Source of the DNA: Streptomyces sp. SCSIO 30461
Lineage (GTDB): Bacteria; Actinomycetota; Actinomycetes; Streptomycetales; Streptomycetaceae
Assembly (NCBI RefSeq): GCF_037023745.1
Contig: NZ_CP146101.1
Span: 2,596,001 to 2,660,000, forward strand
Length of the DNA stretch: 64,000 bases
Reading direction: 5' to 3'
Position 1 is the first letter of the stretch, and every line of letters begins with the position of its first letter. Below are positions 1-64,000 of this stretch, piece by piece. The notes beneath the pieces were generated by a model, which saw nothing but the letters and a program-made list of their open reading frames with translations, ran no database searches and was not told where the DNA came from. The translations under genes and the position numbers were made by a program.

Positions 1-118
1 CACCGGGACGGCCACCCGGCGACCACTCCTGCCCGCCAGCAGGAACGCCCCCGAATCCGCTCCGAAAATCACAGAGCCGCACTCATCGAATACGGCCCTG
101 TGGATCCAGGTTCAGCCC

Positions 119-377
119 AAGGGCTGTCCCCTAAGGGATGTCCCGCAATCCCGGCGGGCGCGCGGCGCTCCCCCAGAGCTTCGCCTGGGAGGTGTCCCCA
201 GCTACGGCACTCCCCCTGGCTTCGCCGGAGGTGCCCCCACGCCGCGTTGTCGAATCGCCCGAATACGCCCAGTATGAGGACGGTCCTCCGCCTCCCGGTC
301 CTCCGCCTCCCGGCCCTCCGCCTCCCGGCCCTCCGCCTCCCGGCCCTCCCGGCCCTCCCGGCCCTCCCGGCCCTCCC
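119..377. repeat. MITE-like dispersed repeat, copy A, with 15-bp and 9-bp tandem units
   Basis: The block at 119-297 matches, with small indels, the block at 15401-15530. Both begin AAGGGCTGTCCC and share TACGGCACTCCCCCT and TTGTCGAATCGCCCGAAT. It then runs into four copies of a 15-bp unit (GGYCCTCCGCCTCCC, 282-341) and four of a 9-bp unit (GGCCCTCCC, 342-377). No clean right terminal repeat is visible; the best candidate is a degenerate GGACAGCCTTCAA at 526-538. The whole stretch 1-642 holds no gene I can support. Reading frames across the tandem units give collagen-like Gly-Pro-Pro runs, which I regard as a by-product of the repeat. Confidence 0.6.
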
Positions 378-642
378 GGGCCGCGGGGACGCCTCGCGTC
401 ACAGCGTTGGGACGGTGGCCGCGGCGTCGACGTTCCCGGGTGGACCGACGGCCTCCCGACCGTCCTGTCTACTTCCCCCGCCGGACCTCGGGGCGCGGTG
501 TGCGGCGGGTAGCGTTGTCCCGGCCGGACAGCCTTCAAGGGGGCCCGGAACAGGGGCGGCAGGAAGCCGCTGGTCCCACGCTGCCCGCCGGTCGGTGTGA
601 ACTGCAGCCCTGCTCTGCTGAGGAGTCGAGATCCGAAAACCC

Positions 643-1326
643 GTGTACCGGTCACGTGAACGCACCGCGGGCCGATCGGATGTGAGGCCGATGGTGCTGC
701 CCCCGTCGCTGCGCGGGTGGCTCGGGGTGACCGCGGTCCTCGCCGCGCTGGTGGTCGTCGTGCTCGGAGTGCTGTACGCCGACGACAGCGAATCCGCCAT
801 GGCGGATACACGGGTCGGGGCGATGGTGGACGGTGTGGGGACGCGGTCGCGCCACGTCGCCCTGGGCGTGGACTTCCTGGGGGAGCCCGTGGGAGCGGCG
901 ATTCTGGTTGTCGCCGCCGTGGCGGGCTGCCTGCTGCTTCGCCGTCCTCGCGCTGCGGTGCTCGTCGTCGCCGGCACCGGCGTGACCGTGGGGACGGCGA
1001 CGCTGCTCAAGCCCCTGGTGGGACGCACCATCCACGACGGGCACCTGTCCTACCCGAGTGGGCACACCGCCTTCGTCACCGCGCTCGCCCTTGTGGTGGC
1101 GCTGCTCGCGGTCGGCCGGATCGGCCTCGGCAGGACGGCCGGTATCTCGCTCGCACTCGCCGCGGCGCTGATCGCGGGGGCTTCCATGGGCTGGGCGCAG
1201 GTCGCCCTGGGCGCGCACTACCCGACCGACGTGATCGGCGGCTGGTGCACCGCGCTGGCGGTGGTACCGGCGACCGCGTGGGTGGTGGACCGGACGGCTG
1301 AGGCCGTCCGGTGGAGGCATCGCTGA
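643..1326 (+). CDS. PAP2-family membrane phosphatase
   Basis: An integral membrane protein of about 227 residues, probably removing phosphate from a lipid phosphate or pyrophosphate at the membrane. Five or six hydrophobic helices are visible. PAP2 motifs are present in order: a KPLVGRT segment for the first motif, YPSGHT for the second with the catalytic-assist His, and GAHYPTD for the third with the nucleophile His and its Asp. The third motif normally starts with Ser-Arg; here the pair reads Ala-Gln (WAQVALGAHYPTD), so one phosphate-binding Arg is missing. Start is uncertain: GTG 643 is used, with GTG 682 and ATG 691 in frame and no well-spaced ribosome site for any of them. It stands alone between a repeat and a transposase remnant. 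Substrate unknown. Confidence 0.75.
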   Translation: MYRSRERTAGRSDVRPMVLPPSLRGWLGVTAVLAALVVVVLGVLYADDSESAMADTRVGAMVDGVGTRSRHVALGVDFLGEPVGAAILVVAAVAGCLLLRRPRAAVLVVAGTGVTVGTATLLKPLVGRTIHDGHLSYPSGHTAFVTALALVVALLAVGRIGLGRTAGISLALAAALIAGASMGWAQVALGAHYPTDVIGGWCTALAVVPATAWVVDRTAEAVRWRHR

Positions 1327-1362
1327 CGTCACGTCACGCCAGGCGGCGGAAGACGGGTTTGA

Positions 1363-1782
1363 CCGGTCGTCACCGACGAGCAGTTCGCGAAGATGTGGAA
1401 CCCCTCGCTCGACGAAGGGAAGATCGGACAGATCTTGCTGACCGCGTGGATCGCCAAGGAGAGCCTGCGCACCATCCTTGCCCTGGCCCGCACCGGAGCC
1501 GACCGCGAGCAAGTAGGCCATGCCCGATGGAAGTTCCTGACCTGGTGCGCGGACTCAGGCATCCCCGAAGTTCGCACCCTCGCCGCCACCGTCGACCGCT
1601 GGTGGCTCGAAATCGCCGCGTCCATCGACACCGGTCACAGCAACGCCAAGAGCGAGGGCATCAACCGCGTGATCAAGCTCGTCGCCCGCAACGCGTTCGG
1701 GTTCCGCAACGCTGACAGTCAGCGTCTACGGACACGCTGCGTCACGACACGACGAGCCCGCGGATACCTCCGCACCGCTTAA
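1363..1782 (+). pseudogene. ISL3-family transposase, C-terminal remnant
   Basis: An open frame of about 139 residues with the C-terminal part of an ISL3-type DDE transposase: TDEQFAKMWN near the left end, and HSNAKSEGINRVIKLVARNA, which contains the last catalytic Glu region, near the right. The frame is closed by TGA at 1360 and the catalytic N-terminal two-thirds of the roughly 400-residue family is absent. The end is slightly extended after AFGFRN, where intact members usually stop soon. No terminal inverted repeats were found, so this is a relic rather than a mobile element. Confidence 0.75.
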
Positions 1783-2521
1783 CTTCGAAGACCCACTTTG
1801 ACTTCACTCGAGGGTGGCACGGCTTTGGGGAAGAGCGACTCGATTTCCCCGATCACAGCGAGTAGGGGAAGTCTCTGCGTGAAGCAGTTTCGTCGTTGAC
1901 TGCAGCGGCGACGCTCGCCAGGATCGCGAGGCGGGGGCGACGCCGAGGTGCTGGGCGGAGGTGAGTAGCGCCGAGGCGATCTCCGGTTGCCGTGGTCCAC
2001 TCCATGGACTGCGGCCTGGTCCGGGCGATGACGCCGGTCCCGAAGCCGAGGGTGATCACCAGCATCGCCGATGCCATCCCCATTGGGGTTCGTCTCGGTC
2101 GTGATCAGGGAGGACCAGGCAAGAGGCCTCACGCTGCAGCACTGGGCGAGCGTGAACGCGAGAGGAGCGTGACCGCACCCCGTGCCGGCCGGGTGCCGAG
2201 TACCGCTCCCACGGCCCCCAGCCGTCCGGTGTGGCGCTCCGCGTCCATGACGTGCACTGGCCTGAGAGCCTGCGCTGGCGCAGGATGGCGACGATCCCGT
2301 CGACTTGCGCCTGTGACAGAGGAGGCGCGCCCTCGGCCTTGGCGGCTCCCGCCCTTCGGAGGTCCTCGAGTACGTCCGGAGAGGCCTGGTGGTGCGGCCG
2401 TCGTGTTCGCGAGGTGCTCTGAATTGAGCAGCAGCGCCGCTCTTCCTCTACCTGGGTGAAGTTTTCGAGTTCCCACTTCAACAGGAACTCGACTTCCTCA
2501 TTTCGGCGTATTATTCCCCTC
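1783..2521. other. Decayed intergenic region with a small-protein remnant
   Basis: No intact gene is seen in 739 bases. On the minus strand, about 2272-2388, a reading frame gives SPDVLEDLRRAGAAKAEG followed by LSQAQVDGIVAILRQ, which looks like the middle of a short Streptomyces hypothetical protein often met beside mobile elements. The similarity breaks off through a frame change on its downstream side. The rest shows no convincing codon bias. Base composition drops in GC toward 2450, where the alkylsulfatase gene begins. Confidence 0.35.
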
Positions 2522-4342
2522 ATGACCGCAGGCATCGAAGACACGCAGGATTTTAGTGACGCGGAACGCGGATTCATCGCTCCGCCTCCCTCGGCATCGA
2601 TTATGACAACTGAAGGCCATACGGCCTGGGACGCTGGTTCATTCTCTTTCTTGGAGAATGGCGAGTGCCCGGACACTGTGAATCCCCATCTCTGGCGCCA
2701 GGGAAAGCTTTGTGCAAAGGCCGGCTTGTTTCAGGTTACTGATCGCGTGTATCAGGTGCGGAACCTTGATATTTCGAATTTGACATTCATCGAAGGAACT
2801 GAAGGTGTAATCGTAGTCGACCCCTTGCTGAGCGTGGAAACAGCCGCTGCCGGGATCAGACTGTACCGGGAACACCGCGGCGACCGCCCTGTAACGGGTA
2901 TGATTTATACACACAGCCATTCCGACCACTACGGTGGCGCGTTCGGTATCCTTCCAGATGGACGCGGTGATGTGCCGGTATTGGCCCCTGCGAAATTCAC
3001 CGAGCATGCAGTCAGCGAGAACGTGCATGTCGGTCCCGCTATGGCTCGTCGCTCCGATTACATGTTCGGAAATTGTCTGGAAAGGTCCCCCAGAGGGTTG
3101 GTCAGCAGCGGTATCGGCACCACTCTGTCCGAGGGTTCCGCGAGCTTGGTGCTGCCTAGCCTGGACGTCACACACACAGGGCAACAGGAAACCATTGACG
3201 GTGTTCCTTTCATCTTCCAGTTGGCCCCAGATACCGAGGCGCCAGCAGAGATGCACTTCCTGCTCCCCGGTTACCGCGCCCTATGCATGGCCGAAAACGC
3301 CACCCGCACCATGCACAACGTGCTCACTCCGCGGGGTGCCCTCGTTCGTGACGCCCACGCCTGGTCCCGCAGCCTCGGCGAAGCCTTGACGCGCTTCGCC
3401 CCTTCCGCAGACGTGCTCTTCGCTTCGCACCTCTGGCCCACCTGGGGAGCCGCAAACATCACCGAGTTTCTGTCACGGGAACGCGATTTGTACGCGTTCA
3501 TGCATGACCAGACTGTGCGGCTGATGAACAAAGGTTTGACCGGAATCGAGATCGCCGAGGTCTTGCAATTGCCACCCGAACTCGAAAAGAGTCGGCTGCG
3601 CGGCTACTACGGCACTCTCAGCCACAACGTGAAAGCAATCTACCAGCGCTACATGGGTTGGTACGACGGAAATCCGGCCCACTTGTGGGAGCATCCACCC
3701 ACGGAGACGGCGCGACGCTACGTGGAAGACTACGGGGGTCTCCGCGCTATTATCGCACGCGCCCAGGACTATTCCGAAAAGGGCGATCTGCGTTTCGCCG
3801 CCACATTGCTGAACCACGCGGTTTTCGCAGATCCAGACAATGTGGACGCCAGAGAGGTACTCTCAGGAGTCTACGAGAAACTTGGATACGGGGCCGAGAG
3901 CGGCCCATGGAGAAACATTTTCCTCACTGGCGCCAAAGAACTACGCGAGGGCCGACAACCTCCAGTGGTTCGGCGGGCTGTCAAGTTCGCTCCTGCGCTC
4001 ACCACCGAGCAACTCCTGGATATCCTCTCAGTCCGGATCGATGGCCCTCGCTCCTGGCAGCACGACCTCACCGTGGATGTAATGGTGCGTGACCGCCAAG
4101 GCACCTGGCGCTTGACTCTTGCCAACGGGGCGCTCACTCACCATCAACTCTCCCCCGACGAGTTCTCCTCGAACAGTACAGCTGCTGTGACGCTCACCTT
4201 GACCGCGACCGAACTGTGGCAGATGGCTACCACTCACGCCATCCCCGACGGAGCCACCGTCGACGGGGACCGTGCCGTCCTCACCACGCTTCTCGCTCTG
4301 CTCGACCCCCCGGATTTCAACTTCGCCATCGTCACGCCGTAG
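2522..4342 (+). CDS. Type III (BDS1/SdsA-like) linear alkylsulfatase
   Basis: A 606-residue metallo-beta-lactamase-fold alkylsulfatase that hydrolyses primary alkyl sulfates such as dodecyl sulfate to alcohol and sulfate, giving carbon, sulfur or detergent resistance. The zinc motif THSHSDHYGG lies at residues 130-139, the family signature AENATRTMHN near residue 258, and HLWPTWG near residue 300. An alpha-helical dimerisation region and a C-terminal SCP2-like domain follow (about 490-606), so the gene is full length. ATG 2522 is preferred over the in-frame GTG 2456 because homologues begin just before the DFSDAERGF segment; no strong ribosome site is visible for either. Codons are unusually A/T-rich at third positions for this window, especially in the first third, which suggests recent transfer. 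No linked regulator or permease is present. Confidence 0.9.
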   Translation: MTAGIEDTQDFSDAERGFIAPPPSASIMTTEGHTAWDAGSFSFLENGECPDTVNPHLWRQGKLCAKAGLFQVTDRVYQVRNLDISNLTFIEGTEGVIVVDPLLSVETAAAGIRLYREHRGDRPVTGMIYTHSHSDHYGGAFGILPDGRGDVPVLAPAKFTEHAVSENVHVGPAMARRSDYMFGNCLERSPRGLVSSGIGTTLSEGSASLVLPSLDVTHTGQQETIDGVPFIFQLAPDTEAPAEMHFLLPGYRALCMAENATRTMHNVLTPRGALVRDAHAWSRSLGEALTRFAPSADVLFASHLWPTWGAANITEFLSRERDLYAFMHDQTVRLMNKGLTGIEIAEVLQLPPELEKSRLRGYYGTLSHNVKAIYQRYMGWYDGNPAHLWEHPPTETARRYVEDYGGLRAIIARAQDYSEKGDLRFAATLLNHAVFADPDNVDAREVLSGVYEKLGYGAESGPWRNIFLTGAKELREGRQPPVVRRAVKFAPALTTEQLLDILSVRIDGPRSWQHDLTVDVMVRDRQGTWRLTLANGALTHHQLSPDEFSSNSTAAVTLTLTATELWQMATTHAIPDGATVDGDRAVLTTLLALLDPPDFNFAIVTP

Positions 4343-4426
4343 CGAGCTCGGAGGTCTGTCCCTTCAGTTGGAGATCAGCGGCTTCGCTGTAGTTCCACGA
4401 TCACTGCGTGCGGGTAACTACCGTTC

Positions 4427-4576
4427 ATGAAGGCGGAGTTACTGGACATCTTGCCGGAGGTCACGGACCGGGAGCGGGCCGAGGAGTTCTCCGATCAGTT
4501 GGAGAACCTGCTGGTGGAGGTCGGCGGGATCTTCCCGCGGGCTGATCTGCGCTTGCGGGCCGCGCTGGCACAATGA
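4427..4576 (+). pseudogene. IS701-like transposase, N-terminal remnant
   Basis: ATG 4427 opens a 49-residue frame reading ILPEVTDRERAEEFSDQLE and then EVGGIFPRADLRLRAAL before a TGA at 4574. This resembles the N-terminal alpha-helical region of IS701-type transposases, which normally continues for another 350 residues into the DDE domain. Nothing of that domain follows. The frame could also be a tiny hypothetical gene, but the abrupt stop in the middle of a helix pattern and the setting among other transposase fragments favour a remnant. Confidence 0.45.
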
Positions 4577-4691
4577 GGTCTTCTCGGCAACTTCTCATGA
4601 CACACCCGTTGGGTGGTAAGGCACATGACACTGGTCGGCCCGGCGGGTGCCGACGAGCGGACGCCGTCAAGAGCCGAGCGGCCTGGGGAGA

Positions 4692-6020
4692 TCAGCCAGA
4701 GACTGAGCCGGCGGTCCGGACGAGGAGCAGGGGGGTGCCGACTAGGAGGACCGCCACGCCCAGGACCGAGCCCCAGCCGGCGTAGAGGAGGCTGGACCAG
4801 AGCACCCCGAGGCAGGCGAGGGCGAAGAACGCCGGAGTCACAGGGTGCAGCGGCGTCCGGTAGGGGTGTCTACCACCGGTCCCCCGATGGTGGAAGACGT
4901 ACAGCGACAGCGCCACCAGCAGCATGAAGAACCAGAACACCGGCGCGGTGTACGAGACCATCGACCGGAAGCCCGCCCGGGTGGCGGATCCGAAGACGAC
5001 CAGGGCCGCGCAGACGGCAGCCTGGAGGACGAGCGCGTTGGCGGGGGTCGAGCCGCGCTCCCGCCACCGGCCGACGGACTTCAGCGCCCCGAGGTCGCGA
5101 CCGAGGACGTAGTAGGAGCGCGAGCCGGTGATGATCAGTCCGTTGACCGTGGTGAGGGCGGACAACACAACGACGACGCTCATCACGACCTCGCCGGTGC
5201 TGCCGGCGACGGCGCGCATCATCGTGGCCCCCACCACGTCGGAGTCGCGGATGCCGTCCAGTCCCAGCACGCGCAGATAGGCGAAGTTGATCGCGAGGGA
5301 CACCGCGATGACGATCAGGACGCCGGCGATCAGGGCCCGGGCCATGGTGCGGCGGGCGTCGTGCAGTTCGCCCGAGAGGTAGGCGGCCTCGTTCCAGCCC
5401 CCGTAGGTCAGGAGGATGAACATCATGGCCAGGCCGATCCCGGCCCAGGTCGTGTCCTGCGGGGTGCCCTGACGGGGCGTCGGGCCGGTGGTGAGGAACG
5501 CGGAGACGACGATGGCGAGGACGGCTAGGACGACGGCCACCCCGATGACGTTCTGGGTGGTCTTCCCCGGCCTCGTTCCCACCCGGTTGACCAGGGTGAA
5601 CAGGAGGATCGAGGCGAGGGCGTAGACGCCGGGACCGTACCGGCCCAGCGGCAGGAGCACGTTCGCGTAGTCGCCCGTGACGAAGGCCGCGGCGGCGATG
5701 GCGCCCGGCTGGATGACCGTGCACCGCGCCCAGGCGAACAACAGTGCGAGGCGGGGCCCGTAGGCCGCGTGGAGGAAGGCGTACTCGCCGCCCGCGTCCG
5801 GGTGCGCACTACCCAGTTCGGCGTAGCAGAGCGCTCCGGCCAGGGTGAAGAGGCCGCCCAGCAGCCACAGGGACATGAAGACGGTCTCGTCGGCGGAGTA
5901 CTGGGCGACGAGCGAGGGCGTCCTGAAGATGCCGATGCCCAGGACGATGCCGACCACCATGACCGTGACGTCTCGGGGGGTCAGCTCGGCCCGGGGCATC
6001 GCGGCGGCCGGGTCGGACAT
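4692..6020 (-). CDS. APC-superfamily amino-acid permease
   Basis: A 442-residue inner-membrane transporter with about twelve hydrophobic segments. The first helix carries the APC substrate-binding glycine pattern (VGIVLGIGIFRTP), and the consensus AGGEYAF and WNEAAYLSGE segments are also typical of the LAT/SteT branch of APC transporters. It probably exchanges or imports amino acids or small peptides. ATG 6020 (MSDPAAAMPR) is chosen over an in-frame start 45 bases upstream because the upstream residues have no membrane-protein character. It is the last gene of a minus-strand set after the enolase paralogue (6818-8101) and a truncated ATP-grasp gene (6223-6768), so it may have moved the product of that pathway. 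Substrate unknown. Confidence 0.8.
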   Translation of the reverse strand: MSDPAAAMPRAELTPRDVTVMVVGIVLGIGIFRTPSLVAQYSADETVFMSLWLLGGLFTLAGALCYAELGSAHPDAGGEYAFLHAAYGPRLALLFAWARCTVIQPGAIAAAAFVTGDYANVLLPLGRYGPGVYALASILLFTLVNRVGTRPGKTTQNVIGVAVVLAVLAIVVSAFLTTGPTPRQGTPQDTTWAGIGLAMMFILLTYGGWNEAAYLSGELHDARRTMARALIAGVLIVIAVSLAINFAYLRVLGLDGIRDSDVVGATMMRAVAGSTGEVVMSVVVVLSALTTVNGLIITGSRSYYVLGRDLGALKSVGRWRERGSTPANALVLQAAVCAALVVFGSATRAGFRSMVSYTAPVFWFFMLLVALSLYVFHHRGTGGRHPYRTPLHPVTPAFFALACLGVLWSSLLYAGWGSVLGVAVLLVGTPLLLVRTAGSVSG

Positions 6021-6222
6021 ACTGACAGGGTGCCAGCAGAGCTGCGGGCGGGGCGCCGACGGCACGGTCAGCCGACCCGGGTGCCGCCGAACAGCCCAGT
6101 CGCCGAAGGCTGCCGGTGGCGGGCCCCTGCATCTTCTTGGTGTTCCTCACCGGGCAGTCTGTGGCCGGGGTTGGAGCCGTTCGTGCCGTCCAGGAATAGA
6201 GCAGGTTGTGCGCGATCCCGGA

Positions 6223-6768
6223 CCAGGCGCCGCGCTGCACCACCGGGAAATGCCCGGTGAGTTCGGCGACGTCGTCCACCCGCCGGAAGTAGCCGCTGTC
6301 GTTGTCGATGAGCGGCTTCAGCACCAGCGGGAAGCCGATACGGGCGGCCTGCGTCACGGCCTCGTCGAGGGTCCGGGCCGGTCCGTAGACCGGCTGCGGC
6401 ACGTTCCCCGAGGCGAAGACCTCGCGCATGGCGTACTTGTCGCGCACCGTGCGCGCCACCTGTTCGCCGACGAAGGGAAGTCCCAGGTCGGCGGCGACCG
6501 CGGCGGCCGCGGGCACGCTGTGCCCGACGAACGCCGCGACGGCCCGGATGGGTTCCGGCTCGGCCGCCGAGAGTGTGCGCACCGCGGCGACCGTGGCCTC
6601 GATGTCCGTGGTGTCCACCGACACCACGACGTCGGCGAACTCCTTCTCCCAGGTCGGGTCCTTCACGACGAGAAGAAGCCGGTCCCCGTTCTTCTTCGCG
6701 TACTCTGCGGCTTTCGCCAGGTGACCGCGACGGCTGGCGTTGGATTTGTGGAGTACGAGGATGCTCAT
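6223..6768 (-). pseudogene. ATP-grasp ligase, truncated after about 182 residues
   Basis: Starting at ATG 6768, the first 182 residues show the N-terminal pre-ATP-grasp fold and the start of the ATP-binding lobe: FVGEQVARTVRDKYAMREVF near residue 100 with the family DKxxMR signature, and PLVLKPLIDNDSGYF with the ATP-binding Lys at residue 151. Intact members run to about 400 residues and carry the metal-binding Glu/Asn pairs in the second half. Here similarity stops after VVQRGAW. The frame continues out of register into the downstream permease gene until 5809, where it is meaningless. A deletion of roughly 200 codons is the simplest explanation. The start lies 49 bases after the enolase paralogue, consistent with one operon. 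Confidence 0.7.
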
Positions 6769-6817
6769 TCTCTACATTTCTTTCCGTGCACGACGACCGC
6801 GGCCGTGGCTCCCCCGT

Positions 6818-8568
<1,751 letters not shown>

Positions 8569-8979
8569 CTTGCGCGGATGAGCCGTGACCTCGCCGCCGT
8601 GGGAGTGCGCGATGGCCCGGACGATTGCCAGTCCGAGGCCCGAGCCCCGCTCGGAGTCGGTGCGCTCCGCTGCCAGGCGCCGGAAGGGCTGGAAGAGCGC
8701 GTCGACGTCTTGGTCCGCGACCACGGGGCCGGTGTTCTCGACCGTGAGAGCGGCGCCGCCGTCCGGGGCGGTGCCGGTGGTGAGGCGGACCCAACCGTGC
8801 GGCCCGTTGTAACGGACCGCGTTCTCCAGCAGGTTGTGGATGATGCGCTCCACCATTACGGCGTTGCCCGAGGCGATTGCCGGCCGGATCTCCAACCGAA
8901 GGCCGATGCCTGCCGCGTCCGCCTGCGGTCGGTGCAACTCAGCGGTGTGACGAGTGAGCGCGGCGAGGTCGGCCGGGCA
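8569..8979 (-). pseudogene. Sensor histidine kinase, isolated ATPase-domain fragment
   Basis: On the minus strand about 137 residues form the ATP-binding domain of a two-component histidine kinase: the N box (ERIIHNLLENAVRYN), the G1 region (LTVENTGPVV), the F box (LFQPFRRL) and the G2 box (GSGLGLAIVRAIAHSHGG). The sensor, HAMP and phospho-His regions are missing: similarity stops at about 8979, where sequence belonging to an unrelated plus-strand gene begins. The C-terminal end after HGGEVTAHP is also abnormal. The fragment lies in an open frame running far past both ends, but the flanks show no kinase character, so I call a pseudogene. Confidence 0.75.
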
Positions 8980-8982
8980 CGG

Positions 8983-9252
8983 CGGGCCCCCGAAGAGGCG
9001 GAGGCCGCGCTCGCGGCGTGCAAGGAGTTCGCACCCACCGCGCAGGACACGCAGGACACCAAGCCCGACGCGAAGCAGCTCGCCCAGATGCGCGAGTACG
9101 TCAAGTGCCTGCGCGCCAACGGCTACGACGCCCCGGACCCCGACCCGGAGACAGGGGGCATGCCGGTCGACCAGAACGCCACGAAGAGCATGGACGAGCT
9201 CCGGGCCGCTGCGGAGAAGTGCAAGGACGTCAACCCCGCCTCCCAGCGGTGA
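8983..9252 (+). pseudogene. C-terminal fragment of a small exported lipoprotein-like protein
   Basis: About 90 residues ending at TGA 9252 read AALAACKEFAPTAQ, then LAQMREYVKCLRANGYDAPD and AAEKCKDVNPASQR. This paired-cysteine, Asp-Pro-rich pattern is typical of small Streptomyces lipoproteins encoded just before a peptidoglycan-binding membrane-fusion protein and an ABC exporter, and the next fragment downstream is indeed of that kind. The signal peptide and lipobox half are missing, replaced at about 8980 by an inverted histidine-kinase fragment. Confidence 0.55.
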
Positions 9253-9270
9253 CGGGCGGCGACGGCATGA

Positions 9271-10014
9271 CACACACCGGGCACCACCGACGACCGGCCG
9301 GACCGCACCGACCGCCTCCCCGTTCCTGCGGACCCAGCACAGACACCCGCGCACAACCCGCCGGACACATCTCCCGACGGCACGCCGCAGGGGCCGCCAC
9401 GCGTCCGCCGCCCCCGCACCGTCGTCGCCCTCGTCGCGGTTGCTGTCGCGGTCGTGCCGGGGACCGTCGGGGTGGTGGCGTACGGCGCCGGCGACGACGG
9501 CGGGAAAACCGACAAGGGCAGCGGCCTGCCACCGGTGACCGCCACCGTGACCCGCTCCGACCTCGCCCGCCAGGGCACCGTCACCGGCAGCCTCGGCTAC
9601 GGCGACAAACAGCCCCTGCTGAGCGGCGTATCGGGCACCGTGACCTGGATGCCGAAACCCGGCGCCACCGTCGCGCAGGGCCAGAACGCCTTCAAGGCCG
9701 ACGGGCGGCCCGTCCCTATCGTCTACGGCGGCGCCCCGCTCTACCGCGCACTGCGCCCCGGCACGAAAGGCCCTGAGATGGAACGTGCACTGGCCGCCCT
9801 CGGATACACCGGCTTCACTGCCGACGAGGAGTACACCGACAAGACCGCAGCGGCTGTCAAGCGCCGGCAGAAGAAACTCGGCGTGCCGCAGACGGGCACG
9901 GTCGAACCCGCCGGCCTGGTCGTGGCCGGCGACAAGACACGCGTCACCGGCCACGAGGTGATGCCGGGCGAGCCCCTCGGGCCCGGCTCACCCGTCACCG
10001 CGGCGACGGGGTAG
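9271..10014 (+). pseudogene. Peptidoglycan-binding membrane-fusion-like protein, broken at both ends
   Basis: In one frame the sequence gives a Pro/Asp-rich N-terminus, a transmembrane segment (TVVALVAVAVAVVPGTVGVV near 9430), a membrane-fusion-type segment (VTRSDLARQGTVTGSLGYGD) and a peptidoglycan-binding repeat (GTKGPEMERALAALGYTG). These are features of the partner proteins of MacB-like ABC exporters. No start codon opens this frame: it follows TGA 9268 directly, while a plausible ATG (9267) lies in another frame, so a one-base shift near the start is likely. The 3' end stops at 10014 after GHEVMPGEPLGPGSPVTAATG, where intact proteins continue for another 130 or so residues. No exporter genes follow. 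Confidence 0.65.
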
Positions 10015-10155
10015 CGGGACACGCCCAGGCCGCTCAGCGAGTACTCCACCTTGCGGGTGAACGGCGCCAGTTCGACGACGGCGCTCACGAGGGCCGGCGC
10101 CTCGGCAGCGGCGATCGTCGCGGCTCCGCCGGAGATGGAGTGGCTTGGGATTTGC
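10011..10155 (-). pseudogene. Alpha/beta hydrolase, internal fragment
   Basis: About 47 minus-strand residues read HSISGGAATIAAAEAPALVS and then AVVELAPFTRKVEYSLSGL. This matches the nucleophile-elbow region and the following helix of a lipase-like alpha/beta hydrolase (a GHS-x-GG motif, altered here). Similarity ends at VSRY, exactly where the plus-strand peptidoglycan-binding fragment stops, marking a recombination joint at about 10011. Nothing of the rest of the protein is nearby. Confidence 0.5.
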
Positions 10156-10426
10156 ACGTCACCAGCCCTGAACCGACGTGATCACCGATGCCCTGGCCCG
10201 GCTCAAAGTTCTCTCGACCCCCGGCTGACCAGCACATTTCCGCCCAACCAGCAGCATCACCCCGACCGGAGCCGTGGAACCCGACGCGACAGCCGGGCCA
10301 TCAGTCCGGCCATCACCAACTCGAACAGCCGAAACGGCCCGCCTAGAAGCCGACGGACCGTCACGAAAGATCGAGGCTAGGGAATCATATTCGAGCGGGC
10401 TCCCTCATTCCCATCCGAGGAAAAAA

Positions 10427-11206
10427 ATGATCAACACTTTCTATGATCTACCTCTCTGGCTTTCGGCCGTCGTCTCCATCCTGGCTTTCGGTTCATTCGC
10501 GCTGCTGGGGACGCTGGTGGCGCGAAAGTGCCTGATGGAATCCATTAGCAGGGAGCCGAAGTGGGGGGATATCTGCCAGGTCTTCAGTAATGCCGTCATC
10601 GTGTTCTACGGACTTCTCATTGCCTTGATCATTGTTGCGAGCTATGAAGACTATTCGACAGCCTCCTCGTCAGTACAGGCCGAGGCTAACGAAATCGCCC
10701 ATTCCCTCAGTCTCGTCGAGGCATTCCCGGAGCCATTCAGGGAGCGTATGGAAAGTTCCACCCGTTCATACATCTCCTGTGTACTGAAAAAGGAGTGGCC
10801 AGCTCAGGAGCGAGGTGTCGACCCGACCCCCCTTTGCAGTCAGGAGGTTTCCGAGTTCCTCAATGCGCTTTACGGATTTGAGCCCACCACAAACGCGGAA
10901 ATTGCTGTCAAGCAGGAGATGCTGTCGGCTTACGGAGACTTTCTGGATGCGCGACTCGCGCGACTGGACGAGGTGAACAGAACCATCCCTTCCGTGCTGT
11001 GGATGATTGTTTTCGTCGGGGCGATCTCAACCCTCGGGTCAATCTTCCTGCTTCCCGTGAATTCGGTCGGGATGCATATCCTTATCTCGCTCATGGTGAG
11101 TACGACACTGGCTTTGATGATTTTCGTCATCGCGGCAATGGATGATCCTTTCAGGGGTGGGCTCAGAGTCGAACCGACCGACATTTCCAGAGTGCACGAC
11201 TTCTAG
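10427..11206 (+). CDS. DUF4239-family membrane protein
   Basis: A 259-residue protein with two hydrophobic helices at the N-terminus (about 8-30 and 52-75), a central soluble region of about 120 residues, and two helices at the C-terminus (about 185-230). This 2+2 layout, the aromatic-rich segment after the second helix (VASYEDYSTASSSVQAEA) and the conserved run IAHSLSLVEAFPEP fit the DUF4239/bestrophin-like family; its function is not established. ATG 10427 follows GAGGA at a good distance. Codon use is less GC-biased than the window average, suggesting acquisition. It stands alone between degenerate sequence and a transposase remnant. Confidence 0.7.
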   Translation: MINTFYDLPLWLSAVVSILAFGSFALLGTLVARKCLMESISREPKWGDICQVFSNAVIVFYGLLIALIIVASYEDYSTASSSVQAEANEIAHSLSLVEAFPEPFRERMESSTRSYISCVLKKEWPAQERGVDPTPLCSQEVSEFLNALYGFEPTTNAEIAVKQEMLSAYGDFLDARLARLDEVNRTIPSVLWMIVFVGAISTLGSIFLLPVNSVGMHILISLMVSTTLALMIFVIAAMDDPFRGGLRVEPTDISRVHDF

Positions 11207-11253
11207 CCTCGCTCAACAAGCTCATGAGTCGCACGCCAAGAGGGCGCTCTTGA

Positions 11254-11448
11254 CTTCACCGGGAGCAAGTCGTGCGACAGCCTCCGACCCATCCCGCAGC
11301 CTCACCGAAACCGGGCAAGCCCGGCCCCGGACGTCCGCCCGGCAGCCGCAACCAGCACAAGGCCCGCACCGGCAGCATCGGTCTGTCCACCGTGGCCTGG
11401 CCGAGGGCCGAAACCCGAGCCCACCACGCCCCGACACACCGCCGGTGA
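11254..11448 (+). pseudogene. Transposase C-terminal tail remnant
   Basis: A 64-codon frame closed by TGA at 11446 carries the proline/glycine/arginine-rich tail seen at the C-terminus of several Streptomyces transposases: ASPKPGKPGPGRPPGSRNQH followed by KARTGSIG. The preceding catalytic region is absent because an in-frame stop lies at 11251. The family cannot be assigned securely from the tail alone. Confidence 0.45.
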
Positions 11449-11504
11449 TCACACGGCAGACAACGTGACAGCACCCGGTTTGCACGGTGTGCAGGCGGTG
11501 GATG

Positions 11505-12950
11505 TCACCGAGGCGCCCCTGGAGCCTGCGTCGGGGGCGTCACACGGGTGGCGACAACGCCCAGGGCGACCGCGGCCACGGCGCTGCCGACCGCGATCCA
11601 CCGCAGGACCTCTTCGATCGCCCTCGCGAGACCGGTCGTGGCGGCGCGAATCTCGATCAAGGTAGCCGCTGAGGCGACGCAGATGCCCGCGATGCCGATC
11701 ACGATGGCGAGTTCCACACCGGATGCCTGCCCGACGCGCGAGGGGGGGACGACGGACTGGGTCCCGCTGCTCCCCATCGTCCACCCCATGCCGTACCCGA
11801 ATCCGATCAGGGCGAGACCGGGAACGTAGGACCACAGGCTGCCGCCCAGCGAGACCAGGAACAGGCCCGCCGACCCGACCAGAGTCATGACGCTCATCGT
11901 CCGCGGGACGTCGAAGCGTTCGCCGATCGGCCCCGAGAGCGGTGCGGCCACCCCCGCGGCGACGGAGACGGCGAGGAAGACTCCGCCGGCGTCGAGAGGT
12001 GTACGTCCGGTCACCTGTTGGAGGTAGACCGTGACGCCGTACGTGGACACGATCAGGGCGACGTTGGCAACAGTCGCCATCAGCGTGATGATCAGGAAGG
12101 GCCTGTTGCGGAACAGGTCGAGTGCGACCAGCGGCCAACGCGCCACCCGCTCTCTCATGACGAATCCGATCAGCAGCAGCCCTCCGGCAGTCGCGACACC
12201 TGCGGTCAACCCGGCGGGCCAGGTCCGTAGGCGGTCCACCGTGAGCGTTACGGCGGCGATGCCAAGGGTCACCGTCGCCAGACCCGGCAGGTCGACCGAG
12301 CGGGGCACAGTGGTGTCGCGTGACTCGCGCACCCCGGCGAGGACCATGACGATGGCAACCGCACCGATCGGGACGTTGACGAAGAACACCACCCGCCAGC
12401 TCAGCAGCTCCGTCACTCCACCACCGAAGACGGGACCGAGTGCCAGCGCCAGGGCGCCGATCCCATAGGCGTTCCCGATGGCTCGCATCGTCCGTTCTGG
12501 TGGATAGGCGTCGGTGATCACGGCGATGGCAAGGGGGAACAGGACTCCTGCCCCCGCACCCTGGGCGATCCGCATCACGATCACGGCGCCGGAAGTGGAG
12601 GCGAGGCCCGCGCCGAGTGAGCACAGGGAAAAGATGACGAGACCGATGCCCAGCATCCGCCTGCGGCCCAGGATGTCCCCGAGTCTGCCTCCCGGGATCA
12701 ACGCGGCGGCCAGGGCCAGCATGTAGCCGCTGATCACCCACTGGAGATCCGTGACGCTCGTACCCAGGTCCGAGGCCATCCGCGGCAGTGCCAGGTTCAT
12801 TGCCAGAAAGTCGAGTTGCACGACGAAGATGCACAATGAGGAGGCGATCAGCGTCAACCCTGGACGCACCGGCCGGGACCCACCCTCATGCAGGCCCTTG
12901 TAGGTCACGTCGCCCGGCAGGCGCTTTCCATGCTGATTGTCGGAGTCCAT
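11505..12950 (-). CDS. DHA2-type (EmrB/QacA-like) MFS drug exporter
   Basis: A 481-residue polytopic protein with about fourteen hydrophobic segments. The first long loop has the DHA2 signature DLQWVISGYMLALAAALIPG followed by GRLGDILGRRRML (motif A), and the fifth segment has GPVFGGGVTELLSWRVVFFV (motif C, antiporter family). It probably exports a toxic compound in exchange for protons. ATG 12950 follows ACGGGAGAG, a reasonable ribosome site, and is preferred over far-upstream starts that add about 220 residues without membrane-protein character. No adjacent TetR/MarR regulator is visible. The gene is bounded by transposase remnants on both sides, so it may have arrived with a mobile element. 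Confidence 0.85.
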   Translation of the reverse strand: MDSDNQHGKRLPGDVTYKGLHEGGSRPVRPGLTLIASSLCIFVVQLDFLAMNLALPRMASDLGTSVTDLQWVISGYMLALAAALIPGGRLGDILGRRRMLGIGLVIFSLCSLGAGLASTSGAVIVMRIAQGAGAGVLFPLAIAVITDAYPPERTMRAIGNAYGIGALALALGPVFGGGVTELLSWRVVFFVNVPIGAVAIVMVLAGVRESRDTTVPRSVDLPGLATVTLGIAAVTLTVDRLRTWPAGLTAGVATAGGLLLIGFVMRERVARWPLVALDLFRNRPFLIITLMATVANVALIVSTYGVTVYLQQVTGRTPLDAGGVFLAVSVAAGVAAPLSGPIGERFDVPRTMSVMTLVGSAGLFLVSLGGSLWSYVPGLALIGFGYGMGWTMGSSGTQSVVPPSRVGQASGVELAIVIGIAGICVASAATLIEIRAATTGLARAIEEVLRWIAVGSAVAAVALGVVATRVTPPTQAPGAPR

Positions 12951-13289
12951 GGGCACTCTCCCGTAAGGCTGTTCACAAGGTCCGTCCACTCTCGACCGAA
13001 CGTGGACGGACCGGCGGTTCATGGCGTGGCTCCTCAATATGCAAAGCCGGGGTGCCGTGCAGAGGCATTCGCCACGTAATCCGTGGTGTATTTCTCCGTG
13101 AGTCCATGGACGCGCCTCGTCGGTTTTCCGCTGATCGGGCTCCAGACCCGTGAGGCTGCGTCCACGGAAGTGGCGTATGGGTTCGATCTGATCCGGGGGT
13201 TTGCTCCGACATCGTGATGGTGCCTGCATAGCTGAACGGCCGCCGGCTGATCTTTCAAGCCGACCGAGTCTTCGAAGGAGATCAGCACG
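12951..13289. other. Intergenic region upstream of the exporter
   Basis: These 339 bases lie between the divergent starts of the exporter (minus) and the IS256-like remnant (plus). No gene is supported. A ribosome site GAAGGAG at 13274-13280 belongs to the remnant. No clear repressor palindrome is visible for the exporter. Confidence 0.5.
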
Positions 13290-13586
13290 ATGACCGCACC
13301 CGGCAGTCCGCCCCTGCGCGACCTTGCCGAGAACGATCCCGCCTCGGCGAGTCCGGACCTGCTGCGCTCGATGGTCAAGGCGTTCGCCGACGCGCTCATG
13401 TCCGCGGAGCCGACGCTCTCCGCAACGAGGAGTACGGGCAGGTCGACGAGGAACACGCCAACCACCGCAACCGGCTACCGCACGCGCGAGCGGGCCACGA
13501 GGGCCGGGACCGACGAGCTCGCCGTTCCCAAGCTGAGGCACCCACGGGGGAACTTCATACCTCCGTCCCGCATACGTCTCGGGTAG
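13290..13586 (+). pseudogene. IS256-family transposase, frameshifted N-terminal remnant
   Basis: The start MTAPGSPPLRDL and SPDLLRSMVKAFADALMSAE match the N-terminus of IS256/Mutator transposases. The next conserved block is readable only in another frame (EEYGQVDEEHANHRNR at about 13425-13475), and the following GYRTRERATRAGTDELAVPK returns to the first frame. Two compensating frameshifts and an early stop at 13586 leave about 100 of the usual 400 residues. The ribosome site GAAGGAG before ATG 13290 is preserved. The DDE domain is absent. Confidence 0.75.
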
Positions 13587-13752
13587 CAGATCACGGAAAG
13601 GGTGAACGACGCACACGCCAGTTCCGTATGAACCCTGTGTCCCTTCTATGAGACCCCTTCCGGCTGGGCGCTGGCTCAGCCGCGAGATGACGCCCGCACG
13701 CCTTGTGGGTTCTGCCCACCCGGCGCGTGCGATGCGGGAGGCGAGGCCTGTG

Positions 13753-15360
13753 GTGACCCGTTCGGACAGAGAAGACGAGAACCTTCACACGGGGACGGTC
13801 GTCCACGAACTCCTGCCGGAGACCGATGTCATCGAGTGGCTGCGAGCCAGCACCCCGGCCGACCAACCGGCCATCCGGGAGCTGCGGCGCAGACACCTGC
13901 CCGCCACCGTGGACTATGCGAGGCTGTACACCACCAGCGCGCCGACCGGTGAGCAGCTCGCCGACGAAGCGTTCCTCCATGCGATGAGGGAGGTCTGTGA
14001 CGGGGTCGATCCATCCGGGACATGGCGTCACCACGTGCTGACGCACGTACGCGAGACGGCACTGGCCTGGGCCGCGGACAGCCGACGGGAACATCTGCGG
14101 CCCGACTTCCTGACATGGGCACAGACGGCAGGCCCGTCCGCCGTGTCCGAGACGCCCAATGTCATGATCGCAGCCTTCTGCCAGCTGCCGGAGCGGCTGA
14201 GGGCGGCTTTGTGGTACGCGGTCGTCGACGACGAGTCGCCCTCCTCAGTCGCCACCCACCTGGGCACTACGCCGGGCTCCGTCCCGGTTCTCACCGCCAA
14301 GGCGCTGGTCGCCATGCGGGACGCCTATCTGAAAGAGCATCTGTCGCGCCGTGGTACCCCGGACTGCCGGGGGTTCAGCCGCATCACCGATGCCGCCGCG
14401 CAAGCTCGGGACGCGTACAGGCATCCTGATCTGGCCGCGCATCTGGTCGGCTGCGCCGACTGCGGCGTCCTGTTGTCCAGCCTCGCGAAGCTGTACGGGA
14501 ATCCGCAGACCCTTCTGGCCGAGGGCCTGTTGGTATGGGGTGGCGCCGCCTACACCGGGCGGGCCGCGGCGCACGGAATCGACGACGCGAGCCCTCCCGG
14601 GCACAGCCCTGCGTTGGCGGACGGACGGAAGCCGCGGCTCGACACAGTCGCTTTGACGGGTGATCCTCTGAAGGATCCAGCCCGACCAGTACCCGCGTAC
14701 CAGTCTGTTCCGGGACGCCGGACCATCAGAGCCGTCAGCGGCATTGCCGCCGTGATCGCTGTGGCGGCAGTGGCCGTCAACGACGCCGTGCCCGAGATCT
14801 CGGACCTCAGCGGTCCTGAGCGCTCGCAGCCGAGCCGATCGGCCGGTCTGGCTCCGCCCACCGCACCCTCCCGCTCCGCTGGAACACCGTCGGGGGCGGC
14901 AACCGCGGCTCCGGGCCCGACGCCTCCCGTACCCGTACGCACCGGTGAGACCTCTCAGATCGTCCATGCGGCCACCGGGCTCTGCCTCGACGTGGAGAAC
15001 CAAGTGGTGCAGAAGCGTGTCAATGCCGTTGCTGCGCCGTGCAGTTCCGGAGCGACCCAGCGATGGACCTTCGACACCGACGGACACCTGCACAACATGG
15101 CCGATCCCGCTTTCTGCCTGAAAGTCGACGATGAGGCCGCAGGCGTCGGCATCCGTCCCTGCGCCTCCGACGACCCGGAGAAGCGAGCGCGGATGACCTT
15201 TGACATCGGTGAGAACGGGGCAATCCGGTCCCAGCCGCGACCCGACCAGGTCGTCGTCCCCATCAACTCTTCCGCCGGCGAGGAGCTGCCTCTGGTGATC
15301 AAGAAGAGCTCCGCAGAGGACTCCGAACGCTGGGCGGCGCGGCCGGTCGGGCCCGCGTAG
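13753..15360 (+). CDS. ECF-type sigma factor fused to zinc finger, membrane helix and ricin-type lectin
   Basis: A 535-residue multidomain protein. Residues about 45-105 resemble sigma region 2 (LRRRHLPATVDYARLY, GEQLADEAFLHAMREV) and about 135-197 resemble sigma region 4 (CQLPERLRAALWYAVVDDES with a helix-turn-helix after it). A HxxxCxxC zinc motif like that of anti-sigma factors follows (His230, Cys234, Cys237). A hydrophobic helix is at about 325-343, then a Ser/Pro/Ala linker, then a beta-trefoil lectin-like domain (about 400-530; GLCLDVEN, QRWTFDTDGHL). The layout suggests a cytoplasmic transcription factor tethered to the membrane with an outside carbohydrate-binding domain. GTG 13753 is chosen for GGGAGG nine bases upstream; longer in-frame starts back to 13648 lack such a site. 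ECF groups with fused C-terminal regulatory domains are known in actinobacteria. Ligand and target promoters unknown. Confidence 0.75.
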   Translation: MTRSDREDENLHTGTVVHELLPETDVIEWLRASTPADQPAIRELRRRHLPATVDYARLYTTSAPTGEQLADEAFLHAMREVCDGVDPSGTWRHHVLTHVRETALAWAADSRREHLRPDFLTWAQTAGPSAVSETPNVMIAAFCQLPERLRAALWYAVVDDESPSSVATHLGTTPGSVPVLTAKALVAMRDAYLKEHLSRRGTPDCRGFSRITDAAAQARDAYRHPDLAAHLVGCADCGVLLSSLAKLYGNPQTLLAEGLLVWGGAAYTGRAAAHGIDDASPPGHSPALADGRKPRLDTVALTGDPLKDPARPVPAYQSVPGRRTIRAVSGIAAVIAVAAVAVNDAVPEISDLSGPERSQPSRSAGLAPPTAPSRSAGTPSGAATAAPGPTPPVPVRTGETSQIVHAATGLCLDVENQVVQKRVNAVAAPCSSGATQRWTFDTDGHLHNMADPAFCLKVDDEAAGVGIRPCASDDPEKRARMTFDIGENGAIRSQPRPDQVVVPINSSAGEELPLVIKKSSAEDSERWAARPVGPA

Positions 15361-15398
15361 GTACCACCCGGCCAGCACGGTCAAGCCGGCTGTGAGGT

Positions 15399-15760
15399 TA
15401 AGGGCTGTCCCGTAATCCCCGGCGGGCGCGCGGCGACAGCTACGGCACTCCCCCTGCCTTCGCCGGGAGGTGCCCCCACGCTGCGTTGTCGAATCGCCCG
15501 AATGCACCCGGTATGAGGGCGACCCTCCGCCTTGCGTTGCGTCCCCTCGGCCCCAAGGGCCGGGGGAGACCCCATACCCCTCGGCCCCAAGGGCCGGGGG
15601 AGACCCCATACCCCTCGGCCCCAAGGGCCGGGGGAGACCCCATACACCTCGGCCCCAAGGGCCGGGGGAGACCCCATACACCTCGGCCCCAAGGGCCGGG
15701 GGAGACCCCATACACCTGACGCCGCGCTCTGATCCACCGCGGATCACGGGACAGCCCTTA
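15399..15760. repeat. MITE-like element, copy B, with terminal inverted repeats
   Basis: A 362-bp non-coding element bounded by 20-bp inverted repeats that match at 19 of 20 positions: TAAGGGCTGTCCCGTAATCC at 15399-15418 and its near-complement GGATCACGGGACAGCCCTTA at 15741-15760. The left 130 bp match copy A at 119-297; the right part holds five 34-bp tandem units. TA at both outer edges could be a target duplication or part of the repeats. No transposase is inside, so it would need one supplied elsewhere; an IS5-type source is possible but unproven. The right edge coincides exactly with the 3' end of the adjacent group II intron. Confidence 0.75.
15545..15714. repeat. Five 34-bp tandem repeats
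   Basis: Five head-to-tail units of 34 bp start at 15545, 15579, 15613, 15647 and 15681. Each contains CGGCCCCAAGGGCCG, a 6-bp stem with a 3-base loop, followed by GGGGAGACCCCAT. Units differ only at one base near the junction (CATACCCC versus CATACACC). Because 34 is not a multiple of three, the array cannot be a protein repeat, and there are no unique spacers, which rules out a CRISPR. Confidence 0.9.
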
Positions 15761-15801
15761 GTCGGGTAGCCGGATCACGTTGCCGTGACCCGGCCCCCTC
15801 A

Positions 15802-15836
15802 GAACCGGACGTGCCAGTCATCCCGGCATCCGGCTC
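15802..15836 (-). ncRNA. Group II intron domain V
   Basis: The minus-strand 35-mer starts GAGCCGGATG and ends ACGTCCGGTTC. An 8-bp stem pairs GAGCCGGA with TCCGGTTC through one G-U pair, includes the catalytic AGC triad at its base, and is closed by an internal bulge and upper hairpin of usual size. Domain VI follows as GCCGGGTCACG/CGTGATCCGGC with a GCAA tetraloop. These are the most conserved parts of the ribozyme and support the called 3' splice site. Confidence 0.8.
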
Positions 15837-15861
15837 AAGCAAGCCACGTGGGCTTCGCAGG

Positions 15862-17619
15862 TCAGCAGGTTGATGTGGTCCGTTCGCCGTCGCCCGCATG
15901 GTGCTGGCGATGACACTCGGAGTGCACGAGGCGAAGGTTGTTCCGCTCGTCCGAGCCACCGTGGCGCCGGTAGGTGAAGTGATGCTTGTGGAGCATCTTC
16001 TTCGAGGCCGCGAACCAGTTGATCCACTCGCGTGGACTGTCCGGTTCGTACTCGGCTCCGGCGATCAGCGCTTGCTTGCAGAGGGGACAGAGCCCCTGCT
16101 GCCGGACCGCCAGGAGAAGACTCGTCTTGTCCATCGGCGGCGGCGCTTTCCTGCGGCGGCGGTCCCGCCAGTACCCGGCCAGGTCGGGGTCGTCTGGAGA
16201 CGATCCGCCCTTGACGAGCTGGTGGCGGACGATGCCGGTCCAGGAGAACTTGGGCAGGAAGGCGCCGTTGCCGCGGTCGCCGAAGACCCATCGGTCCTGC
16301 CTGGACGGGTGGAACCTGCCGAAGTACCGGTCCACGACCCAGTACCTTGACTTCTTGGGATGGCCTCGCCTGGCCCAGTTCCAGGTCAGGCGCCACATGT
16401 AGTGGTCCAACGACGCGAACGTCGTCGTGGAGGACATCGCCCGGTAGTAGGCCGACCAACCGCGAACGATCGGGACGAGCCTGCGCAGTACGGCCTCGGC
16501 GTTGGTCCCGTGAAGGGCTTTCACCTCGGTCCGTAACCGCTCCCGGAGCCTCTTGCAGGCCGCCGTGCTCGGTTTGATGATCAGTTTGCCGCCCGTCCGG
16601 CGGACGGTGAAGCCGAGGAAGTCGAATCCCTCGTCGAGGTGGACGACCTTAGTCTTCTCCTCGTTGAAGCGAAGACCTCTCGGCTTCAGCCAGTCCTCCA
16701 GCCGGGTCCTGACCTGGTGCACCTGGGCTTCGTCGTGGCAGAGCACCACGAAGTCGTCGGCGTATCTCACCAGCACGGGAGTGCCTGGGGATGCGCCGGG
16801 TTCTCGCCCGGCTCGCACCACTCTGTATCGGCACCCTGCGGCCTGTTCCAACCCGTGCAGAGCGACGTTCATCAGCAGCGGGCTGATCACACCGCCTTGA
16901 GGAGTTCCTTCCTCCGTCGGTGCGAATCGACCTCGGTCGACCACTCCCGCCTTGAGCCAGCCCCGGATCAGGTCCCTGGCGGGGAACTGGCCGATGGAGG
17001 TCATCAGGTGGTCGTGGTCGATGCGGTCGAACGCCGCTGACAGGTCCGCGTCCAGCACCCACTGACGTTTCGAGGACTTGCCCTTCACCGTCAGGAAGAT
17101 CGCCATGATCGCGTCCTGGCAGCTGCGGCCGGGCCGGAAGCCGTAGGATCTCGGCTCGAACCGCGCTTCCCACTCGGGCTCCAGCGCGTTCTTCACGCGG
17201 GCCTGGAGCACACGGTCACGGATGACCGGGATGCCGAGCGGTCGCTGTTTCGCGTTGCTCTTGGGGATGAATACGCGCTTGACGGGCCTGGCCTTCCAGG
17301 GCTGGGACGACCGATGGATCTCGGCCGCCAGCTTCCCCCTCGCCGCAGGGGTGAGGGCTCGCTCCCCGTCGATGCCGGCGGTCTTGCGACCACTGCTCTG
17401 CTGCGTCACCCGCTTCACGCTGACCAGCGTGTTGCTCCGGCTTCGCAGCATGAGCTTCTGCAAGTTGCGGACCTTCTTCAGGTCCCCGTCCTGCGTCGCC
17501 TTGAAGATCCTCTGCCTCAGTCGCCGTACGTTCTCCTCGCACTCGGCCCAGTCGATGCTGTGCCAGTCGAGTATTTCGTCCTCCGGTCCGTTCACCGCAG
17601 CCGCCGAAGGCTCAGCCAA
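15862..17619 (-). CDS. ltrA: Group II intron reverse transcriptase/maturase with HNH endonuclease
   Basis: A 585-residue intron-encoded protein that helps splicing and copies the intron into DNA. In order: N-terminal RT0-type region (about 18-90, SIDWAECEENVRRLRQRIFK), reverse transcriptase fingers and palm with RSYGFRPGRSCQDA, GTPQGGVISPLL and the catalytic RYADDFVVL, the thumb/maturase X domain (about 370-430), a DNA-binding region, and an HNH endonuclease at about 510-580 (CPLCKQAL, HKHHFTYRRHGGSDERNNL, SECH). All catalytic residues are present. The frame opens with TTG 17619; no better start is seen, and translation from within the intron RNA is normal for these proteins. It lies wholly inside the intron. 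Confidence 0.92.
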   Translation of the reverse strand: MAEPSAAAVNGPEDEILDWHSIDWAECEENVRRLRQRIFKATQDGDLKKVRNLQKLMLRSRSNTLVSVKRVTQQSSGRKTAGIDGERALTPAARGKLAAEIHRSSQPWKARPVKRVFIPKSNAKQRPLGIPVIRDRVLQARVKNALEPEWEARFEPRSYGFRPGRSCQDAIMAIFLTVKGKSSKRQWVLDADLSAAFDRIDHDHLMTSIGQFPARDLIRGWLKAGVVDRGRFAPTEEGTPQGGVISPLLMNVALHGLEQAAGCRYRVVRAGREPGASPGTPVLVRYADDFVVLCHDEAQVHQVRTRLEDWLKPRGLRFNEEKTKVVHLDEGFDFLGFTVRRTGGKLIIKPSTAACKRLRERLRTEVKALHGTNAEAVLRRLVPIVRGWSAYYRAMSSTTTFASLDHYMWRLTWNWARRGHPKKSRYWVVDRYFGRFHPSRQDRWVFGDRGNGAFLPKFSWTGIVRHQLVKGGSSPDDPDLAGYWRDRRRRKAPPPMDKTSLLLAVRQQGLCPLCKQALIAGAEYEPDSPREWINWFAASKKMLHKHHFTYRRHGGSDERNNLRLVHSECHRQHHAGDGERTTSTC

Positions 17620-18304
17620 GACCGTGCCCCCAATTCGCGCCTCCAGTACCTAACTTGTCCTTCGGTTCTGACGTCCTTGCAGCGGTGACTTCAAAGGCTC
17701 ACCTGATCCACGTGGGCTCCCTTTCGGGCCGGACCACCAAGGCCCGTATCCGGCGAGTTATGCGGGAGCGGGTGAAGGTCCCGTTCTCCCGGTTTCCTCT
17801 GGCCTTTCGGCCCACCGGCCTTCGCTTCTTGGATCATCCTTCTCCCGCCGGGGAGTTCAGCTCTCCTTGCGGTCGGCCTACCGGCTCTTCGCCTGGACCC
17901 CGACGGGGTTTCCACGTTCCGCACCAGTAAGACGCGGCTGGGGTGGGCGCCCCCTTTGCCCCGGGACCAGCGGTGTCCTCCCCTCAAGTCTCAGCTTCCT
18001 GAGGGTCGCTCGGTGCCTCACAGCACCGGGTCCTGTGACCGCCGTTTGCTTACCATCGCGCGGTCTTGAAATCACGGGGCGTCGTCAGGGGTTCACTCGC
18101 GTTCGCCCGTCCAGCCTTCCCCTCACCTGTGTCGCCTCGATGGCCGAGGCGTCCTTGGGCTTGAGCGCTCAGCTCCGCACCCCGCCGTTGCCAGCGACGC
18201 ACGTGAGCGCGGGGACGGGCCTTGGACACTGGCCCGAAGCTCAGCCGATCGATACCTCCTTCATCTGGCTGTCCTTACTTACTTGGAGCGACCTCGTGTC
18301 GCAC

Positions 18305-18579
18305 CTGATCGTTTCAGAATGAGATTCGTAGATGGTAGTGGCAGACGTCCAGCCCTGCGGGCGACGCCAGGCCGTGACGCCTGAGTAGCCCACGGTCTCA
18401 ACCGGGACATCGTGCTTGGCAATACCGGTTCGAAAGGCGTACATGCTGAGCCGGGCACCTCCCGATGGCCCGGGTGGTTCAGGCGCAGGCGGCGGCAACG
18501 GGGCGACCCGCTCCCACAGGCATTCAGGAACAGGACCAGCACGCACCCGGACATCTCGGCAACCAAGATCGGCCAGCAC
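18305..18579 (-). pseudogene. IS5-family transposase, N-terminal remnant interrupted by the intron
   Basis: On the minus strand the frame reads VPECLWERVAPLPPPAPEPP, then AFRTGIAKHDVPVETVGYSG and VTAWRRPQGWTSA. This is the order of conserved blocks in the N-terminal domain of IS5-type transposases (E/LW.RV.PLLPP; TGIAWRDVP; SGVT.WRR...W). A short stretch between the first two blocks is missing. The frame runs into the 5' end of the group II intron at 18304 and does not resume as transposase on the other side. This indicates that the element was already damaged, or later deleted, around the intron. Confidence 0.65.
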
Positions 18580-18704
18580 GAGCGCTCGGCCGGGTTCTCG
18601 CTGGAGCGATCAGTCCGGTCCTGCCTTGTCACCGGTGCTGCCACCCGTTTGACTTTGCCTGAGTGCCTGCTTGTAGAGCGGCGCTAGGGGGAGGCGACCA
18701 GCAA

Positions 18705-19694
18705 ATGTTGATCGACAGTACGGTCATGGTGCCTGGCGAGCGGGCGGAGGCGATTCGCGAGGCGATCTGGAGCAGTGTGGTGCGGGTGGAGATCACCCAT
18801 CAGCCCGATCCGCGGCTCATCCGCACTGCGGGGGTGATCAGCCGTGTCGGGCCGTTGACTGTCTGCTCGGTGCGCGCCAATGCCACCGTTGTTCGGCGTA
18901 CTCCCGCACTCGCCCGGGACGACATGGAGCCGAGCGTGTTCGTCGGACTGCAGGTCACCGGCAGCAGCATGGTCGTGCAGGACGGCAGGGAGGTTGTGCT
19001 GCGGCCCGGCGATCTGGCGCTGTACGACACCACCCGCCCTTACACGCTCTTGAACAGGGACGGGATCCATCAGCACTACTTCCGCATCCCGCGCGCCGAA
19101 CTCGCCCTACCGGAAGGGACGCTGAAGCTGGCAACCGCGGTACCGTTCGACCGCCGGGACCCGCTGGCCGACCTCACGGCCATGTGCCTGCGGCGCATCG
19201 CCCGCCAGCAAGCCCGGGGCGCGGCGTCTCCCACCCACGATTTGGAGGCGGCTGGCAGACCGGGCATAGAGTTGCTGCGTGCTCTCATCACGGCCCGGCT
19301 CGGTGACCACCGCACAGCGTTCCAGGCTGCGGACGAGACCCTGTGCCTGCGGGTCATGGACTACGTCCGGGCCCACCTCGGTGATCACGACCTGACGCCG
19401 GCTCGTGTCGCGGCCTACCACCACGTCTCGCTTCGCCAGCTGTACAAAGTCCTGTCCCGAAACGGCGTGCACCTGGGCGAATGGATCCGGTCGCAGCGAC
19501 TCGAACGCTGCCGCACGGAACTCGCGTCCGCCTCGGCACGGCACCGGTCGATCGCCGCTGTCGGGTACCGGTGGGGTTTCCCGAACGCCGCGCACTTCAG
19601 CCGCGCCTTCAAGAGGGCCTTCGGAATCACCCCCGGCGACTGGCGGGCGCTGCACTCCAGCAGCGGCGGGAGCCCGCGTGCCCTCGACCCGTGA
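18705..19694 (+). CDS. AraC-family transcriptional regulator
   Basis: A 329-residue cytoplasmic DNA-binding regulator. The N-terminal 190 residues form a cupin-like ligand domain of the AraC-binding-like type (VGLQVTGSSMVVQDGREVVL, RPGDLALYDTTRPYTL). The C-terminal 100 residues hold two helix-turn-helix motifs (LTPARVAAYHHVSLRQLYKV; RSIAAVGYRWGFPNAAHFSR) and end with the usual FKRAFGITPGDWR. ATG 18705 follows GGGGAGGCG at a good distance and is preferred over GTG 18663. It faces the eight-gene minus-strand set ending at 19857, and a second AraC gene lies at the other end of that set, so a role in controlling those catabolic genes is likely but not shown. Confidence 0.88.
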   Translation: MLIDSTVMVPGERAEAIREAIWSSVVRVEITHQPDPRLIRTAGVISRVGPLTVCSVRANATVVRRTPALARDDMEPSVFVGLQVTGSSMVVQDGREVVLRPGDLALYDTTRPYTLLNRDGIHQHYFRIPRAELALPEGTLKLATAVPFDRRDPLADLTAMCLRRIARQQARGAASPTHDLEAAGRPGIELLRALITARLGDHRTAFQAADETLCLRVMDYVRAHLGDHDLTPARVAAYHHVSLRQLYKVLSRNGVHLGEWIRSQRLERCRTELASASARHRSIAAVGYRWGFPNAAHFSRAFKRAFGITPGDWRALHSSSGGSPRALDP

Positions 19695-19856
19695 CCTGGG
19701 GCTTACGGGGGCGGAATAGGAAGCCGGTCCGGGCTGCCCGACAGCGGGTGTGCGGGCGGAATCCGTACCCGTCCGGCGGGGTCTGTCCCGGATCGGTGGC
19801 CGTGGCCGAAGGAGCCCGCCGCTCCACGGACGGCTGGTCGCGGAGCGAAGACGGGG

Positions 19857-20948
19857 TCACAGGACGCGCTTGTTGACCACCATGTGCCGTGAGAAGGGAG
19901 CGGTGTCGTTTCCCCAGGAGATGCTGGCGAAGACCTCGCCGCCGGGAGCGCCTTCGATCGCCGGGGCGGCGTCGGAGGGCGAGGGGCCGCCTGTGCTGTG
20001 GTTCCAGCCCTGCCAGGTGTATCCGCCGTCGGTGGAGCGGTTGAGGTAGAGCTGGTGGTCATTGGGGCTGATGCAGCCGAGCGTCACGTTCCGCTGTGCC
20101 CGCCAGGCCGGATTGTTGCGGTCGGTGACCGGCTGCTCCGGGCCGCCGCGGCCCAGGCCCACGGACTCGCATTGCGCGTTGCCGGGCACGGCGGTGTAGG
20201 TGGCGTTGGTGAGGTTGTCCGGACTCGTGTGGGAGATCCAGACGTTGCGGTCCCGCCCGACGATGGCGTCCATGAGTTCTACCTCGTGCGCGACCGACAC
20301 GCCGTCGTTGGTGATCAGGGGGGCGTGGACGTAGGTGGCGGCGGTGAAGACGCGGGGCTGTGTCTGCGGGCTCCAGTGCGGCCCGATGGTGACCCGGCCG
20401 TTGGACATCGTCATTCGCGCGACCCATATCCGGTCGCCGACGACGGTGGACAGCACGGCGCTGTCGCGATACCCGACGGCGGAGATGCCGCGGTTCGTGC
20501 CGACGTGGCCGAGTTGGGCCCAGGGTGACCAGATGTTTCCGGCGGCGCCTCCCAGGATGCTGTAATAGACCTCGCCGTTGTCGCCGGTGTGGAAGACGAC
20601 CAGGTGGGGGCCTAGTTGGTCCTCGATGATGGTGACGTCGGGTCGGTGGTGGGTGCGGCCGTCGCCCGGCATGACGCGCCAGCTGCCGTTGGCGTAGCGC
20701 CACCAGATCTGGTTGTCCTCGCCGCGGACGAACTGATAGTTGTCGCCGCGGAACCAGTCGGAGGCCATGGCCTCGGGGGAGCGGGCTGGGCCTCCCTCGT
20801 TGAGCCACTGCCCTTCTGTCGCCGCCGCGGGCGTGAGCCCTGTGGTCAGAAGCAGGGTGAGGGTGGTGAGTGCCACCAGCGGCAGGCGCGCCACGTGCCG
20901 TACTCCCGGTCGCCTGGCGGCTGCCGGGGGGAACTGGGGCAGGTCCAT
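19857..20948 (-). CDS. Secreted protein with propeller-like Trp repeats, function unknown
   Basis: A 363-residue exported protein. The signal peptide is clear (Arg-containing N-region, hydrophobic core LPLVALTTLTLLLTTGL, AAA cleavage area near residue 44). The mature part has repeated short segments ending in W followed by polar turns (IWWRYANGSWRVMPGDGRTH, IWSPWAQLG, VWISHTSPD, YTWQGWNHSTG). This suggests a beta-propeller of the PLL-lectin or sialidase-like type, but no catalytic Asp boxes are evident. ATG 20948 follows AAGGAG. It is the last gene of the minus-strand set 27930-19857, separated by 112 bases from the preceding hydrolase gene. A carbohydrate-binding role is a guess. Confidence 0.65.
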   Translation of the reverse strand: MDLPQFPPAAARRPGVRHVARLPLVALTTLTLLLTTGLTPAAATEGQWLNEGGPARSPEAMASDWFRGDNYQFVRGEDNQIWWRYANGSWRVMPGDGRTHHRPDVTIIEDQLGPHLVVFHTGDNGEVYYSILGGAAGNIWSPWAQLGHVGTNRGISAVGYRDSAVLSTVVGDRIWVARMTMSNGRVTIGPHWSPQTQPRVFTAATYVHAPLITNDGVSVAHEVELMDAIVGRDRNVWISHTSPDNLTNATYTAVPGNAQCESVGLGRGGPEQPVTDRNNPAWRAQRNVTLGCISPNDHQLYLNRSTDGGYTWQGWNHSTGGPSPSDAAPAIEGAPGGEVFASISWGNDTAPFSRHMVVNKRVL

Positions 20949-21060
20949 CGGTTCTCCTTGTCATGGTTGGTCGGCCGTCGGCGCGCATCGCGGGAGGTGT
21001 TGCGGGCGGGGCGGCCGGTGCGGGGCGGTCCCGGCATGGTCGGTTGCGGTCGGGGGAGTC

Positions 21061-21933
21061 TCAGGTGGTCGGGTCGGCGAAGCGGCGGATGAAGGTGAGT
21101 GCGGTGTCGGCGACCTCGCGCCAGCCGCTGTCGATGGTCAGCGAGTGGCCCCGGCCGGGGATCTCGGTGATCGCGGTGACGGCGTGCTCGTTCTGCGCCT
21201 GCTTCTTGTAGGCGGCGTTGGCGATGGCCCAGGGAACGGTGTTGTCCTTCTCCCCTGAGATGATCAGCAGCGGTCCGCGGCCGGCGGCGTGGGTGTCGAC
21301 CTTCGCTTCGGTCCAGGGGTTGAGGTTGGCCGCGGCGGCCTGGAAGAGCGGCTCGCCAGGGGCGGCCACCGCGAACGTGCCGTACAGCTCAAGCGCCTCT
21401 TTCTCGCTGACGGCGTTGGCGAAGGCGTAGCGGAACTGGTCGAAGGTCAGCGGCACCGCCCGGTGGTAGTTGGCCGGGTTTGCGAGCACGGCGCTCGCGG
21501 CGCGCAGGGAGGACAGCGGCAGCGGCAGCACGCCTCGGAAGGGAGCGGGGTCGATGGCCACCGATGCCTGGGACAGGCCGCGTCCGGCGGTGATCTGGGT
21601 GATCAGTCCGCCGAAGGAGTGGCCGATGACCACCGGCTTGCGGTCCAGGCGGCCGATCAGGTCGCAGAAGTGGTCGGCGACCTGGCCCACGCTCTTGCCC
21701 GCGAACACCTCCGGGTGGGCGTGCGCCTCCTCCACGGTGTCCGGGTCGTCGGGCCAGCCCGACAGGACCGGGGCGAAGCCGGCCTGCTCGAAGAGGGTGG
21801 CCCAGCGGTCCCAGCTGGTGGGCAGCAGCCACAGCCCGTGGATGAAGACGACGGGGACTCGGCCGGTGGCGTTGGCGGCCTCGACCTGGGCGAGGTCGCG
21901 TGCAGTGGACGGGGTGGGAGCGGGGTTGGACAC
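21061..21933 (-). CDS. Alpha/beta hydrolase
   Basis: A 290-residue cytoplasmic hydrolase. The oxyanion region VVFIHGLWLLPTSWDRW near residue 30, the nucleophile elbow VIGHSFGGLITQ near residue 100 with catalytic Ser, and the C-terminal IPGRGHSLTID with catalytic His are all visible; LIISGEKDNTVP supplies the acid. The sequence is of the non-haem-peroxidase-like or esterase type found beside amidohydrolases. GTG 21933 follows AAGGAACCAACC and is preferred; upstream in-frame sequence back to 22134 overlaps the preceding gene and has no hydrolase character. It starts 26 bases after the Tat-exported hydrolase gene. Substrate unknown. Confidence 0.85.
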   Translation of the reverse strand: MSNPAPTPSTARDLAQVEAANATGRVPVVFIHGLWLLPTSWDRWATLFEQAGFAPVLSGWPDDPDTVEEAHAHPEVFAGKSVGQVADHFCDLIGRLDRKPVVIGHSFGGLITQITAGRGLSQASVAIDPAPFRGVLPLPLSSLRAASAVLANPANYHRAVPLTFDQFRYAFANAVSEKEALELYGTFAVAAPGEPLFQAAAANLNPWTEAKVDTHAAGRGPLLIISGEKDNTVPWAIANAAYKKQAQNEHAVTAITEIPGRGHSLTIDSGWREVADTALTFIRRFADPTT

Positions 21934-21959
21934 GGTTGGTTCCTTGAAGGTGGCGTGGG

Positions 21960-22811
21960 TCAGGGGTTGACGGTGCGGGCGGCGGAGCGGATCAGGGCGG
22001 CGACGGCGTCGGGCCTGCTGTGCATCGGCAGGTGGGAGGTGGGAACCTCGATGGTTCGAGACCGGGCGCGGGCGGCCTGGAACCGCTGGAGTGCGGGGAC
22101 GATGCCCCGGTCCCGGGTGGAGATGAGGTTCCACGACGGCACCGAGTGCCAGGCCGCGGCGCCGACCCGGTCGGTGAACGCGGAGGCGCTGAGCGGGCGT
22201 TGTCCTGCGGCCAGCGTCCAGGTGGTGGAGCGGGCCACGTCCTGGGCGAAGACATCGTGGTAGCGCTCGGGGCGGATGTAGAGATCGATGGTGGTGGAGC
22301 CGTCGGGGCCGGGAACAGGGACGGGGGTAAGGGCGGCGTCGAGCTGGGAGCCGGGAAAGCGGGCGGCAAGTTCGCCGAGGACTTCTCCGACGTCGGGAAT
22401 GAACGCGGCGATGTAGACGAGGGCTTTGACGTTGGGCGCGGTGGCGGCGGCCTGGGTGATGACGGCCCCGCCGTAGGAATGGCCGACCAGGACGACGGGG
22501 CCGGGGATGGCGGCGAGCCGGGCGGTCACCTGCGCGGCGTCGTGGGTGAGGCCGCGCAGCGGGTTCGCTGCGGCAATCACCGGGTGGCCCTGGTGCTGGA
22601 GCCGCTCGGTGACGGGGTTCCAGCTGGCTGCGTCGGCGAACGCGCCATGGACCAGGACCACGGTCGCCTTCGCGGCCCCGGTCGCCTCGGCGCCGGATCC
22701 CTCGGACGCCGCGGCAGGCGGGGCCCCGGTGGCCGAGGCGACGGTGAGGGCGGCGGCGGCGCCGACGGCGCCCTTGAGGGTATGTCGTCGGCTCAGCGGA
22801 CGGCCGGTCAT
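21960..22811 (-). CDS. Tat-exported alpha/beta hydrolase
   Basis: A 283-residue secreted hydrolase. The N-terminus carries a twin-arginine signal (PLSRRHTLKGAVGAAAALTV) with cleavage expected near residue 35. The mature domain has VLVHGAFADAASW (oxyanion), VLVGHSYGGAVITQ (nucleophile Ser) and a C-terminal VPTSHLPMHSRPD with the catalytic His. This is the pattern of the small esterase/aryl-esterase family annotated in many Streptomyces as alpha/beta hydrolase. ATG 22811 follows AAGGATT. Export of this enzyme while its downstream neighbour (21933-21061) is cytoplasmic suggests a two-step breakdown of an outside ester, but that is inference. Confidence 0.85.
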   Translation of the reverse strand: MTGRPLSRRHTLKGAVGAAAALTVASATGAPPAAASEGSGAEATGAAKATVVLVHGAFADAASWNPVTERLQHQGHPVIAAANPLRGLTHDAAQVTARLAAIPGPVVLVGHSYGGAVITQAAATAPNVKALVYIAAFIPDVGEVLGELAARFPGSQLDAALTPVPVPGPDGSTTIDLYIRPERYHDVFAQDVARSTTWTLAAGQRPLSASAFTDRVGAAAWHSVPSWNLISTRDRGIVPALQRFQAARARSRTIEVPTSHLPMHSRPDAVAALIRSAARTVNP

Positions 22812-22869
22812 GATCGAGAATCCTTACGGAGAAGGGGCATGGGCGTAGGCGCGTTGTGCTCGGGTGCGG

Positions 22870-23394
22870 TCACGGGGACCTCGGCGGCGCCTTCGGCGTG
22901 GGCGTGGGCGGGTGGTGCAGCAGGGCGCGCACGCCGAGGCCGCCGGCGACGCCCGCGGCCAGCGCGGCCGCGGCGGACCAGGCAGGCCAGTGGGGCAGGC
23001 TCAGGATGCGGTCGGCGGAGAGGCGGCCGGGCCCGGTGAGGGCAAGCGCCGTGGCGATGCCGATGAGGACGAGGGGATACTCGTAGCCGTCGTGCTGTAC
23101 CCACAGGCCGTTGGGCCACTTGACGGTGAGCGCGACGGTCATCACGCCGATGGTCCCGGCGGCGGCGAGCGGGGTGAGGGCTCCTGCGGCCAGCAGCAGG
23201 CCGGAGCCGATCTGGCTGGCTCCCGCGGCGAGGGCGGTGAGCGCCCCGCCGCGGAAGCCGTCGTGCCGGAACTCCTCGGTACCGCCGACCAGTCCGCTGC
23301 CACCGAGCAGGAAGCTGACCTTCTGCACACCGTGAGCGGCGATCAGCAGACCCGCGAGGAGACGCAACAGGAGCAGTCCGGTGTTGGTGTCCAT
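22870..23394 (-). CDS. DoxX-family membrane protein
   Basis: A 174-residue membrane protein with four hydrophobic segments in DoxX spacing: LLLLRLLAGLLIAAHGVQK near the start, ALAAGASQIGSGLLLAAGAL, and two more near residues 105-120 and 140-160. The conserved HGxQK and the Gly-rich second helix are typical. DoxX proteins are linked in some bacteria to oxidative or sulfur stress at the membrane, and in Streptomyces they often accompany hydrolase or oxidoreductase genes. The start is 16 bases after the isochorismatase-like gene, so they are translated from one transcript. Specific role unknown. Confidence 0.75.
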   Translation of the reverse strand: MDTNTGLLLLRLLAGLLIAAHGVQKVSFLLGGSGLVGGTEEFRHDGFRGGALTALAAGASQIGSGLLLAAGALTPLAAAGTIGVMTVALTVKWPNGLWVQHDGYEYPLVLIGIATALALTGPGRLSADRILSLPHWPAWSAAAALAAGVAGGLGVRALLHHPPTPTPKAPPRSP

Positions 23395-23410
23395 GGTCGA
23401 AGGGCTCCGG

Positions 23411-24085
23411 TCAGCCGGCGGCGTGCGGGTCGATCATGGTGTGGGCGTAGACGATGCCCAGACCGTAGGCGCCGCCGTGCTCCTTGACCACGTCGGTGGT
23501 GGCGGCGTAGGTCTCGGTACGGGCCCAGTCGCGCTGGAGCTCCAGGAGCACCTGAAGCCAGGTGACGGGGACAGCTCCGGCGGCGGTCATCCGCTGGATG
23601 GCGTGTTCGTGGGCGGCCGGGGTGACGCCGGCGGAGGCGTCGGCGACGACGTACACCTCGTAGCCCTGGCTGAGTGCGGACAGGGCGGGCAGGACCAGGC
23701 AGACCTCGGTCCACAGGCCGCTGAGCACGATCTTGTGGCGGCCGGTCGCCTTGACGGCTTCCACCAGGGCCTCGTCCTCCCAGGCGTTCATGGAGGTCCG
23801 GTCGACTATGTCGTGCTTGGGGAAGACCTCGCGCAGCTGCGGCAGGATCGGCCCGGAGAAGGAGGCGGCGGCCACGGTGGACAGGACGACGGGGACGTCG
23901 AACGCCCTGGCGGCCTTGGCCAGGCCGACGGTGGCGTTGATGACGGTGACGCGGTCGGCGCTGGCGGCGCCGAAGAACATCTGCGGCTGGTGGTCGACGA
24001 ACAGCATCATGGCGTTGTCGGGGGTGAGCAGGTCACGGCTGGGTGCGGCGGTGACGGCGTCGAGGTCGAAGTTGAAGTCCGACAC
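23411..24085 (-). CDS. Isochorismatase-like cysteine hydrolase
   Basis: A 224-residue member of the isochorismatase/nicotinamidase fold, closest in layout to YcaC-type hydrolases. The catalytic Asp lies in MLFVDHQPQMF (residue about 31) and the nucleophile Cys in LSGLWTEVCLVLPALSAL (residue about 129), with the usual cis-peptide segment before it. ASAGVTPAAHEHAIQRM is also a family hallmark. Such enzymes cleave amides or vinyl ethers; the true substrate cannot be read from the sequence. It lies 72 bases after the amidohydrolase gene and 16 bases before the DoxX gene. The pairing of an amidohydrolase and an isochorismatase-like amidase hints at breakdown of a nitrogen-containing compound. Confidence 0.82.
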   Translation of the reverse strand: MSDFNFDLDAVTAAPSRDLLTPDNAMMLFVDHQPQMFFGAASADRVTVINATVGLAKAARAFDVPVVLSTVAAASFSGPILPQLREVFPKHDIVDRTSMNAWEDEALVEAVKATGRHKIVLSGLWTEVCLVLPALSALSQGYEVYVVADASAGVTPAAHEHAIQRMTAAGAVPVTWLQVLLELQRDWARTETYAATTDVVKEHGGAYGLGIVYAHTMIDPHAAG

Positions 24086-24157
24086 GAGTGGTTCCTTTCA
24101 CGGGGTGAACGGTGGGTGAGGCGGTGCGAGAAGGGGCGGGTTCGCCGCCGGGGTGAG

Positions 24158-26050
24158 TCAGGGACCGAAGCAGGGGTCGAGGGTGGCGGGCGGCTGCTGG
24201 GGTGCGGCAAGGCCGCGCGTGGCTCGCCACTGTCGGTGCTGCTCGCCTTCCGCGACGGCTTCGGCCAGAAGGTCGGCCTGGCGGGCTCCCGCCGACGGGG
24301 GCGAGGCGGCCTGGTAGCCGCCGAAGCGGGCGACCGGGCTCCAGGAGGGGCTGAGCGGCGGGAGGGCTTCGTCGAGACCCTCGTACTCGCCGACGGCGTA
24401 GACGATCCGGCCGCCGACGACGGTCAGGACGGCCTCGATGTGCGCGATGTCCTCCGGGGGCACGGCGAAGTAGTCGTGGCTGAGGACGGCGAAGTCGGCG
24501 TACCAGCCTTCCTTGAGGACGCCCTTGACGTCGTCCTCGCCGGTGATCCGGGCGCCGCCGCGGGTGTACAGCTCAAGGGCGCGCTCGCGAGAAACTTGCC
24601 GGTCGGGCGGGTAGAGGGCCAGGTCGCCGATGGTGCGGCCGGTGACCAGCCAGTGCAGGGCGACCCAGGGGTTGTAGGAGGAGACGCGGGTCGCGTCGGT
24701 GCCGGCCGCGAGCGGGATGCCGCAGGCGAGCATCTCCTTCAGCGGCGGGGTATGGGCTGCGGCCTGCGGGCCGTAGCGGTCGGTGAAGGCTTGACCCTGG
24801 AAGGACATGCGGTTCTGGACGCTGATCGCGCCGCCGAGTGCGGCGATCCGCTCCAGGCTGCCGGGGGTGACCGTTTCGGCGTGGTCGAAGAGCCAGCGGT
24901 TGCCGCCGGGGAAGTGGCCCTCGGCGGCGAGCTTGTCGAAGACGGCGAGGTCGCGCCGGATCGTCTCGTCGTAGGTGGCGTGCAGGCGAAACCCCCAGTC
25001 GTGCTCCAGCAGCAGCCGGACGGCCTGCTCGAACTCGTCCTCGTACCCGGCCGCCAGTTGGGGGCGGGGCTCGGAGAAGTTCTCGAAGTCGGCCGCGGCC
25101 CAGGTCAGGTTCTCCCCCGCGCCGTTGAGGCGCAGCCACTCGTCGCCGTCGCCGGGCCGCACGCTCTGTACCCAGCGGGTGAGGTCGGCGAGCTCTTGCC
25201 CGGCGGTCTGTGGGAAGAGGTGGTAGCCGATCCGCACGGTCAGCTCGCGGTCGCGGGCCAGTTCAATGACGGTGGCGTAGTTGTCGGGGAAGCTCTGGAA
25301 GCCGCCGGCGGCGTCCACGGCGGAGGTGAGGCCGAAGCGGTTGAGCTCGCGCAGAAAGTGTCGGGTGGAGACCTTGCGGTCCGCCGCGTCGAGGGTCGGT
25401 GCGGCGGCGAGGGTGGAGTAGAGGATCAGCGCGCTCGGCGCCGCCAGCAGCACGCCGTTCGGGCGGCCGTCACGGTCGCGGACGATCTGGCCGCCGCGCG
25501 GGTCGGGGATGTCCCGGGTGAAGCCCGCAGCCTGGACGGCGGCCCGGTTGAGGATCGCCGACTGGTAGAGGTGCAGCACGAACACCGGGGTGTCGGGGGC
25601 GGCCTCGTTCAGTTCCGCGGGCGTGGGCATCCGCCGCTCGGCGAACTGCTCGGCCGACCAGCCGCCGACCACCCGGATCCACTGCCCCTTGGGCGTGCGT
25701 CCGGCCTGCTCGCGCAGCATCGCCAGCGCCTGTCGAAGCGAGGGGACGCCGTCCCAGCGCAGCTCCAGGACGTAGTTCAGGCCGCCCCGGATGACGTGCA
25801 GGTGCGAGTCGTTCAGGCCGGGGACCACCCGGCGGCCAAGCACGTCGATGACCCTGGTGCGGGGTCCGACGCGGGCGGCCACCTCGGCGTCGTCGCCGAT
25901 CGCGGTGATGCGGCCTCCGTGGACGGCGAGTGCGGTGGCGGCGGGACGCGACGGGTCGCCGGTGTGGATTCTGGCGTTGCGCAGGACGACGTCGGCGCCC
26001 TCTGCGGCCCCGGCTATAGGGGTGACGCCGCCGACCGGCATCGTGGGCAT
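24158..26050 (-). CDS. YtcJ-like metal-dependent amidohydrolase
   Basis: A 630-residue TIM-barrel amidohydrolase. The small beta domain (VVLRNARIHTGD) leads into the metal-binding GLNDSHLHVIRGG, the later barrel His residues appear in FRLHATYDET and WLFDHAETV, and the final Asp in LAAGTDATRVSSYNPW; DFAVLSHDYFAVP closes the beta domain. This is the order of the YtcJ/NfdA family, which includes N-substituted formamide deformylases and many amidases. Length fits, with a C-terminal extension of about 70 residues. ATG 26050 is chosen because earlier in-frame residues look non-coding; the ribosome site is weak. Third gene of the minus-strand set. Confidence 0.87.
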   Translation of the reverse strand: MPTMPVGGVTPIAGAAEGADVVLRNARIHTGDPSRPAATALAVHGGRITAIGDDAEVAARVGPRTRVIDVLGRRVVPGLNDSHLHVIRGGLNYVLELRWDGVPSLRQALAMLREQAGRTPKGQWIRVVGGWSAEQFAERRMPTPAELNEAAPDTPVFVLHLYQSAILNRAAVQAAGFTRDIPDPRGGQIVRDRDGRPNGVLLAAPSALILYSTLAAAPTLDAADRKVSTRHFLRELNRFGLTSAVDAAGGFQSFPDNYATVIELARDRELTVRIGYHLFPQTAGQELADLTRWVQSVRPGDGDEWLRLNGAGENLTWAAADFENFSEPRPQLAAGYEDEFEQAVRLLLEHDWGFRLHATYDETIRRDLAVFDKLAAEGHFPGGNRWLFDHAETVTPGSLERIAALGGAISVQNRMSFQGQAFTDRYGPQAAAHTPPLKEMLACGIPLAAGTDATRVSSYNPWVALHWLVTGRTIGDLALYPPDRQVSRERALELYTRGGARITGEDDVKGVLKEGWYADFAVLSHDYFAVPPEDIAHIEAVLTVVGGRIVYAVGEYEGLDEALPPLSPSWSPVARFGGYQAASPPSAGARQADLLAEAVAEGEQHRQWRATRGLAAPQQPPATLDPCFGP

Positions 26051-26140
26051 GGAGGTCTCGCTCTCGTCAAAGTCGCGGCAGTTGGAGACACGGCAAGGGG
26101 TGGAGCGCACCGGCCGGGTGCTGCTCTCGGCCGGTGCGGC

Positions 26141-26869
26141 TCAGAGGGTGCGGCGGACGCCGGCGTGGCGCTCCAGGTTGCGGAGCTGGACCGTCAGGTC
26201 GCCGTGCACAGCCTGGTGGGCGGGGCCGCTGCGGCCGATCGGCAGCACTTCCTGGCCCCGCATGTCCTCCAGCATCAGAGCGAAGGCGGCGTACATCGCG
26301 ACCGCGGCCAGCAGCAGGCCGAGCGCGCCGGACACGCCGGCGAGCCAGTGCACGCTGGTCAGGTTGGCGGCGGCAGCCACCGCGAAGCGCGGCACAGCAG
26401 TGCACAGCACCAGCCATAGCGCCCGCTTGGGCTTGGCGACGCTGGCCATCAGCAGGGCGAAGAGGGCGAAGCAGAGGTTCAGTACGCCCAGTACCCGGGC
26501 GCCGCCCGGCGGCTGGGTGGCCAGGACCAGCGAACTGGCCAGCCACATCCCGGAGAAGCAGGCCATCAGGGTCGCCGCCAGGACGTCCCGGGCGCCGAAC
26601 GCGAGGAATCCCACCAGGAGTTGCAGGGCGAACGCAGGAAGGACGGTGAGGGCGACGGCTCGCTCGGCGCCGTCCTCGAACAGGCCGAGCTGGAGGCAGC
26701 CGACGATGGTCGAGGCGATCGCCACGGTGTAGAAGCCGAGCGGCATCGGTGAGGCGATGGGCCGCAGGGTGATGCGGGTCATGCCACGAAGGTCGGGTTC
26801 GTGGTGGCGGCCTTCGGCCGGCCGCATCGGGGCCGCGGGCCCCTCAGGAGAGGTGTCGCTGGTGGCCAT
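26141..26869 (-). CDS. GPR1/FUN34/YaaH-type acetate/succinate transporter-like protein
   Basis: A 242-residue membrane protein with six hydrophobic segments. The first reads SPMPLGFYTVAIASTIVGCL, close to the family hallmark NPAPLG, and later segments match the AceTr fold (ALTVLPAFALQLLVGFLAF). The family moves acetate, succinate or ammonium. ATG 26869 follows GAGGAGA and is preferred over long upstream extensions that overlap the preceding gene. Its place between an esterase-like hydrolase and an amidohydrolase suggests export or uptake of a small acid released by those enzymes. Substrate not established. Confidence 0.78.
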   Translation of the reverse strand: MATSDTSPEGPAAPMRPAEGRHHEPDLRGMTRITLRPIASPMPLGFYTVAIASTIVGCLQLGLFEDGAERAVALTVLPAFALQLLVGFLAFGARDVLAATLMACFSGMWLASSLVLATQPPGGARVLGVLNLCFALFALLMASVAKPKRALWLVLCTAVPRFAVAAAANLTSVHWLAGVSGALGLLLAAVAMYAAFALMLEDMRGQEVLPIGRSGPAHQAVHGDLTVQLRNLERHAGVRRTL

Positions 26870-26961
26870 GAGGTCTCCTCTGGCTTGAGCAGGCGCCGCC
26901 ACAGACTGGGGTCCCAGCTCGTAGTGGCGCGCTGGTCCCCGCCCACCGGCTGCCCTGGGGG

Positions 26962-27930
26962 TCAGTGGGCGGCGAGGGCCTTGCGCAGGGTGGCGATGGC
27001 CAGCGTGATGGCCACCTCGGCGCCCTGGGTGCCGCGCAGCGCGTTGAGCAGGACGAAGTCGTGGATGACGCCCTGGACGCGGACGGCGGTCACCTCGACA
27101 CCGGCCTGCCGCAGCTTGGCGGCGTACGCCTCGCCCTCGTCGCGCAGCACATCCGCCTCGGCGGTGATCACCAGCGCCGGCGGAAGGCCGGTGAGCTGCT
27201 CGACGGAGGCGCGCAGGGGGGAGGCGGTGATCTCTGCGCGCTGGTTCTCGTCGGTGGTGTACTGGTCCCAGAACCACTGCATGCCGTCGCGCCGCAGGAA
27301 GTAGCCTTCGGCGAACTGGTGGTAGGAGCCGGTGTCGAAGCCGGCGTCGGTGACGGGGTAGAACAGCACCTGGTGGGCGAGGGTGAGGCCGCCGCGCTCC
27401 TTGGCGAGCCGAGTCAGTACGGTGCTCATGTTGCCGCCCACCGAGTCGCCGGCCACCGCGATCCTGGTGGCGTCCAGCCCGTGCGCGGTGCCGTCGGTGA
27501 CGACCCAGCGGGCCACGGTCCAGACCTGCTCGACGGCGATGGGGTAGCGGTGTTCCGGGGAGAGGTCGTACTCGGGGAAGACCACGGCGGCGCCGGTTCC
27601 GACGGCCAGTTCGCGCACCAGCCGGTCGTGGGTGTGGGCGCTGCCGAAGACCCAGCCGGCGCCGTGCACGAAGACGATCACGGGCAGATCGCCCTGCGCG
27701 CCGGCGGGCCGCACGATTCTGGTGCGGACCTCGTCGGTCGGGCCGCCTTCGACGGTCACCCACTCCTCGTCGATCGCGGGGAGCTCCACGTCGCCGGACT
27801 GCGCGTCCTCGACGGCCTTGCGGCCCTCGGCCGGTGGCAGCTGGAACAGGAACGGCGGCGAGGCGGTCGCTTCGGCGAAGGCGGCGGCCTGGGGTTCCAG
27901 AACCGGCGCGACGAATGTTTGGTCAGTCAC
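26962..27930 (-). CDS. HSL-family (type IV) carboxylesterase
   Basis: A 322-residue alpha/beta hydrolase of the hormone-sensitive-lipase group. The oxyanion motif reads HGAGW in VIVFVHGAGWVFGS, a variant of HGGGW; the nucleophile is in AGDSVGGN; the acid and His lie in ITAEADVLRDEGE and GVIHDFVLLN. All catalytic residues are therefore present. GTG 27930 with AGAGAGG upstream is preferred over ATG 27975. It is the first gene of an eight-gene minus-strand set and is transcribed away from the AraC-type gene that starts at 28093. The 160-base gap is the natural place for a shared control region. Confidence 0.88.
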   Translation of the reverse strand: MTDQTFVAPVLEPQAAAFAEATASPPFLFQLPPAEGRKAVEDAQSGDVELPAIDEEWVTVEGGPTDEVRTRIVRPAGAQGDLPVIVFVHGAGWVFGSAHTHDRLVRELAVGTGAAVVFPEYDLSPEHRYPIAVEQVWTVARWVVTDGTAHGLDATRIAVAGDSVGGNMSTVLTRLAKERGGLTLAHQVLFYPVTDAGFDTGSYHQFAEGYFLRRDGMQWFWDQYTTDENQRAEITASPLRASVEQLTGLPPALVITAEADVLRDEGEAYAAKLRQAGVEVTAVRVQGVIHDFVLLNALRGTQGAEVAITLAIATLRKALAAH

Positions 27931-28092
27931 GGATCGGACCTCTCTGCGGATCAAGGGTGCGCGCCGCCGGGGCAAGGCGGCGCACGTCCGAAGCTAAAGG
28001 CCGAGCGCGGGGACCGGTTGCCTGTGAGTGCTTGCCTGCTGCCCCTCCGCGCAGGGCTTGCGCTACCGCGCGGACACGAAAGGAACAGACCC

Positions 28093-29148
28093 GTGCACGG
28101 GAGAGCAACCGCCGGCCCGGTGTCACCGGGAGGATGGGCGCCGCCGCACCCGGAGACCGCGCTGGAGGGCTGGTTCGTGCTGCTGCTGGACCTGGACGAC
28201 TTCACGCCACGCGACAGGGCGGACGCGTTTCACCACGCGATGACGGACAACTCCGTGCCGAACGAGATCATCCACGAGGAGTGCGAGGCGGGGATCAGCG
28301 CCCGCATCGAAGGCTGGCGAGTGGGCGGCCTGGACCTCTTCGACGTGCGAAGCTCCGGGCTTGAGGTCCGGCGCACGGCCAGACACGTCCGTCACCACCG
28401 GGACCGTCCCGTGGTATCGGTCTCGCTCCAGACCCAAGGCATCCACCGCGCCGAACAGGCCGGCACCCGGTTCGCCCTCGGGCCGCAGGACATCTGCGTC
28501 TTCCACGAACTCGCCCCACGCACCTATGGCTGGTCCGGACATGGTGCCTCACAGGCCCTCACCATCGACGCGGAGCATCTCGGCCTGCCGGTCGACACCG
28601 TGACACGGGCCTCGGTACGTCTCCGCTCCAGCCCCGTACACGACCTGCTGCTCGGGCACCTGCACTCGCTGTTCCGAAACCCCGGCCGCCTCGAAACGGA
28701 CCCCGGCGCCGGCGCCCTCGCCAACGCCACCACCGATCTCGTACGGGCCCTGCTGACCTCGGCTGCACACGACGAGCGGGACTTGCGGGTTCGAGAAGCC
28801 ATGGACAACTCCTTGGTGACCCGGATCATGGCGTACACACGCCGTCACCTCACCGACCCCGACCTCGGGCCGGAACGCATCGCCGCAGCCCACGCCATCT
28901 CCAAACGGCAGCTGTACGTGGTACTGGCACGCGCGGGCATCCGGCTCGAACAGCGGCTCATCGCCGAGCGGCTGGAAACGGCGTGCCGACTCCTGGCCTC
29001 GCCCCGCCACGCTGCACTTCCGGTCTCTGCCGTGGCGGCGCGGTGCGGCTTCACCAGCCCTAGCCACTTCACCCGGCGCTTCCGCTCAGCCTATGGGACC
29101 ACCCCGAGCGAGTGGCGTCGCCACCGAACTTCCTTAACCAATCAATGA
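28093..29148 (+). CDS. AraC-family transcriptional regulator
   Basis: A 351-residue regulator. The N-terminal part is an AraC-binding-like domain (ARIEGWRVGGLDLFDVRSSG, FALGPQDICVFHELAP) and the C-terminal 100 residues carry two helix-turn-helix motifs (GPERIAAAHAISKRQLYVVL; LPVSAVAARCGFTSPSHFTR) ending FRSAYGTTPSEWR. GTG 28093 follows AAAGGAAC at a good distance; the frame is open for over 1 kb upstream, but that part is antisense to the esterase gene and lacks regulator features. Divergent placement next to the esterase gene makes it the most likely regulator of the set 27930-19857. The inducer is unknown. Confidence 0.87.
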   Translation: MHGRATAGPVSPGGWAPPHPETALEGWFVLLLDLDDFTPRDRADAFHHAMTDNSVPNEIIHEECEAGISARIEGWRVGGLDLFDVRSSGLEVRRTARHVRHHRDRPVVSVSLQTQGIHRAEQAGTRFALGPQDICVFHELAPRTYGWSGHGASQALTIDAEHLGLPVDTVTRASVRLRSSPVHDLLLGHLHSLFRNPGRLETDPGAGALANATTDLVRALLTSAAHDERDLRVREAMDNSLVTRIMAYTRRHLTDPDLGPERIAAAHAISKRQLYVVLARAGIRLEQRLIAERLETACRLLASPRHAALPVSAVAARCGFTSPSHFTRRFRSAYGTTPSEWRRHRTSLTNQ

Positions 29149-29310
29149 TCGTTTCAGAGCGACTTGGGCTGCACGCCCGCTGGCTTCCGACCATGCGTGG
29201 GCGCGACCGCCACCACCGCGTGCACCGGCAACCCGGTCAGGGGCTGGGTCCTCGGACCGCGCTGCCCCCTGATCGCGACGAGGCCCTCACCCCGGATCGG
29301 CTGCAGCCGC

Positions 29311-32300
29311 TCACGGGACAGCCGCGGACACGCCTCGGAGCCCAGGTGCTGCTCCGCCGCGCGAGGCGATCAGTTCGATCTCCGCGAGCGACGCCCTTGC
29401 GGCAGGGAGCAGCCGGTATCTCTCGAACGTCCCCGGTCGTCCGACCGTGAACACCCGGGTCTGCCGGTCCCAGGCGAACGACTCACCCGACCGCCTGTCC
29501 ACATCGGTCCACGTGGTGCCGTCATGCGAACCCTGGAGCACCCACCCCGCCGGCGCCGTGCCCTTCGCTGACGAGGTGAGGGTGTACTGGACCGCTCGGG
29601 TGCCGGCTGCGACCGGCAGTTCCACGGGTGTCGACGCGTCCAGTGCGCCCTCCGTGGCGGAGGTGTTGTCGAACAGCGGGCCGGTGCCGCTGATCGTGTC
29701 GCGCCGTGGCTCGGGCACCCTGTCGTCCTGGGTGATGGACACCGGAGCGGCCCCGCTCCCCGTACCCCAGCGCGAGGGCCGGGCGCCCATCGTGAACTCC
29801 AGTGTGCCGCCGCGCGCGAGCAGCTCGTGCGGGAGTGCGGTGGAGTGCCATGCCCGGCCGTTGACCTCGACCCCCTGGACGTAGATGTTCCGGGCGCTGT
29901 TGCGCGGGGCTGTCACCACCAGCGCCCGGCCGTTGTCCAGCCGCACGGTGGCCTTGGTGAACAGGGGAGAGCCGATGGTGTACTCCCCACTGCCCATCAC
30001 CAGCGGGTAGAAGCCCAGTGCGGAGAAAAGGAACCAGGCGGACTGCTCGCCGTTGTCCTCGTCGCCGTGGTAGCCCTGCCCGATCTCGCTGCCGGTGTAG
30101 AGGCGGGACAGCACCTCGCGTACCTTCTCCTGCGTCTTCCACGGCTGGGAGGCCGCGTTGTACATGTAGGGGACATGGTGGGCCACCTGGTTGGAGTGCC
30201 CGTACATGCCCATCCGGACATCCCTGGCCTCGGTCATCTCGTGGATGACGCTTCCGTACGAGCCCGCGAACTGGGGCGAGGCGGTCTCCGGCGTCGCGAA
30301 GTAGGTGTCCAGCTTCTTGCCGAGCCCGGCCCGGCCGCCGTACAGGTTGGCCAGGCCACGGGAGTCCTGGGGCGCGGTGAACGCATAGCCGTACCCATTG
30401 GTCTCGGTGTAGTCATAGCCCCAGATCCGGGGGTCGTACCGGTTCGCCGGGACGCGCCAGTCGCCCTTCGGGTTCCGGCCCTGGAAGAAGCCTGCCTCGG
30501 AGTCGAACAGGGTCGCATAGGAGCGTGCGCGATTGAGGAAGTAGGCCGACTCCTCCTTGTAGCGTGGCTTGTGCGTCTTCTTGAAGAGGGCATCGGCCAT
30601 CCGGGAGAGGCCGTAGTCGTTGAGGCAGCCCTCCAGCGTCCAGGAAAGTCCCTCGTGGGTCTCGGTCGACGCGTAACCGATGAACGGCGAGGTCTCCATG
30701 CCCTTGCGGCCCACGCCCCGGTGAGGCGGTGCCACGGTCGCGTTCTTGAGCGCCGCCTCGTAGGCCGTCTCGGCGTCGAAGCCCCGTACGCCCTTCACGT
30801 ACGCGTCGGCGAAAGCCACATCGGACGAGGTGCCGGTCATCAGATCCGCGTAGCCGGGGGACGACCAGCGGGAGATCCAGCCGCCGTCCCGGTACTGCTG
30901 GACGAAGCCGTCGACCAGCTCGCCCGCCTTGCCCGGGGTGAGGAAGGAGTACGCGGGCCAGGTGGTCCTGTAGGTGTCCCAGAAGCCGTTGTTGACATAG
31001 ACACGGCCGTCGACCAGTTTCGCCCCGGTGCGGGTCGGGGTGTCGGGGCCGGTCTGCGGTGAGAAGGGGCTGGCGTACACGTCCTTCCCGCCGACCCTCT
31101 CGAAGCCGGAGTTCGGGTACAGGTACAGCCGGTAGAGCGAGGAGTAGAGCGTCACCAACTGGTCGTGGGTCGCCCCTTCGACCCGGACTCGGCCGAGGAT
31201 GTTGTCCCAGGCGTCCTGCGCGGCGTCCCTGACCGTGTCGAAGTCGGCTGACACCGGGATCTCCTGAGCCAGGTTCTGCTTCGCCTGGTCGACGCTGATG
31301 AGCGAGGTCGCGATCCGCAGCGTGACGGTGCGGTCAGCTCCGGCGCCGAAGCGCAGATGGCCCTTCACGCCCTGCGACGCTGAGGCGGTGACGGGTGCGT
31401 CGAAGACTCCGTAGACGAACAGCCGTGTCGCGCCCGTGGACAGGCCGCTCTTGACGTCGGAGTAGCCGGTGAAGGAGCTGGTCGCCGGGTCGAGAGTGAG
31501 TCCGGCCTGCTCGGTGACATTGTCGAACAGCACCGTGGCGTGCTCACCCGGATAGGTGAATCGCATCATCGCGGCGTGGTCCGCCGGGGCGATCTCGGCC
31601 TTGAGGCCGTTCTCGAAGGTCACCCCGTAGTAGTGCGCACGCGCGGTCTCCCGCTCATGGCGGAACGGCAGGGCCCGGGCGGTGCGTGAGGTGTCCGGTG
31701 TGCCGTCCGCCGCCGACGGCATGAGCTGGAAGGTCTGCCGGTCGCCCATCCAGGGGCTCGGCTCATGGCTGGCACTGAACGCCTGGACGGTGGGCAGGTT
31801 GTCCGCGTTGTTGGCGCGGGCGTATTCGTACAGCCAGCTCAACGAGCCCGCGTTGGTGACCGGGGTCCAGAAGTTGAAGCCATGCGGTACCGCGGTCGCC
31901 GGGAAGGTGTTGCCGCGCGAGAACGAGCCGCTGGAGTTGGTGCCGCGCACCGTGGAGACGTAGTCCGAGAGGCGCGCCGGCCGTTTCACGGGTGCCGCTG
32001 CGGCCAGCCTGATGTCGTCGATCCAGCCCTGGAACTTCGCGGGGCCGGCGGGGGAGTCGTACGCCACCAGGATCCGGTCCACCGTCTTGCCGGCGGCGAC
32101 GGCACCGATCCGCGCGGTGACCTGGTTCCACTGGTTGACGTACAGCCGCCTGGCCGCGCCTTGGCCCTGCGGCGTCAGCAGCCCGCCGTGCGAGTCCACC
32201 GCGCGGAGGTCGCTGAGATAGCTGCCGTCGGTGAAGGCCAGGTCCACGGCCACTTGGGTGGCGGGATACGTGAGGTCGGTCTCCGCCATGGAGGGAAAGA

Positions 32301-33189
32301 CCCGGTACGACAGCTCCGTGTCCCGCCGCACGGCCGTGTCGACGTCGAAGACCTTGTTGTACGAGTACGCGCGGCCGTCCGTCTTGTGGGTGCCCGCGTA
32401 CCTCAGTGCGCGCTTGCCGGTGAAACCCGCGTGCGCCTTCGCGGTGGGGGAACCCCCGGGCCCCCGGTCGACCAGACTGCGCATGTCCTCGGGGACCGGG
32501 GTGCCGGTGTCGCCGTCGGAGAACTGCACATCGGCCAACTGGGTGGCGTCGGATGCGCCGTTGTTCGCGGTGATCTCCAGCCGGTAGTGGGCGTACGCGG
32601 TCGTGGCGGCGGCGTCGATGTCGTACGTCCTGGTCTGGAAGCGCTGGTCGAAGGCCTCGCCCGTGCGGGTGTCGAGGATCTTCCAATCCCTGCCGTCGGA
32701 CGAGCCCTTGAGCGACCAGTCCCTGGGGTCGCGGGCGGCGAAGTCGTTGGCCGAGGTCAGCGCGTATCTCACGACCTTGACCGGGGTGTCCGTGTCGAAT
32801 TCGATCCAGGCGCTGGACTGGAATCCCAGCCATTTGGTGGCGGGCTGGAGATCGACCAGATTCTCCTTGACCTCACCGGCTCCGCCGTTTTCGCCGCTGG
32901 CACGCAGTCCGATGACCTTGTCCGTCACATTGCCCGGAATTCCGGAGGCGTAGCCGCCGTCGACGCCGGACGACCGCTTGCTTCCGCCGGGCCCTGTCTC
33001 CACGGTGCTGCGCCAGTCGGGCTGGGCTTCGTCCGCTTCGAAGGATGTGCTGAACTCCGTTGTTGCAGAAGTGGGTTGGGAGGGGAGCGCGCCGGCTGCC
33101 GGCTGCCCTGTCACCACCAGAAGCGCGGTGGCCGCCACCAGGGCGGCCGCGCGGAATCGTCTGTGCCGAGAGCTGGATCTGGGCCGCAT
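29311..33189 (-). CDS. Secreted GH92 alpha-mannosidase with two discoidin-like domains
   Basis: A 1292-residue exported glycoside hydrolase. After a signal peptide (core AAALVAATALLVVTGQPAAG) comes an F5/8 type C (discoidin/CBM32-like) domain at about 80-200, a jelly-roll region, and then the GH92 domain from about 440 to 1120. GH92 hallmarks are VPHGFNFWTPVTN, NGFWDTYRTTWPAYSFLTPG, the Gly/Trp-rich GWISRWSSPGYADLMTGTSS, and near the end GYHGDEDNGEQSAWFLFSAL with the acid/base Glu and base Asp residues. A second discoidin-like domain ends the protein. GH92 enzymes are calcium-dependent exo-alpha-mannosidases, commonly alpha-1,2. ATG 33189 follows GAGGAGGAAAG. A palindromic operator candidate lies just upstream, so sugar-responsive repression is likely. 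Confidence 0.92.
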   Translation of the reverse strand: MRPRSSSRHRRFRAAALVAATALLVVTGQPAAGALPSQPTSATTEFSTSFEADEAQPDWRSTVETGPGGSKRSSGVDGGYASGIPGNVTDKVIGLRASGENGGAGEVKENLVDLQPATKWLGFQSSAWIEFDTDTPVKVVRYALTSANDFAARDPRDWSLKGSSDGRDWKILDTRTGEAFDQRFQTRTYDIDAAATTAYAHYRLEITANNGASDATQLADVQFSDGDTGTPVPEDMRSLVDRGPGGSPTAKAHAGFTGKRALRYAGTHKTDGRAYSYNKVFDVDTAVRRDTELSYRVFPSMAETDLTYPATQVAVDLAFTDGSYLSDLRAVDSHGGLLTPQGQGAARRLYVNQWNQVTARIGAVAAGKTVDRILVAYDSPAGPAKFQGWIDDIRLAAAAPVKRPARLSDYVSTVRGTNSSGSFSRGNTFPATAVPHGFNFWTPVTNAGSLSWLYEYARANNADNLPTVQAFSASHEPSPWMGDRQTFQLMPSAADGTPDTSRTARALPFRHERETARAHYYGVTFENGLKAEIAPADHAAMMRFTYPGEHATVLFDNVTEQAGLTLDPATSSFTGYSDVKSGLSTGATRLFVYGVFDAPVTASASQGVKGHLRFGAGADRTVTLRIATSLISVDQAKQNLAQEIPVSADFDTVRDAAQDAWDNILGRVRVEGATHDQLVTLYSSLYRLYLYPNSGFERVGGKDVYASPFSPQTGPDTPTRTGAKLVDGRVYVNNGFWDTYRTTWPAYSFLTPGKAGELVDGFVQQYRDGGWISRWSSPGYADLMTGTSSDVAFADAYVKGVRGFDAETAYEAALKNATVAPPHRGVGRKGMETSPFIGYASTETHEGLSWTLEGCLNDYGLSRMADALFKKTHKPRYKEESAYFLNRARSYATLFDSEAGFFQGRNPKGDWRVPANRYDPRIWGYDYTETNGYGYAFTAPQDSRGLANLYGGRAGLGKKLDTYFATPETASPQFAGSYGSVIHEMTEARDVRMGMYGHSNQVAHHVPYMYNAASQPWKTQEKVREVLSRLYTGSEIGQGYHGDEDNGEQSAWFLFSALGFYPLVMGSGEYTIGSPLFTKATVRLDNGRALVVTAPRNSARNIYVQGVEVNGRAWHSTALPHELLARGGTLEFTMGARPSRWGTGSGAAPVSITQDDRVPEPRRDTISGTGPLFDNTSATEGALDASTPVELPVAAGTRAVQYTLTSSAKGTAPAGWVLQGSHDGTTWTDVDRRSGESFAWDRQTRVFTVGRPGTFERYRLLPAARASLAEIELIASRGGAAPGLRGVSAAVP

Positions 33190-33222
33190 GCCGACGCTTT
33201 CCTCCTCGCGGGAGCGAATTTG

Positions 33223-33234
33223 GACAACGTTGTC
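33223..33234. promoter_or_regulatory. Palindromic operator candidate upstream of the mannosidase gene
   Basis: A perfect 12-bp palindrome GACAACGTTGTC lies 34 bases before ATG 33189, inside what should be the untranslated leader. Length, symmetry and central CG are typical of LacI-family or ROK-type repressor sites. A related half (CCGTTGTCATC) occurs in front of xylF at 38493-38503. The binding protein is not identified. Confidence 0.55.
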
Positions 33235-33254
33235 AGTCTGAGTGCGCAGGCTCC

Positions 33255-33284
33255 AGTAGGGAGGTAAGTGCCTCACGGTGTCAA
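33255..33284 (-). promoter_or_regulatory. Possible promoter of the mannosidase gene
   Basis: On the minus strand TTGACA (33284-33279) and CCTACT (33260-33255) are separated by 18 bases. The -35 box is a perfect match to the vegetative consensus, the -10 box is weak. Transcription would start near 33248, placing the operator palindrome just downstream, where a bound repressor would block elongation. Confidence 0.35.
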
Positions 33285-33457
33285 GGGTGTTGACGGTGTG
33301 GCAGGTTCGAAATCGGCCGTTTCGATGAGATTCTTGATCGTGAATGATCGAGGGGTGGAAGCGGCGAAGAGAGGCAGAGAGGAAGGGCTCGGGTGGTGCT
33401 CCCGTATCCGTGAGATCTCAGATCGGGAAAGTCTGGCGGTCAAACCTGTTTTCGATC
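33285..33457. other. Intergenic region between divergent mannosidase and ngcE genes
   Basis: Together with the regulatory sites on both sides this divergent region spans 33190-33678. No gene is supported: the open frames on both strands lack codon bias. CGAAATCGGCCGTTTCG at about 33308-33324 is a degenerate inverted repeat of unknown meaning. Confidence 0.5.
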
Positions 33458-33490
33458 TTGCTCGGTCGACCGCAAGTGGACTATACCTGT
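33458..33490 (+). promoter_or_regulatory. ngcE promoter with overlapping DasR-like site
   Basis: TTGCTC (33458-33463) and TATACC (33482-33487) are 18 bases apart and form a plausible vegetative promoter for ngcE. AGTGGACTATACCTGT (33475-33490) overlaps the -10 box and matches the DasR consensus AGTGGTCTAGACCACT at 12 of 16 positions. DasR represses amino-sugar genes in Streptomyces, so control of this importer would make sense. The match is imperfect and may be chance. Confidence 0.4.
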
Positions 33491-33678
33491 CGGCGTCCGC
33501 CTCCCGAACGAACGCACCGCGGTGGCGAGCCGGGCGTCCTTCCCGCTCCCGCCGCCCCCTGAACCCCCTGCACGACCCAGCTTCGGCAAAAGACCGCGGT
33601 GGCGGGGCCCTTCGCCTCAGACGATGAGACGGGCGACCGGTACACCGCCTGAGTCCTGGAGAAGGCGAGGACTTGAGC

Positions 33679-35130
33679 ATGGGATCCACCTCCGGCCACC
33701 CGAACGGCGGTATCGACCGCCGTGGACTGATCAAACGCAGCGCGGCGATCGGCCTGGTCACCCTTCCGGCGATGAGCCTCCTGTCCGCTTGCGCGAGCGG
33801 GACCGGCGGCGCCGGCGGCTCCAAGGTCGAGAAGGGAAAGGTCACCAGGGCCAACCCACTCGGTGTCAACGAGACCGCCCCCCTGGAAGTCGTCATCTTC
33901 GACGGCGGCTTCGGCCAGCAGTACGCCATCGACGCCCAGAAGAAGTACAACGCGGCCTTCCCGAAGGCGCCCCGGGTCACCCACAAGGCAACCCAGAAGA
34001 TCCAGTCCGAGCTCCAGCCCCGCTTCAACGGCGGGACCCCGCCCGACCTCATCGACAACTCGGGCGCCGAGCAGATGGACATGGGCGTGCTCGTCGGCAA
34101 GCAGCAGCTCGCCGACCTCACCCCGCTGCTCGACGCGCCCTCGTTCGACAACCCGGGCAGGAAGGTGCGCGACACCCTCCGCCCCGGAATCGTCGAGATG
34201 GGCCAGTTCGACGGGGCACCCGTCTGGATCCTCTACTACGCCTACACCGTCTACGGCGTCTGGTACTCGGCGAGCGCACTCGACCGCTTCGACTCGCAGT
34301 ACCCGCAGACCTGGGACGAGATGCTCGCCCTCTGCGAGAAGGCGAAGAAGCAGGGCATCGCCGGCTGGACGTACGCCGGCAAGCACCCGTACTACCTCCC
34401 CTTCTCGCTCTACCCGTTCATCGCGAAGATCGGTGGTCGCGAGGTTCTGGACTCCATCGACAACCTGGAACCGAACGCCTGGAAGCACCCCGCCGTCAAG
34501 TCCGCGTTCGAGGCGTACTACGAGCTCTACAAGAAGGGCTACATCCTCAAGGGCACTCCCGGCCTCGACCACATCCAGTCCCAGACCGCCTGGACCAAGG
34601 GCAAGGCGCTGTTCATCCCCAACGGCTCCTGGGTGGAGAACGAGGCCGCCGGCACCATGCCCGCGGACTTCGACCTCGCGGTCGCCGCGCCGTCCGGTCT
34701 CGACGCGTCGGACGCGATGCCGTTCGGCACCATCTGGGCCTCCGGAGGCGAGCCCTTCATCGTCCCGGCGAACGCCAAGAACGTCGAGGGTGGCATGGAG
34801 CAACTGCGCATCATGCTCGGCGAGGCGTCATCGAAGAACTTCACCCGGCAGGTCAAGTCGCTGACCGCGTTCGACGGCGGCACCGACGGCATCGCGCTGA
34901 CACCGGGTCTGAGGTCGGGTGTCGCCGCCCTCGCCACGGCCGGGGAGAACGTTGTCAACCCACGCCTCCAGGACTGGTACGTCAAGCTCCAGAAGGAGCA
35001 GATCGGTGTGGCTGGCCTGGGCGAGATGATGGCCGGACGCCTCACCCCGGCCGAAGCGATCAGCAAGATCCAGGGCTTCGCGGACAAAGCGGCCCAGGAC
35101 TCGTCCGTCAAGAAGTACAAGCACCAGTGA
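33679..35130 (+). CDS. ngcE: Extracellular sugar-binding lipoprotein of the NgcEFG importer
   Basis: A 483-residue substrate-binding lipoprotein. The signal region has twin arginines (IDRRGLIKRSAAIGL) and a lipobox LLSACAS, so it is exported and lipid-anchored. The mature part is a cluster-B type solute-binding fold (PRFNGGTPPDLIDNSG; TWDEMLALCEKAKKQG; GSWVENEAAGTMP). The N-terminal sequence and gene order match what I recall of NgcE, which binds N-acetylglucosamine or chitobiose in Streptomyces. ATG 33679 has GAGG nine bases upstream; the in-frame TTG 33673 is too close to it. First gene of ngcEFG, followed by two permease genes; the ATPase is probably supplied elsewhere (MsiK-like), as none is encoded here. 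Confidence 0.85.
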   Translation: MGSTSGHPNGGIDRRGLIKRSAAIGLVTLPAMSLLSACASGTGGAGGSKVEKGKVTRANPLGVNETAPLEVVIFDGGFGQQYAIDAQKKYNAAFPKAPRVTHKATQKIQSELQPRFNGGTPPDLIDNSGAEQMDMGVLVGKQQLADLTPLLDAPSFDNPGRKVRDTLRPGIVEMGQFDGAPVWILYYAYTVYGVWYSASALDRFDSQYPQTWDEMLALCEKAKKQGIAGWTYAGKHPYYLPFSLYPFIAKIGGREVLDSIDNLEPNAWKHPAVKSAFEAYYELYKKGYILKGTPGLDHIQSQTAWTKGKALFIPNGSWVENEAAGTMPADFDLAVAAPSGLDASDAMPFGTIWASGGEPFIVPANAKNVEGGMEQLRIMLGEASSKNFTRQVKSLTAFDGGTDGIALTPGLRSGVAALATAGENVVNPRLQDWYVKLQKEQIGVAGLGEMMAGRLTPAEAISKIQGFADKAAQDSSVKKYKHQ

Positions 35131-35233
35131 GCGGCCGTTGCTCCCGGAGACGCGATGTGGGGGCGGCTCCGGGAGCACACGGCGCACTCGGCACCAGCGG
35201 CGGCACACTCCCGCAGGATCGGGGTCGGTAACC

Positions 35234-36157
35234 ATGCAGCACGGCAAGAACCGCTTCATCGTGGGGTTCCTGGCGGCCCCCCTGGCGCTCTACGCGCTCT
35301 TCGTCATCTGGCCGTTCGTCCAGTCGATCTTCTACTCCTTCACCGACTGGACCGGCTTGAGCCCGGACTTCGCCATGGTCGGCTTCGACAACTACACCCG
35401 GATGTGGGACGACGACATCTTCTGGAAGTCGCTCCAGCACAGTCTGGTGTTCGCGTTGCTGCTCCCGGTGGCCACGATCGGCCTCGCGCTGTTCTTCGCC
35501 TTCATGATCAATGTCGGCGGACGGCACCGGAGGGGAGGCGCGGTCTCCGGGGTGCGCGGCTCTTCCTTCTACAAGATCGCGTATTTCTTCCCCCAGGTGC
35601 TGTCGATCGCGATCGTCGCCCTGCTCTTCCAGTTCGCGTACAACCCCGAAAGCGGGGCGATCAACTCCGCGCTCAAGGCGATCGGTCTGGGCGGCATCCA
35701 GCCCCTGTGGCTGGGCGACCCGGAACTCGCCCTGTGGTGTGTGATGGCGGTCCTCGTCTGGTCCACGGTCGGCTTCTTCGTCGTCCTCTTCTCTGCGGCG
35801 ATGGCGTCCATCCCGAAGGACTTCTACGAGGCCGCGCTGCTGGACGGCGCGACCCGGTTCACCACCTTCTTCCGGATCACGCTGCCGCTGCTGTGGGACA
35901 CCATCCAGTCCGGCTGGGTCTACATGGGCATCCTCGCGCTCGGCGCGGAGTCCTTCGCGGTGGTGCAGATCATGACCACGGGGCCGGGCGGCCCCGACTA
36001 CTCGACCACGGTGATGGTGCTGTACGTGTACCAGTCCGCGTTCCGTGATGGCGCGGCGGCCTACGCGACCACGATCGGCGTCGCCCTGCTGGTCGTCACG
36101 CTGGCGTTCGCCGCCGCCGTGATGAAGCTGGGCCGACGAGAGCGTCTGGAGTACTGA
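35234..36157 (+). CDS. ngcF: Sugar ABC transporter permease NgcF
   Basis: A 307-residue inner-membrane permease of the binding-protein-dependent sugar type. Six hydrophobic segments are visible, beginning FIVGFLAAPLALYALFVIWP, and the EAA loop that docks the ATPase reads YEAALLDGATRFTTFFRITL. ATG 35234 (MQHGKNRF) is used; a longer in-frame start at 35138 adds charged residues without membrane character. It is 103 bases after ngcE and its stop overlaps the ngcG start region, so the three genes are one operon. With NgcG it forms the channel for the sugar captured by NgcE. Confidence 0.87.
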   Translation: MQHGKNRFIVGFLAAPLALYALFVIWPFVQSIFYSFTDWTGLSPDFAMVGFDNYTRMWDDDIFWKSLQHSLVFALLLPVATIGLALFFAFMINVGGRHRRGGAVSGVRGSSFYKIAYFFPQVLSIAIVALLFQFAYNPESGAINSALKAIGLGGIQPLWLGDPELALWCVMAVLVWSTVGFFVVLFSAAMASIPKDFYEAALLDGATRFTTFFRITLPLLWDTIQSGWVYMGILALGAESFAVVQIMTTGPGGPDYSTTVMVLYVYQSAFRDGAAAYATTIGVALLVVTLAFAAAVMKLGRRERLEY

Positions 36158-36158
36158 C

Positions 36159-37118
36159 GTGAAGATGACGGAGACCTCGCAAACCTCAGTGGCTCCTCCC
36201 GCCGGTGCTGCTGGGTCCACCCTGCCGCAGGTGGCGAAGACCGGCCGGCCGGCTGCGCCCGGCACGCCCTCGCGGCCGAGGCCGCGCCGAGGCGACGGCA
36301 GGGTCCTCAACGTCTTCTCGCACGGGATGCTGATCCTCTGGGCCCTGATGGTCGTCCTGCCGCTGCTGTGGGCTGTGATGACCTCCTTCAAGGACGACAA
36401 CGCGATCTTCAGCTCGCCCTGGTCACTGCCCGACCGGCTCCATTTCGAGAACTGGTCCCGCGCCTGGAGCCAGGCGCATATGAGCGACTACTTCCTGAAC
36501 ACGGTCCTGGTGGTCGCCGGCTCCCTCGTGGGCACGCTGCTGCTCGGCTCGATGGCGGCGTACGTCCTCGCCCGGTTCGACTTCCCGGGCAACCGCTTCA
36601 TCTACTTCCTCTTCATCGGCGGTATGAGCTTCCCGATCATGCTGGCGCTGGTCCCGCTGTTCTACGTCATGAACAACATCCAGCTCCTGAACACGATCCA
36701 CGGTCTGATCCTCGTCTACATCGCGTACTCGCTGCCGTTCACCGTGTTCTTCCTGACCGCCTTCTTCCGTACGCTGCCGACTTCGGTTGCGGAGGCTGCC
36801 CTGATCGACGGAGCCTCGCACGCACGTACGTTCTTCCAGGTCATGCTGCCGATGGCCAAGCCCGGGCTGATCAGCGTGGGCATCTTCAACTTCCTGGGCC
36901 AGTGGAACCAGTACATGCTGCCGACGGTGCTGAACACCGATCAGGACCAGAAGGTGCTGTCCCAGGGGCTGGTGCAGCTGGCGGTGAGCCAGGGGTACAA
37001 GGGCGACTGGTCGGGCCTGTTCGCGGGACTGGTGATGGCGATGCTGCCGGTGCTGGCGGCGTATGTGGTCTTCCAGCGGCAGGTGGTGGCGGGGCTGACC
37101 GCGGGGGCCCTGAAGTAG
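36159..37118 (+). CDS. ngcG: Sugar ABC transporter permease NgcG
   Basis: A 319-residue permease, partner of NgcF. A Pro/Ala-rich N-terminal tail of about 45 residues precedes six membrane segments (GMLILWALMVVLPLLWAVMT first), and the EAA loop reads AEAALIDGASHARTFFQVML. GTG 36159 lies one base after the ngcF stop, with ATG 36165 as an alternative. No ATP-binding gene follows; Streptomyces importers of this class commonly share the MsiK ATPase. The next gene is the ROK regulator rok7B7 152 bases downstream. Confidence 0.87.
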   Translation: MKMTETSQTSVAPPAGAAGSTLPQVAKTGRPAAPGTPSRPRPRRGDGRVLNVFSHGMLILWALMVVLPLLWAVMTSFKDDNAIFSSPWSLPDRLHFENWSRAWSQAHMSDYFLNTVLVVAGSLVGTLLLGSMAAYVLARFDFPGNRFIYFLFIGGMSFPIMLALVPLFYVMNNIQLLNTIHGLILVYIAYSLPFTVFFLTAFFRTLPTSVAEAALIDGASHARTFFQVMLPMAKPGLISVGIFNFLGQWNQYMLPTVLNTDQDQKVLSQGLVQLAVSQGYKGDWSGLFAGLVMAMLPVLAAYVVFQRQVVAGLTAGALK

Positions 37119-37270
37119 GGCTCCGGCCGGTCCGTGGACGGTGGCGCAGCGTCCCGTCACAGCGGGTGCCCGAGGAGTTCCCGCATGCGCTCAGGTCTTG
37201 ACGGGGGGCAGCCCCAAAGGCTCCCCTTAGAGTTCACATGTTGGAGTAATGAGCGGGAGTGTGTGAGTCG

Positions 37271-38479
37271 ATGGAGACTCCGGGGTCGCAGACGTCTCTG
37301 CATCGGGCGAATCTCGAGCGCGTCGTACGTGCCGTGCGCATGGCCGGTTCGCTCACTCAGGCCGAGATCGCGAGGTCGACCGGCCTGTCCGCCGCCACGG
37401 TCTCCAACATCGTTCGCGAACTGAAGGAGGGCGGCACGGTCGAGGTGACCCCCACCTCGGCGGGCGGCAGGCGGGCCAGGAGCGTGTCGCTGAGCGGGGA
37501 CGCCGGGATCGTGGTCGGGGTGGACTTCGGCCACACCCATCTGCGGGTCGCCGTGGGAAACCTCGCCCATCAGGTGCTGGCCGAGGAGTCCGAGCCGCTC
37601 GATGTCGACGCCTCGTCCGAGGAGGGCTTCGGGCGGGCGCAAGCACTGGTCAGACGCCTGATCGCGGACACCGGGATCAGCGCGGACAAGGTGATCGGGG
37701 TCGGACTCGGTGTGCCGGGTCCGATCGATGTCGAGTCCGGGACGCTGGGGTCGACTTCGATCCTGCCGGGGTGGACCGGGATAAACCCCAGCGCCGAGCT
37801 CTCACGCCGCCTCGGGGTGCCGGTGTACGTCGACAACGACGCCAACCTCGGCGCGCTCGGCGAGCTGGTCTGGGGGAGCGGCCGGGGAGTGAAGGACCTC
37901 GCCTACATCAAGGTGGCGAGCGGTGTGGGTGCCGGACTGGTCATCAACGGCCAGATCTACCGGGGCCCAGGCGGTACGGCGGGAGAGATCGGGCACATCA
38001 CCCTGGACGAGTCGGGGCCCGTCTGCCGTTGCGGCAACCGGGGCTGCCTGGAGACCTTCGCGTCCGCCCGGTATGTACTGCCGCTGCTCCAGCCCGGCCA
38101 CGGTCCCGATCTGACCATGGAGCGGGTCGTGCAGCTCGCGCGCGAGGGCGATCCGGGCTGCCGCAGGGTGATCGCCGACGTCGGGCGGCACATCGGCAGC
38201 GGGGTGGCGAACCTGTGCAACCTGCTCAATCCGACCAGGGTCGTACTCGGCGGCAGTCTCGCCGAAGCGGGAGAGCTGGTGCTCGCGCCGATCAGGGAGT
38301 CCGTCTCCCGTTATGCGATTCCCAGCGCGGCCCGCCAGCTCTCGCTGCTGCCCGGGGCGTTGGGGAGCCGGGCCGAGGTGCTGGGAGCGCTGGCCCTCGT
38401 GCTCAGTGAAATGGGTGATTCTACGCTTATGGATGGTTCTGGCAGTGCGCTCTCCGTGGGTGCGCCTGCCTTCACTTAG
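37271..38479 (+). CDS. rok7B7: ROK-family transcriptional regulator Rok7B7
   Basis: A 402-residue DNA-binding repressor/activator. An N-terminal winged helix-turn-helix (SLTQAEIARSTGLSAATVSN) is followed by a ROK sugar-kinase fold: VGVDFGHTHLRVAVG (phosphate-binding loop), GVGLGVPGPID, DNDANLGALGE, and the zinc motif CRCGNRGCLE with GEIGHI before it. ATG 37271 has GGGAG at a good distance; GTG 37259 is an alternative. From memory, the S. coelicolor orthologue sits in the same place between ngcEFG and xylFGH, and affects xylose uptake, carbon catabolite control and antibiotic production. Position suggests it controls one or both flanking importers. Confidence 0.88.
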   Translation: METPGSQTSLHRANLERVVRAVRMAGSLTQAEIARSTGLSAATVSNIVRELKEGGTVEVTPTSAGGRRARSVSLSGDAGIVVGVDFGHTHLRVAVGNLAHQVLAEESEPLDVDASSEEGFGRAQALVRRLIADTGISADKVIGVGLGVPGPIDVESGTLGSTSILPGWTGINPSAELSRRLGVPVYVDNDANLGALGELVWGSGRGVKDLAYIKVASGVGAGLVINGQIYRGPGGTAGEIGHITLDESGPVCRCGNRGCLETFASARYVLPLLQPGHGPDLTMERVVQLAREGDPGCRRVIADVGRHIGSGVANLCNLLNPTRVVLGGSLAEAGELVLAPIRESVSRYAIPSAARQLSLLPGALGSRAEVLGALALVLSEMGDSTLMDGSGSALSVGAPAFT

Positions 38480-38503
38480 ATAACGAATGGCACCGTTGTC
38501 ATC
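38479..38503. promoter_or_regulatory. Operator-like half-sites upstream of xylF
   Basis: Just after the rok7B7 stop, GATAACG and CGTT-GTCATC form a loose inverted repeat with 8 central bases. The right arm shares TTGTCA with the palindrome in front of the mannosidase gene (33223-33234). It is a candidate site for Rok7B7 or a LacI-type regulator. A small hairpin AAGGATTTACTCCTT follows at 38510-38524. Confidence 0.35.
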
Positions 38504-38598
38504 TCGTTAAGGATTTACTCCTTGACGGCGGAGAGGCGCCCGAGTTGACTTCCAGCCACCTCGGCCGCGCGACGCGGCCTCGTCAGGGAGGTTTCTGA

Positions 38599-39711
38599 AT
38601 GAACACGCAGATGCGTCGTGCCGCCGTGGCCATCGCCGCCACCGCCATGGCCGTGTCCCTCGCCGCCTGTGGCAGCGCCAAGGAGTCCGGGGAGAACGCC
38701 AACAGCGCGGGCGAGAAGAAGGGTGACGACCTCAAGATCGGTCTGCTCCTCCCGGAGAACCAGACCGCTCGCTACGAGAAGTTCGACAAGCCGCTGATCG
38801 AAGAGGAGATCAGCAAGCTCACGAACGGCAAGGCCGAGGTCGTCTACGCCAACGCCAAGCAGGACGCGACGCTCCAGACCCAGCAGGTCGAGACGATGAT
38901 CACCAACAAGGTGGACGCGCTGATCATCGACGCGGTCGACTCCAAGGCGATCGCCGGCAGCGTCAAGAAGGCGAAGGAGGCCGGTATCCCGGTCGTCGCC
39001 TTCGACCGTCTCGCCGAGGGTCCGATTGACGCGTACACCTCCTTCGACAACGAAGAGGTCGGCCACGTCCAGGGCAAGGCGCTCCTCGCGGCGCTGGGCG
39101 ACAAGGCCAAGGACGGCCAGATCGTCATGATGAACGGTGCCATCACCGACCCGAACGCCGCCCTCTTCAAGAAGGGCGCCAAGGCCGAGTTCGAGGGCAA
39201 GGTCAACATCGGCAAGGAGTACGACACCAAGGAGTGGAAGCCGGAGAACGCCAACTCCAACATGGAGGCAGCGATCTCTGCTCTCGGCAAGGACAAGATC
39301 ATCGGCGTCTACTCCGCCAACGACGGCATGGCGGGCGGCATCATCACCGCACTCAAGGCCGGCGGCTTCACCAAGCTCCCGCCGGTCACCGGCCAGGACG
39401 CCGAGCTTGCCGGTGTCCAGCGGATCGTCGCGGGCGAGCAGTACATGAGCGTCTACAAGCCGTACGCCCCCGAGGCCGCCGCCGCCGCCAAGATGGCCGT
39501 GCGGCTCGCCAAGGGCGAGGAGCTCACGGACGTGGAGACCGCCCGGGTCGACAGCCCCACGAACACCGGAATCCCCGCCGTGCTCGTCCCGGTCGTCTCG
39601 CTGACCAAGGACAACATCAAGGACACCGTGCTCAAGGACGGCATCTACACCATCGACGAGATCTGCACCGCGAAGTACAAGGCCGCCTGCGAAGCGGCCG
39701 GCCTGAAGTAG
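38599..39711 (+). CDS. xylF: Xylose-type sugar-binding lipoprotein XylF
   Basis: A 370-residue periplasmic-binding-protein-like lipoprotein of cluster B (ribose/xylose type). The signal peptide ends in the lipobox SLAACGS. The two-lobed fold is clear from DDLKIGLLLPENQTARYEKF, VDALIIDAVDSKAIAGSVKK, VVAFDRLAEG and GVYSANDGMAGGIITALKAG. ATG 38599 follows GGGAGG. It delivers its pentose to the XylGH importer encoded next. Two strong hairpins in the 277 bases before xylG could reduce downstream expression, giving the usual excess of binding protein over transporter. Confidence 0.87.
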   Translation: MNTQMRRAAVAIAATAMAVSLAACGSAKESGENANSAGEKKGDDLKIGLLLPENQTARYEKFDKPLIEEEISKLTNGKAEVVYANAKQDATLQTQQVETMITNKVDALIIDAVDSKAIAGSVKKAKEAGIPVVAFDRLAEGPIDAYTSFDNEEVGHVQGKALLAALGDKAKDGQIVMMNGAITDPNAALFKKGAKAEFEGKVNIGKEYDTKEWKPENANSNMEAAISALGKDKIIGVYSANDGMAGGIITALKAGGFTKLPPVTGQDAELAGVQRIVAGEQYMSVYKPYAPEAAAAAKMAVRLAKGEELTDVETARVDSPTNTGIPAVLVPVVSLTKDNIKDTVLKDGIYTIDEICTAKYKAACEAAGLK

Positions 39712-39800
39712 GCCCCCGGAGTCCCGGCCGGCGTCCGGACCATCGGAGTCCAGACGCGGAGCCCAGGCCAGGGACCCAGGGACCGCCGGAAGCCTGCCCG

Positions 39801-39863
39801 GTGCCCCGCCCCAGTCCAGTCCCGCTATAGGGGCGGGGCACCGAGCAGAAACGCTTCTGCTCG
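39801..39863 (+). terminator. Two consecutive hairpins between xylF and xylG
   Basis: GTGCCCCGCCCC (39801-39812) pairs perfectly with GGGGCGGGGCAC (39830-39841), and directly after it CGAGCAGAA (39842-39850) pairs with TTCTGCTCG (39855-39863) around a 4-base loop. With no U-run and the operon continuing, these probably act as a partial terminator or as protection of the xylF mRNA 3' end. Confidence 0.6.
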
Positions 39864-39997
39864 ATGCTTCCGCATGCTTCCGGCCTGCTTGCTTCCGGTT
39901 GTTTCTGAATACTTGATTCTGCTCGACCCACCGCACCACCTGGCCTTCCGGGAGGCGCGGCTGCCCCGCCGGTCAGGCGGCGAAGGAGATGGTTCAC

Positions 39998-40777
39998 GTG
40001 TTGGCTACGCCCGTGCTGGCGTTGCGCGGGGTCTCCAAGCGGTTCGGTGCCGTCCAGGCGCTCACCGACGTAGAGCTTGAGGTCCATGCCGGCGAGGTGG
40101 TCGCCCTCGTAGGCGACAACGGCGCCGGTAAATCCACGCTGGTCAAGACGATCGCAGGAGTGCACCCGATCGATGAGGGCGTCATCGAGTGGGAGGGCAG
40201 GCCGGTCGCGATCCACAAGCCGCACGACGCCCAGAACCTGGGTATCGCGACCGTCTACCAGGACCTCGCGCTGTGCGACAACATCGACGTCGTCGGCAAC
40301 CTCTACCTCGGCCGTGAGCTGCGCAAGCGCGGTGTGCTGGACGAGGTCGAGATGGAGCGCCGCTCCCGTGAGCTGCTGAGCACGCTGTCGATCCGCATCC
40401 CCAGCGTCCGTATCCCGATCGCCTCCCTCTCCGGCGGTCAGCGGCAGACCGTGGCCATCGCCCGCTCGATGCTCGGTGAGCCCAAGCTCGTCATCCTCGA
40501 CGAGCCCACCGCCGCGCTCGGCGTCGAGCAGACCGCACAGGTGCTCGACCTCGTGGAGCGGCTGCGGGAGCGCGGCCACGCCGTCATCCTCATCAGCCAC
40601 AACATGGCCGATGTGAAGGCCGTCGCCGACAAGGTGGCCGTGCTCCGACTCGGCCGGAACAACGGCGTCTTCGACGTCAAGTCCACCTCGCAGGAAGAGA
40701 TCATCTCCGCCATCACCGGCGCCACGGACAACGCCGTGACCCGTCGTGCGGCGCGCACCTCGGAGGCGCAGAAGTGA
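39998..40777 (+). CDS. xylG: Single-domain sugar ABC transporter ATPase XylG
   Basis: A 259-residue ATPase with one complete nucleotide-binding domain: Walker A GDNGAGKS, Q-loop VYQDLALCDN, signature LSGGQRQ, Walker B LVILDEPTAA, switch His in ILISHNM. E. coli XylG and RbsA carry two such domains in about 500 residues; here only one is present, so it presumably acts as a homodimer. GTG 39998 is chosen because GAAGGAG abuts the earlier ATG 39989 with no spacing. The stop overlaps the xylH start by four bases, so translation is coupled. Confidence 0.86.
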   Translation: MLATPVLALRGVSKRFGAVQALTDVELEVHAGEVVALVGDNGAGKSTLVKTIAGVHPIDEGVIEWEGRPVAIHKPHDAQNLGIATVYQDLALCDNIDVVGNLYLGRELRKRGVLDEVEMERRSRELLSTLSIRIPSVRIPIASLSGGQRQTVAIARSMLGEPKLVILDEPTAALGVEQTAQVLDLVERLRERGHAVILISHNMADVKAVADKVAVLRLGRNNGVFDVKSTSQEEIISAITGATDNAVTRRAARTSEAQK

Positions 40778-42069
40778 GCACCCACAAGACCTCCGGCCGA
40801 CACGGCGGCGGACACCAGGTAGTGAACCCGGACGCCGCCCATGACGCGGTCACCGCGGTCGACCCTCGGCTGCTGGTACGCGAGCAGGGCCTCGCGGGCT
40901 ACTTCTCCGAGTTCAAGCGCAAGCTGCACGCCGGTGACCTCGGCTCCATCCCGGTCGTGATCGGCCTGGTCATCATCGCCATCGTCTTCCAGAGCCTGAA
41001 CTCCGAGTTCCTTTCCGCGAAGAACATCTCGGACATCGCCGTGACCATGGTGGGCACCGGCACGATGGCCGTGGGCATCATCTTCGTGCTGCTGCTCGGA
41101 GAGATCGACCTGTCGGTCGGCTCGGTCAGCGGTGTCTCCGGGGCGATCGTCGCGGTCATGGCCGTGAGCCACGGGATGAACGAATGGCTCTCGGTCCTCG
41201 TGGCCCTCGCCGCCGGTGCCGCGATCGGCGCGCTCCACGGCTTCTTCTTCGCGAAGATCGGCGCCCCGGCGTTCGCCGTCACCCTCGCCGGTCTGCTGTT
41301 CTGGCTGGGCTTCATGCTCCAGCTCCTCGGTGACCATGGCACCATCAACCTGGACAGCGAAGGCGCCGTCGGTCAACTGACCACGTACTTCTTCTCCGAC
41401 GTGGCCGCCGCCTACGGACTGGCCACCGCCGCGGTCGCGGTGTTCTTCGTGACGTCGTTCCTGGACAACCGCCGCCGTGCGGCCGTCGGGGTCCCGTCCC
41501 GTCCGGTGTCCGACATCGTGCTGCGCACGGTGCTGCTGGCCGTCATCGCCTTCGGCGCAGCGTTCATGTTCAACCAGTACAAGGGCCTGCCGCTGGCCTT
41601 CGTCCTGTTCCTCGCCATCCTGGTGATCACGGACTTCGTGCTCCGCCGCACCGCCTACGGCCGCAGGATCTTCGCGCTCGGCGGCAGCGTCGAGGCCGCC
41701 CGCCGCGCCGGCATCAACGTCGCCGCGGTCCGGATCTCGGTCTTCGCGCTCTCCGGGTTCTTCGCGGCGGTCGGCGGTCTGTTCTGGGCCTCCAAGATCG
41801 CGGCCGCCAACCAGAGCGCCGGTACAGGCGACCTGCTGATGAACGTCATCGCGGCGGCCGTCATCGGCGGCACCAGCCTCTTCGGCGGACGCGGCCGGAC
41901 GTGGAACGCCCTGCTCGGCGCCCTGGTGATCGTCGCGATCCAATACGGTCTCGCGCTCGAAGGCATCAGGACCCCGGTGGTCTACATGATCACCGGTGGG
42001 GTGCTGCTCGCCACCGTCGTGATCGACTCGGTCACACGCAAGACGCAGAAGACCGCGGGCCGCGCGTAA
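40774..42069 (+). CDS. xylH: Sugar ABC transporter permease XylH
   Basis: A 431-residue permease with about ten hydrophobic segments, of the ribose/xylose permease group. LLLGEIDLSVGSVSGVSGAI is the family hallmark, and RRAGINVAAVRISVFALSGF plus GGTSLFGGRGRTWNALLGAL mark the conserved C-terminal half. GTG 40774 overlaps the xylG stop. Together XylF, XylG and XylH form a pentose importer. A perfect 14-bp stem hairpin follows at 42083, ending the operon before dxs. Confidence 0.87.
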   Translation: MSTHKTSGRHGGGHQVVNPDAAHDAVTAVDPRLLVREQGLAGYFSEFKRKLHAGDLGSIPVVIGLVIIAIVFQSLNSEFLSAKNISDIAVTMVGTGTMAVGIIFVLLLGEIDLSVGSVSGVSGAIVAVMAVSHGMNEWLSVLVALAAGAAIGALHGFFFAKIGAPAFAVTLAGLLFWLGFMLQLLGDHGTINLDSEGAVGQLTTYFFSDVAAAYGLATAAVAVFFVTSFLDNRRRAAVGVPSRPVSDIVLRTVLLAVIAFGAAFMFNQYKGLPLAFVLFLAILVITDFVLRRTAYGRRIFALGGSVEAARRAGINVAAVRISVFALSGFFAAVGGLFWASKIAAANQSAGTGDLLMNVIAAAVIGGTSLFGGRGRTWNALLGALVIVAIQYGLALEGIRTPVVYMITGGVLLATVVIDSVTRKTQKTAGRA

Positions 42070-42082
42070 CGCCGCTCACACA

Positions 42083-42112
42083 GTGCCCGGCACCGGAACC
42101 GGTGCCGGGCAC
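42083..42112 (+). terminator. Terminator after xylH
   Basis: A perfect inverted repeat with 14-bp arms (GTGCCCGGCACCGG and its complement) around two bases starts 13 bases after the xylH stop. No T-run follows, which is usual for Streptomyces terminators. Confidence 0.8.
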
Positions 42113-42234
42113 TTCCGCGTGTTCATCCGAGGACGCGGGTAGCGATACGCGGACAGCGGCGACCCCGTCCGTCACCGGGTTGAGCCGTTCGTGGGCAGGC
42201 CCACCGAATGGAGGGACGCGCAACACACCGCCCG

Positions 42235-42265
42235 ATGACTGCCGCCGGGAGCGGAACACTAGACT
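42235..42265 (+). promoter_or_regulatory. Possible vegetative promoter of dxs
   Basis: TAGACT at 42260-42265 is an excellent Streptomyces vegetative -10 box, with ATGACT at 42235-42240 as a weak -35 box 19 bases upstream. Transcription would begin near 42272, giving a leader of about 39 bases that contains the GGAGG site of dxs. Confidence 0.45.
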
Positions 42266-42310
42266 CGGCGGATCGGCATGCTCGACCAGCTCACACGCAA
42301 GGAGGAACGG

Positions 42311-44233
42311 GTGGCATTGCTTACCCGTATCAAGGGACCTCGGGATCTGGACCGGCTCAGCCCGGAGCAGCTCGACCAGCTGGCCGCAGAGATCCGGACT
42401 TTTCTCGTGGACGCCGTGTCCAAGACCGGCGGTCACCTCGGCCCCAACCTCGGTGTGGTCGAACTGACCATCGCCCTGCACAGGGTCTTCGAGTCGCCCA
42501 GAGACAGGGTTCTGTGGGACACCGGCCACCAGAGCTATGTGCACAAGCTGCTGACCGGCCGCCAGGACTTCTCGAAGCTGAAGATGAAGGGCGGCCTCTC
42601 CGGCTACCCGGCGCGCTCCGAGTCGGAGCACGACCTCATCGAGAACTCCCACGCCTCGACGGTGCTCGGCTGGGCCGACGGCCTAGCCAAGGCCAACGAG
42701 GTCCTGAAGAAGGACGACCATGTCGTCGCCGTCATCGGCGACGGCGCCCTCACCGGCGGTATGGCCTGGGAGGCGCTCAACAACATCGCGGACGCCAAGG
42801 ATCGCCCGCTCGTCATCGTGGTCAACGACAACGAGCGCTCCTATGCCCCGACCATCGGCGGCCTGGCGAACCACCTGGCGACGCTGCGGACCACCGACGG
42901 CTACGAGCGCTTCCTGGCCCGGGGCAAGGAGATCCTGGAGCGCACCCCCGTTCTCGGCAAGCCGCTCTACGAGACCCTGCACGGTGCCAAGAAGGGTCTC
43001 AAGGACTTCATCGCCCCGCAGGGCATGTTCGAGGACCTGGGCCTGAAGTACGTCGGCCCGATCGACGGCCATGACATCACCGCGCTGGAGTCCGCGCTCA
43101 CCCGGGCGAAGCGGTTCGGCGGCCCGGTCATCGTGCACTGCCTCACCGAGAAGGGCCGCGGCTACCAGCCGGCCCTCCAGGACGAGGCGGACCGGTTCCA
43201 CGCCGTCGGCAAGATCCACCCCGACACCGGACTGCCGATCGCCAGTTCAGGCCTGGACTGGACCTCCGTCTTCGGCGAGGAGATGGTCGCGCTCGGCAAG
43301 GAGCGCGAGGACATCGTGGCGATCACCGCGGCGATGCTCCAGCCCGTCGGCCTGGACAAGTTCGCCAAGGCGTTCCCCGAGCGGGTGTACGACGTCGGAA
43401 TCGCCGAGCAGCACGGCGCGGTGTCCGCCGCCGGTCTCGCCACCGGTGGCCTGCACCCGGTCTTCGCGGTATACGCGACCTTCCTGAACCGCGCCTTCGA
43501 CCAGGTGCTGATGGACGTGGCGCTGCACAAGTGCGGGGTGACCTTCGTACTGGACCGCGCGGGCGTCACCGGCACCGACGGCGCCTCGCACAACGGTATG
43601 TGGGACATGTCGATCCTCCAGGTCGTCCCCGGCCTGCGGATCGCCGCCCCTCGCGACGCCGATCAGGTGCGCGCCCAGCTCCGCGAGGCCGTCCAGGTCG
43701 AGGACGCGCCGACGGTGGTGCGCTTCTCCAAGGGCGCGGTCGGCCCCGCGGTCCAGGCCGTGGGCCGGATCGGCGGCATGGACGTGCTGCGCAGGCCGGG
43801 CGCCGAGCGTCCGGATGTGCTGCTGGTGTCGGTCGGCGCGCTCGCGCCGATGTGCCTGGAGATCGCGGACCTGCTCGACAAGCAGGGCATCTCCACGACC
43901 GTCGTGGACCCGCGCTGGGTCAAGCCGGTCGACGAGGCGCTCGCCCCGCTCGCCGACGAGCACCGGGTCGTGGTCACCGTCGAGGACAACATCAGGGTCG
44001 GTGGTGTCGGGGCGGCGGTGTCCCAGGCGTTGCGTGACGCGGGTGTCGACCTGCCGCTGCGCGACTTCGGCATCCCGCCGCGCTTCCTCGACCACGCCTC
44101 CCGCAAGGAGGTCATGGCCGAGATCGGTCTGACGGCGCCCGACATCGCCCGCCAGGTCACCGGCCTCGTCGCCAAGCTCGACGGCCGTCTCGAGGACGAA
44201 CCGGCCGAGGCGAGGCAGGCCGCCCGGGACTGA
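42311..44233 (+). CDS. dxs: 1-deoxy-D-xylulose-5-phosphate synthase
   Basis: A 640-residue thiamin-diphosphate enzyme that joins pyruvate and glyceraldehyde 3-phosphate, the first step of the MEP isoprenoid pathway. The N-terminal domain has [30 protein letters not shown] and the ThDP-binding [16 protein letters not shown]; the central transketolase-like domain has [17 protein letters not shown] with the catalytic Glu, and [18 protein letters not shown] 42311 with GGAGGAACGG directly upstream is strongly preferred over the in-frame start 33 bases earlier. Its place directly after xylFGH is conserved as I recall it in Streptomyces. A strong terminator follows at 44274. Confidence 0.96.
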
Positions 44234-44273
44234 CGCCGGCGCTGAGGCCGCGCACCGCACTCGGCAGGACATT

Positions 44274-44316
44274 GGGCCGGTCGGACCACCCGTAAGGGGG
44301 TTCGACCGGCCCTTTC
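44274..44316 (+). terminator. Terminator after dxs
   Basis: GGGCCGGTCG (44274-44283) pairs perfectly with CGACCGGCCC (44303-44312) across a 19-base loop, followed by TTT. It lies 41 bases after the dxs stop and separates it from the permease gene. Confidence 0.75.
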
Positions 44317-44400
44317 GTGTGAAACGGCGTATGAGGGCGGGCGGGGTCTCGTCCCCCCTCTCGATCATGGGCATACAGCCATGGGCACGGAGGTACGCCG

Positions 44401-45912
44401 GTGAGTACGGATCAGAAGTCGCCAGATCCCGGATTGTTCCGGACGAAATCGGTCGAGCAATCGATCCGGGACACCGAGGAGCCCGAGCACGCGCTCAAGA
44501 AGTCCCTCTCTGCCTGGGACCTGACCGTCTTCGGTGTCGGCGTCATCATCGGCACTGGCATCTTCGTGCTCACCGGCAAGGTGGCCAAGGAGAACGCGGG
44601 CCCGGCCACCGCGCTCGCCTTCATCGCCGCCGGAATCGTCTGTGCGCTGGCCGCCCTCTGCTACGCCGAGTTCGCCTCCACCGTCCCGGTGGCCGGTTCG
44701 GCCTACACGTTCGCGTACGCCTCGCTCGGCGAGTTGGTGGCCTGGATCATCGGCTGGGACCTCGTCCTGGAGTTCGCGCTGGGGACTGCGGTGGTGGCGG
44801 TCGGCTGGTCCGGCTATGTGCGCTCGCTGATCGACCACGCGGGCTGGCATCTGCCACGCGTATTCGAAGGGCCGGACGCACCCGGCGGCACCTTCGACGT
44901 CCTCGCCTTCCTGCTGGTCCTCGTGCTGACGGTGATCCTCGTCGTCGGGATGAAGCTGTCCGCCCGGATCACCGCCGTCGTCGTGGCCATCAAGGTGACC
45001 GTGGTCCTGATCGTGATCATCGCCGGCCTCTTCTTCGTCGTGGGCAGCAACTACGAGCCGTTCATCCCCCCGTCGGAGGCCCCGCCCGGCGGCATCTCCG
45101 GCTGGGACGCACCGCTGGTCCAGCTGCTGTTCGGCTACGAACCGACCAACTTCGGCGTCATGGGCATCTTCACCGCCGCGTCCGTCGTGTTCTTCGCCTT
45201 CATCGGATTCGACGTGGTGGCCACCGCGGCCGAGGAGACCAAGCGCCCGCAGCGGGACATGCCGCGCGGCATCCTCGGCTCGCTCCTCATCTGCACCGTG
45301 CTGTACGTGGCGGTCTCGATCGTGGTCACCGGTATGCAGCACTACAGCGAGTTGTCGGTGAGCGCGCCGCTGGCCGATGCCTTCAAGGCCGTAGGGCACC
45401 CCTTCTACGCCGGAATCATCAGCTTCGGCGCCGCCGTCGGCCTCACCACGGTGTGTCTGATCCTGTTGCTCGGCCAGACCCGGGTGTTCTTCGCCATGAG
45501 CCGCGACGGGCTGCTGCCCCGCTTCTTCTCGGTCACCCACCCGAAGTACCGCACCCCGTACCGCCCGACCATCCTCCTCGGTGTGGTCATCGCGGTCGTC
45601 GCCGGCTTCACCAGCATCAACGAACTCGCGACGCTGGTGAACATCGGCACGCTCTTCGCCTTCGTCCTCGTGGCCATCGGCGTGATCGTGCTCCGCCGTA
45701 CCCGCCCCGACCTGCACCGCTCGTTCCGCACCCCGTGGGTGCCGTTGCTGCCGATCGTCTCGGTCGCGGCCACGGTGTGGCTGATGCTCAACCTTCCGGG
45801 TGAGACCTGGTTCCGGTTTGCCGTGTGGATGCTGATCGGAGTGGCGGTCTACCTCCTCTACGGCCGCAGCCACAGCCGCCTGGGCAAGGAAGGCAGGGAC
45901 GCCAAGTACTGA
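44401..45912 (+). CDS. Cationic amino-acid-type APC permease
   Basis: A 503-residue membrane protein with twelve to fourteen hydrophobic segments and an N-terminal cytoplasmic tail of about 40 residues. The first helix carries GVGVIIGTGIFVLTGKVA, the hallmark of the CAT/YfnA branch of APC transporters, followed by CYAEFASTVPVAGSAYTFAY and FFAFIGFDVVATAAEETKRP, both strongly conserved in that branch. It probably imports basic or small neutral amino acids by proton symport. GTG 44401 follows GGAGG. A strong hairpin at 45974 ends the transcript. Confidence 0.9.
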   Translation: MSTDQKSPDPGLFRTKSVEQSIRDTEEPEHALKKSLSAWDLTVFGVGVIIGTGIFVLTGKVAKENAGPATALAFIAAGIVCALAALCYAEFASTVPVAGSAYTFAYASLGELVAWIIGWDLVLEFALGTAVVAVGWSGYVRSLIDHAGWHLPRVFEGPDAPGGTFDVLAFLLVLVLTVILVVGMKLSARITAVVVAIKVTVVLIVIIAGLFFVVGSNYEPFIPPSEAPPGGISGWDAPLVQLLFGYEPTNFGVMGIFTAASVVFFAFIGFDVVATAAEETKRPQRDMPRGILGSLLICTVLYVAVSIVVTGMQHYSELSVSAPLADAFKAVGHPFYAGIISFGAAVGLTTVCLILLLGQTRVFFAMSRDGLLPRFFSVTHPKYRTPYRPTILLGVVIAVVAGFTSINELATLVNIGTLFAFVLVAIGVIVLRRTRPDLHRSFRTPWVPLLPIVSVAATVWLMLNLPGETWFRFAVWMLIGVAVYLLYGRSHSRLGKEGRDAKY

Positions 45913-45973
45913 ACGGGTCGTCCTGACCGGTCACCGAGGCCGCCCTCACGAAGCCCGCTCGACCAGACCCTCA

Positions 45974-46032
45974 CGAAGCCCGTGTTTCGCGTCGGCCACC
46001 GGACCGGTCATCGTCGCGAAACACGGGCTTCG
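45974..46032 (+). terminator. 18-bp stem terminator after the permease gene
   Basis: CGAAGCCCGTGTTTCGCG (45974-45991) is perfectly complementary to 46015-46032 across a 23-base loop. It lies 61 bases after the permease stop. The first arm's TCACGAAGCCCG is also repeated just upstream (about 45947), perhaps a slipped copy. Confidence 0.8.
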
Positions 46033-46096
46033 CCAGGTGTTATCGTCACGTGAATCACGCGCTTGAACAGGCGCTTGGGAAAGGTGGCAACGGGCG

Positions 46097-47260
46097 ATGG
46101 CACGGCGGTCTGTGCGGAGATCCAAGCGAAGCACGGGCGAAGCCCAGGGGCCCGGGAACCAGTCCCGCCGCACGGTGCACACGGCACTGTCGCTACCGGT
46201 CGACCCGTCGCTGCCGCCGACCACCGGCTGGCTTCTGCGCGGCAAGGACGGCCGGCTCACCGCGTACACCCCGGTCGCAGACGGCGTCCTGCGCTGGACC
46301 GAGGCACAGGCCGGTGCGGACGACTGGATCGGTCCCGAGCTCTTCCCCGCACCGGGGCTGCTGCCCTATCTGGCGATCGCCCAGGACGCCGACGGATACG
46401 TCCAGCTCGTCGGGCTGCGGCACAGGCCCCTGCCCGGCGGCGAGATGGCCACGGACGTCGTGCAGGCCATCCAGTACCAGTCCGGTCGGCCCATGCGCGA
46501 GTGGTACGCGCTTGCCACCCCGTACCTGCACCGGCCCGAGCTGGCGGCGTCCATAGGTCTTCCCGCGGCGACCGTGGACGCGTCGGGCCTGCTGCATGTC
46601 TTCGTGCGCAACGCGGGCGGCGGTGTCTGCGGACGTGCCCAGGCGGCGAACGGCAAGTGGAACGCGTGGGCGGACCTCAAGGGCCGCGGCATGCTGGGCG
46701 TGCCATCGGCCTCGCTCACCGACCACGGGCACATGGAGGTCCTCGCGCCGACCGCCGACGCGGTCATGCGGTGGACGCAGGAGACCCCTGGCGTGAAGTT
46801 CGAGCGCGCCGACGACATCGACGCCACCGCCGCCGAGAACTCGATGAGCTCCGAGCGCACCGGCCGGGAGAGGCTGAGTCACGCCTGGCGTGACTCAGCC
46901 ACGGGGGCGGTGCACGTGTGGCGTGAGGGGATGGCCCCGGTCTCCCTGGGCGGCGCGGGCGGTACGGGGCCGGTCGCCATGCTGCGCACCCCGGTGGACG
47001 GTGTCGACTGCACGATCCTGGTCCAGCGGGGCAAGGACGGGCGTCCGGCTCTGGCCGCGTATCCGACGGAGGACGAGGCGGCGGGCGCGGTGTGGACCAG
47101 CACGGGCGAGCCGTGCGTCGGTGTCCCCGCCCTCGCGATCGACGGCAACGGCCGGGTGGTGCTGGCCGCACTCGGCGCGGACGGCTCTTTGCATGTGACG
47201 CGGCAGAAGGCGGAGTCCGGGCTGGCGATGGAACAGTGGAGGGTCGCCCGGGGAGCGTGA
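46097..47260 (+). CDS. Hypothetical protein with propeller-like repeats
   Basis: A 387-residue protein of unknown function. No signal peptide is visible; the first 30 residues are basic (ARRSVRRSKRSTGEAQ). The body shows repeated blocks of a hydrophobic strand ending in a G-x-L/V turn followed by W a few residues on: LLRGKDGRLTAYTPVADG, VLRWTEAQAG, KWNAWADLKGRG, VMRWTQETPG, VHVWREGM. This suggests a beta-propeller of the PLL-lectin-like type, five to seven blades. ATG 46097 follows AAAGGTGG. It stands alone between a strong terminator and a convergent gene. I cannot assign a role. Confidence 0.7.
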   Translation: MARRSVRRSKRSTGEAQGPGNQSRRTVHTALSLPVDPSLPPTTGWLLRGKDGRLTAYTPVADGVLRWTEAQAGADDWIGPELFPAPGLLPYLAIAQDADGYVQLVGLRHRPLPGGEMATDVVQAIQYQSGRPMREWYALATPYLHRPELAASIGLPAATVDASGLLHVFVRNAGGGVCGRAQAANGKWNAWADLKGRGMLGVPSASLTDHGHMEVLAPTADAVMRWTQETPGVKFERADDIDATAAENSMSSERTGRERLSHAWRDSATGAVHVWREGMAPVSLGGAGGTGPVAMLRTPVDGVDCTILVQRGKDGRPALAAYPTEDEAAGAVWTSTGEPCVGVPALAIDGNGRVVLAALGADGSLHVTRQKAESGLAMEQWRVARGA

Positions 47261-47640
47261 CGCACTCCGGCTCCCGTCGCATCAGTGTCGGCGCGTCGCC
47301 GGTGGGAGAGCGACGGAGCCTCTCGGGGGACTGCGGCACGCCGTTGGGGTGGCGCCCGGAGGACCCGCACCCGACCATGTCGTGTCGATCGGAGGCAGCG
47401 TCCTCATGCATCCGTCCCTCGACCGTCCCAGCCCCGCGCGCCACGAAGTGGAGCTCGCCGCGAAACCGGCTTCGACCCGGGTGGAGCCGGTTTCGGGCGC
47501 CGTTCCTCACCTCCGCGGCCACCGCTCCCCAGCCCTGAGGTCGCCGGTCTCCCTCCCCGAGCAGGGCACAGCGTGCCGTCCCGGGCGGCGCTTCCGCCCG
47601 CCCGTGCCCTTCGGGTCTCGGGACGGCTCGGGGCTCGGCT
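47261..47640. other. Convergent intergenic region with a hairpin
   Basis: These 380 bases separate two convergent genes and hold no supported gene. GCCGTCCCG (47575-47583) pairs with CGGGACGGC (47619-47627), with a further GGGCGGC...GCCCGCCC-like hairpin inside; this could end transcription from either side. Confidence 0.5.
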
Positions 47641-48639
47641 CTACTGAGAGCGCGGCGGCAGTGCGGCGACGGCCCAGGTCCCGGTCACGGCCCGCAGGGC
47701 CTCGGCCGCGCGGGCGGCACGCGACGGGGACGTCCGTACGGAATTGCTGAACTCGACGTGGAGGAACGGAGCGTCCTCCCGCTCCGCCTTGCGGCCCTGG
47801 ACGTTGCTGCGTCCTTCCAGCGGGCAGTCACGGGTCCAGGCCCTGCACACCGCGAAGCCGCGGTCGCGCAGCGCGTCGGCGAGCACACGACCCTCGGCGC
47901 GCGCCAGATCGCCGCTGCCGGTGGATGCGATCGCATCGTGCTCGGGCGCGGAGTCGTTGGCGAAACCGTGCAGCTGGACGGCAGGCATCCCGCGCTCGGC
48001 GAGTTCGTCGCAGATGGCGTCGAAGACGCTGTCGGTGCGGTGCGCCACGTCGGCGGCGTCCCCCTTCCCTGCCGCGCGGTGTGCTCCCGCGATCACCAGC
48101 ACTCCGCCGGGGGCCCCTCTCAGTACGTTCACCCCCAGCAGTTCGGTGCGCCGGTCGGCCAGCGGGTGCGGCACCTGAACCGACCAGCGCAGGGGGGCGG
48201 AGAGATCGACATAGACCCGGCCCCAGCCCCGGGGCGACCGTGCGTCCTCGCTGCGGTCGGCGATCTCCGCGTACTGCCGGCCGGCCGAGCCGTCCGTGAT
48301 CGTGCGGATGGTGAAGTCCACGTCGGACAGCCGCTGCTCGGCCCGCGAACGCTGTCCGTCGACGAGCAGGGCCACGCCCTCGGCCACGGCCTCGCGTTCT
48401 TTGCTGCTGGGCCGCCGGTACCCGCTGTCCTCACGGAACCGGGATGTGAAATCGGCTACTCGCCGCTCGAGATCCGCAGCTCGGCCGCCAAGACGGTTGG
48501 TGCCGCCACTCCCCGGCCCTGTACTCTCCGTTGAGTCAAGGCCATTGGTCCAACCCGTCAGTAGCAGAGTCAGTGCGACGGCGACCGCAATGAGCAGAGT
48601 TGCCGCAATTGTTACCGTCTTGGTTCGGTTGATCGTCAT
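47641..48639 (-). CDS. Exported protein beside the PGA-like cluster, possible zinc hydrolase
   Basis: A 332-residue protein with an N-terminal membrane helix (VTIAATLLIAVAVALTLLLT) and an outside domain. The outer part is not a family I can name with certainty. VLVIAGAHRAAGKGDAADVA, AVQLHGFANDSAPEHDAIAS and FLHVEFSNSVRTSPSRAARA give spaced His/Glu residues resembling the zinc and base positions of M14-like or phage poly-gamma-glutamate hydrolases. Its start is 20 bases from the divergent CapA-like gene, so both are controlled from one spot. If the cluster makes a gamma-glutamyl polymer, this could be a degrading enzyme; that is inference from position and weak motifs. Confidence 0.55.
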   Translation of the reverse strand: MTINRTKTVTIAATLLIAVAVALTLLLTGWTNGLDSTESTGPGSGGTNRLGGRAADLERRVADFTSRFREDSGYRRPSSKEREAVAEGVALLVDGQRSRAEQRLSDVDFTIRTITDGSAGRQYAEIADRSEDARSPRGWGRVYVDLSAPLRWSVQVPHPLADRRTELLGVNVLRGAPGGVLVIAGAHRAAGKGDAADVAHRTDSVFDAICDELAERGMPAVQLHGFANDSAPEHDAIASTGSGDLARAEGRVLADALRDRGFAVCRAWTRDCPLEGRSNVQGRKAEREDAPFLHVEFSNSVRTSPSRAARAAEALRAVTGTWAVAALPPRSQ

Positions 48640-48659
48640 AGCTGTATAAAGATATCCAG
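48640..48659. promoter_or_regulatory. Very short divergent promoter region
   Basis: Only 20 bases separate the start codons of two divergent genes. TATAAA at 48645-48650 lies 9 bases before GTG 48660, and on the other strand TATCTT (48655-48650) lies 10 bases before ATG 48639. No ribosome sites fit in the gap. Both genes may be expressed as leaderless mRNAs from back-to-back promoters whose -35 boxes lie inside the opposing genes. Confidence 0.35.
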
Positions 48660-49871
48660 GTGATGAAACGCTTCTCGCACCGGTCGCTGACGGCCTCCGC
48701 CGCCACCCTTGTCCTCTTGTCCGGTACCGCCGCCTGCGGACCGTTCGGCTCGGACGACGCCAAGGCGGCTCCGGACAGTGGCAGCCCCACCTTCACGGTC
48801 GCCGCCGCCGGTGACATCCTCATCCACCCGCAGCTCATCGAGCAGGGCCAAAAGGACGCGAAGGAGACCGGCAAGGGCGTCAGCGGGATCGACTTCGACC
48901 CGCTGATGGCCGGGATCAAGCCCGTCATCAGCAAGGCGGACCTCGGGATCTGCCACCTTGAGCCCGTGCTCGGCAAGCCCGAGGGGCCGTTCGAGGGCTT
49001 CCCGACCTTCCTGGTTCCGCCGCAGATCACCACGACGATCAAGAACGTGGGCTACGACACCTGCTCCACCGCTTCGAACCATGTGCTCGACCACGGTTAC
49101 AACGGGGTCGTGCAGACCCTGAACGCGCTGGACGCGGCGGGCCTGAAGCACACCGGGTCGTACCGGACCGAGGCGGAGGCGGCCAAGACGATGATCGTCG
49201 ACGTCAAGGGCGTCAAGGTCGCCCAGCTCTCGTTCGCTCTCGGATTCAACGACTTCGAGGTCCCCAAGGACAAGCCCTGGCTCGCGAACGAGATCGAGTT
49301 CAAGGCGATCGCAGCCGCCGAGAAGAGAGCGCGTGACGCCGGTGCCGAGGTCGTCATCCTCAGCCTCCACTGGGGGCGTGAGCACTGGCCGAACCCGAGC
49401 CGATCGCAGCTCCAGCTCGGTCGCAGGATCGCCAAGGAGACCGGTGTCGACCTGCTCATCGGCCATCACGCCCACGTGGTGCAGCCGATGGAGAAGGTCG
49501 ACGGAACCTGGATCGCCTACGGCCTCGGCAATCAGGTCGCCCGGCACGACGTGCCCAGCGGGCTGACCGAGGAGGGTGTCATCGGCTGGTTCGAGTTCGC
49601 CAAGCGTGGCGGCAAGTGGGACGTGCAGGCGAAGTATGTGCCGACGTTCGTGGACATTCCACCGGATCCGGATGAGTCGGGCAAGCTGCCCGAAGGCGCG
49701 GTGAAGGACTACCGCCTCATCGACATCGCCGCCACCCTGCGTGATCGCAAGGGCCTCGGTGACGAGCAGATCGCCCGCTACCGCCTGGCGTTCGAGCGCA
49801 CGGAGGGGACGATGCTGAACCGGGGGGCGGTGAAGGACGGCCTCGTACCCCTGGAGGCTCTTCCGGACTGA
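48660..49871 (+). CDS. CapA/PgsA-like lipoprotein
   Basis: A 403-residue exported lipoprotein of the bacterial CapA family (metallophosphatase-like fold). The lipobox is LSGTAACGP near residue 25. Family motifs are VAAAGDILIHPQLI, ICHLEPVLGKPEGPF, STASNHVLDHGYNGV, VILSLHWGREHWPNPSRSQ and LLIGHHAHVVQPM, with the His/Asp/Asn metal ligands preserved. In Bacillus, PgsA/CapA is needed for synthesis and release of poly-gamma-glutamate. GTG 48660 and ATG 48663 are adjacent; neither has a ribosome site, so a leaderless start is possible. The cluster continues downstream with PgsB- and PgsC-like genes, but a 273-base gap and a sensor-like gene intervene. Confidence 0.87.
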   Translation: MMKRFSHRSLTASAATLVLLSGTAACGPFGSDDAKAAPDSGSPTFTVAAAGDILIHPQLIEQGQKDAKETGKGVSGIDFDPLMAGIKPVISKADLGICHLEPVLGKPEGPFEGFPTFLVPPQITTTIKNVGYDTCSTASNHVLDHGYNGVVQTLNALDAAGLKHTGSYRTEAEAAKTMIVDVKGVKVAQLSFALGFNDFEVPKDKPWLANEIEFKAIAAAEKRARDAGAEVVILSLHWGREHWPNPSRSQLQLGRRIAKETGVDLLIGHHAHVVQPMEKVDGTWIAYGLGNQVARHDVPSGLTEEGVIGWFEFAKRGGKWDVQAKYVPTFVDIPPDPDESGKLPEGAVKDYRLIDIAATLRDRKGLGDEQIARYRLAFERTEGTMLNRGAVKDGLVPLEALPD

Positions 49872-50144
49872 CCTTGCCATGGCCCGCTCGTGTTCTTGAT
49901 CACATCGAATTCGTACAACCGATTGATCGTGGTTCCTGTCTGACATGCGTGGCTCCTGGAGGGGCGCCATGCGGCTTGAGCCGTGCCCGACCCGAGGGTG
50001 CCGCTGCGCCCCGTGTCCAGGTTTCGCTCCGGGTTTCACATCCGGGTTCCGTGCCCGGATCTCCATGACTCTCGAAGGATGAGGTGCTCCGTCTTGGCCG
50101 CTTCGACCGCGAAGCGGCGGCATAAGGTCCGCCGAAGGGCTGAC

Positions 50145-52370
50145 ATGTCCTTGATAGGTGGAATACGTCCGCCTATCGCCGTACTGTCTGTTCTGCTCCT
50201 TGCTCTGGCGGGCATAACCGCCCTCTCTCTCGGCCGTGTCGGAAGCGACCGCGTGCCCCAAGCCGTCATGACGTCCCAGCAGCACTTCGCCGAGGACGGC
50301 GCCATCGGCCTGCGCGCCTCCATCGACGAGAGCGTCACCGACCTGACGCGTACGGCCGAGCTCTTCAACGCGGCCGACCCGGCACCGGCGGACGCCGTCC
50401 TGGACAAGCTGGGCAACGTGTACCAGAAGTGGCTGGGCACGGCCGTCGTCGAGATCAAGACCGGCAAGCTCCTCGCCGCACGCGGCGAGAACGTCCCCCT
50501 GCCCGCGATCGACCGTTCCAAACTCAGCGACGAGAACGGTCTCGCACCGCGCATGGTCCGGCTCCAGAACGGCGAGACCCGACTGCTCGCCTTCGCCGTG
50601 CTGCATTGGCAGGGGCAGCCGCAGAAGCTCCTCGTCGCGTCCAGCGGGCTGAAGTTCCCCGGGATCAGCCTCGGCGGTTTCCGCTCCATCGCCGTGCTCG
50701 ACCAGCAGGGCACCGTGCTGAGCCAGGACGGCATCCCCGAGCCCGAGCAGGTGAAGTCCGAGTACGAGCGCGATGAGGCCGCCGAGTCCAGGCGCGAGCT
50801 GAAGGCCTTCGCCAAGACCGTGGCCCAGAAGGCCCGGGAGCACCCCGTCAAGGCCAAGGAACCCGGTGCCGGCGGGTTCCTCGGCGTCAGCGGCAGCCTC
50901 ACAGGCGGCCGCTACCTCGGTGACCGCTCCATCGCCGGATACGCCACCCTCGCGGGACCCACGGCCGGTGAGTCGACCGTGGCGACCAGCCTGGGTCTCA
51001 CCGTCGTCGCCATGGTCAAGGTCGGCGAGGACCCCACGGTGACCAGCAGCCCGGTGTTCGGCCTGGCCGCCGCCGGCGCGCTGCTCCTCATCGGAGGCGT
51101 GACCGTGGCATTCCTGATCGGCACCGTGCAGCGCCCGCTGATCCGCCTGTTCCTGGAGAGCCGGCGCCTCAGTCGCGGTGACCTCACCCGCCCGGTCACC
51201 TCGCCCCGCTACGGCGAGGCGGCACGGATCGGCGCCGCTCTCGAACGCCTGCGGCGGCAGCTCCAGGGCGAACCGGCCGAGGCTCCGGCCACACCCCGGC
51301 GCCGGCGCCTCGGCGCTCGGCTCCTGCTCGGCGTCTGCGCGGTGCTCCTGCTGGCCTGGTCCGCTCCGCTCCTGCTCGTGCTCAACCGGGCCGGCGACAC
51401 CGTCGTGGTGCCGCAGCAGATCGTGAACGACCAGCGCGAGCGCACCGACACCCTCAGCGACCGGGTGCGCAGGGCGCTCAACGAGGGCCACGCCGACCTC
51501 ATGTCGGTGGCCGCCCTGCTCGGCGACCGGACCAAGCCGGACCAGATGACCGAGGTCCTCAAGCGGACCATGGCGCAGCACCTGCGGTACGAGACGATGT
51601 ACGTCCTCGACGGGAACGGCACCGTGCTCGCCCAGGCGGGCGGCGAACCGCACACCACCCCGGGCAAGGGCCCGTCGGGCGATCAGATCCGCGTCCTCGA
51701 CACGGGCAAGGAGCCGGTGATCATCGGCACCGCCGAGGTCAACGGCCGCAAGGGCGCTGCCGTGGTGGGCGAGTTCCGCATCGACTTCCTGAACTCGCTG
51801 CTCAAGCGGCCGGGCCTGGGTGAGGTGCGGGTGGTGGATGCGCAGCGCCGTGTCCTCGCGGGCAACAACGGCTACTTCGCCTTCGAGAAGCTGCCGAGCG
51901 CCCGTCTGGAAGGGCTGGCCAACGGAGCCAACCGGAAGGCCGGCACGAGTACGCGGCCCAGCGGTGTGCTGTTCCGGGACGGCGACGACATCCAGATCGC
52001 CGGTGCGGCTCCCTTCGCGGGCGGTGGTGCGGCGAAGTCCCTCGGCTGGACCGTCGTCAGCTGGCAACCGGCATCCGGTCTGAAGATCCCCGAGTACCAC
52101 CGCCAGAACCTCACGGTACTCGCGGGTCTGCTCGGCGTCACCGCTGCGACGGCGTGCCTGGGCTGGCTCCACATCATCGTGATCCGGCCGCTGCGCGCCC
52201 TCGCCGACCAGGCGGAGGCGCTCGCGGACGGAGACCGCCGCACCGTTCTGTATCCGCGCCACCACGACGAGGTGGGCGCCGTCGTCCGCAGCCTTGAGCT
52301 GATCCGGCAGCAGCTGCCGGGACAGCAGCGCAAGCGCGACGGCATGACCTCCCTCGCCGGAAGGAACTGA
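50145..52370 (+). CDS. Dual-sensor HAMP membrane protein without output domain
   Basis: A 741-residue membrane protein built from two similar halves. Each has a membrane helix (about 9-32 and 390-413), an outside sensor-like region of 225-270 residues, a second helix (about 304-328 and 656-680) and a HAMP linker (about 329-375, VQRPLIRLFLESRRLSRGDL; about 681-725, VIRPLRALADQAEALADGDR). The outside regions look Cache/PAS-like (IAVLDQQGTVLSQDG; MYVLDGNGTVLAQAG). No kinase, cyclase or methyl-accepting domain follows either HAMP. ATG 50145 follows GAAGGG and is preferred over upstream in-frame starts. It precedes the PgsB-like gene by 5 bases, so it is part of the polymer operon. It may sense or guide export; function unproven. 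Confidence 0.75.
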   Translation: MSLIGGIRPPIAVLSVLLLALAGITALSLGRVGSDRVPQAVMTSQQHFAEDGAIGLRASIDESVTDLTRTAELFNAADPAPADAVLDKLGNVYQKWLGTAVVEIKTGKLLAARGENVPLPAIDRSKLSDENGLAPRMVRLQNGETRLLAFAVLHWQGQPQKLLVASSGLKFPGISLGGFRSIAVLDQQGTVLSQDGIPEPEQVKSEYERDEAAESRRELKAFAKTVAQKAREHPVKAKEPGAGGFLGVSGSLTGGRYLGDRSIAGYATLAGPTAGESTVATSLGLTVVAMVKVGEDPTVTSSPVFGLAAAGALLLIGGVTVAFLIGTVQRPLIRLFLESRRLSRGDLTRPVTSPRYGEAARIGAALERLRRQLQGEPAEAPATPRRRRLGARLLLGVCAVLLLAWSAPLLLVLNRAGDTVVVPQQIVNDQRERTDTLSDRVRRALNEGHADLMSVAALLGDRTKPDQMTEVLKRTMAQHLRYETMYVLDGNGTVLAQAGGEPHTTPGKGPSGDQIRVLDTGKEPVIIGTAEVNGRKGAAVVGEFRIDFLNSLLKRPGLGEVRVVDAQRRVLAGNNGYFAFEKLPSARLEGLANGANRKAGTSTRPSGVLFRDGDDIQIAGAAPFAGGGAAKSLGWTVVSWQPASGLKIPEYHRQNLTVLAGLLGVTAATACLGWLHIIVIRPLRALADQAEALADGDRRTVLYPRHHDEVGAVVRSLELIRQQLPGQQRKRDGMTSLAGRN

Positions 52371-52375
52371 CGACC

Positions 52376-54286
52376 GTGCTCTTCCTCTACGTAGTGCTGG
52401 TGGCGTGCAGCGTCATCCTGCTGATCGCGGGGATCATCGAACAGCGGCGGCACTTCGCCAATCTGGAGAACATCCCTTCCCGGGTGCTCGTCAACGGCAT
52501 CCGCGGCAAGTCCTCCATCACCCGGCTGTGTGCGGGAGCCCTCCGGGGCGGCGGACTGACCACGGTCGCCAAGACCACCGGTACGGCCGCCCGCTTCATC
52601 CACCCCGACGCGACCGAGGAGCCCGTCTACCGCAAGTTCGGCATCGCCAACGTGGTCGAGCAGATCGGCATCGTCCGCCGGGCCGCCGCGTACAACCCCG
52701 ACGCGCTGGTCATGGAGTGCATGGCTGTCATGCCCGCCCTCCAGGAGATCAACCAGTCCAAGCTGATCCGCTCCACGATCGGCGTGCTGTGCAACGTCCG
52801 TGAGGACCACGTCGCCGAGATGGGCCCGACGCTGGACGACATCGGCCGTTCGCTGTCCCGCTCCATGCCGCACGGCGGCATCTGCGTCACCGCGGAGAAG
52901 GAACGTTTCCACGTTCTCCAGGAGGAGGCCGACAAGCGTGACTGCCAGCTGATCTACGCGGACCCCGAGATCGTCACCGACGAGGAGCTGCGCGGTTTCA
53001 GCTGGTTCACCTTCAAGGAGAACGTGGCGATCGCGCTGGTCGTCGCCGACCTGCTCGGCGTGGACCGCAAGACCGCGCTCCAGGGCATGTACGACGCCCC
53101 GCCGGACCCGGGCGTGCTGTCCGTCGAACGGTATGTCACCCAGGACGGCAAGAAGCTGCGCTTCGCCAACGTCTTCGCGGCCAACGACCCCGAGTCGACG
53201 CTGATGAACATCAACCAGCTCCTCGACCTCGGCGCGATCAACCGCCCGCTGAACGTGGTGATCAACTGCCGTCCCGACCGTGTCGAGCGCAACGGTCAGA
53301 TGGGCCAGATCGTGCCGGACCTCGAACCGGACAAGGTGTTCGTGATCGGCCACCCGGCCAAGAGCGCCATCGACGCGATCCCGGCCGAGTGGCGCGACCG
53401 CGCCGTCGACCTCGGCGGCGAAGGACGCGACGGCGAGGAGTTCATGCACGAACTCATCGGACACCTCGGCCCCGACTCCTCGCTCGTGGCCATCGGCAAC
53501 ATCCACGGCCAGGGCGAGATACTCCTGGAGCACCTGGCGGAGCTCCCGGCCGACGAGAGCGCAGCAGGCGAAGCCTCCCCGAAGCCCACCGGCGCCGAGC
53601 CGGCAGCGGACGAGCCCGGTCTGCAGGCGGCGCCGGCGCATCCGGAGCACAGCGAGACGATGCAGCTCTACGCGCCGCGTATCGACCCGTACCAGCAGTA
53701 CCCGGAGTCGTACGAGAACCGGTACACCGTACGGCGCGCCGTGCCCCAGCAGCGCGGCGACTGGGCGCCTCAGGACGCCGTACAGCACGCCGACCCGTCC
53801 CACGGCGGCGAACCGCAGGGCGGTGTGCCGCACCTGCCGGCCGCGTACGACGCGGCGCTGCCGTCCGGTGACCCGCAGTCCTACGCGGGTGTGCCGCACC
53901 TGCCGGCCGCGTACGACGCGGCGCTGCCGTCCGGTGACCCGCAGTCCTACGCGGGTGTGCCGCACCTGCCGGCCGCGTACGACGCGGCGCTGCCGTCCGG
54001 TGACCCGCAGTCCTACGCGGGTGTGCCGCACCTGCCGGCCGCGTACGACGCGGCGCTGCCGTCCGGTGACCCGCAGTCCTACGCCGGTGTGCCGCACCTG
54101 CCGGGTCCGGACGGCCGAGAGCCCCGGTACGGCGACGGTGCCTCGGCGCAGCCCGACGGATCGTGGGCCGCCGCACGCCGGAACGAGGAGCCACGCGGGC
54201 TGTTCGAGCCCCGTGTGCCGCCGACGCCCGTCACCCCTTCCACCGACGACCCCCAGCAGTGGTACAGCTCAGGAGAGCCCCGTTGA
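52376..54286 (+). CDS. PgsB/CapB-like amide ligase with long repetitive tail
   Basis: A 636-residue Mur-ligase-like ATP-dependent amide ligase. An N-terminal membrane helix (LFLYVVLVACSVILLIAGII) is followed by the P-loop GIRGKSS at 41-47, then ALVMECMAVMPALQEINQSK, VREDHVAEMGPTLDDIG and VVINCRPDRVERNGQMGQIV, all characteristic of PgsB/CapB, the poly-gamma-glutamate polymerising subunit. Those proteins end near residue 400-460; here about 200 extra Pro/Ala/Tyr/Gln-rich residues follow, including four near-identical 22-residue repeats (483-570). GTG 52376 is 5 bases after the sensor gene. The ligase core is intact; whether the monomer is glutamate is not shown. Confidence 0.87.
   Translation: MLFLYVVLVACSVILLIAGIIEQRRHFANLENIPSRVLVNGIRGKSSITRLCAGALRGGGLTTVAKTTGTAARFIHPDATEEPVYRKFGIANVVEQIGIVRRAAAYNPDALVMECMAVMPALQEINQSKLIRSTIGVLCNVREDHVAEMGPTLDDIGRSLSRSMPHGGICVTAEKERFHVLQEEADKRDCQLIYADPEIVTDEELRGFSWFTFKENVAIALVVADLLGVDRKTALQGMYDAPPDPGVLSVERYVTQDGKKLRFANVFAANDPESTLMNINQLLDLGAINRPLNVVINCRPDRVERNGQMGQIVPDLEPDKVFVIGHPAKSAIDAIPAEWRDRAVDLGGEGRDGEEFMHELIGHLGPDSSLVAIGNIHGQGEILLEHLAELPADESAAGEASPKPTGAEPAADEPGLQAAPAHPEHSETMQLYAPRIDPYQQYPESYENRYTVRRAVPQQRGDWAPQDAVQHADPSHGGEPQGGVPHLPAAYDAALPSGDPQSYAGVPHLPAAYDAALPSGDPQSYAGVPHLPAAYDAALPSGDPQSYAGVPHLPAAYDAALPSGDPQSYAGVPHLPGPDGREPRYGDGASAQPDGSWAAARRNEEPRGLFEPRVPPTPVTPSTDDPQQWYSSGEPR
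53822..54085 (+). repeat. Four 66-bp tandem repeats inside the PgsB-like gene
   Basis: Units start at 53822, 53888, 53954 and 54020 and are identical except for one base at the last codon of the fourth; a fifth, partial unit starts at 54086. Each encodes GVPHLPAAYDAALPSGDPQS plus YA. Near identity, including silent positions, points to recent expansion, so copy number probably varies between strains without frameshift (66 is a multiple of three). Confidence 0.97.
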
Positions 54287-54765
54287 TCCCCTCCGTCCTC
54301 ACCCCCGAGATCGCCGCGGTCGGCATCGCCCTCGGGCTGCTCTTCTCCCTGGTCTGCTATCTGACGACCAACCTCTCGCCCGGCGGCATGATCACCCCCG
54401 GCTGGCTGGCGCTCACCCTCGTCGAGGACCTGCAGCGCGCCGCGATGGTCGTCGGCGTCACCGTGCTCACCTACGTGTGCACCCTGCTGCTCCAGCGCTA
54501 CGTCATCCTCTACGGCAAGCGCCTGTTCGCCGCGGTCGTGCTGACCGGTGTGATCCTCCAGGCCTCGCTGATGATCGTGCTCTCCATCGAGTTCCCGCTG
54601 ATGTACAGCAACCAGACGCTCGGGTTCATCGTCCCCGGCCTGATCGCCTACCAGCTGGTGCGCCAGCCCAAGGGCCCCACGCTGCTGGCCACCGGCTCGG
54701 TGACGCTGATGGCCTACGTCGTCCTCACCGCCGGGATCCTCCTCGGCTTCATGCCGTCCGCCTGA
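54283..54765 (+). CDS. PgsC/CapC-like membrane protein
   Basis: A 160-residue membrane protein with four or five hydrophobic segments. LGLLFSLVCYLTTNLSPGGM and ITPGWLALTLVEDLQRAAMV match the PgsC/CapC hallmark, and LGFIVPGLIAYQLVRQPKGP the second conserved block. Bacillus PgsC is about 149 residues and partners PgsB in the membrane synthase complex. TTG 54283 overlaps the upstream stop (TTGA) and follows AGGAGAG, so translation is coupled; longer in-frame starts would lie inside the PgsB-like gene. The pair strongly supports a gamma-linked polypeptide synthase. Confidence 0.85.
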   Translation: MIPSVLTPEIAAVGIALGLLFSLVCYLTTNLSPGGMITPGWLALTLVEDLQRAAMVVGVTVLTYVCTLLLQRYVILYGKRLFAAVVLTGVILQASLMIVLSIEFPLMYSNQTLGFIVPGLIAYQLVRQPKGPTLLATGSVTLMAYVVLTAGILLGFMPSA

Positions 54766-54786
54766 CCGTCCACCGGAGTCGACCTC

Positions 54787-55860
54787 ATGAGTGCCAAGAA
54801 GAAGTCCCGCGCCGTCGTCCACGCGGCGGTGGTGATCTCCCTGCTCGCCGGCAGTGCCTATCTGACCGTCGAGCTACGCAAGGAGGAGCAGGCCAAGGCG
54901 CCTGCGGTCCAGGCCGTCACGGACTCCCCGGTGCTCGAGTCGAGTACCGGGCAGGTGAGCGGAAAGCAGACCTGGGAGCGCCTGAAGAACCCGGACCGGT
55001 CGGTGCTGCGGGGCGAGGGCGGGCAGGTTCTCGCGACCTTCACCGACCGCGCCCGTACCGCCACTCTCAAGGGCCCCAGCCGTACCTTCACCGAGGCCGC
55101 CAACACCAAGTCGCGTGTGGTTACCGAGGACTGGGTGCGGCTGATGCCGGAGACCTGGCGCAAGGGCGCCGAGAAGGAGAAGTGGTTCAAGGACTGGTTC
55201 AAGGAGTTCTTCGGCAGCGAGGAGGACGACATCTTCGCCAGCGCCTTCCAGTACATCGAGGGTGCTCCGGTCAAGAAGGACGAGGAGGGCACCTCCTACG
55301 CGGGCGACGCCAGCTTCGGTCCGCTCAACCCGAACGGCAGCGCGGGCAACGACCTGCGCGAGGAGCTGTCGGACTTCTACGACTACCTCATGATCCCGTA
55401 CACCTTCCGTGACGGCACCAGCAAGCAGCCCGAGGACAAGCGCGCCCGTTCCGTCGACTGCTCGGGCTATATGCGCCTGGTCTGGGGCTACCGGGTCCGC
55501 TATCCGCTGGCCTCGTCGGACACGACCGGGGACGGTCTGCCCCGCACCGCGAACGGCATGGCCCGTTCCAAGCTGGGCGCCGACGTCATTCCGCTGAAGG
55601 GCGTCGCGGCCAAGGACCGGCCCAAGTCCATCGATGTGCTCCAGCCGGGCGATCTGGTCTTCTTCAAGCTGGACGCCCGGACCAAGGACCGGCTCGACCA
55701 TGTGGGCATGTACCTCGGCCATGACGGCGACGGGCACAAGATCTTCATCTCCAGCCGGGAGGAAGTGAACGGCCCGACGATCGGCGACAAGGGCGGTACC
55801 TCGCGACTGGACGGAAACGGGTACTACGCGACCACCCTGCGCAGCGCGAAGCGCCTCTAG
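54787..55860 (+). CDS. NlpC/P60-family peptidase
   Basis: A 357-residue exported or membrane-anchored protein with an N-terminal helix (VHAAVVISLLAGSAYLTVEL) and a C-terminal NlpC/P60 domain. The catalytic Cys225 is in RSVDCSGYMRLVWG and the His305 in DRLDHVGMYLGHD; a third polar residue follows near IFISSREE. NlpC/P60 enzymes cut gamma-D-glutamyl bonds in peptidoglycan, and Bacillus PgdS, a member of this family encoded near pgsBCA, degrades poly-gamma-glutamate. ATG 54787 lies 21 bases after the PgsC-like gene. It is the last gene of the cluster; a very strong terminator follows. A release or trimming role for the polymer is likely. Confidence 0.85.
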   Translation: MSAKKKSRAVVHAAVVISLLAGSAYLTVELRKEEQAKAPAVQAVTDSPVLESSTGQVSGKQTWERLKNPDRSVLRGEGGQVLATFTDRARTATLKGPSRTFTEAANTKSRVVTEDWVRLMPETWRKGAEKEKWFKDWFKEFFGSEEDDIFASAFQYIEGAPVKKDEEGTSYAGDASFGPLNPNGSAGNDLREELSDFYDYLMIPYTFRDGTSKQPEDKRARSVDCSGYMRLVWGYRVRYPLASSDTTGDGLPRTANGMARSKLGADVIPLKGVAAKDRPKSIDVLQPGDLVFFKLDARTKDRLDHVGMYLGHDGDGHKIFISSREEVNGPTIGDKGGTSRLDGNGYYATTLRSAKRL

Positions 55861-55880
55861 TCAGGTCCGACTCGTAGCGC

Positions 55881-55922
55881 GACGGCGGCCGCACCCGGGA
55901 AAGCCCGGGTGCGGCCGCCGTC
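55881..55922 (+). terminator. 19-bp stem terminator of the PGA-like operon
   Basis: GACGGCGGCCGCACCCGGG (55881-55899) is perfectly complementary to 55904-55922 with loop AAAG, followed by GTCTTTCC. It lies 20 bases after the peptidase stop. Confidence 0.9.
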
Positions 55923-55952
55923 GTCTTTCCCTCCCGCAGCCGGCGACAACAC

Positions 55953-55992
55953 GAACGGGCCGTACGGGATCGCGATCCCGTACGGCCCGTTC
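55953..55992 (-). terminator. 40-bp perfect palindrome, terminator of the beta-oxidation operon
   Basis: The left arm GAACGGGCCGTACGGGATCG (55953-55972) is followed at once by its exact complement (55973-55992), with no unpaired centre. It lies 18 bases after the stop of the minus-strand FadB-like gene and 30 bases from the plus-strand terminator, so the two convergent operons each have their own stop. Confidence 0.8.
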
Positions 55993-56010
55993 GCCGCTGT
56001 GCGCTGTGCC

Positions 56011-58140
56011 TTACGCGGGGACGCTCGCGACGCCCTGCGGCAGGAACTTCTTGCCGTTGACGCGCTCGGAGACACCCTCACGGTCCAGGTACGGTGTCAC
56101 GCCACCCAGGTGGAAGGGCCAGCCGGCGCCCGTGATCAGGCAGAGGTCGATGTCCTGGGCCTCGGCGACGACGCCCTCCTCCAGCATCAGACCGATCTCC
56201 TCGGCCACCGCGTCCAGGACACGGGCGCGAGCCAGCTCCTCCGTGAGGACGGTGTCGCCCTGCTGGAGGAGTGCCGCGACCTCGGGGTCCAGCTCCGGCT
56301 TGCCCGAGTCGTAGACGTAGAAGCCGCGCTTGCCGGCCTCGACGACCGCCTTCAGGTTCGCGGAGACCGTGAAGCGCTCAGGGAAGGCGCGGTTCAGGGT
56401 CTCGGAGACGTGCAGGCCGATGGCGGGGCCGACCAGCTCCAGCAGCACCAGCGGGGACATCGGCAGGCCGAGCGGCTCCACCGCCTTCTCCGCCACGGCG
56501 ACCGGGGTGCCCTCGTCGATGATGTTCTGGATCTCGCCCATGAAGCGGACCAGGATGCGGTTCACGACGAACGCCGGGGCGTCCTTGGTGAGCACCGCGG
56601 TCTTCTTCAGCTTCTTGGCGACGCCGAAGGCCGTGGCCAAGGAGGCGTCGTCGGTCTGCTCACCGCGGACGATCTCCAGCAGCGGCAGGACCGCGACCGG
56701 GTTGAAGAAGTGGAAGCCGACCACACGCTCCGGGTGCTGGAGCTTGGAGGCCATCTCGGAGACCGACAGCGAGGAGGTGTTGGTGGCGAGGATCGCGTGC
56801 GCCGGGGCGACGGCCTCGACCTCCGCGAACACCTTCTGCTTGACGGTCATCTCCTCGAACACGGCCTCGATGATGAAGTCCGCGTCCGCGAAGCCCTCGG
56901 CCTTGTCCAGGACACCGCTGACCAGCGCCTTGAGGCGGTTGGCCTTGTCCTGGTTGATCCGGCCCTTGCCCAGCAGCTTCTCGATCTCGGCGTGGACATA
57001 GCCCACACCCTTGTCGACGCGCTCCTGGTCGATGTCGGTGAGCACCACCGGCACCTCGAGGCGGCGCAGGAACAGCAGCGCCAGCTGAGAGGCCATCAGG
57101 CCGGCGCCGACGACGCCGACCTTGGTGACCGGGCGGGCCAGGCTCTTGTCCGGGGCACCGGCCGGGCGCTTGCCGCGCTTCTGCACCAGGTTGAAGGCGT
57201 AGATTCCGGAGCGCAGCTCGCCACCCATGATCAGGTCGGCGAGGGCGGCGTCCTCGGCGTCGAAGCCCTTCTGGAGGTCGCCCTCCTTGGCCGCCTCGAT
57301 GATGTCCAGGGCGCGGTACGCGGCCGGGGCCGCGCCGTGCACCTTGGAGTCGGCGATGAACCGGCCGCGGGCGACGGCCTGGTCCCAGGCCTCACCGCGG
57401 TCGATCTCGGCGCGCTCCACCGCGATCTCGCCCTTGAGGACGGACGCGGTCCAGATCAGCGACTGCTCCAGGAAGTCGGCGCCTTCGAAGATCGCGTCGG
57501 CGATGCCGAGCTCGAAGACCTGCTTGCCCTTGAGCTGCTTGTTCTGGTTGAGCGAGTTCTCGATGATCACCGAGACGGCCTTGTCCGCGCCGATCAGGTT
57601 CGGCAGGATCGCGCAGCCGCCCCAGCCCGGGACCAGGCCCAGGAAGACCTCGGGCAGCGAGAAGGCCGGCACAGCGCTGGAGACCGTGCGGTACGAGCAG
57701 TGCAGACCGACCTCGACACCGCCGCCCATCGCCGCGCCGTTGTAGTACGCGAAGGTCGGGACGGCGAGCGCGGACAGCCGCTTGAAGACGTCGTGGCCGC
57801 CCTTGCCGATGGCCAGCGCGTCCGAGTGCTGCTTGAGCAGCTCGACGCCCTTGAGGTCGGCGCCGACGGCGAAGATGAACGGCTTGCCGGTGATGCCGGC
57901 ACCGACGATGGCGCCCTCGGACGCCTCCTTCTCGACCTGGTCGATCGCGACGTTCAGGTTCGCGAGCGACTGGGGGCCGAAGGTGGTCGGCTTGGTGTGG
58001 TCGAAGCCGTTGTCCAGCGTGATGAGGGCGAACTTGCCCGCGCCGCCGGGCAGATCGAGGTGGCGTACGTGCGCCTGGGTGACGACCTCGTCCGGGAACA
58101 ACTCGGCCGCGCCCTTCAGGAGCTCAGCGGTGGTGCTCAT
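56011..58140 (-). CDS. fadB: Multifunctional fatty-acid oxidation enzyme (FadB-like)
   Basis: A 709-residue two-domain enzyme of beta-oxidation. The N-terminal crotonase domain has AVGADLKGVELL, NGAAMGGGVEVGLHCSYRTV and SLPEVFLGLVPGWGG with the two catalytic Glu positions (enoyl-CoA hydratase). The second domain starts near residue 340 with the NAD-binding KVGVVGAGLMASQLALLFLR, and has NTSSLSVSEMA and ERVVGFHFFNPVAVLPLLEI (3-hydroxyacyl-CoA dehydrogenase), then a tandem C-terminal repeat. Cytoplasmic, working with the thiolase encoded just upstream. ATG 58140 follows GAGG. The 64-base gap to the thiolase gene fits one operon. Confidence 0.93.
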   Translation of the reverse strand: MSTTAELLKGAAELFPDEVVTQAHVRHLDLPGGAGKFALITLDNGFDHTKPTTFGPQSLANLNVAIDQVEKEASEGAIVGAGITGKPFIFAVGADLKGVELLKQHSDALAIGKGGHDVFKRLSALAVPTFAYYNGAAMGGGVEVGLHCSYRTVSSAVPAFSLPEVFLGLVPGWGGCAILPNLIGADKAVSVIIENSLNQNKQLKGKQVFELGIADAIFEGADFLEQSLIWTASVLKGEIAVERAEIDRGEAWDQAVARGRFIADSKVHGAAPAAYRALDIIEAAKEGDLQKGFDAEDAALADLIMGGELRSGIYAFNLVQKRGKRPAGAPDKSLARPVTKVGVVGAGLMASQLALLFLRRLEVPVVLTDIDQERVDKGVGYVHAEIEKLLGKGRINQDKANRLKALVSGVLDKAEGFADADFIIEAVFEEMTVKQKVFAEVEAVAPAHAILATNTSSLSVSEMASKLQHPERVVGFHFFNPVAVLPLLEIVRGEQTDDASLATAFGVAKKLKKTAVLTKDAPAFVVNRILVRFMGEIQNIIDEGTPVAVAEKAVEPLGLPMSPLVLLELVGPAIGLHVSETLNRAFPERFTVSANLKAVVEAGKRGFYVYDSGKPELDPEVAALLQQGDTVLTEELARARVLDAVAEEIGLMLEEGVVAEAQDIDLCLITGAGWPFHLGGVTPYLDREGVSERVNGKKFLPQGVASVPA

Positions 58141-58204
58141 GCCGCAACCTCGCTTCGCTGGGTGAGGCACTCGCTCATGCTGCACGTCTCCATGGTTCGC
58201 TCGC

Positions 58205-59431
58205 TCACTTGTTGCCTCCGGCGTCCTTGTGGTGCGGGTTCTCCCAGATCACGGTGGCGCCCATGCCGAAGCCGACGCACATCGTGGTGAGGCCGTAGCG
58301 GACCTCGGGCTGCTCCTCGAACTGGCGTGCCAGCTGCGTCATCAGGCGGACGCCGGAGGAGGCGAGTGGGTGACCGAACGCGATGGCGCCGCCGTACTGG
58401 TTGACGCGGGCGTCGTCGTCGGCGATGCCGTAGTGCTCCAGGAAGGCCAGGACCTGGACGGCGAAGGCCTCGTTGATCTCGAACAGGCCGATGTCGTCGA
58501 TGGAAAGACCGGCCTGGGCGAGGGCCTTCTCGGTCGCCGGGATCGGGCCGTAGCCCATGACCTCGGGCTCGACGCCGGCGAAGGAGTACGAGACCAGGCG
58601 CATCTTGACCGGGAGGTCGTTCTCCCGGGCGAAGTCCTCGGAGGCGATGAGCGAGGCGGTGGCGCCGTCGTTCAGGCCTGCGGCGTTACCCGCGGTGACG
58701 CGGCCGTGGACGCGGAACGGCGTCTTCAGGCCCTGGAGGTTCTCGAACGTGGTGCCCGGTCGCATCGGCTCGTCTGCCGTGACCAGGCCCCATCCGGTCT
58801 CGCCCGCTTCGGGGTTGGTACGGCGCACCGAGACCGGCACCAGGTCCTGCTGGATCTTGCCGTTGGCGTACGCCTTGGCGGCCTTCTCCTGCGAGCGCAC
58901 GGCGTACTCGTCGGCGCGCTGCTTGGTGATGGTGGGGTAGCGGTCGTGCAGGTTCTCGGCGGTCATGCCCATGAAGAGGGCCGACTGGTCGACGAGCTTC
59001 TCCGACACGAAGCGCGGGTTCGGGTCGACGCCCTCACCCATCGGGTGGCGGCCCATGTGCTCGACGCCGCCTGCGATGGCGATGTCGTACGCGCCGAAGG
59101 CGACGCCGCCGGCGACCGCGGTGACGGCGGTCAGCGCGCCGGCGCACATGCGGTCGATCGAGTAGCCCGGCACGGACTGCGGCAGCCCCGCGAGGATGCC
59201 GGCGGTACGGCCGATGGTCAGACCCTGGTCGCCGATCTGCGTGGTCGCGGCGATGGCGACCTCGTCGATCTTCGCGGGGTCGAGATCCGGGTTGCGGCGC
59301 AGCAGCTCCCGGATGGCCTTCACGACGAGATCGTCGGCGCGGGTCTCGTTGTAGATGCCCTTCGGGCCCGCCTTGCCGAACGGGGTGCGGACGCCGTCGA
59401 CGAAGACGACGTCCCTGACGGTACGAGGCAC
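58205..59431 (-). CDS. fadA: Acetyl-CoA C-acyltransferase (thiolase)
   Basis: A 408-residue degradative thiolase that cleaves 3-ketoacyl-CoA to acetyl-CoA and a shortened acyl-CoA. Active-site motifs are in order: SIDRMCAGALTAVTAVAG with the nucleophile Cys near residue 93, NEAFAVQVLAFLEHYG, GGAIAFGHPLASSGVR with catalytic His, and LTTMCVGFGMGATVI with the second Cys. GTG 59431 follows GGAGGAGAG; the upstream extension lacks thiolase character. First gene of the operon with the FadB-like enzyme. No fadR-like regulator is adjacent. Confidence 0.94.
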   Translation of the reverse strand: MPRTVRDVVFVDGVRTPFGKAGPKGIYNETRADDLVVKAIRELLRRNPDLDPAKIDEVAIAATTQIGDQGLTIGRTAGILAGLPQSVPGYSIDRMCAGALTAVTAVAGGVAFGAYDIAIAGGVEHMGRHPMGEGVDPNPRFVSEKLVDQSALFMGMTAENLHDRYPTITKQRADEYAVRSQEKAAKAYANGKIQQDLVPVSVRRTNPEAGETGWGLVTADEPMRPGTTFENLQGLKTPFRVHGRVTAGNAAGLNDGATASLIASEDFARENDLPVKMRLVSYSFAGVEPEVMGYGPIPATEKALAQAGLSIDDIGLFEINEAFAVQVLAFLEHYGIADDDARVNQYGGAIAFGHPLASSGVRLMTQLARQFEEQPEVRYGLTTMCVGFGMGATVIWENPHHKDAGGNK

Positions 59432-59688
59432 GATGGCTCTCCTCCAGGGTGCGGGATGGCACTGCTGCGCATGCGCGGCTAAGCGCACGCTTGCCCTCAT
59501 GCTACTTGCGGGTAACTGTGATGCCCACACCTGGAGCGTGGAGCGGCGAAGGTCACACCGTGTCGGTGTGGTCGCGCACCTGCGGACCGGATCGCCGGAC
59601 TCGGCCGCGCCTCAGAGCACCCGCGGCGCGGGGTGGGCAGGATCGCCCCGCGCCGAGGTCCGAAGGTGGCCGCGTGACCGCGGCGGCC

Positions 59689-60969
59689 TCAGGGCTGCGC
59701 GGAGAGGGCCCTGGTGAGCAGAGGGGTCACCTGCTCGACCTGCCACTCGCGCGCGCCGAACGAGCGCAGGGCGGACGACACCTCCTCGGGAACCGCGACC
59801 GGAGGCTCCCAGCAGACCCGGCGCACCGTGTCCGGTGTGATCAGGTTCTCCTGAGGCAGGTTCAGCTGCTCGGCCAGAGCCGAGACCGACGCTCTGGCAG
59901 CGGACAGGCGGGCCGCCGCGGCGGGATCCTTGTCGGCCCAGGAGCGAGGGGGCGGCGGACCGGCCAGCGGCTGCCCCGGCTGCGGCAGTTCGGCGTCCGA
60001 CAGGGTCCGTGCCCGGTCGATCGCAGCCTGCCACTGTTCGAGTGCGCGCCGCCCCATCCGGTGCCCGAAGCCGGTCAGTGCGGTCAGCGCCTGCACGTTC
60101 ACGGGCACGGCGAGGGCGGCCTCGATGATCGCCGCGTCGCTCAGTACCTTGCCCGGCGAGACGTCGCGCCGCTGCGCCACCTTGTCGCGGGCCGTCCACA
60201 GCTCTCGCACGACCGCCATCTGCCGCCGCCGCCGCACCTTGTGCATGCCCGAGGTGCGCCGCCAGGGGTCCTTGCGCGGCGGGGCGGGCGGGGCCGAGGC
60301 GATCGCATCGAACTCCTGCCGGGCCCATTCCAGCTTCCCCTGACGGTCCAGCTCCTTCTCCAGGGCGTCCCGCAGGTCCACCAGCAGTTCCACATCGAGT
60401 GCCGCGTACCGCAGCCAGGGCTCAGGCAGGGGACGGGTCGACCAGTCCACCGCCGAGTGGCCCTTCTCCAGCGCATAGCCGAGCACCGACTCGACCATCG
60501 CGCCGAGTCCCACCCGGGGGAAGCCCGCCAGCCGTCCGGCCAGCTCGGTGTCGAAGAGCCGGCTCGGCACCATGCCTATTTCCCGTAGGCACGGCAGGTC
60601 CTGGGTGGCCGCGTGCAGGATCCATTCGGTCCCGGCCAGTGCCTCGTCGAGACCGGAGAGATCGCCGCAGCCGACCGGGTCGATCAAGGCCGTGCCCGCG
60701 CCTTCCCTGCGCAGCTGGACGAGGTACGCCCGCTGGCCGTACCGGTAGCCGGACGCGCGTTCGGCGTCCACGGCCACCGGTCCGCTCCCGGCGGCGAACG
60801 AGGCGATGACGGAGTCGAGCTCCTCGGGCGTCGAGAGTACCGGCGGGATGCCCTCGCGCGGCTCGAGTAGAGGGATCGGCGCCCCATCGACCGTGAGGCC
60901 GTCGTCCGGGGGGCCGCCCCCGGGGGTACGCAGGTCTGGAACTGCTGCGGTCTCTTGGGCGTCGGTCAC
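59689..60969 (-). CDS. rnd: Ribonuclease D
   Basis: A 426-residue 3'-5' exoribonuclease of the DEDDy type, trimming tRNA and other small RNAs. After a Pro/Gly-rich N-terminal tail the catalytic residues appear in order: VAVDAERASGYRY (Asp, Glu), ILHAATQDLPCLREIG (Asp), and LRYAALDVELLVDLRDAL (Tyr, Asp). An HRDC domain follows (about 230-310, RELWTARDKVAQRRDVSPGK). GTG 60969 opens the gene; the ribosome site is weak. It lies 78 bases after the LuxR-type gene's stop with a perfect palindrome between them. Confidence 0.92.
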   Translation of the reverse strand: MTDAQETAAVPDLRTPGGGPPDDGLTVDGAPIPLLEPREGIPPVLSTPEELDSVIASFAAGSGPVAVDAERASGYRYGQRAYLVQLRREGAGTALIDPVGCGDLSGLDEALAGTEWILHAATQDLPCLREIGMVPSRLFDTELAGRLAGFPRVGLGAMVESVLGYALEKGHSAVDWSTRPLPEPWLRYAALDVELLVDLRDALEKELDRQGKLEWARQEFDAIASAPPAPPRKDPWRRTSGMHKVRRRRQMAVVRELWTARDKVAQRRDVSPGKVLSDAAIIEAALAVPVNVQALTALTGFGHRMGRRALEQWQAAIDRARTLSDAELPQPGQPLAGPPPPRSWADKDPAAAARLSAARASVSALAEQLNLPQENLITPDTVRRVCWEPPVAVPEEVSSALRSFGAREWQVEQVTPLLTRALSAQP

Positions 60970-60994
60970 CTGTCAAGGGTATCTGTGAACGGAA

Positions 60995-61030
60995 GCCGCC
61001 CGTCGACGGAACGTTCCGTCGACGGGCGGC
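60995..61030 (-). terminator. 36-bp perfect palindrome after the LuxR-type gene
   Basis: The arms GCCGCCCGTCGACGGAAC (60995-61012) and 61013-61030 are exactly complementary with no central gap. Position, 18 bases after the minus-strand stop of the LuxR-type gene and 26 bases before the rnd start, fits a terminator, which would make rnd transcribed from its own promoter in the short space left. Confidence 0.7.
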
Positions 61031-61047
61031 AGCCCTTTGCGGAAGTA

Positions 61048-61710
61048 TCAGTGGATGATGCCGGTACGCAGCGCCACGGCCACCATTCCGGCCCGGTCGC
61101 CGGTGCCGAGCTTGCGCGCGATCCGGGCGAGGTGGCTCTTCACGGTCAGGGCCGAAAGGCCCATCGACACTCCGATGGCCTTGTTCGACTGGCCCTCGGC
61201 GACGAGCCGGAGCACCTCCACCTCGCGCCCGGACAGCTCGCGGTATCCGCCGGGGTGGCTCGGGGCGCCGGGGGGGCGGCGGTGCAGCCGGGCGGCTGCC
61301 GAGCCGATGGGCGCGGCGCCGGGACGGGTGGGGTGGCCGAGATTGGTGCGGGTGCCGGTGACGACATATCCCTTGACCCCGCCTGCCAGGGCGTTGCGCA
61401 CGGCGCCGATGTCATCGGCCGCGGAGAGCGCCAGCCCGTTGGGCCAGCCGGCCGCACGGGTCTCGGAAAGCAGGGTGAGCCCGGAGCCGTCGGGCAGGTG
61501 GACGTCGGCCACGCAGATGTCGCGAGGGTTGCCGACGCGGGGGCGGGCCTCCGCGATGGACGACGCTTCGATGACGTCACGTACTCCGAGGGCCCACAGA
61601 TGGCGGGTCACGGTGGAACGGACGCGCGGGTCGGCCACGACGACCATGGCCGTCGGCTTGTTCGGGCGGTAGGCGACCAGGCTTGCGGGCTGCTCGAGGA
61701 GAACGGACAC
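61048..61710 (-). CDS. Orphan LuxR/NarL-family response regulator
   Basis: A 220-residue DNA-binding protein. The N-terminal half is receiver-like: the phosphorylatable Asp is in CVADVHLPDGSGLTLLSETR and the conserved Lys in GVKGYVVTG, but the N-terminal acid pair is reduced to one Asp (VVVADPRV). The C-terminal LuxR helix-turn-helix reads LSGREVEVLRLVAEGQSNKA and LSALTVKSHLARIARKLGTG. GTG 61710 follows AGGAGG; the longer frame is not supported. No kinase gene is adjacent. Upstream, GGAAT and CGTGA about 15 bases apart may be an ECF-type promoter. The gene is conserved at this spot between rnd and DUF3000 in Streptomyces as I remember; function unknown. Confidence 0.87.
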   Translation of the reverse strand: MSVLLEQPASLVAYRPNKPTAMVVVADPRVRSTVTRHLWALGVRDVIEASSIAEARPRVGNPRDICVADVHLPDGSGLTLLSETRAAGWPNGLALSAADDIGAVRNALAGGVKGYVVTGTRTNLGHPTRPGAAPIGSAAARLHRRPPGAPSHPGGYRELSGREVEVLRLVAEGQSNKAIGVSMGLSALTVKSHLARIARKLGTGDRAGMVAVALRTGIIH

Positions 61711-62084
61711 CAGGCCTCCTGGAAGGTGGGGGGACGGGGCCGGCTCGGGGGATGAAGCCGGGGCGAACCGTGCTTGAAGGGTCACCACCTCTTCGGCAGC
61801 AATCTCGCGCGCCTTTAGGGAATGATCACGATTTGGTGAGTAACAATTCCGGCAATTCAGACACCTGCGCGGTGTTGCCACCCGCAGGCAGGCCGGTACG
61901 CGGGAAGGGACCGCATAGGCGGTGCGGTGTGGTGGCGGCCCACCCGGCACGCGGCCGCCGCGCCCCCGCCGAGCCATTCACGCTGCCGGACCGGCCCGCG
62001 AAGGCTGGGGGCGGGCGCGCCCGGATGTCCCGGTCGCCGGGTGCCGCGCTGACCTCGCCGGGCTGGGGGCGGACGGGACGGCCC
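61711..62084. other. Intergenic region upstream of the response-regulator gene
   Basis: No gene is supported in these 374 bases. An A/T-rich island at about 61820-61865 (minus-strand reading GGAATTGTTACTCACC then AAATCGTGATCATTCC) is the likely promoter of the response-regulator gene, and the remainder is GC-rich with no clear feature. Confidence 0.5.
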
Positions 62085-62729
62085 TCAGCGTGCGTGGGGG
62101 CCGCGGCGCTGGGGGAGGGAGACCACGCCGGCGGAGGCGTCGGGAGTCGACGGCGGCAGACCTGCCACCTGGCACAGGAGATCGCACCAGGCCGCCAGAT
62201 GCGCAGCGGTGTCCGGGACGCCGTCGCGGCCCTCGCTCGGGGTCCAGGACGCCCGGATCTCGATCTGGGTCGCGGGGCGGCGCTCGGCGAGGGCGCCGAA
62301 GTAGTGCGAGCCCGCTCGGGTGACCGTGCCGCCCGCCTCGCCGTGGAACAGACCGCGCGCCTCCAGCGCGCCCGTCAGCCAGGACCAGCACACCTCGGGC
62401 AGCAGCGGGTCCGCCGCCATCTCCGGTTCCAGCTCCGCCCGCACCAGCGTGACCAGTCGGAACGTGCCCTTCCAGGCGTCGTGCCCGGCTGGGTCGTGCA
62501 GCAGCACCAGACGGCCGTCCGCGAGGTCCTCACCGTCGTCGACGACGGCTGCCTCCAGGGCGTGGGCGTGCGGGGCGAGCCGCTGCGGCGGGCGGGTGCG
62601 CTCCACCTCGATCTCCGGCCGGAGCCGGGCGGCTGCGAAGGCGTCCACTGCTTGGCGGAACGCGTGCGGGAGGGCGTTCCGCTCCGCGTCGTCGGAATGA
62701 TCGGAGAACTGTCCCTGAGCCGCAGCCAT
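62085..62729 (-). CDS. DUF3000-family protein
   Basis: A 214-residue cytoplasmic protein found throughout actinobacteria. Conserved runs include LPHAFRQAVDAFAAARLRPE, RLVLLHDPAGHDAWKGTFRL, LLPEVCWSWLTGALEARG and QIEIRASWTPSEG. No catalytic motif is known for the family. ATG 62729 is taken; the longer frame has no support. It is divergent from hemE with 89 bases between them, and this pairing is common in Streptomyces. No function is proposed. Confidence 0.87.
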   Translation of the reverse strand: MAAAQGQFSDHSDDAERNALPHAFRQAVDAFAAARLRPEIEVERTRPPQRLAPHAHALEAAVVDDGEDLADGRLVLLHDPAGHDAWKGTFRLVTLVRAELEPEMAADPLLPEVCWSWLTGALEARGLFHGEAGGTVTRAGSHYFGALAERRPATQIEIRASWTPSEGRDGVPDTAAHLAAWCDLLCQVAGLPPSTPDASAGVVSLPQRRGPHAR

Positions 62730-62818
62730 GCGGGGAAGAGTAAGCGGAACGGGAGCCGCGTGCAGGGAGGACACCCGGCTGGGCGTGCTGCTCGCGCCCA
62801 CATGCGAAGATTCTGGGC

Positions 62819-63919
62819 GTGAGCGCCAATGACCTTCCCCTGACTCCCGCCGCCCCGGATGCCACCCGGCTCGCGAGCCCGGCCGCCGCCGCCACCCGTG
62901 ACTCCGCCTTCATCAAGGCGTGCCGTCGGGAGGAGGTGCCGCACACCCCCGTCTGGTTCATGCGCCAGGCAGGGCGTTCGCTGCCGGAGTACCTGAAGGT
63001 GCGCGAGGGCATCCCGATGCTGGAGTCCTGCATGCGGCCCGAGCTGGTCACCGAGATCACACTCCAGCCGGTGCGCCGGCACAAGGTCGACGCCGCGATC
63101 TATTTCAGCGACATCGTCGTTCCGCTCAAGGCCATCGGGATCGACCTGGACATCAAACCGGGCGTCGGCCCGGTCGTCGCGGAGCCGATCCGCCGCCGTG
63201 AGGACCTCGCCCGGCTGCGCGAGCTGACCCCGGATGACGTGGCCTATGTCACCGAGGCCATCGGCATGCTCACCGGCGAGCTCGGCGCCACCCCGCTCAT
63301 CGGCTTCGCCGGAGCGCCGTTCACCCTCGCCAGCTACCTCGTGGAGGGCGGCCCGTCCCGCAACCATGAGCACACCAAGGCCCTGATGTATGGTGACCCG
63401 CAGCTGTGGGCCGATCTGCTGGACCGGCTCGCCGACATCACCGCGGCCTTTCTGAAGGTGCAGATCGAGGCCGGGGCTTCGGCGGTACAGCTGTTCGACT
63501 CTTGGGTGGGGGCGCTCGCCCCCGCGGACTACCGGCGCTCGGTGATGTCCGCGTCCGCCAAGGTGTTCGAGGCCGTCCAGGGCTACGGTGTGCCGCGCAT
63601 CCACTTCGGTGTCGGCACCGGCGAGCTGCTGGGCCTGATGGGCGAGGCGGGTGCGGATGTCGTCGGAGTCGACTGGCGGGTCCCGCTGGACGAGGCCGCG
63701 CGCCGGGTCGGCCCCGGCAGGGCGCTCCAGGGCAACCTGGACCCGGCCGTCCTGTTCTCATCGCCGGAGGCGATCGAGGCCAAGACCCGCGAGGTACTCG
63801 ATGCCGCGACCGGGCTCGACGGCCACATCTTCAACCTGGGCCACGGTGTTCTGCCCACCACCGCCCCGGATGCCCTGACCCGGCTTGTGGAGTACGTGCA
63901 CGGCCGGACCGCGCGCTGA
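62819..63919 (+). CDS. hemE: Uroporphyrinogen decarboxylase
   Basis: A 366-residue cytoplasmic enzyme that removes four carboxyl groups from uroporphyrinogen III to form coproporphyrinogen III in haem synthesis. The signature [20 protein letters not shown] carries the substrate-binding Arg residues, [16 protein letters not shown] the catalytic Asp, and [20 protein letters not shown] the second signature; [16 protein letters not shown] and [11 protein letters not shown] complete the pattern. GTG 62819 is used; it is the only start before the conserved core with normal N-terminal length. The next gene may start at 63942. Confidence 0.96.
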
Positions 63920-63941
63920 CGATCCCAGGGGGCCGCTCCTT

Positions 63942-64000
63942 ATGCCGCTTGATGTCCAGACGTTGACTCTGCCGCAGCAGCAACAGGAGCCGGCGCCGCA
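63942..64000 (+). CDS. Possible start of the next gene, cut by the window edge
   Basis: ATG 63942 opens a frame reading MPLDVQTLTLPQQQQEPAPQ at least to the window end, 23 bases after the hemE stop with a G-run (CAGGGGGCC) upstream as a weak ribosome site. Too short to identify. Confidence 0.35.
   Translation, partial: MPLDVQTLTLPQQQQEPAP

Follow-up and report, generated by a model that had tools for sequence, protein, structure and literature searches.

Here we describe a locus of Streptomyces sp. SCSIO 30461, located in a 64,000-nucleotide stretch of genomic DNA (the window), in which a synthase of the poly-gamma-glutamate (gamma-PGA) type is encoded together with its own putative membrane receptor. 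With moderate confidence we read the synthase itself as the output of this receptor and two predicted hydrolases as agents of polymer release or trimming, a reading for which we infer the product, the ligand, the receptor-synthase contact, the hydrolase substrates and the direction of regulation. What the analysis shows directly is which genes are present and in which order, how they co-occur, the assignments of domains and folds, and the duplication. No paper on this cluster was found by title or abstract start, in open-licence PMC full text, and as far as such searches go both the PgsB lineage with its invariably linked, output-less receptor and the synthase-linked protein family with a PghP-type fold are new. 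The arrangement makes the action of an output-less HAMP receptor testable, the candidate effector being the product of the constant next gene, and it suggests that the synthase may answer directly to signals from outside the cell. If Streptomyces makes gamma-PGA, a large producer group (45 of 150 species genomes) would be added to a field that has been built mostly on Bacillus.

A sequence-only reading of the region had listed five ORFs on the + strand, and their coordinates were reproduced along with the gaps of 5, -4 and 21 bases in the series receptor, PgsB, PgsC and NlpC/P60; all features given below lie on this strand unless stated otherwise. That gene list overlooked a sixth gene on the - strand (47641..48639), which is divergently oriented to capA and is referred to here as the divergent gene, as well as the repeat-bearing tail of PgsB. 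The capA gene precedes the receptor gene by 273 bases, and its annotated start lies about 20 bases from that of the divergent gene. The short interval between the two (48640-48662) contains a TATAAA sequence; leaderless transcripts or shared promoters are possible at this place, and scans for promoters and terminators were uninformative.

PgsB, the gamma-PGA synthase ligase (52376..54286, 636 aa), scores 383.3 bits against the curated NCBIfam model TIGR04012, whose cut-off of 222.7 bits was passed by Bacillus subtilis alone among 14 control genomes, and its P-loop GIRGKS (aa 41-46, 52496..52513) is present in 80 of 80 relatives; a sequence search of solved structures with PgsB returned no match. 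The protein ends in a low-complexity tail (53561..54283) that includes an in-frame tandem repeat at 53822-54104 (66-bp unit, 4.3 copies, 99% by TRF). PgsB length varies from 411 to 661 aa in the 80 relatives, and several of the tails share a stretch resembling QLYxPRIDPYQxY. The gene overlaps by 4 bases with that of a PgsC-like membrane protein (54283..54765, 160 aa, TTG start), which matches the CapC family PF14102 at 122.3 bits (cut-off 27) and reaches 74.1 bits against TIGR04011, under the curated cut-off of 96.45. According to a passage in PMC5542703, a gamma-PGA synthase is recognised by the joint presence of CapB and CapC, with CapA and CapE as accessory components; here the CapB and CapC homologues overlap and CapA is encoded in the same locus. 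The earlier view of the enzyme as a gamma-linked polypeptide synthase finds support in the curated PgsB model and in the divergent neighbour, the fold of which resembles that of gamma-PGA hydrolases. A ligase with another gamma-linked or amide polymer as its product, or one that modifies a wall component, would be compatible with a PgsC below its curated cut-off, with the long branch (0.78) leading to the receptor-linked PgsB clade and with a hydrolase fold that is common to N-formylglutamate amidohydrolase, but we regard it as highly improbable given that PgsB stands 160 bits above its selective cut-off and that gamma-PGA hydrolases are among the closest folds of the divergent protein.

The receptor (50145..52370, 741 aa from the ATG at 50145) consists of two TM-dCache-TM-HAMP units in tandem. 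Pfam recognises HAMP (PF00672) in two stretches at 47.6 bits (cut-off 25) and dCache_1 in the second module only, at 24 bits against a cut-off of 45; the AlphaFold2 model (pLDDT 83.7) reveals a sensor module in both halves. The first extracellular module (aa 39-294, 50259..51026) is denoted dCache-like on the basis of the model and the homology of the two halves, and is followed by the first HAMP domain at about aa 325-375 (51117..51269, limits approximate), placed from one of the two HAMP stretches and from helices of the model at 304-343 and 357-373. The second dCache module (aa 424-642, 51414..52070) is supported by the Pfam match below cut-off and by the model, and 17 residues remain after the second HAMP match (aa 678-724, 52176..52316). 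A HAMP domain and an extracellular dCache domain, by which we class the protein as a dCache-HAMP receptor, are thus both found, and the description of a dual sensor without an output domain stands: Pfam at E 0.1 yields only HAMP and dCache_1 and no signalling output domain. The extracellular dCache fold is shared with receptors and kinases such as PctA, CtaA, Mlp24 and KinD; in contrast to these, the Streptomyces protein has no kinase or chemotaxis output. Another parallel is AF1503 of Archaeoglobus fulgidus, in part of PMC3585426 a HAMP protein without output, which likewise is a HAMP-terminated membrane protein devoid of an output domain and whose HAMP domain was matched. Compared to AF1503 as it appears there, the Streptomyces receptor carries two dCache-HAMP units per chain and has a constant neighbour that could serve as its output.

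PgsB is encoded in 45 of 150 Streptomyces genomes (about three in ten), and the receptor is present in every one of the 45. The receptor query matches 49 genomes in total; the other four (G076, G135, G140 and G145) give short and weak matches (E 8e-5 to 9e-4) and were excluded from the count. Each of the 48 further places with PgsB in the genus has the receptor gene directly before it (partial in L116), a set that leaves out the window's own copy and a 29-residue PgsB remnant in G009; the gaps range from -25 to 56 bases and 46 of them are within 30. PgsC is found at 47 of these places, NlpC/P60 at 44, the divergent gene at 38 and CapA at 29, with one locus (L098) stopping at a contig end. Such recurrence of receptor and PgsB is far more than chance. 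Loci fetched by means of the receptor, 80 in number and partly overlapping the 48 places, stem from 79 Streptomyces records and one Actinomycetes MAG; PgsB and PgsC occur in all of them, NlpC/P60 in 79 (L178 lies at a contig end), the divergent gene in 71 and CapA in 48. The receptor is also present in eight of eight further loci, hand-picked and mostly divergent or second PgsB copies, including extra copies at other sites; one of these (L288) has a receptor nearer to a single-unit form. We conclude that the receptor is not incidental to the PgsB locus. The source genome, a single contig of 8.05 Mb, has one PgsB. Other carriers of the locus include the soil species S. coeruleorubidus (L233) and S. 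noursei (L199). The remnant in G009 belongs to a relic second locus (L118, G009:C1:9178000-9186500), in which NlpC and PgsC accompany short leftover pieces of PgsB and of the receptor.

A receptor this constant, at 48 of 48 loci against 29 for CapA, and with no output domain, might be a structural subunit of the synthase that guides the chain or sets its length, taking the part of PgsA or PgsE, instead of a working sensor. We consider this unlikely: both HAMP domains and both sensor modules are kept, a single-unit form from another class retains HAMP and a dCache region, and the genomes encode CapA relatives at other sites.

In a 45-row PgsB tree, the receptor-linked sequences form one clade, a branch with support values of 99/97 separating their 30 rows from the rest; the L158 locus carries the receptor. 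In the order, 72 of 293 genomes have receptor-type PgsB, and 71 of these belong to the genus. Among 396 genomes of the phylum, PgsB exceeds the cut-off in 21, and full-length relatives of the receptor are encoded in six, each of which also has PgsB. The six comprise four Streptomyces genomes, G517 and G339, where the relative comes as two pieces with a stop. Partial matches within residues 139-379 were obtained from four other phylum genomes, and 15 of the 21 PgsB genomes have no receptor. The proposal that the sensor belongs to the locus, against which its absence from most relatives would speak, is supported for Streptomyces, with all 45 PgsB genomes, and does not extend to actinobacterial PgsB loci in general. 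In G517, which belongs to another class (receptor-type PgsB in 2 of 39 genomes of that class), a single-unit receptor adjoins a PgsB of 68% identity; at this locus (L156:2450-4348) two receiver-like genes, one of them confirmed as PF00072, lead into the receptor gene with an overlap of 14 bases, and PgsB, PgsC and two PghP-fold genes follow.

Another partner of the receptor is possible in G517, and the constant adjacency of receptor and PgsB would fit any co-regulated partner as well. The receptor could signal to a partner encoded elsewhere, such as a kinase, a cyclase or a response regulator, which controls the operon at the level of transcription or activity, adjacency reflecting co-expression only. 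HAMP proteins as a rule pass signals on to separate signalling domains, and the receiver-like pair that runs into the G517 receptor gene is in keeping with such an arrangement; none of the ten window proteins scanned with Pfam is a kinase or other output protein, however, and receptor, PgsB and PgsC stay joined while the other neighbours vary, which leaves the separate partner in our estimation a real but rather doubtful prospect. The constant pairing with an output-less sensor suggests that the synthase itself may be the target, and we read PgsB/PgsC as the output because the receptor gene ends 5 bases before pgsB and the ten window proteins offer no other output candidate. A rate correlation was dropped as evidence of receptor-PgsB contact since NlpC correlates with the HAMP protein more strongly (0.94) than PgsB does (0.86).

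With the synthase as the receptor's output, the following sequence of events can be envisaged. An extracellular ligand would bind the double dCache-HAMP protein, and its cytoplasmic HAMP bundles would pass the signal straight to the PgsB/PgsC complex. The P-loop of PgsB sits behind an N-terminal membrane segment, and the active site should therefore face the cytoplasm, as should both HAMP bundles. PgsB as a membrane-anchored cytoplasmic ligase and PgsC would then carry out synthesis and export of a polyglutamate chain, with CapA encoded either in the locus or at another genomic site, and the PghP-fold and NlpC/P60 proteins, each with one N-terminal membrane segment, would cut the polymer extracellularly for release, length control or recycling. 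More tentatively, and with a good deal less confidence than in the overall scheme, the dual dCache region might respond to gamma-glutamyl oligomers, or to a different surface cue, that the two hydrolases set free, such that a HAMP-PgsB contact switches synthesis on or off with neither a kinase nor transcription involved.

The CapA-like protein (48660..49871; the ATG at 48663 may be the actual start) has a lipoprotein-like N-terminus and matches PGA_cap (PF09587) at 217 bits (cut-off 27). It is the least constant neighbour, and the idea that all five genes stay together fails on its account. The CapA family is represented in 135 of 150 Streptomyces genomes, with or without PgsB, and loci without CapA may therefore use a copy from elsewhere; the notion that function does not require CapA was rejected, as every genome with a CapA-less locus has a relative elsewhere. 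The source genome has a second PGA_cap match away from the locus (G000:C1:7868510-7869358, 251 bits). The NlpC/P60 protein (54787..55860; PF00877, 33 bits, cut-off 23) has an N-terminal TM segment and the residues Cys225, kept in 73 of 77 rows, and His305, kept in all 77; PgdS is an NlpC/P60 protein too. At four loci (L189, L193, L196 and L198) the catalytic Cys is replaced by Ser, and the same four have neither the divergent gene nor CapA. Three receptor-less actinobacterial loci (L151, L152 and L157) have NlpC/P60 relatives, 35-38% identical, in divergent orientation before PgsB.

PgsBC loci are known from many phyla (PMC5542703 and PMC4497714, in part). The Streptomyces locus resembles pgsBCA(E) with pgdS of B. 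subtilis, described in a section of PMC4497714 as the system of released gamma-PGA, in having a PgsB by the curated model, a PgsC-like and a CapA/PgsA-like protein and an NlpC/P60 protein beside the synthase. It differs in the dual dCache-HAMP receptor before PgsB, the second, PghP-fold hydrolase candidate, a CapA that is optional and comes first, and the low-complexity tail of PgsB. In 12 of the 15 receptor-less PgsB genomes of the phylum the order is PgsB-PgsC-CapA followed by a glutamyltranspeptidase (L148-L155, L157 and L159-L161), of which the one scanned scores 374 bits against PF01019 and shares 49-62% identity with the other 11; the remaining three loci (L162-L164) have a different arrangement. 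These 12 loci and the capBCADE type of Bacillus anthracis have the PgsB/PgsC core and the CapA family in common with the Streptomyces locus, whereas a CapD-type glutamyltranspeptidase is missing from the ten window proteins that were scanned and the receptor from the 12 loci. CapD may be encoded elsewhere in a genome, as stated in a portion of PMC5542703. The earlier suggestion that the polymer may belong to the cell wall instead of being released finds no support here: such an enzyme is not among the ten scanned proteins, and two hydrolases are predicted. Two predicted extracellular cutters would be a better fit to release or length control than to a permanently anchored polymer.

The divergent gene encodes a membrane-anchored protein of 332 aa with one TM segment (aa 9-27), a candidate gamma-PGA hydrolase by its model, fold matches and conserved residues. 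Neither Pfam nor NCBIfam matches it at E 0.1; the hydrolase family PF05908 in particular matches neither this protein at E 0.1 nor any other in the source genome, and the one match in a sequence search of solved structures (E 0.42) was taken as chance. The AF2 model (pLDDT 89, 64 rows) has the PghP fold. Of its top three Foldseek matches, one is a putative carboxypeptidase and the other two are gamma-PGA hydrolases of phages; VIA lists the N-formylglutamate amidohydrolase 2q7s (14.8), 2odf (14.6), PghP 3a9l (14.5), the phage PM1 hydrolase 21dc (14.3) and PghL 5onj (13.7), with carboxypeptidases from 12.7 down. A carboxypeptidase-type assignment was thereby abandoned in favour of the PghP/N-formylglutamate amidohydrolase group; the similar VIA scores mean that the fold alone does not tell a gamma-PGA hydrolase from an N-formylglutamate amidohydrolase. 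All 64 family rows share the residues H158, D162, H224 and E296, and these follow the order of His41, Glu46, His102 and Glu165 of PghL (YndL), which an excerpt of PMC6506827 reports as zinc ligands and general-base Glu, naming 2odf and 2q7s as structural neighbours of PghL too. Profile comparison against 11 members of PF05908 gave a weak match (probability 15.8%, E 0.0016), its alignment pairing HGF224 and VE296..R302 with the HG and EL..R of PF05908. Compared to PghP and PghL, the protein does not match PF05908, has Asp for Glu, other spacing, a membrane anchor and an extra N-terminal part, and is linked to a synthase.

The family tracks PgsB. The divergent gene was detected in 43 of 150 Streptomyces genomes, 39 of them among the 45 PgsB genomes and 4 among the 105 others; it is absent from six PgsB genomes, the four matches in PgsB-less genomes are weak or fragmentary, and several matches in the genus survey contain a stop. 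This is opposite to the PghP-like genes outside Bacillales, which in the relevant passage of PMC4497714 are mostly without pgsB, PghP occurring with pgsB in 13% of cases. The divergent gene represents a candidate new family of gamma-PGA hydrolases. Among the 38 divergent ORFs in the 48 loci, 27 display the literal motifs PHP, HGF and LHVE or LHLE in one frame, and the L071 copy is in pieces. The gene is downstream in L207 and L227, and the two copies in L156 come after PgsC. One PgsB-less genome (G150) has a fragment of the gene. In G339 (L130:2304-3188) the beginning of PgsC is joined in frame to a protein of the PghP fold, by deletion or as an assembly artefact. Finally, in three genomes of one genus (f6/g8; L248, L249 and L250) a PF05908 domain follows about 150 residues that begin near YFAYGSNL, an arrangement suggestive of a gamma-glutamylcyclotransferase fusion.
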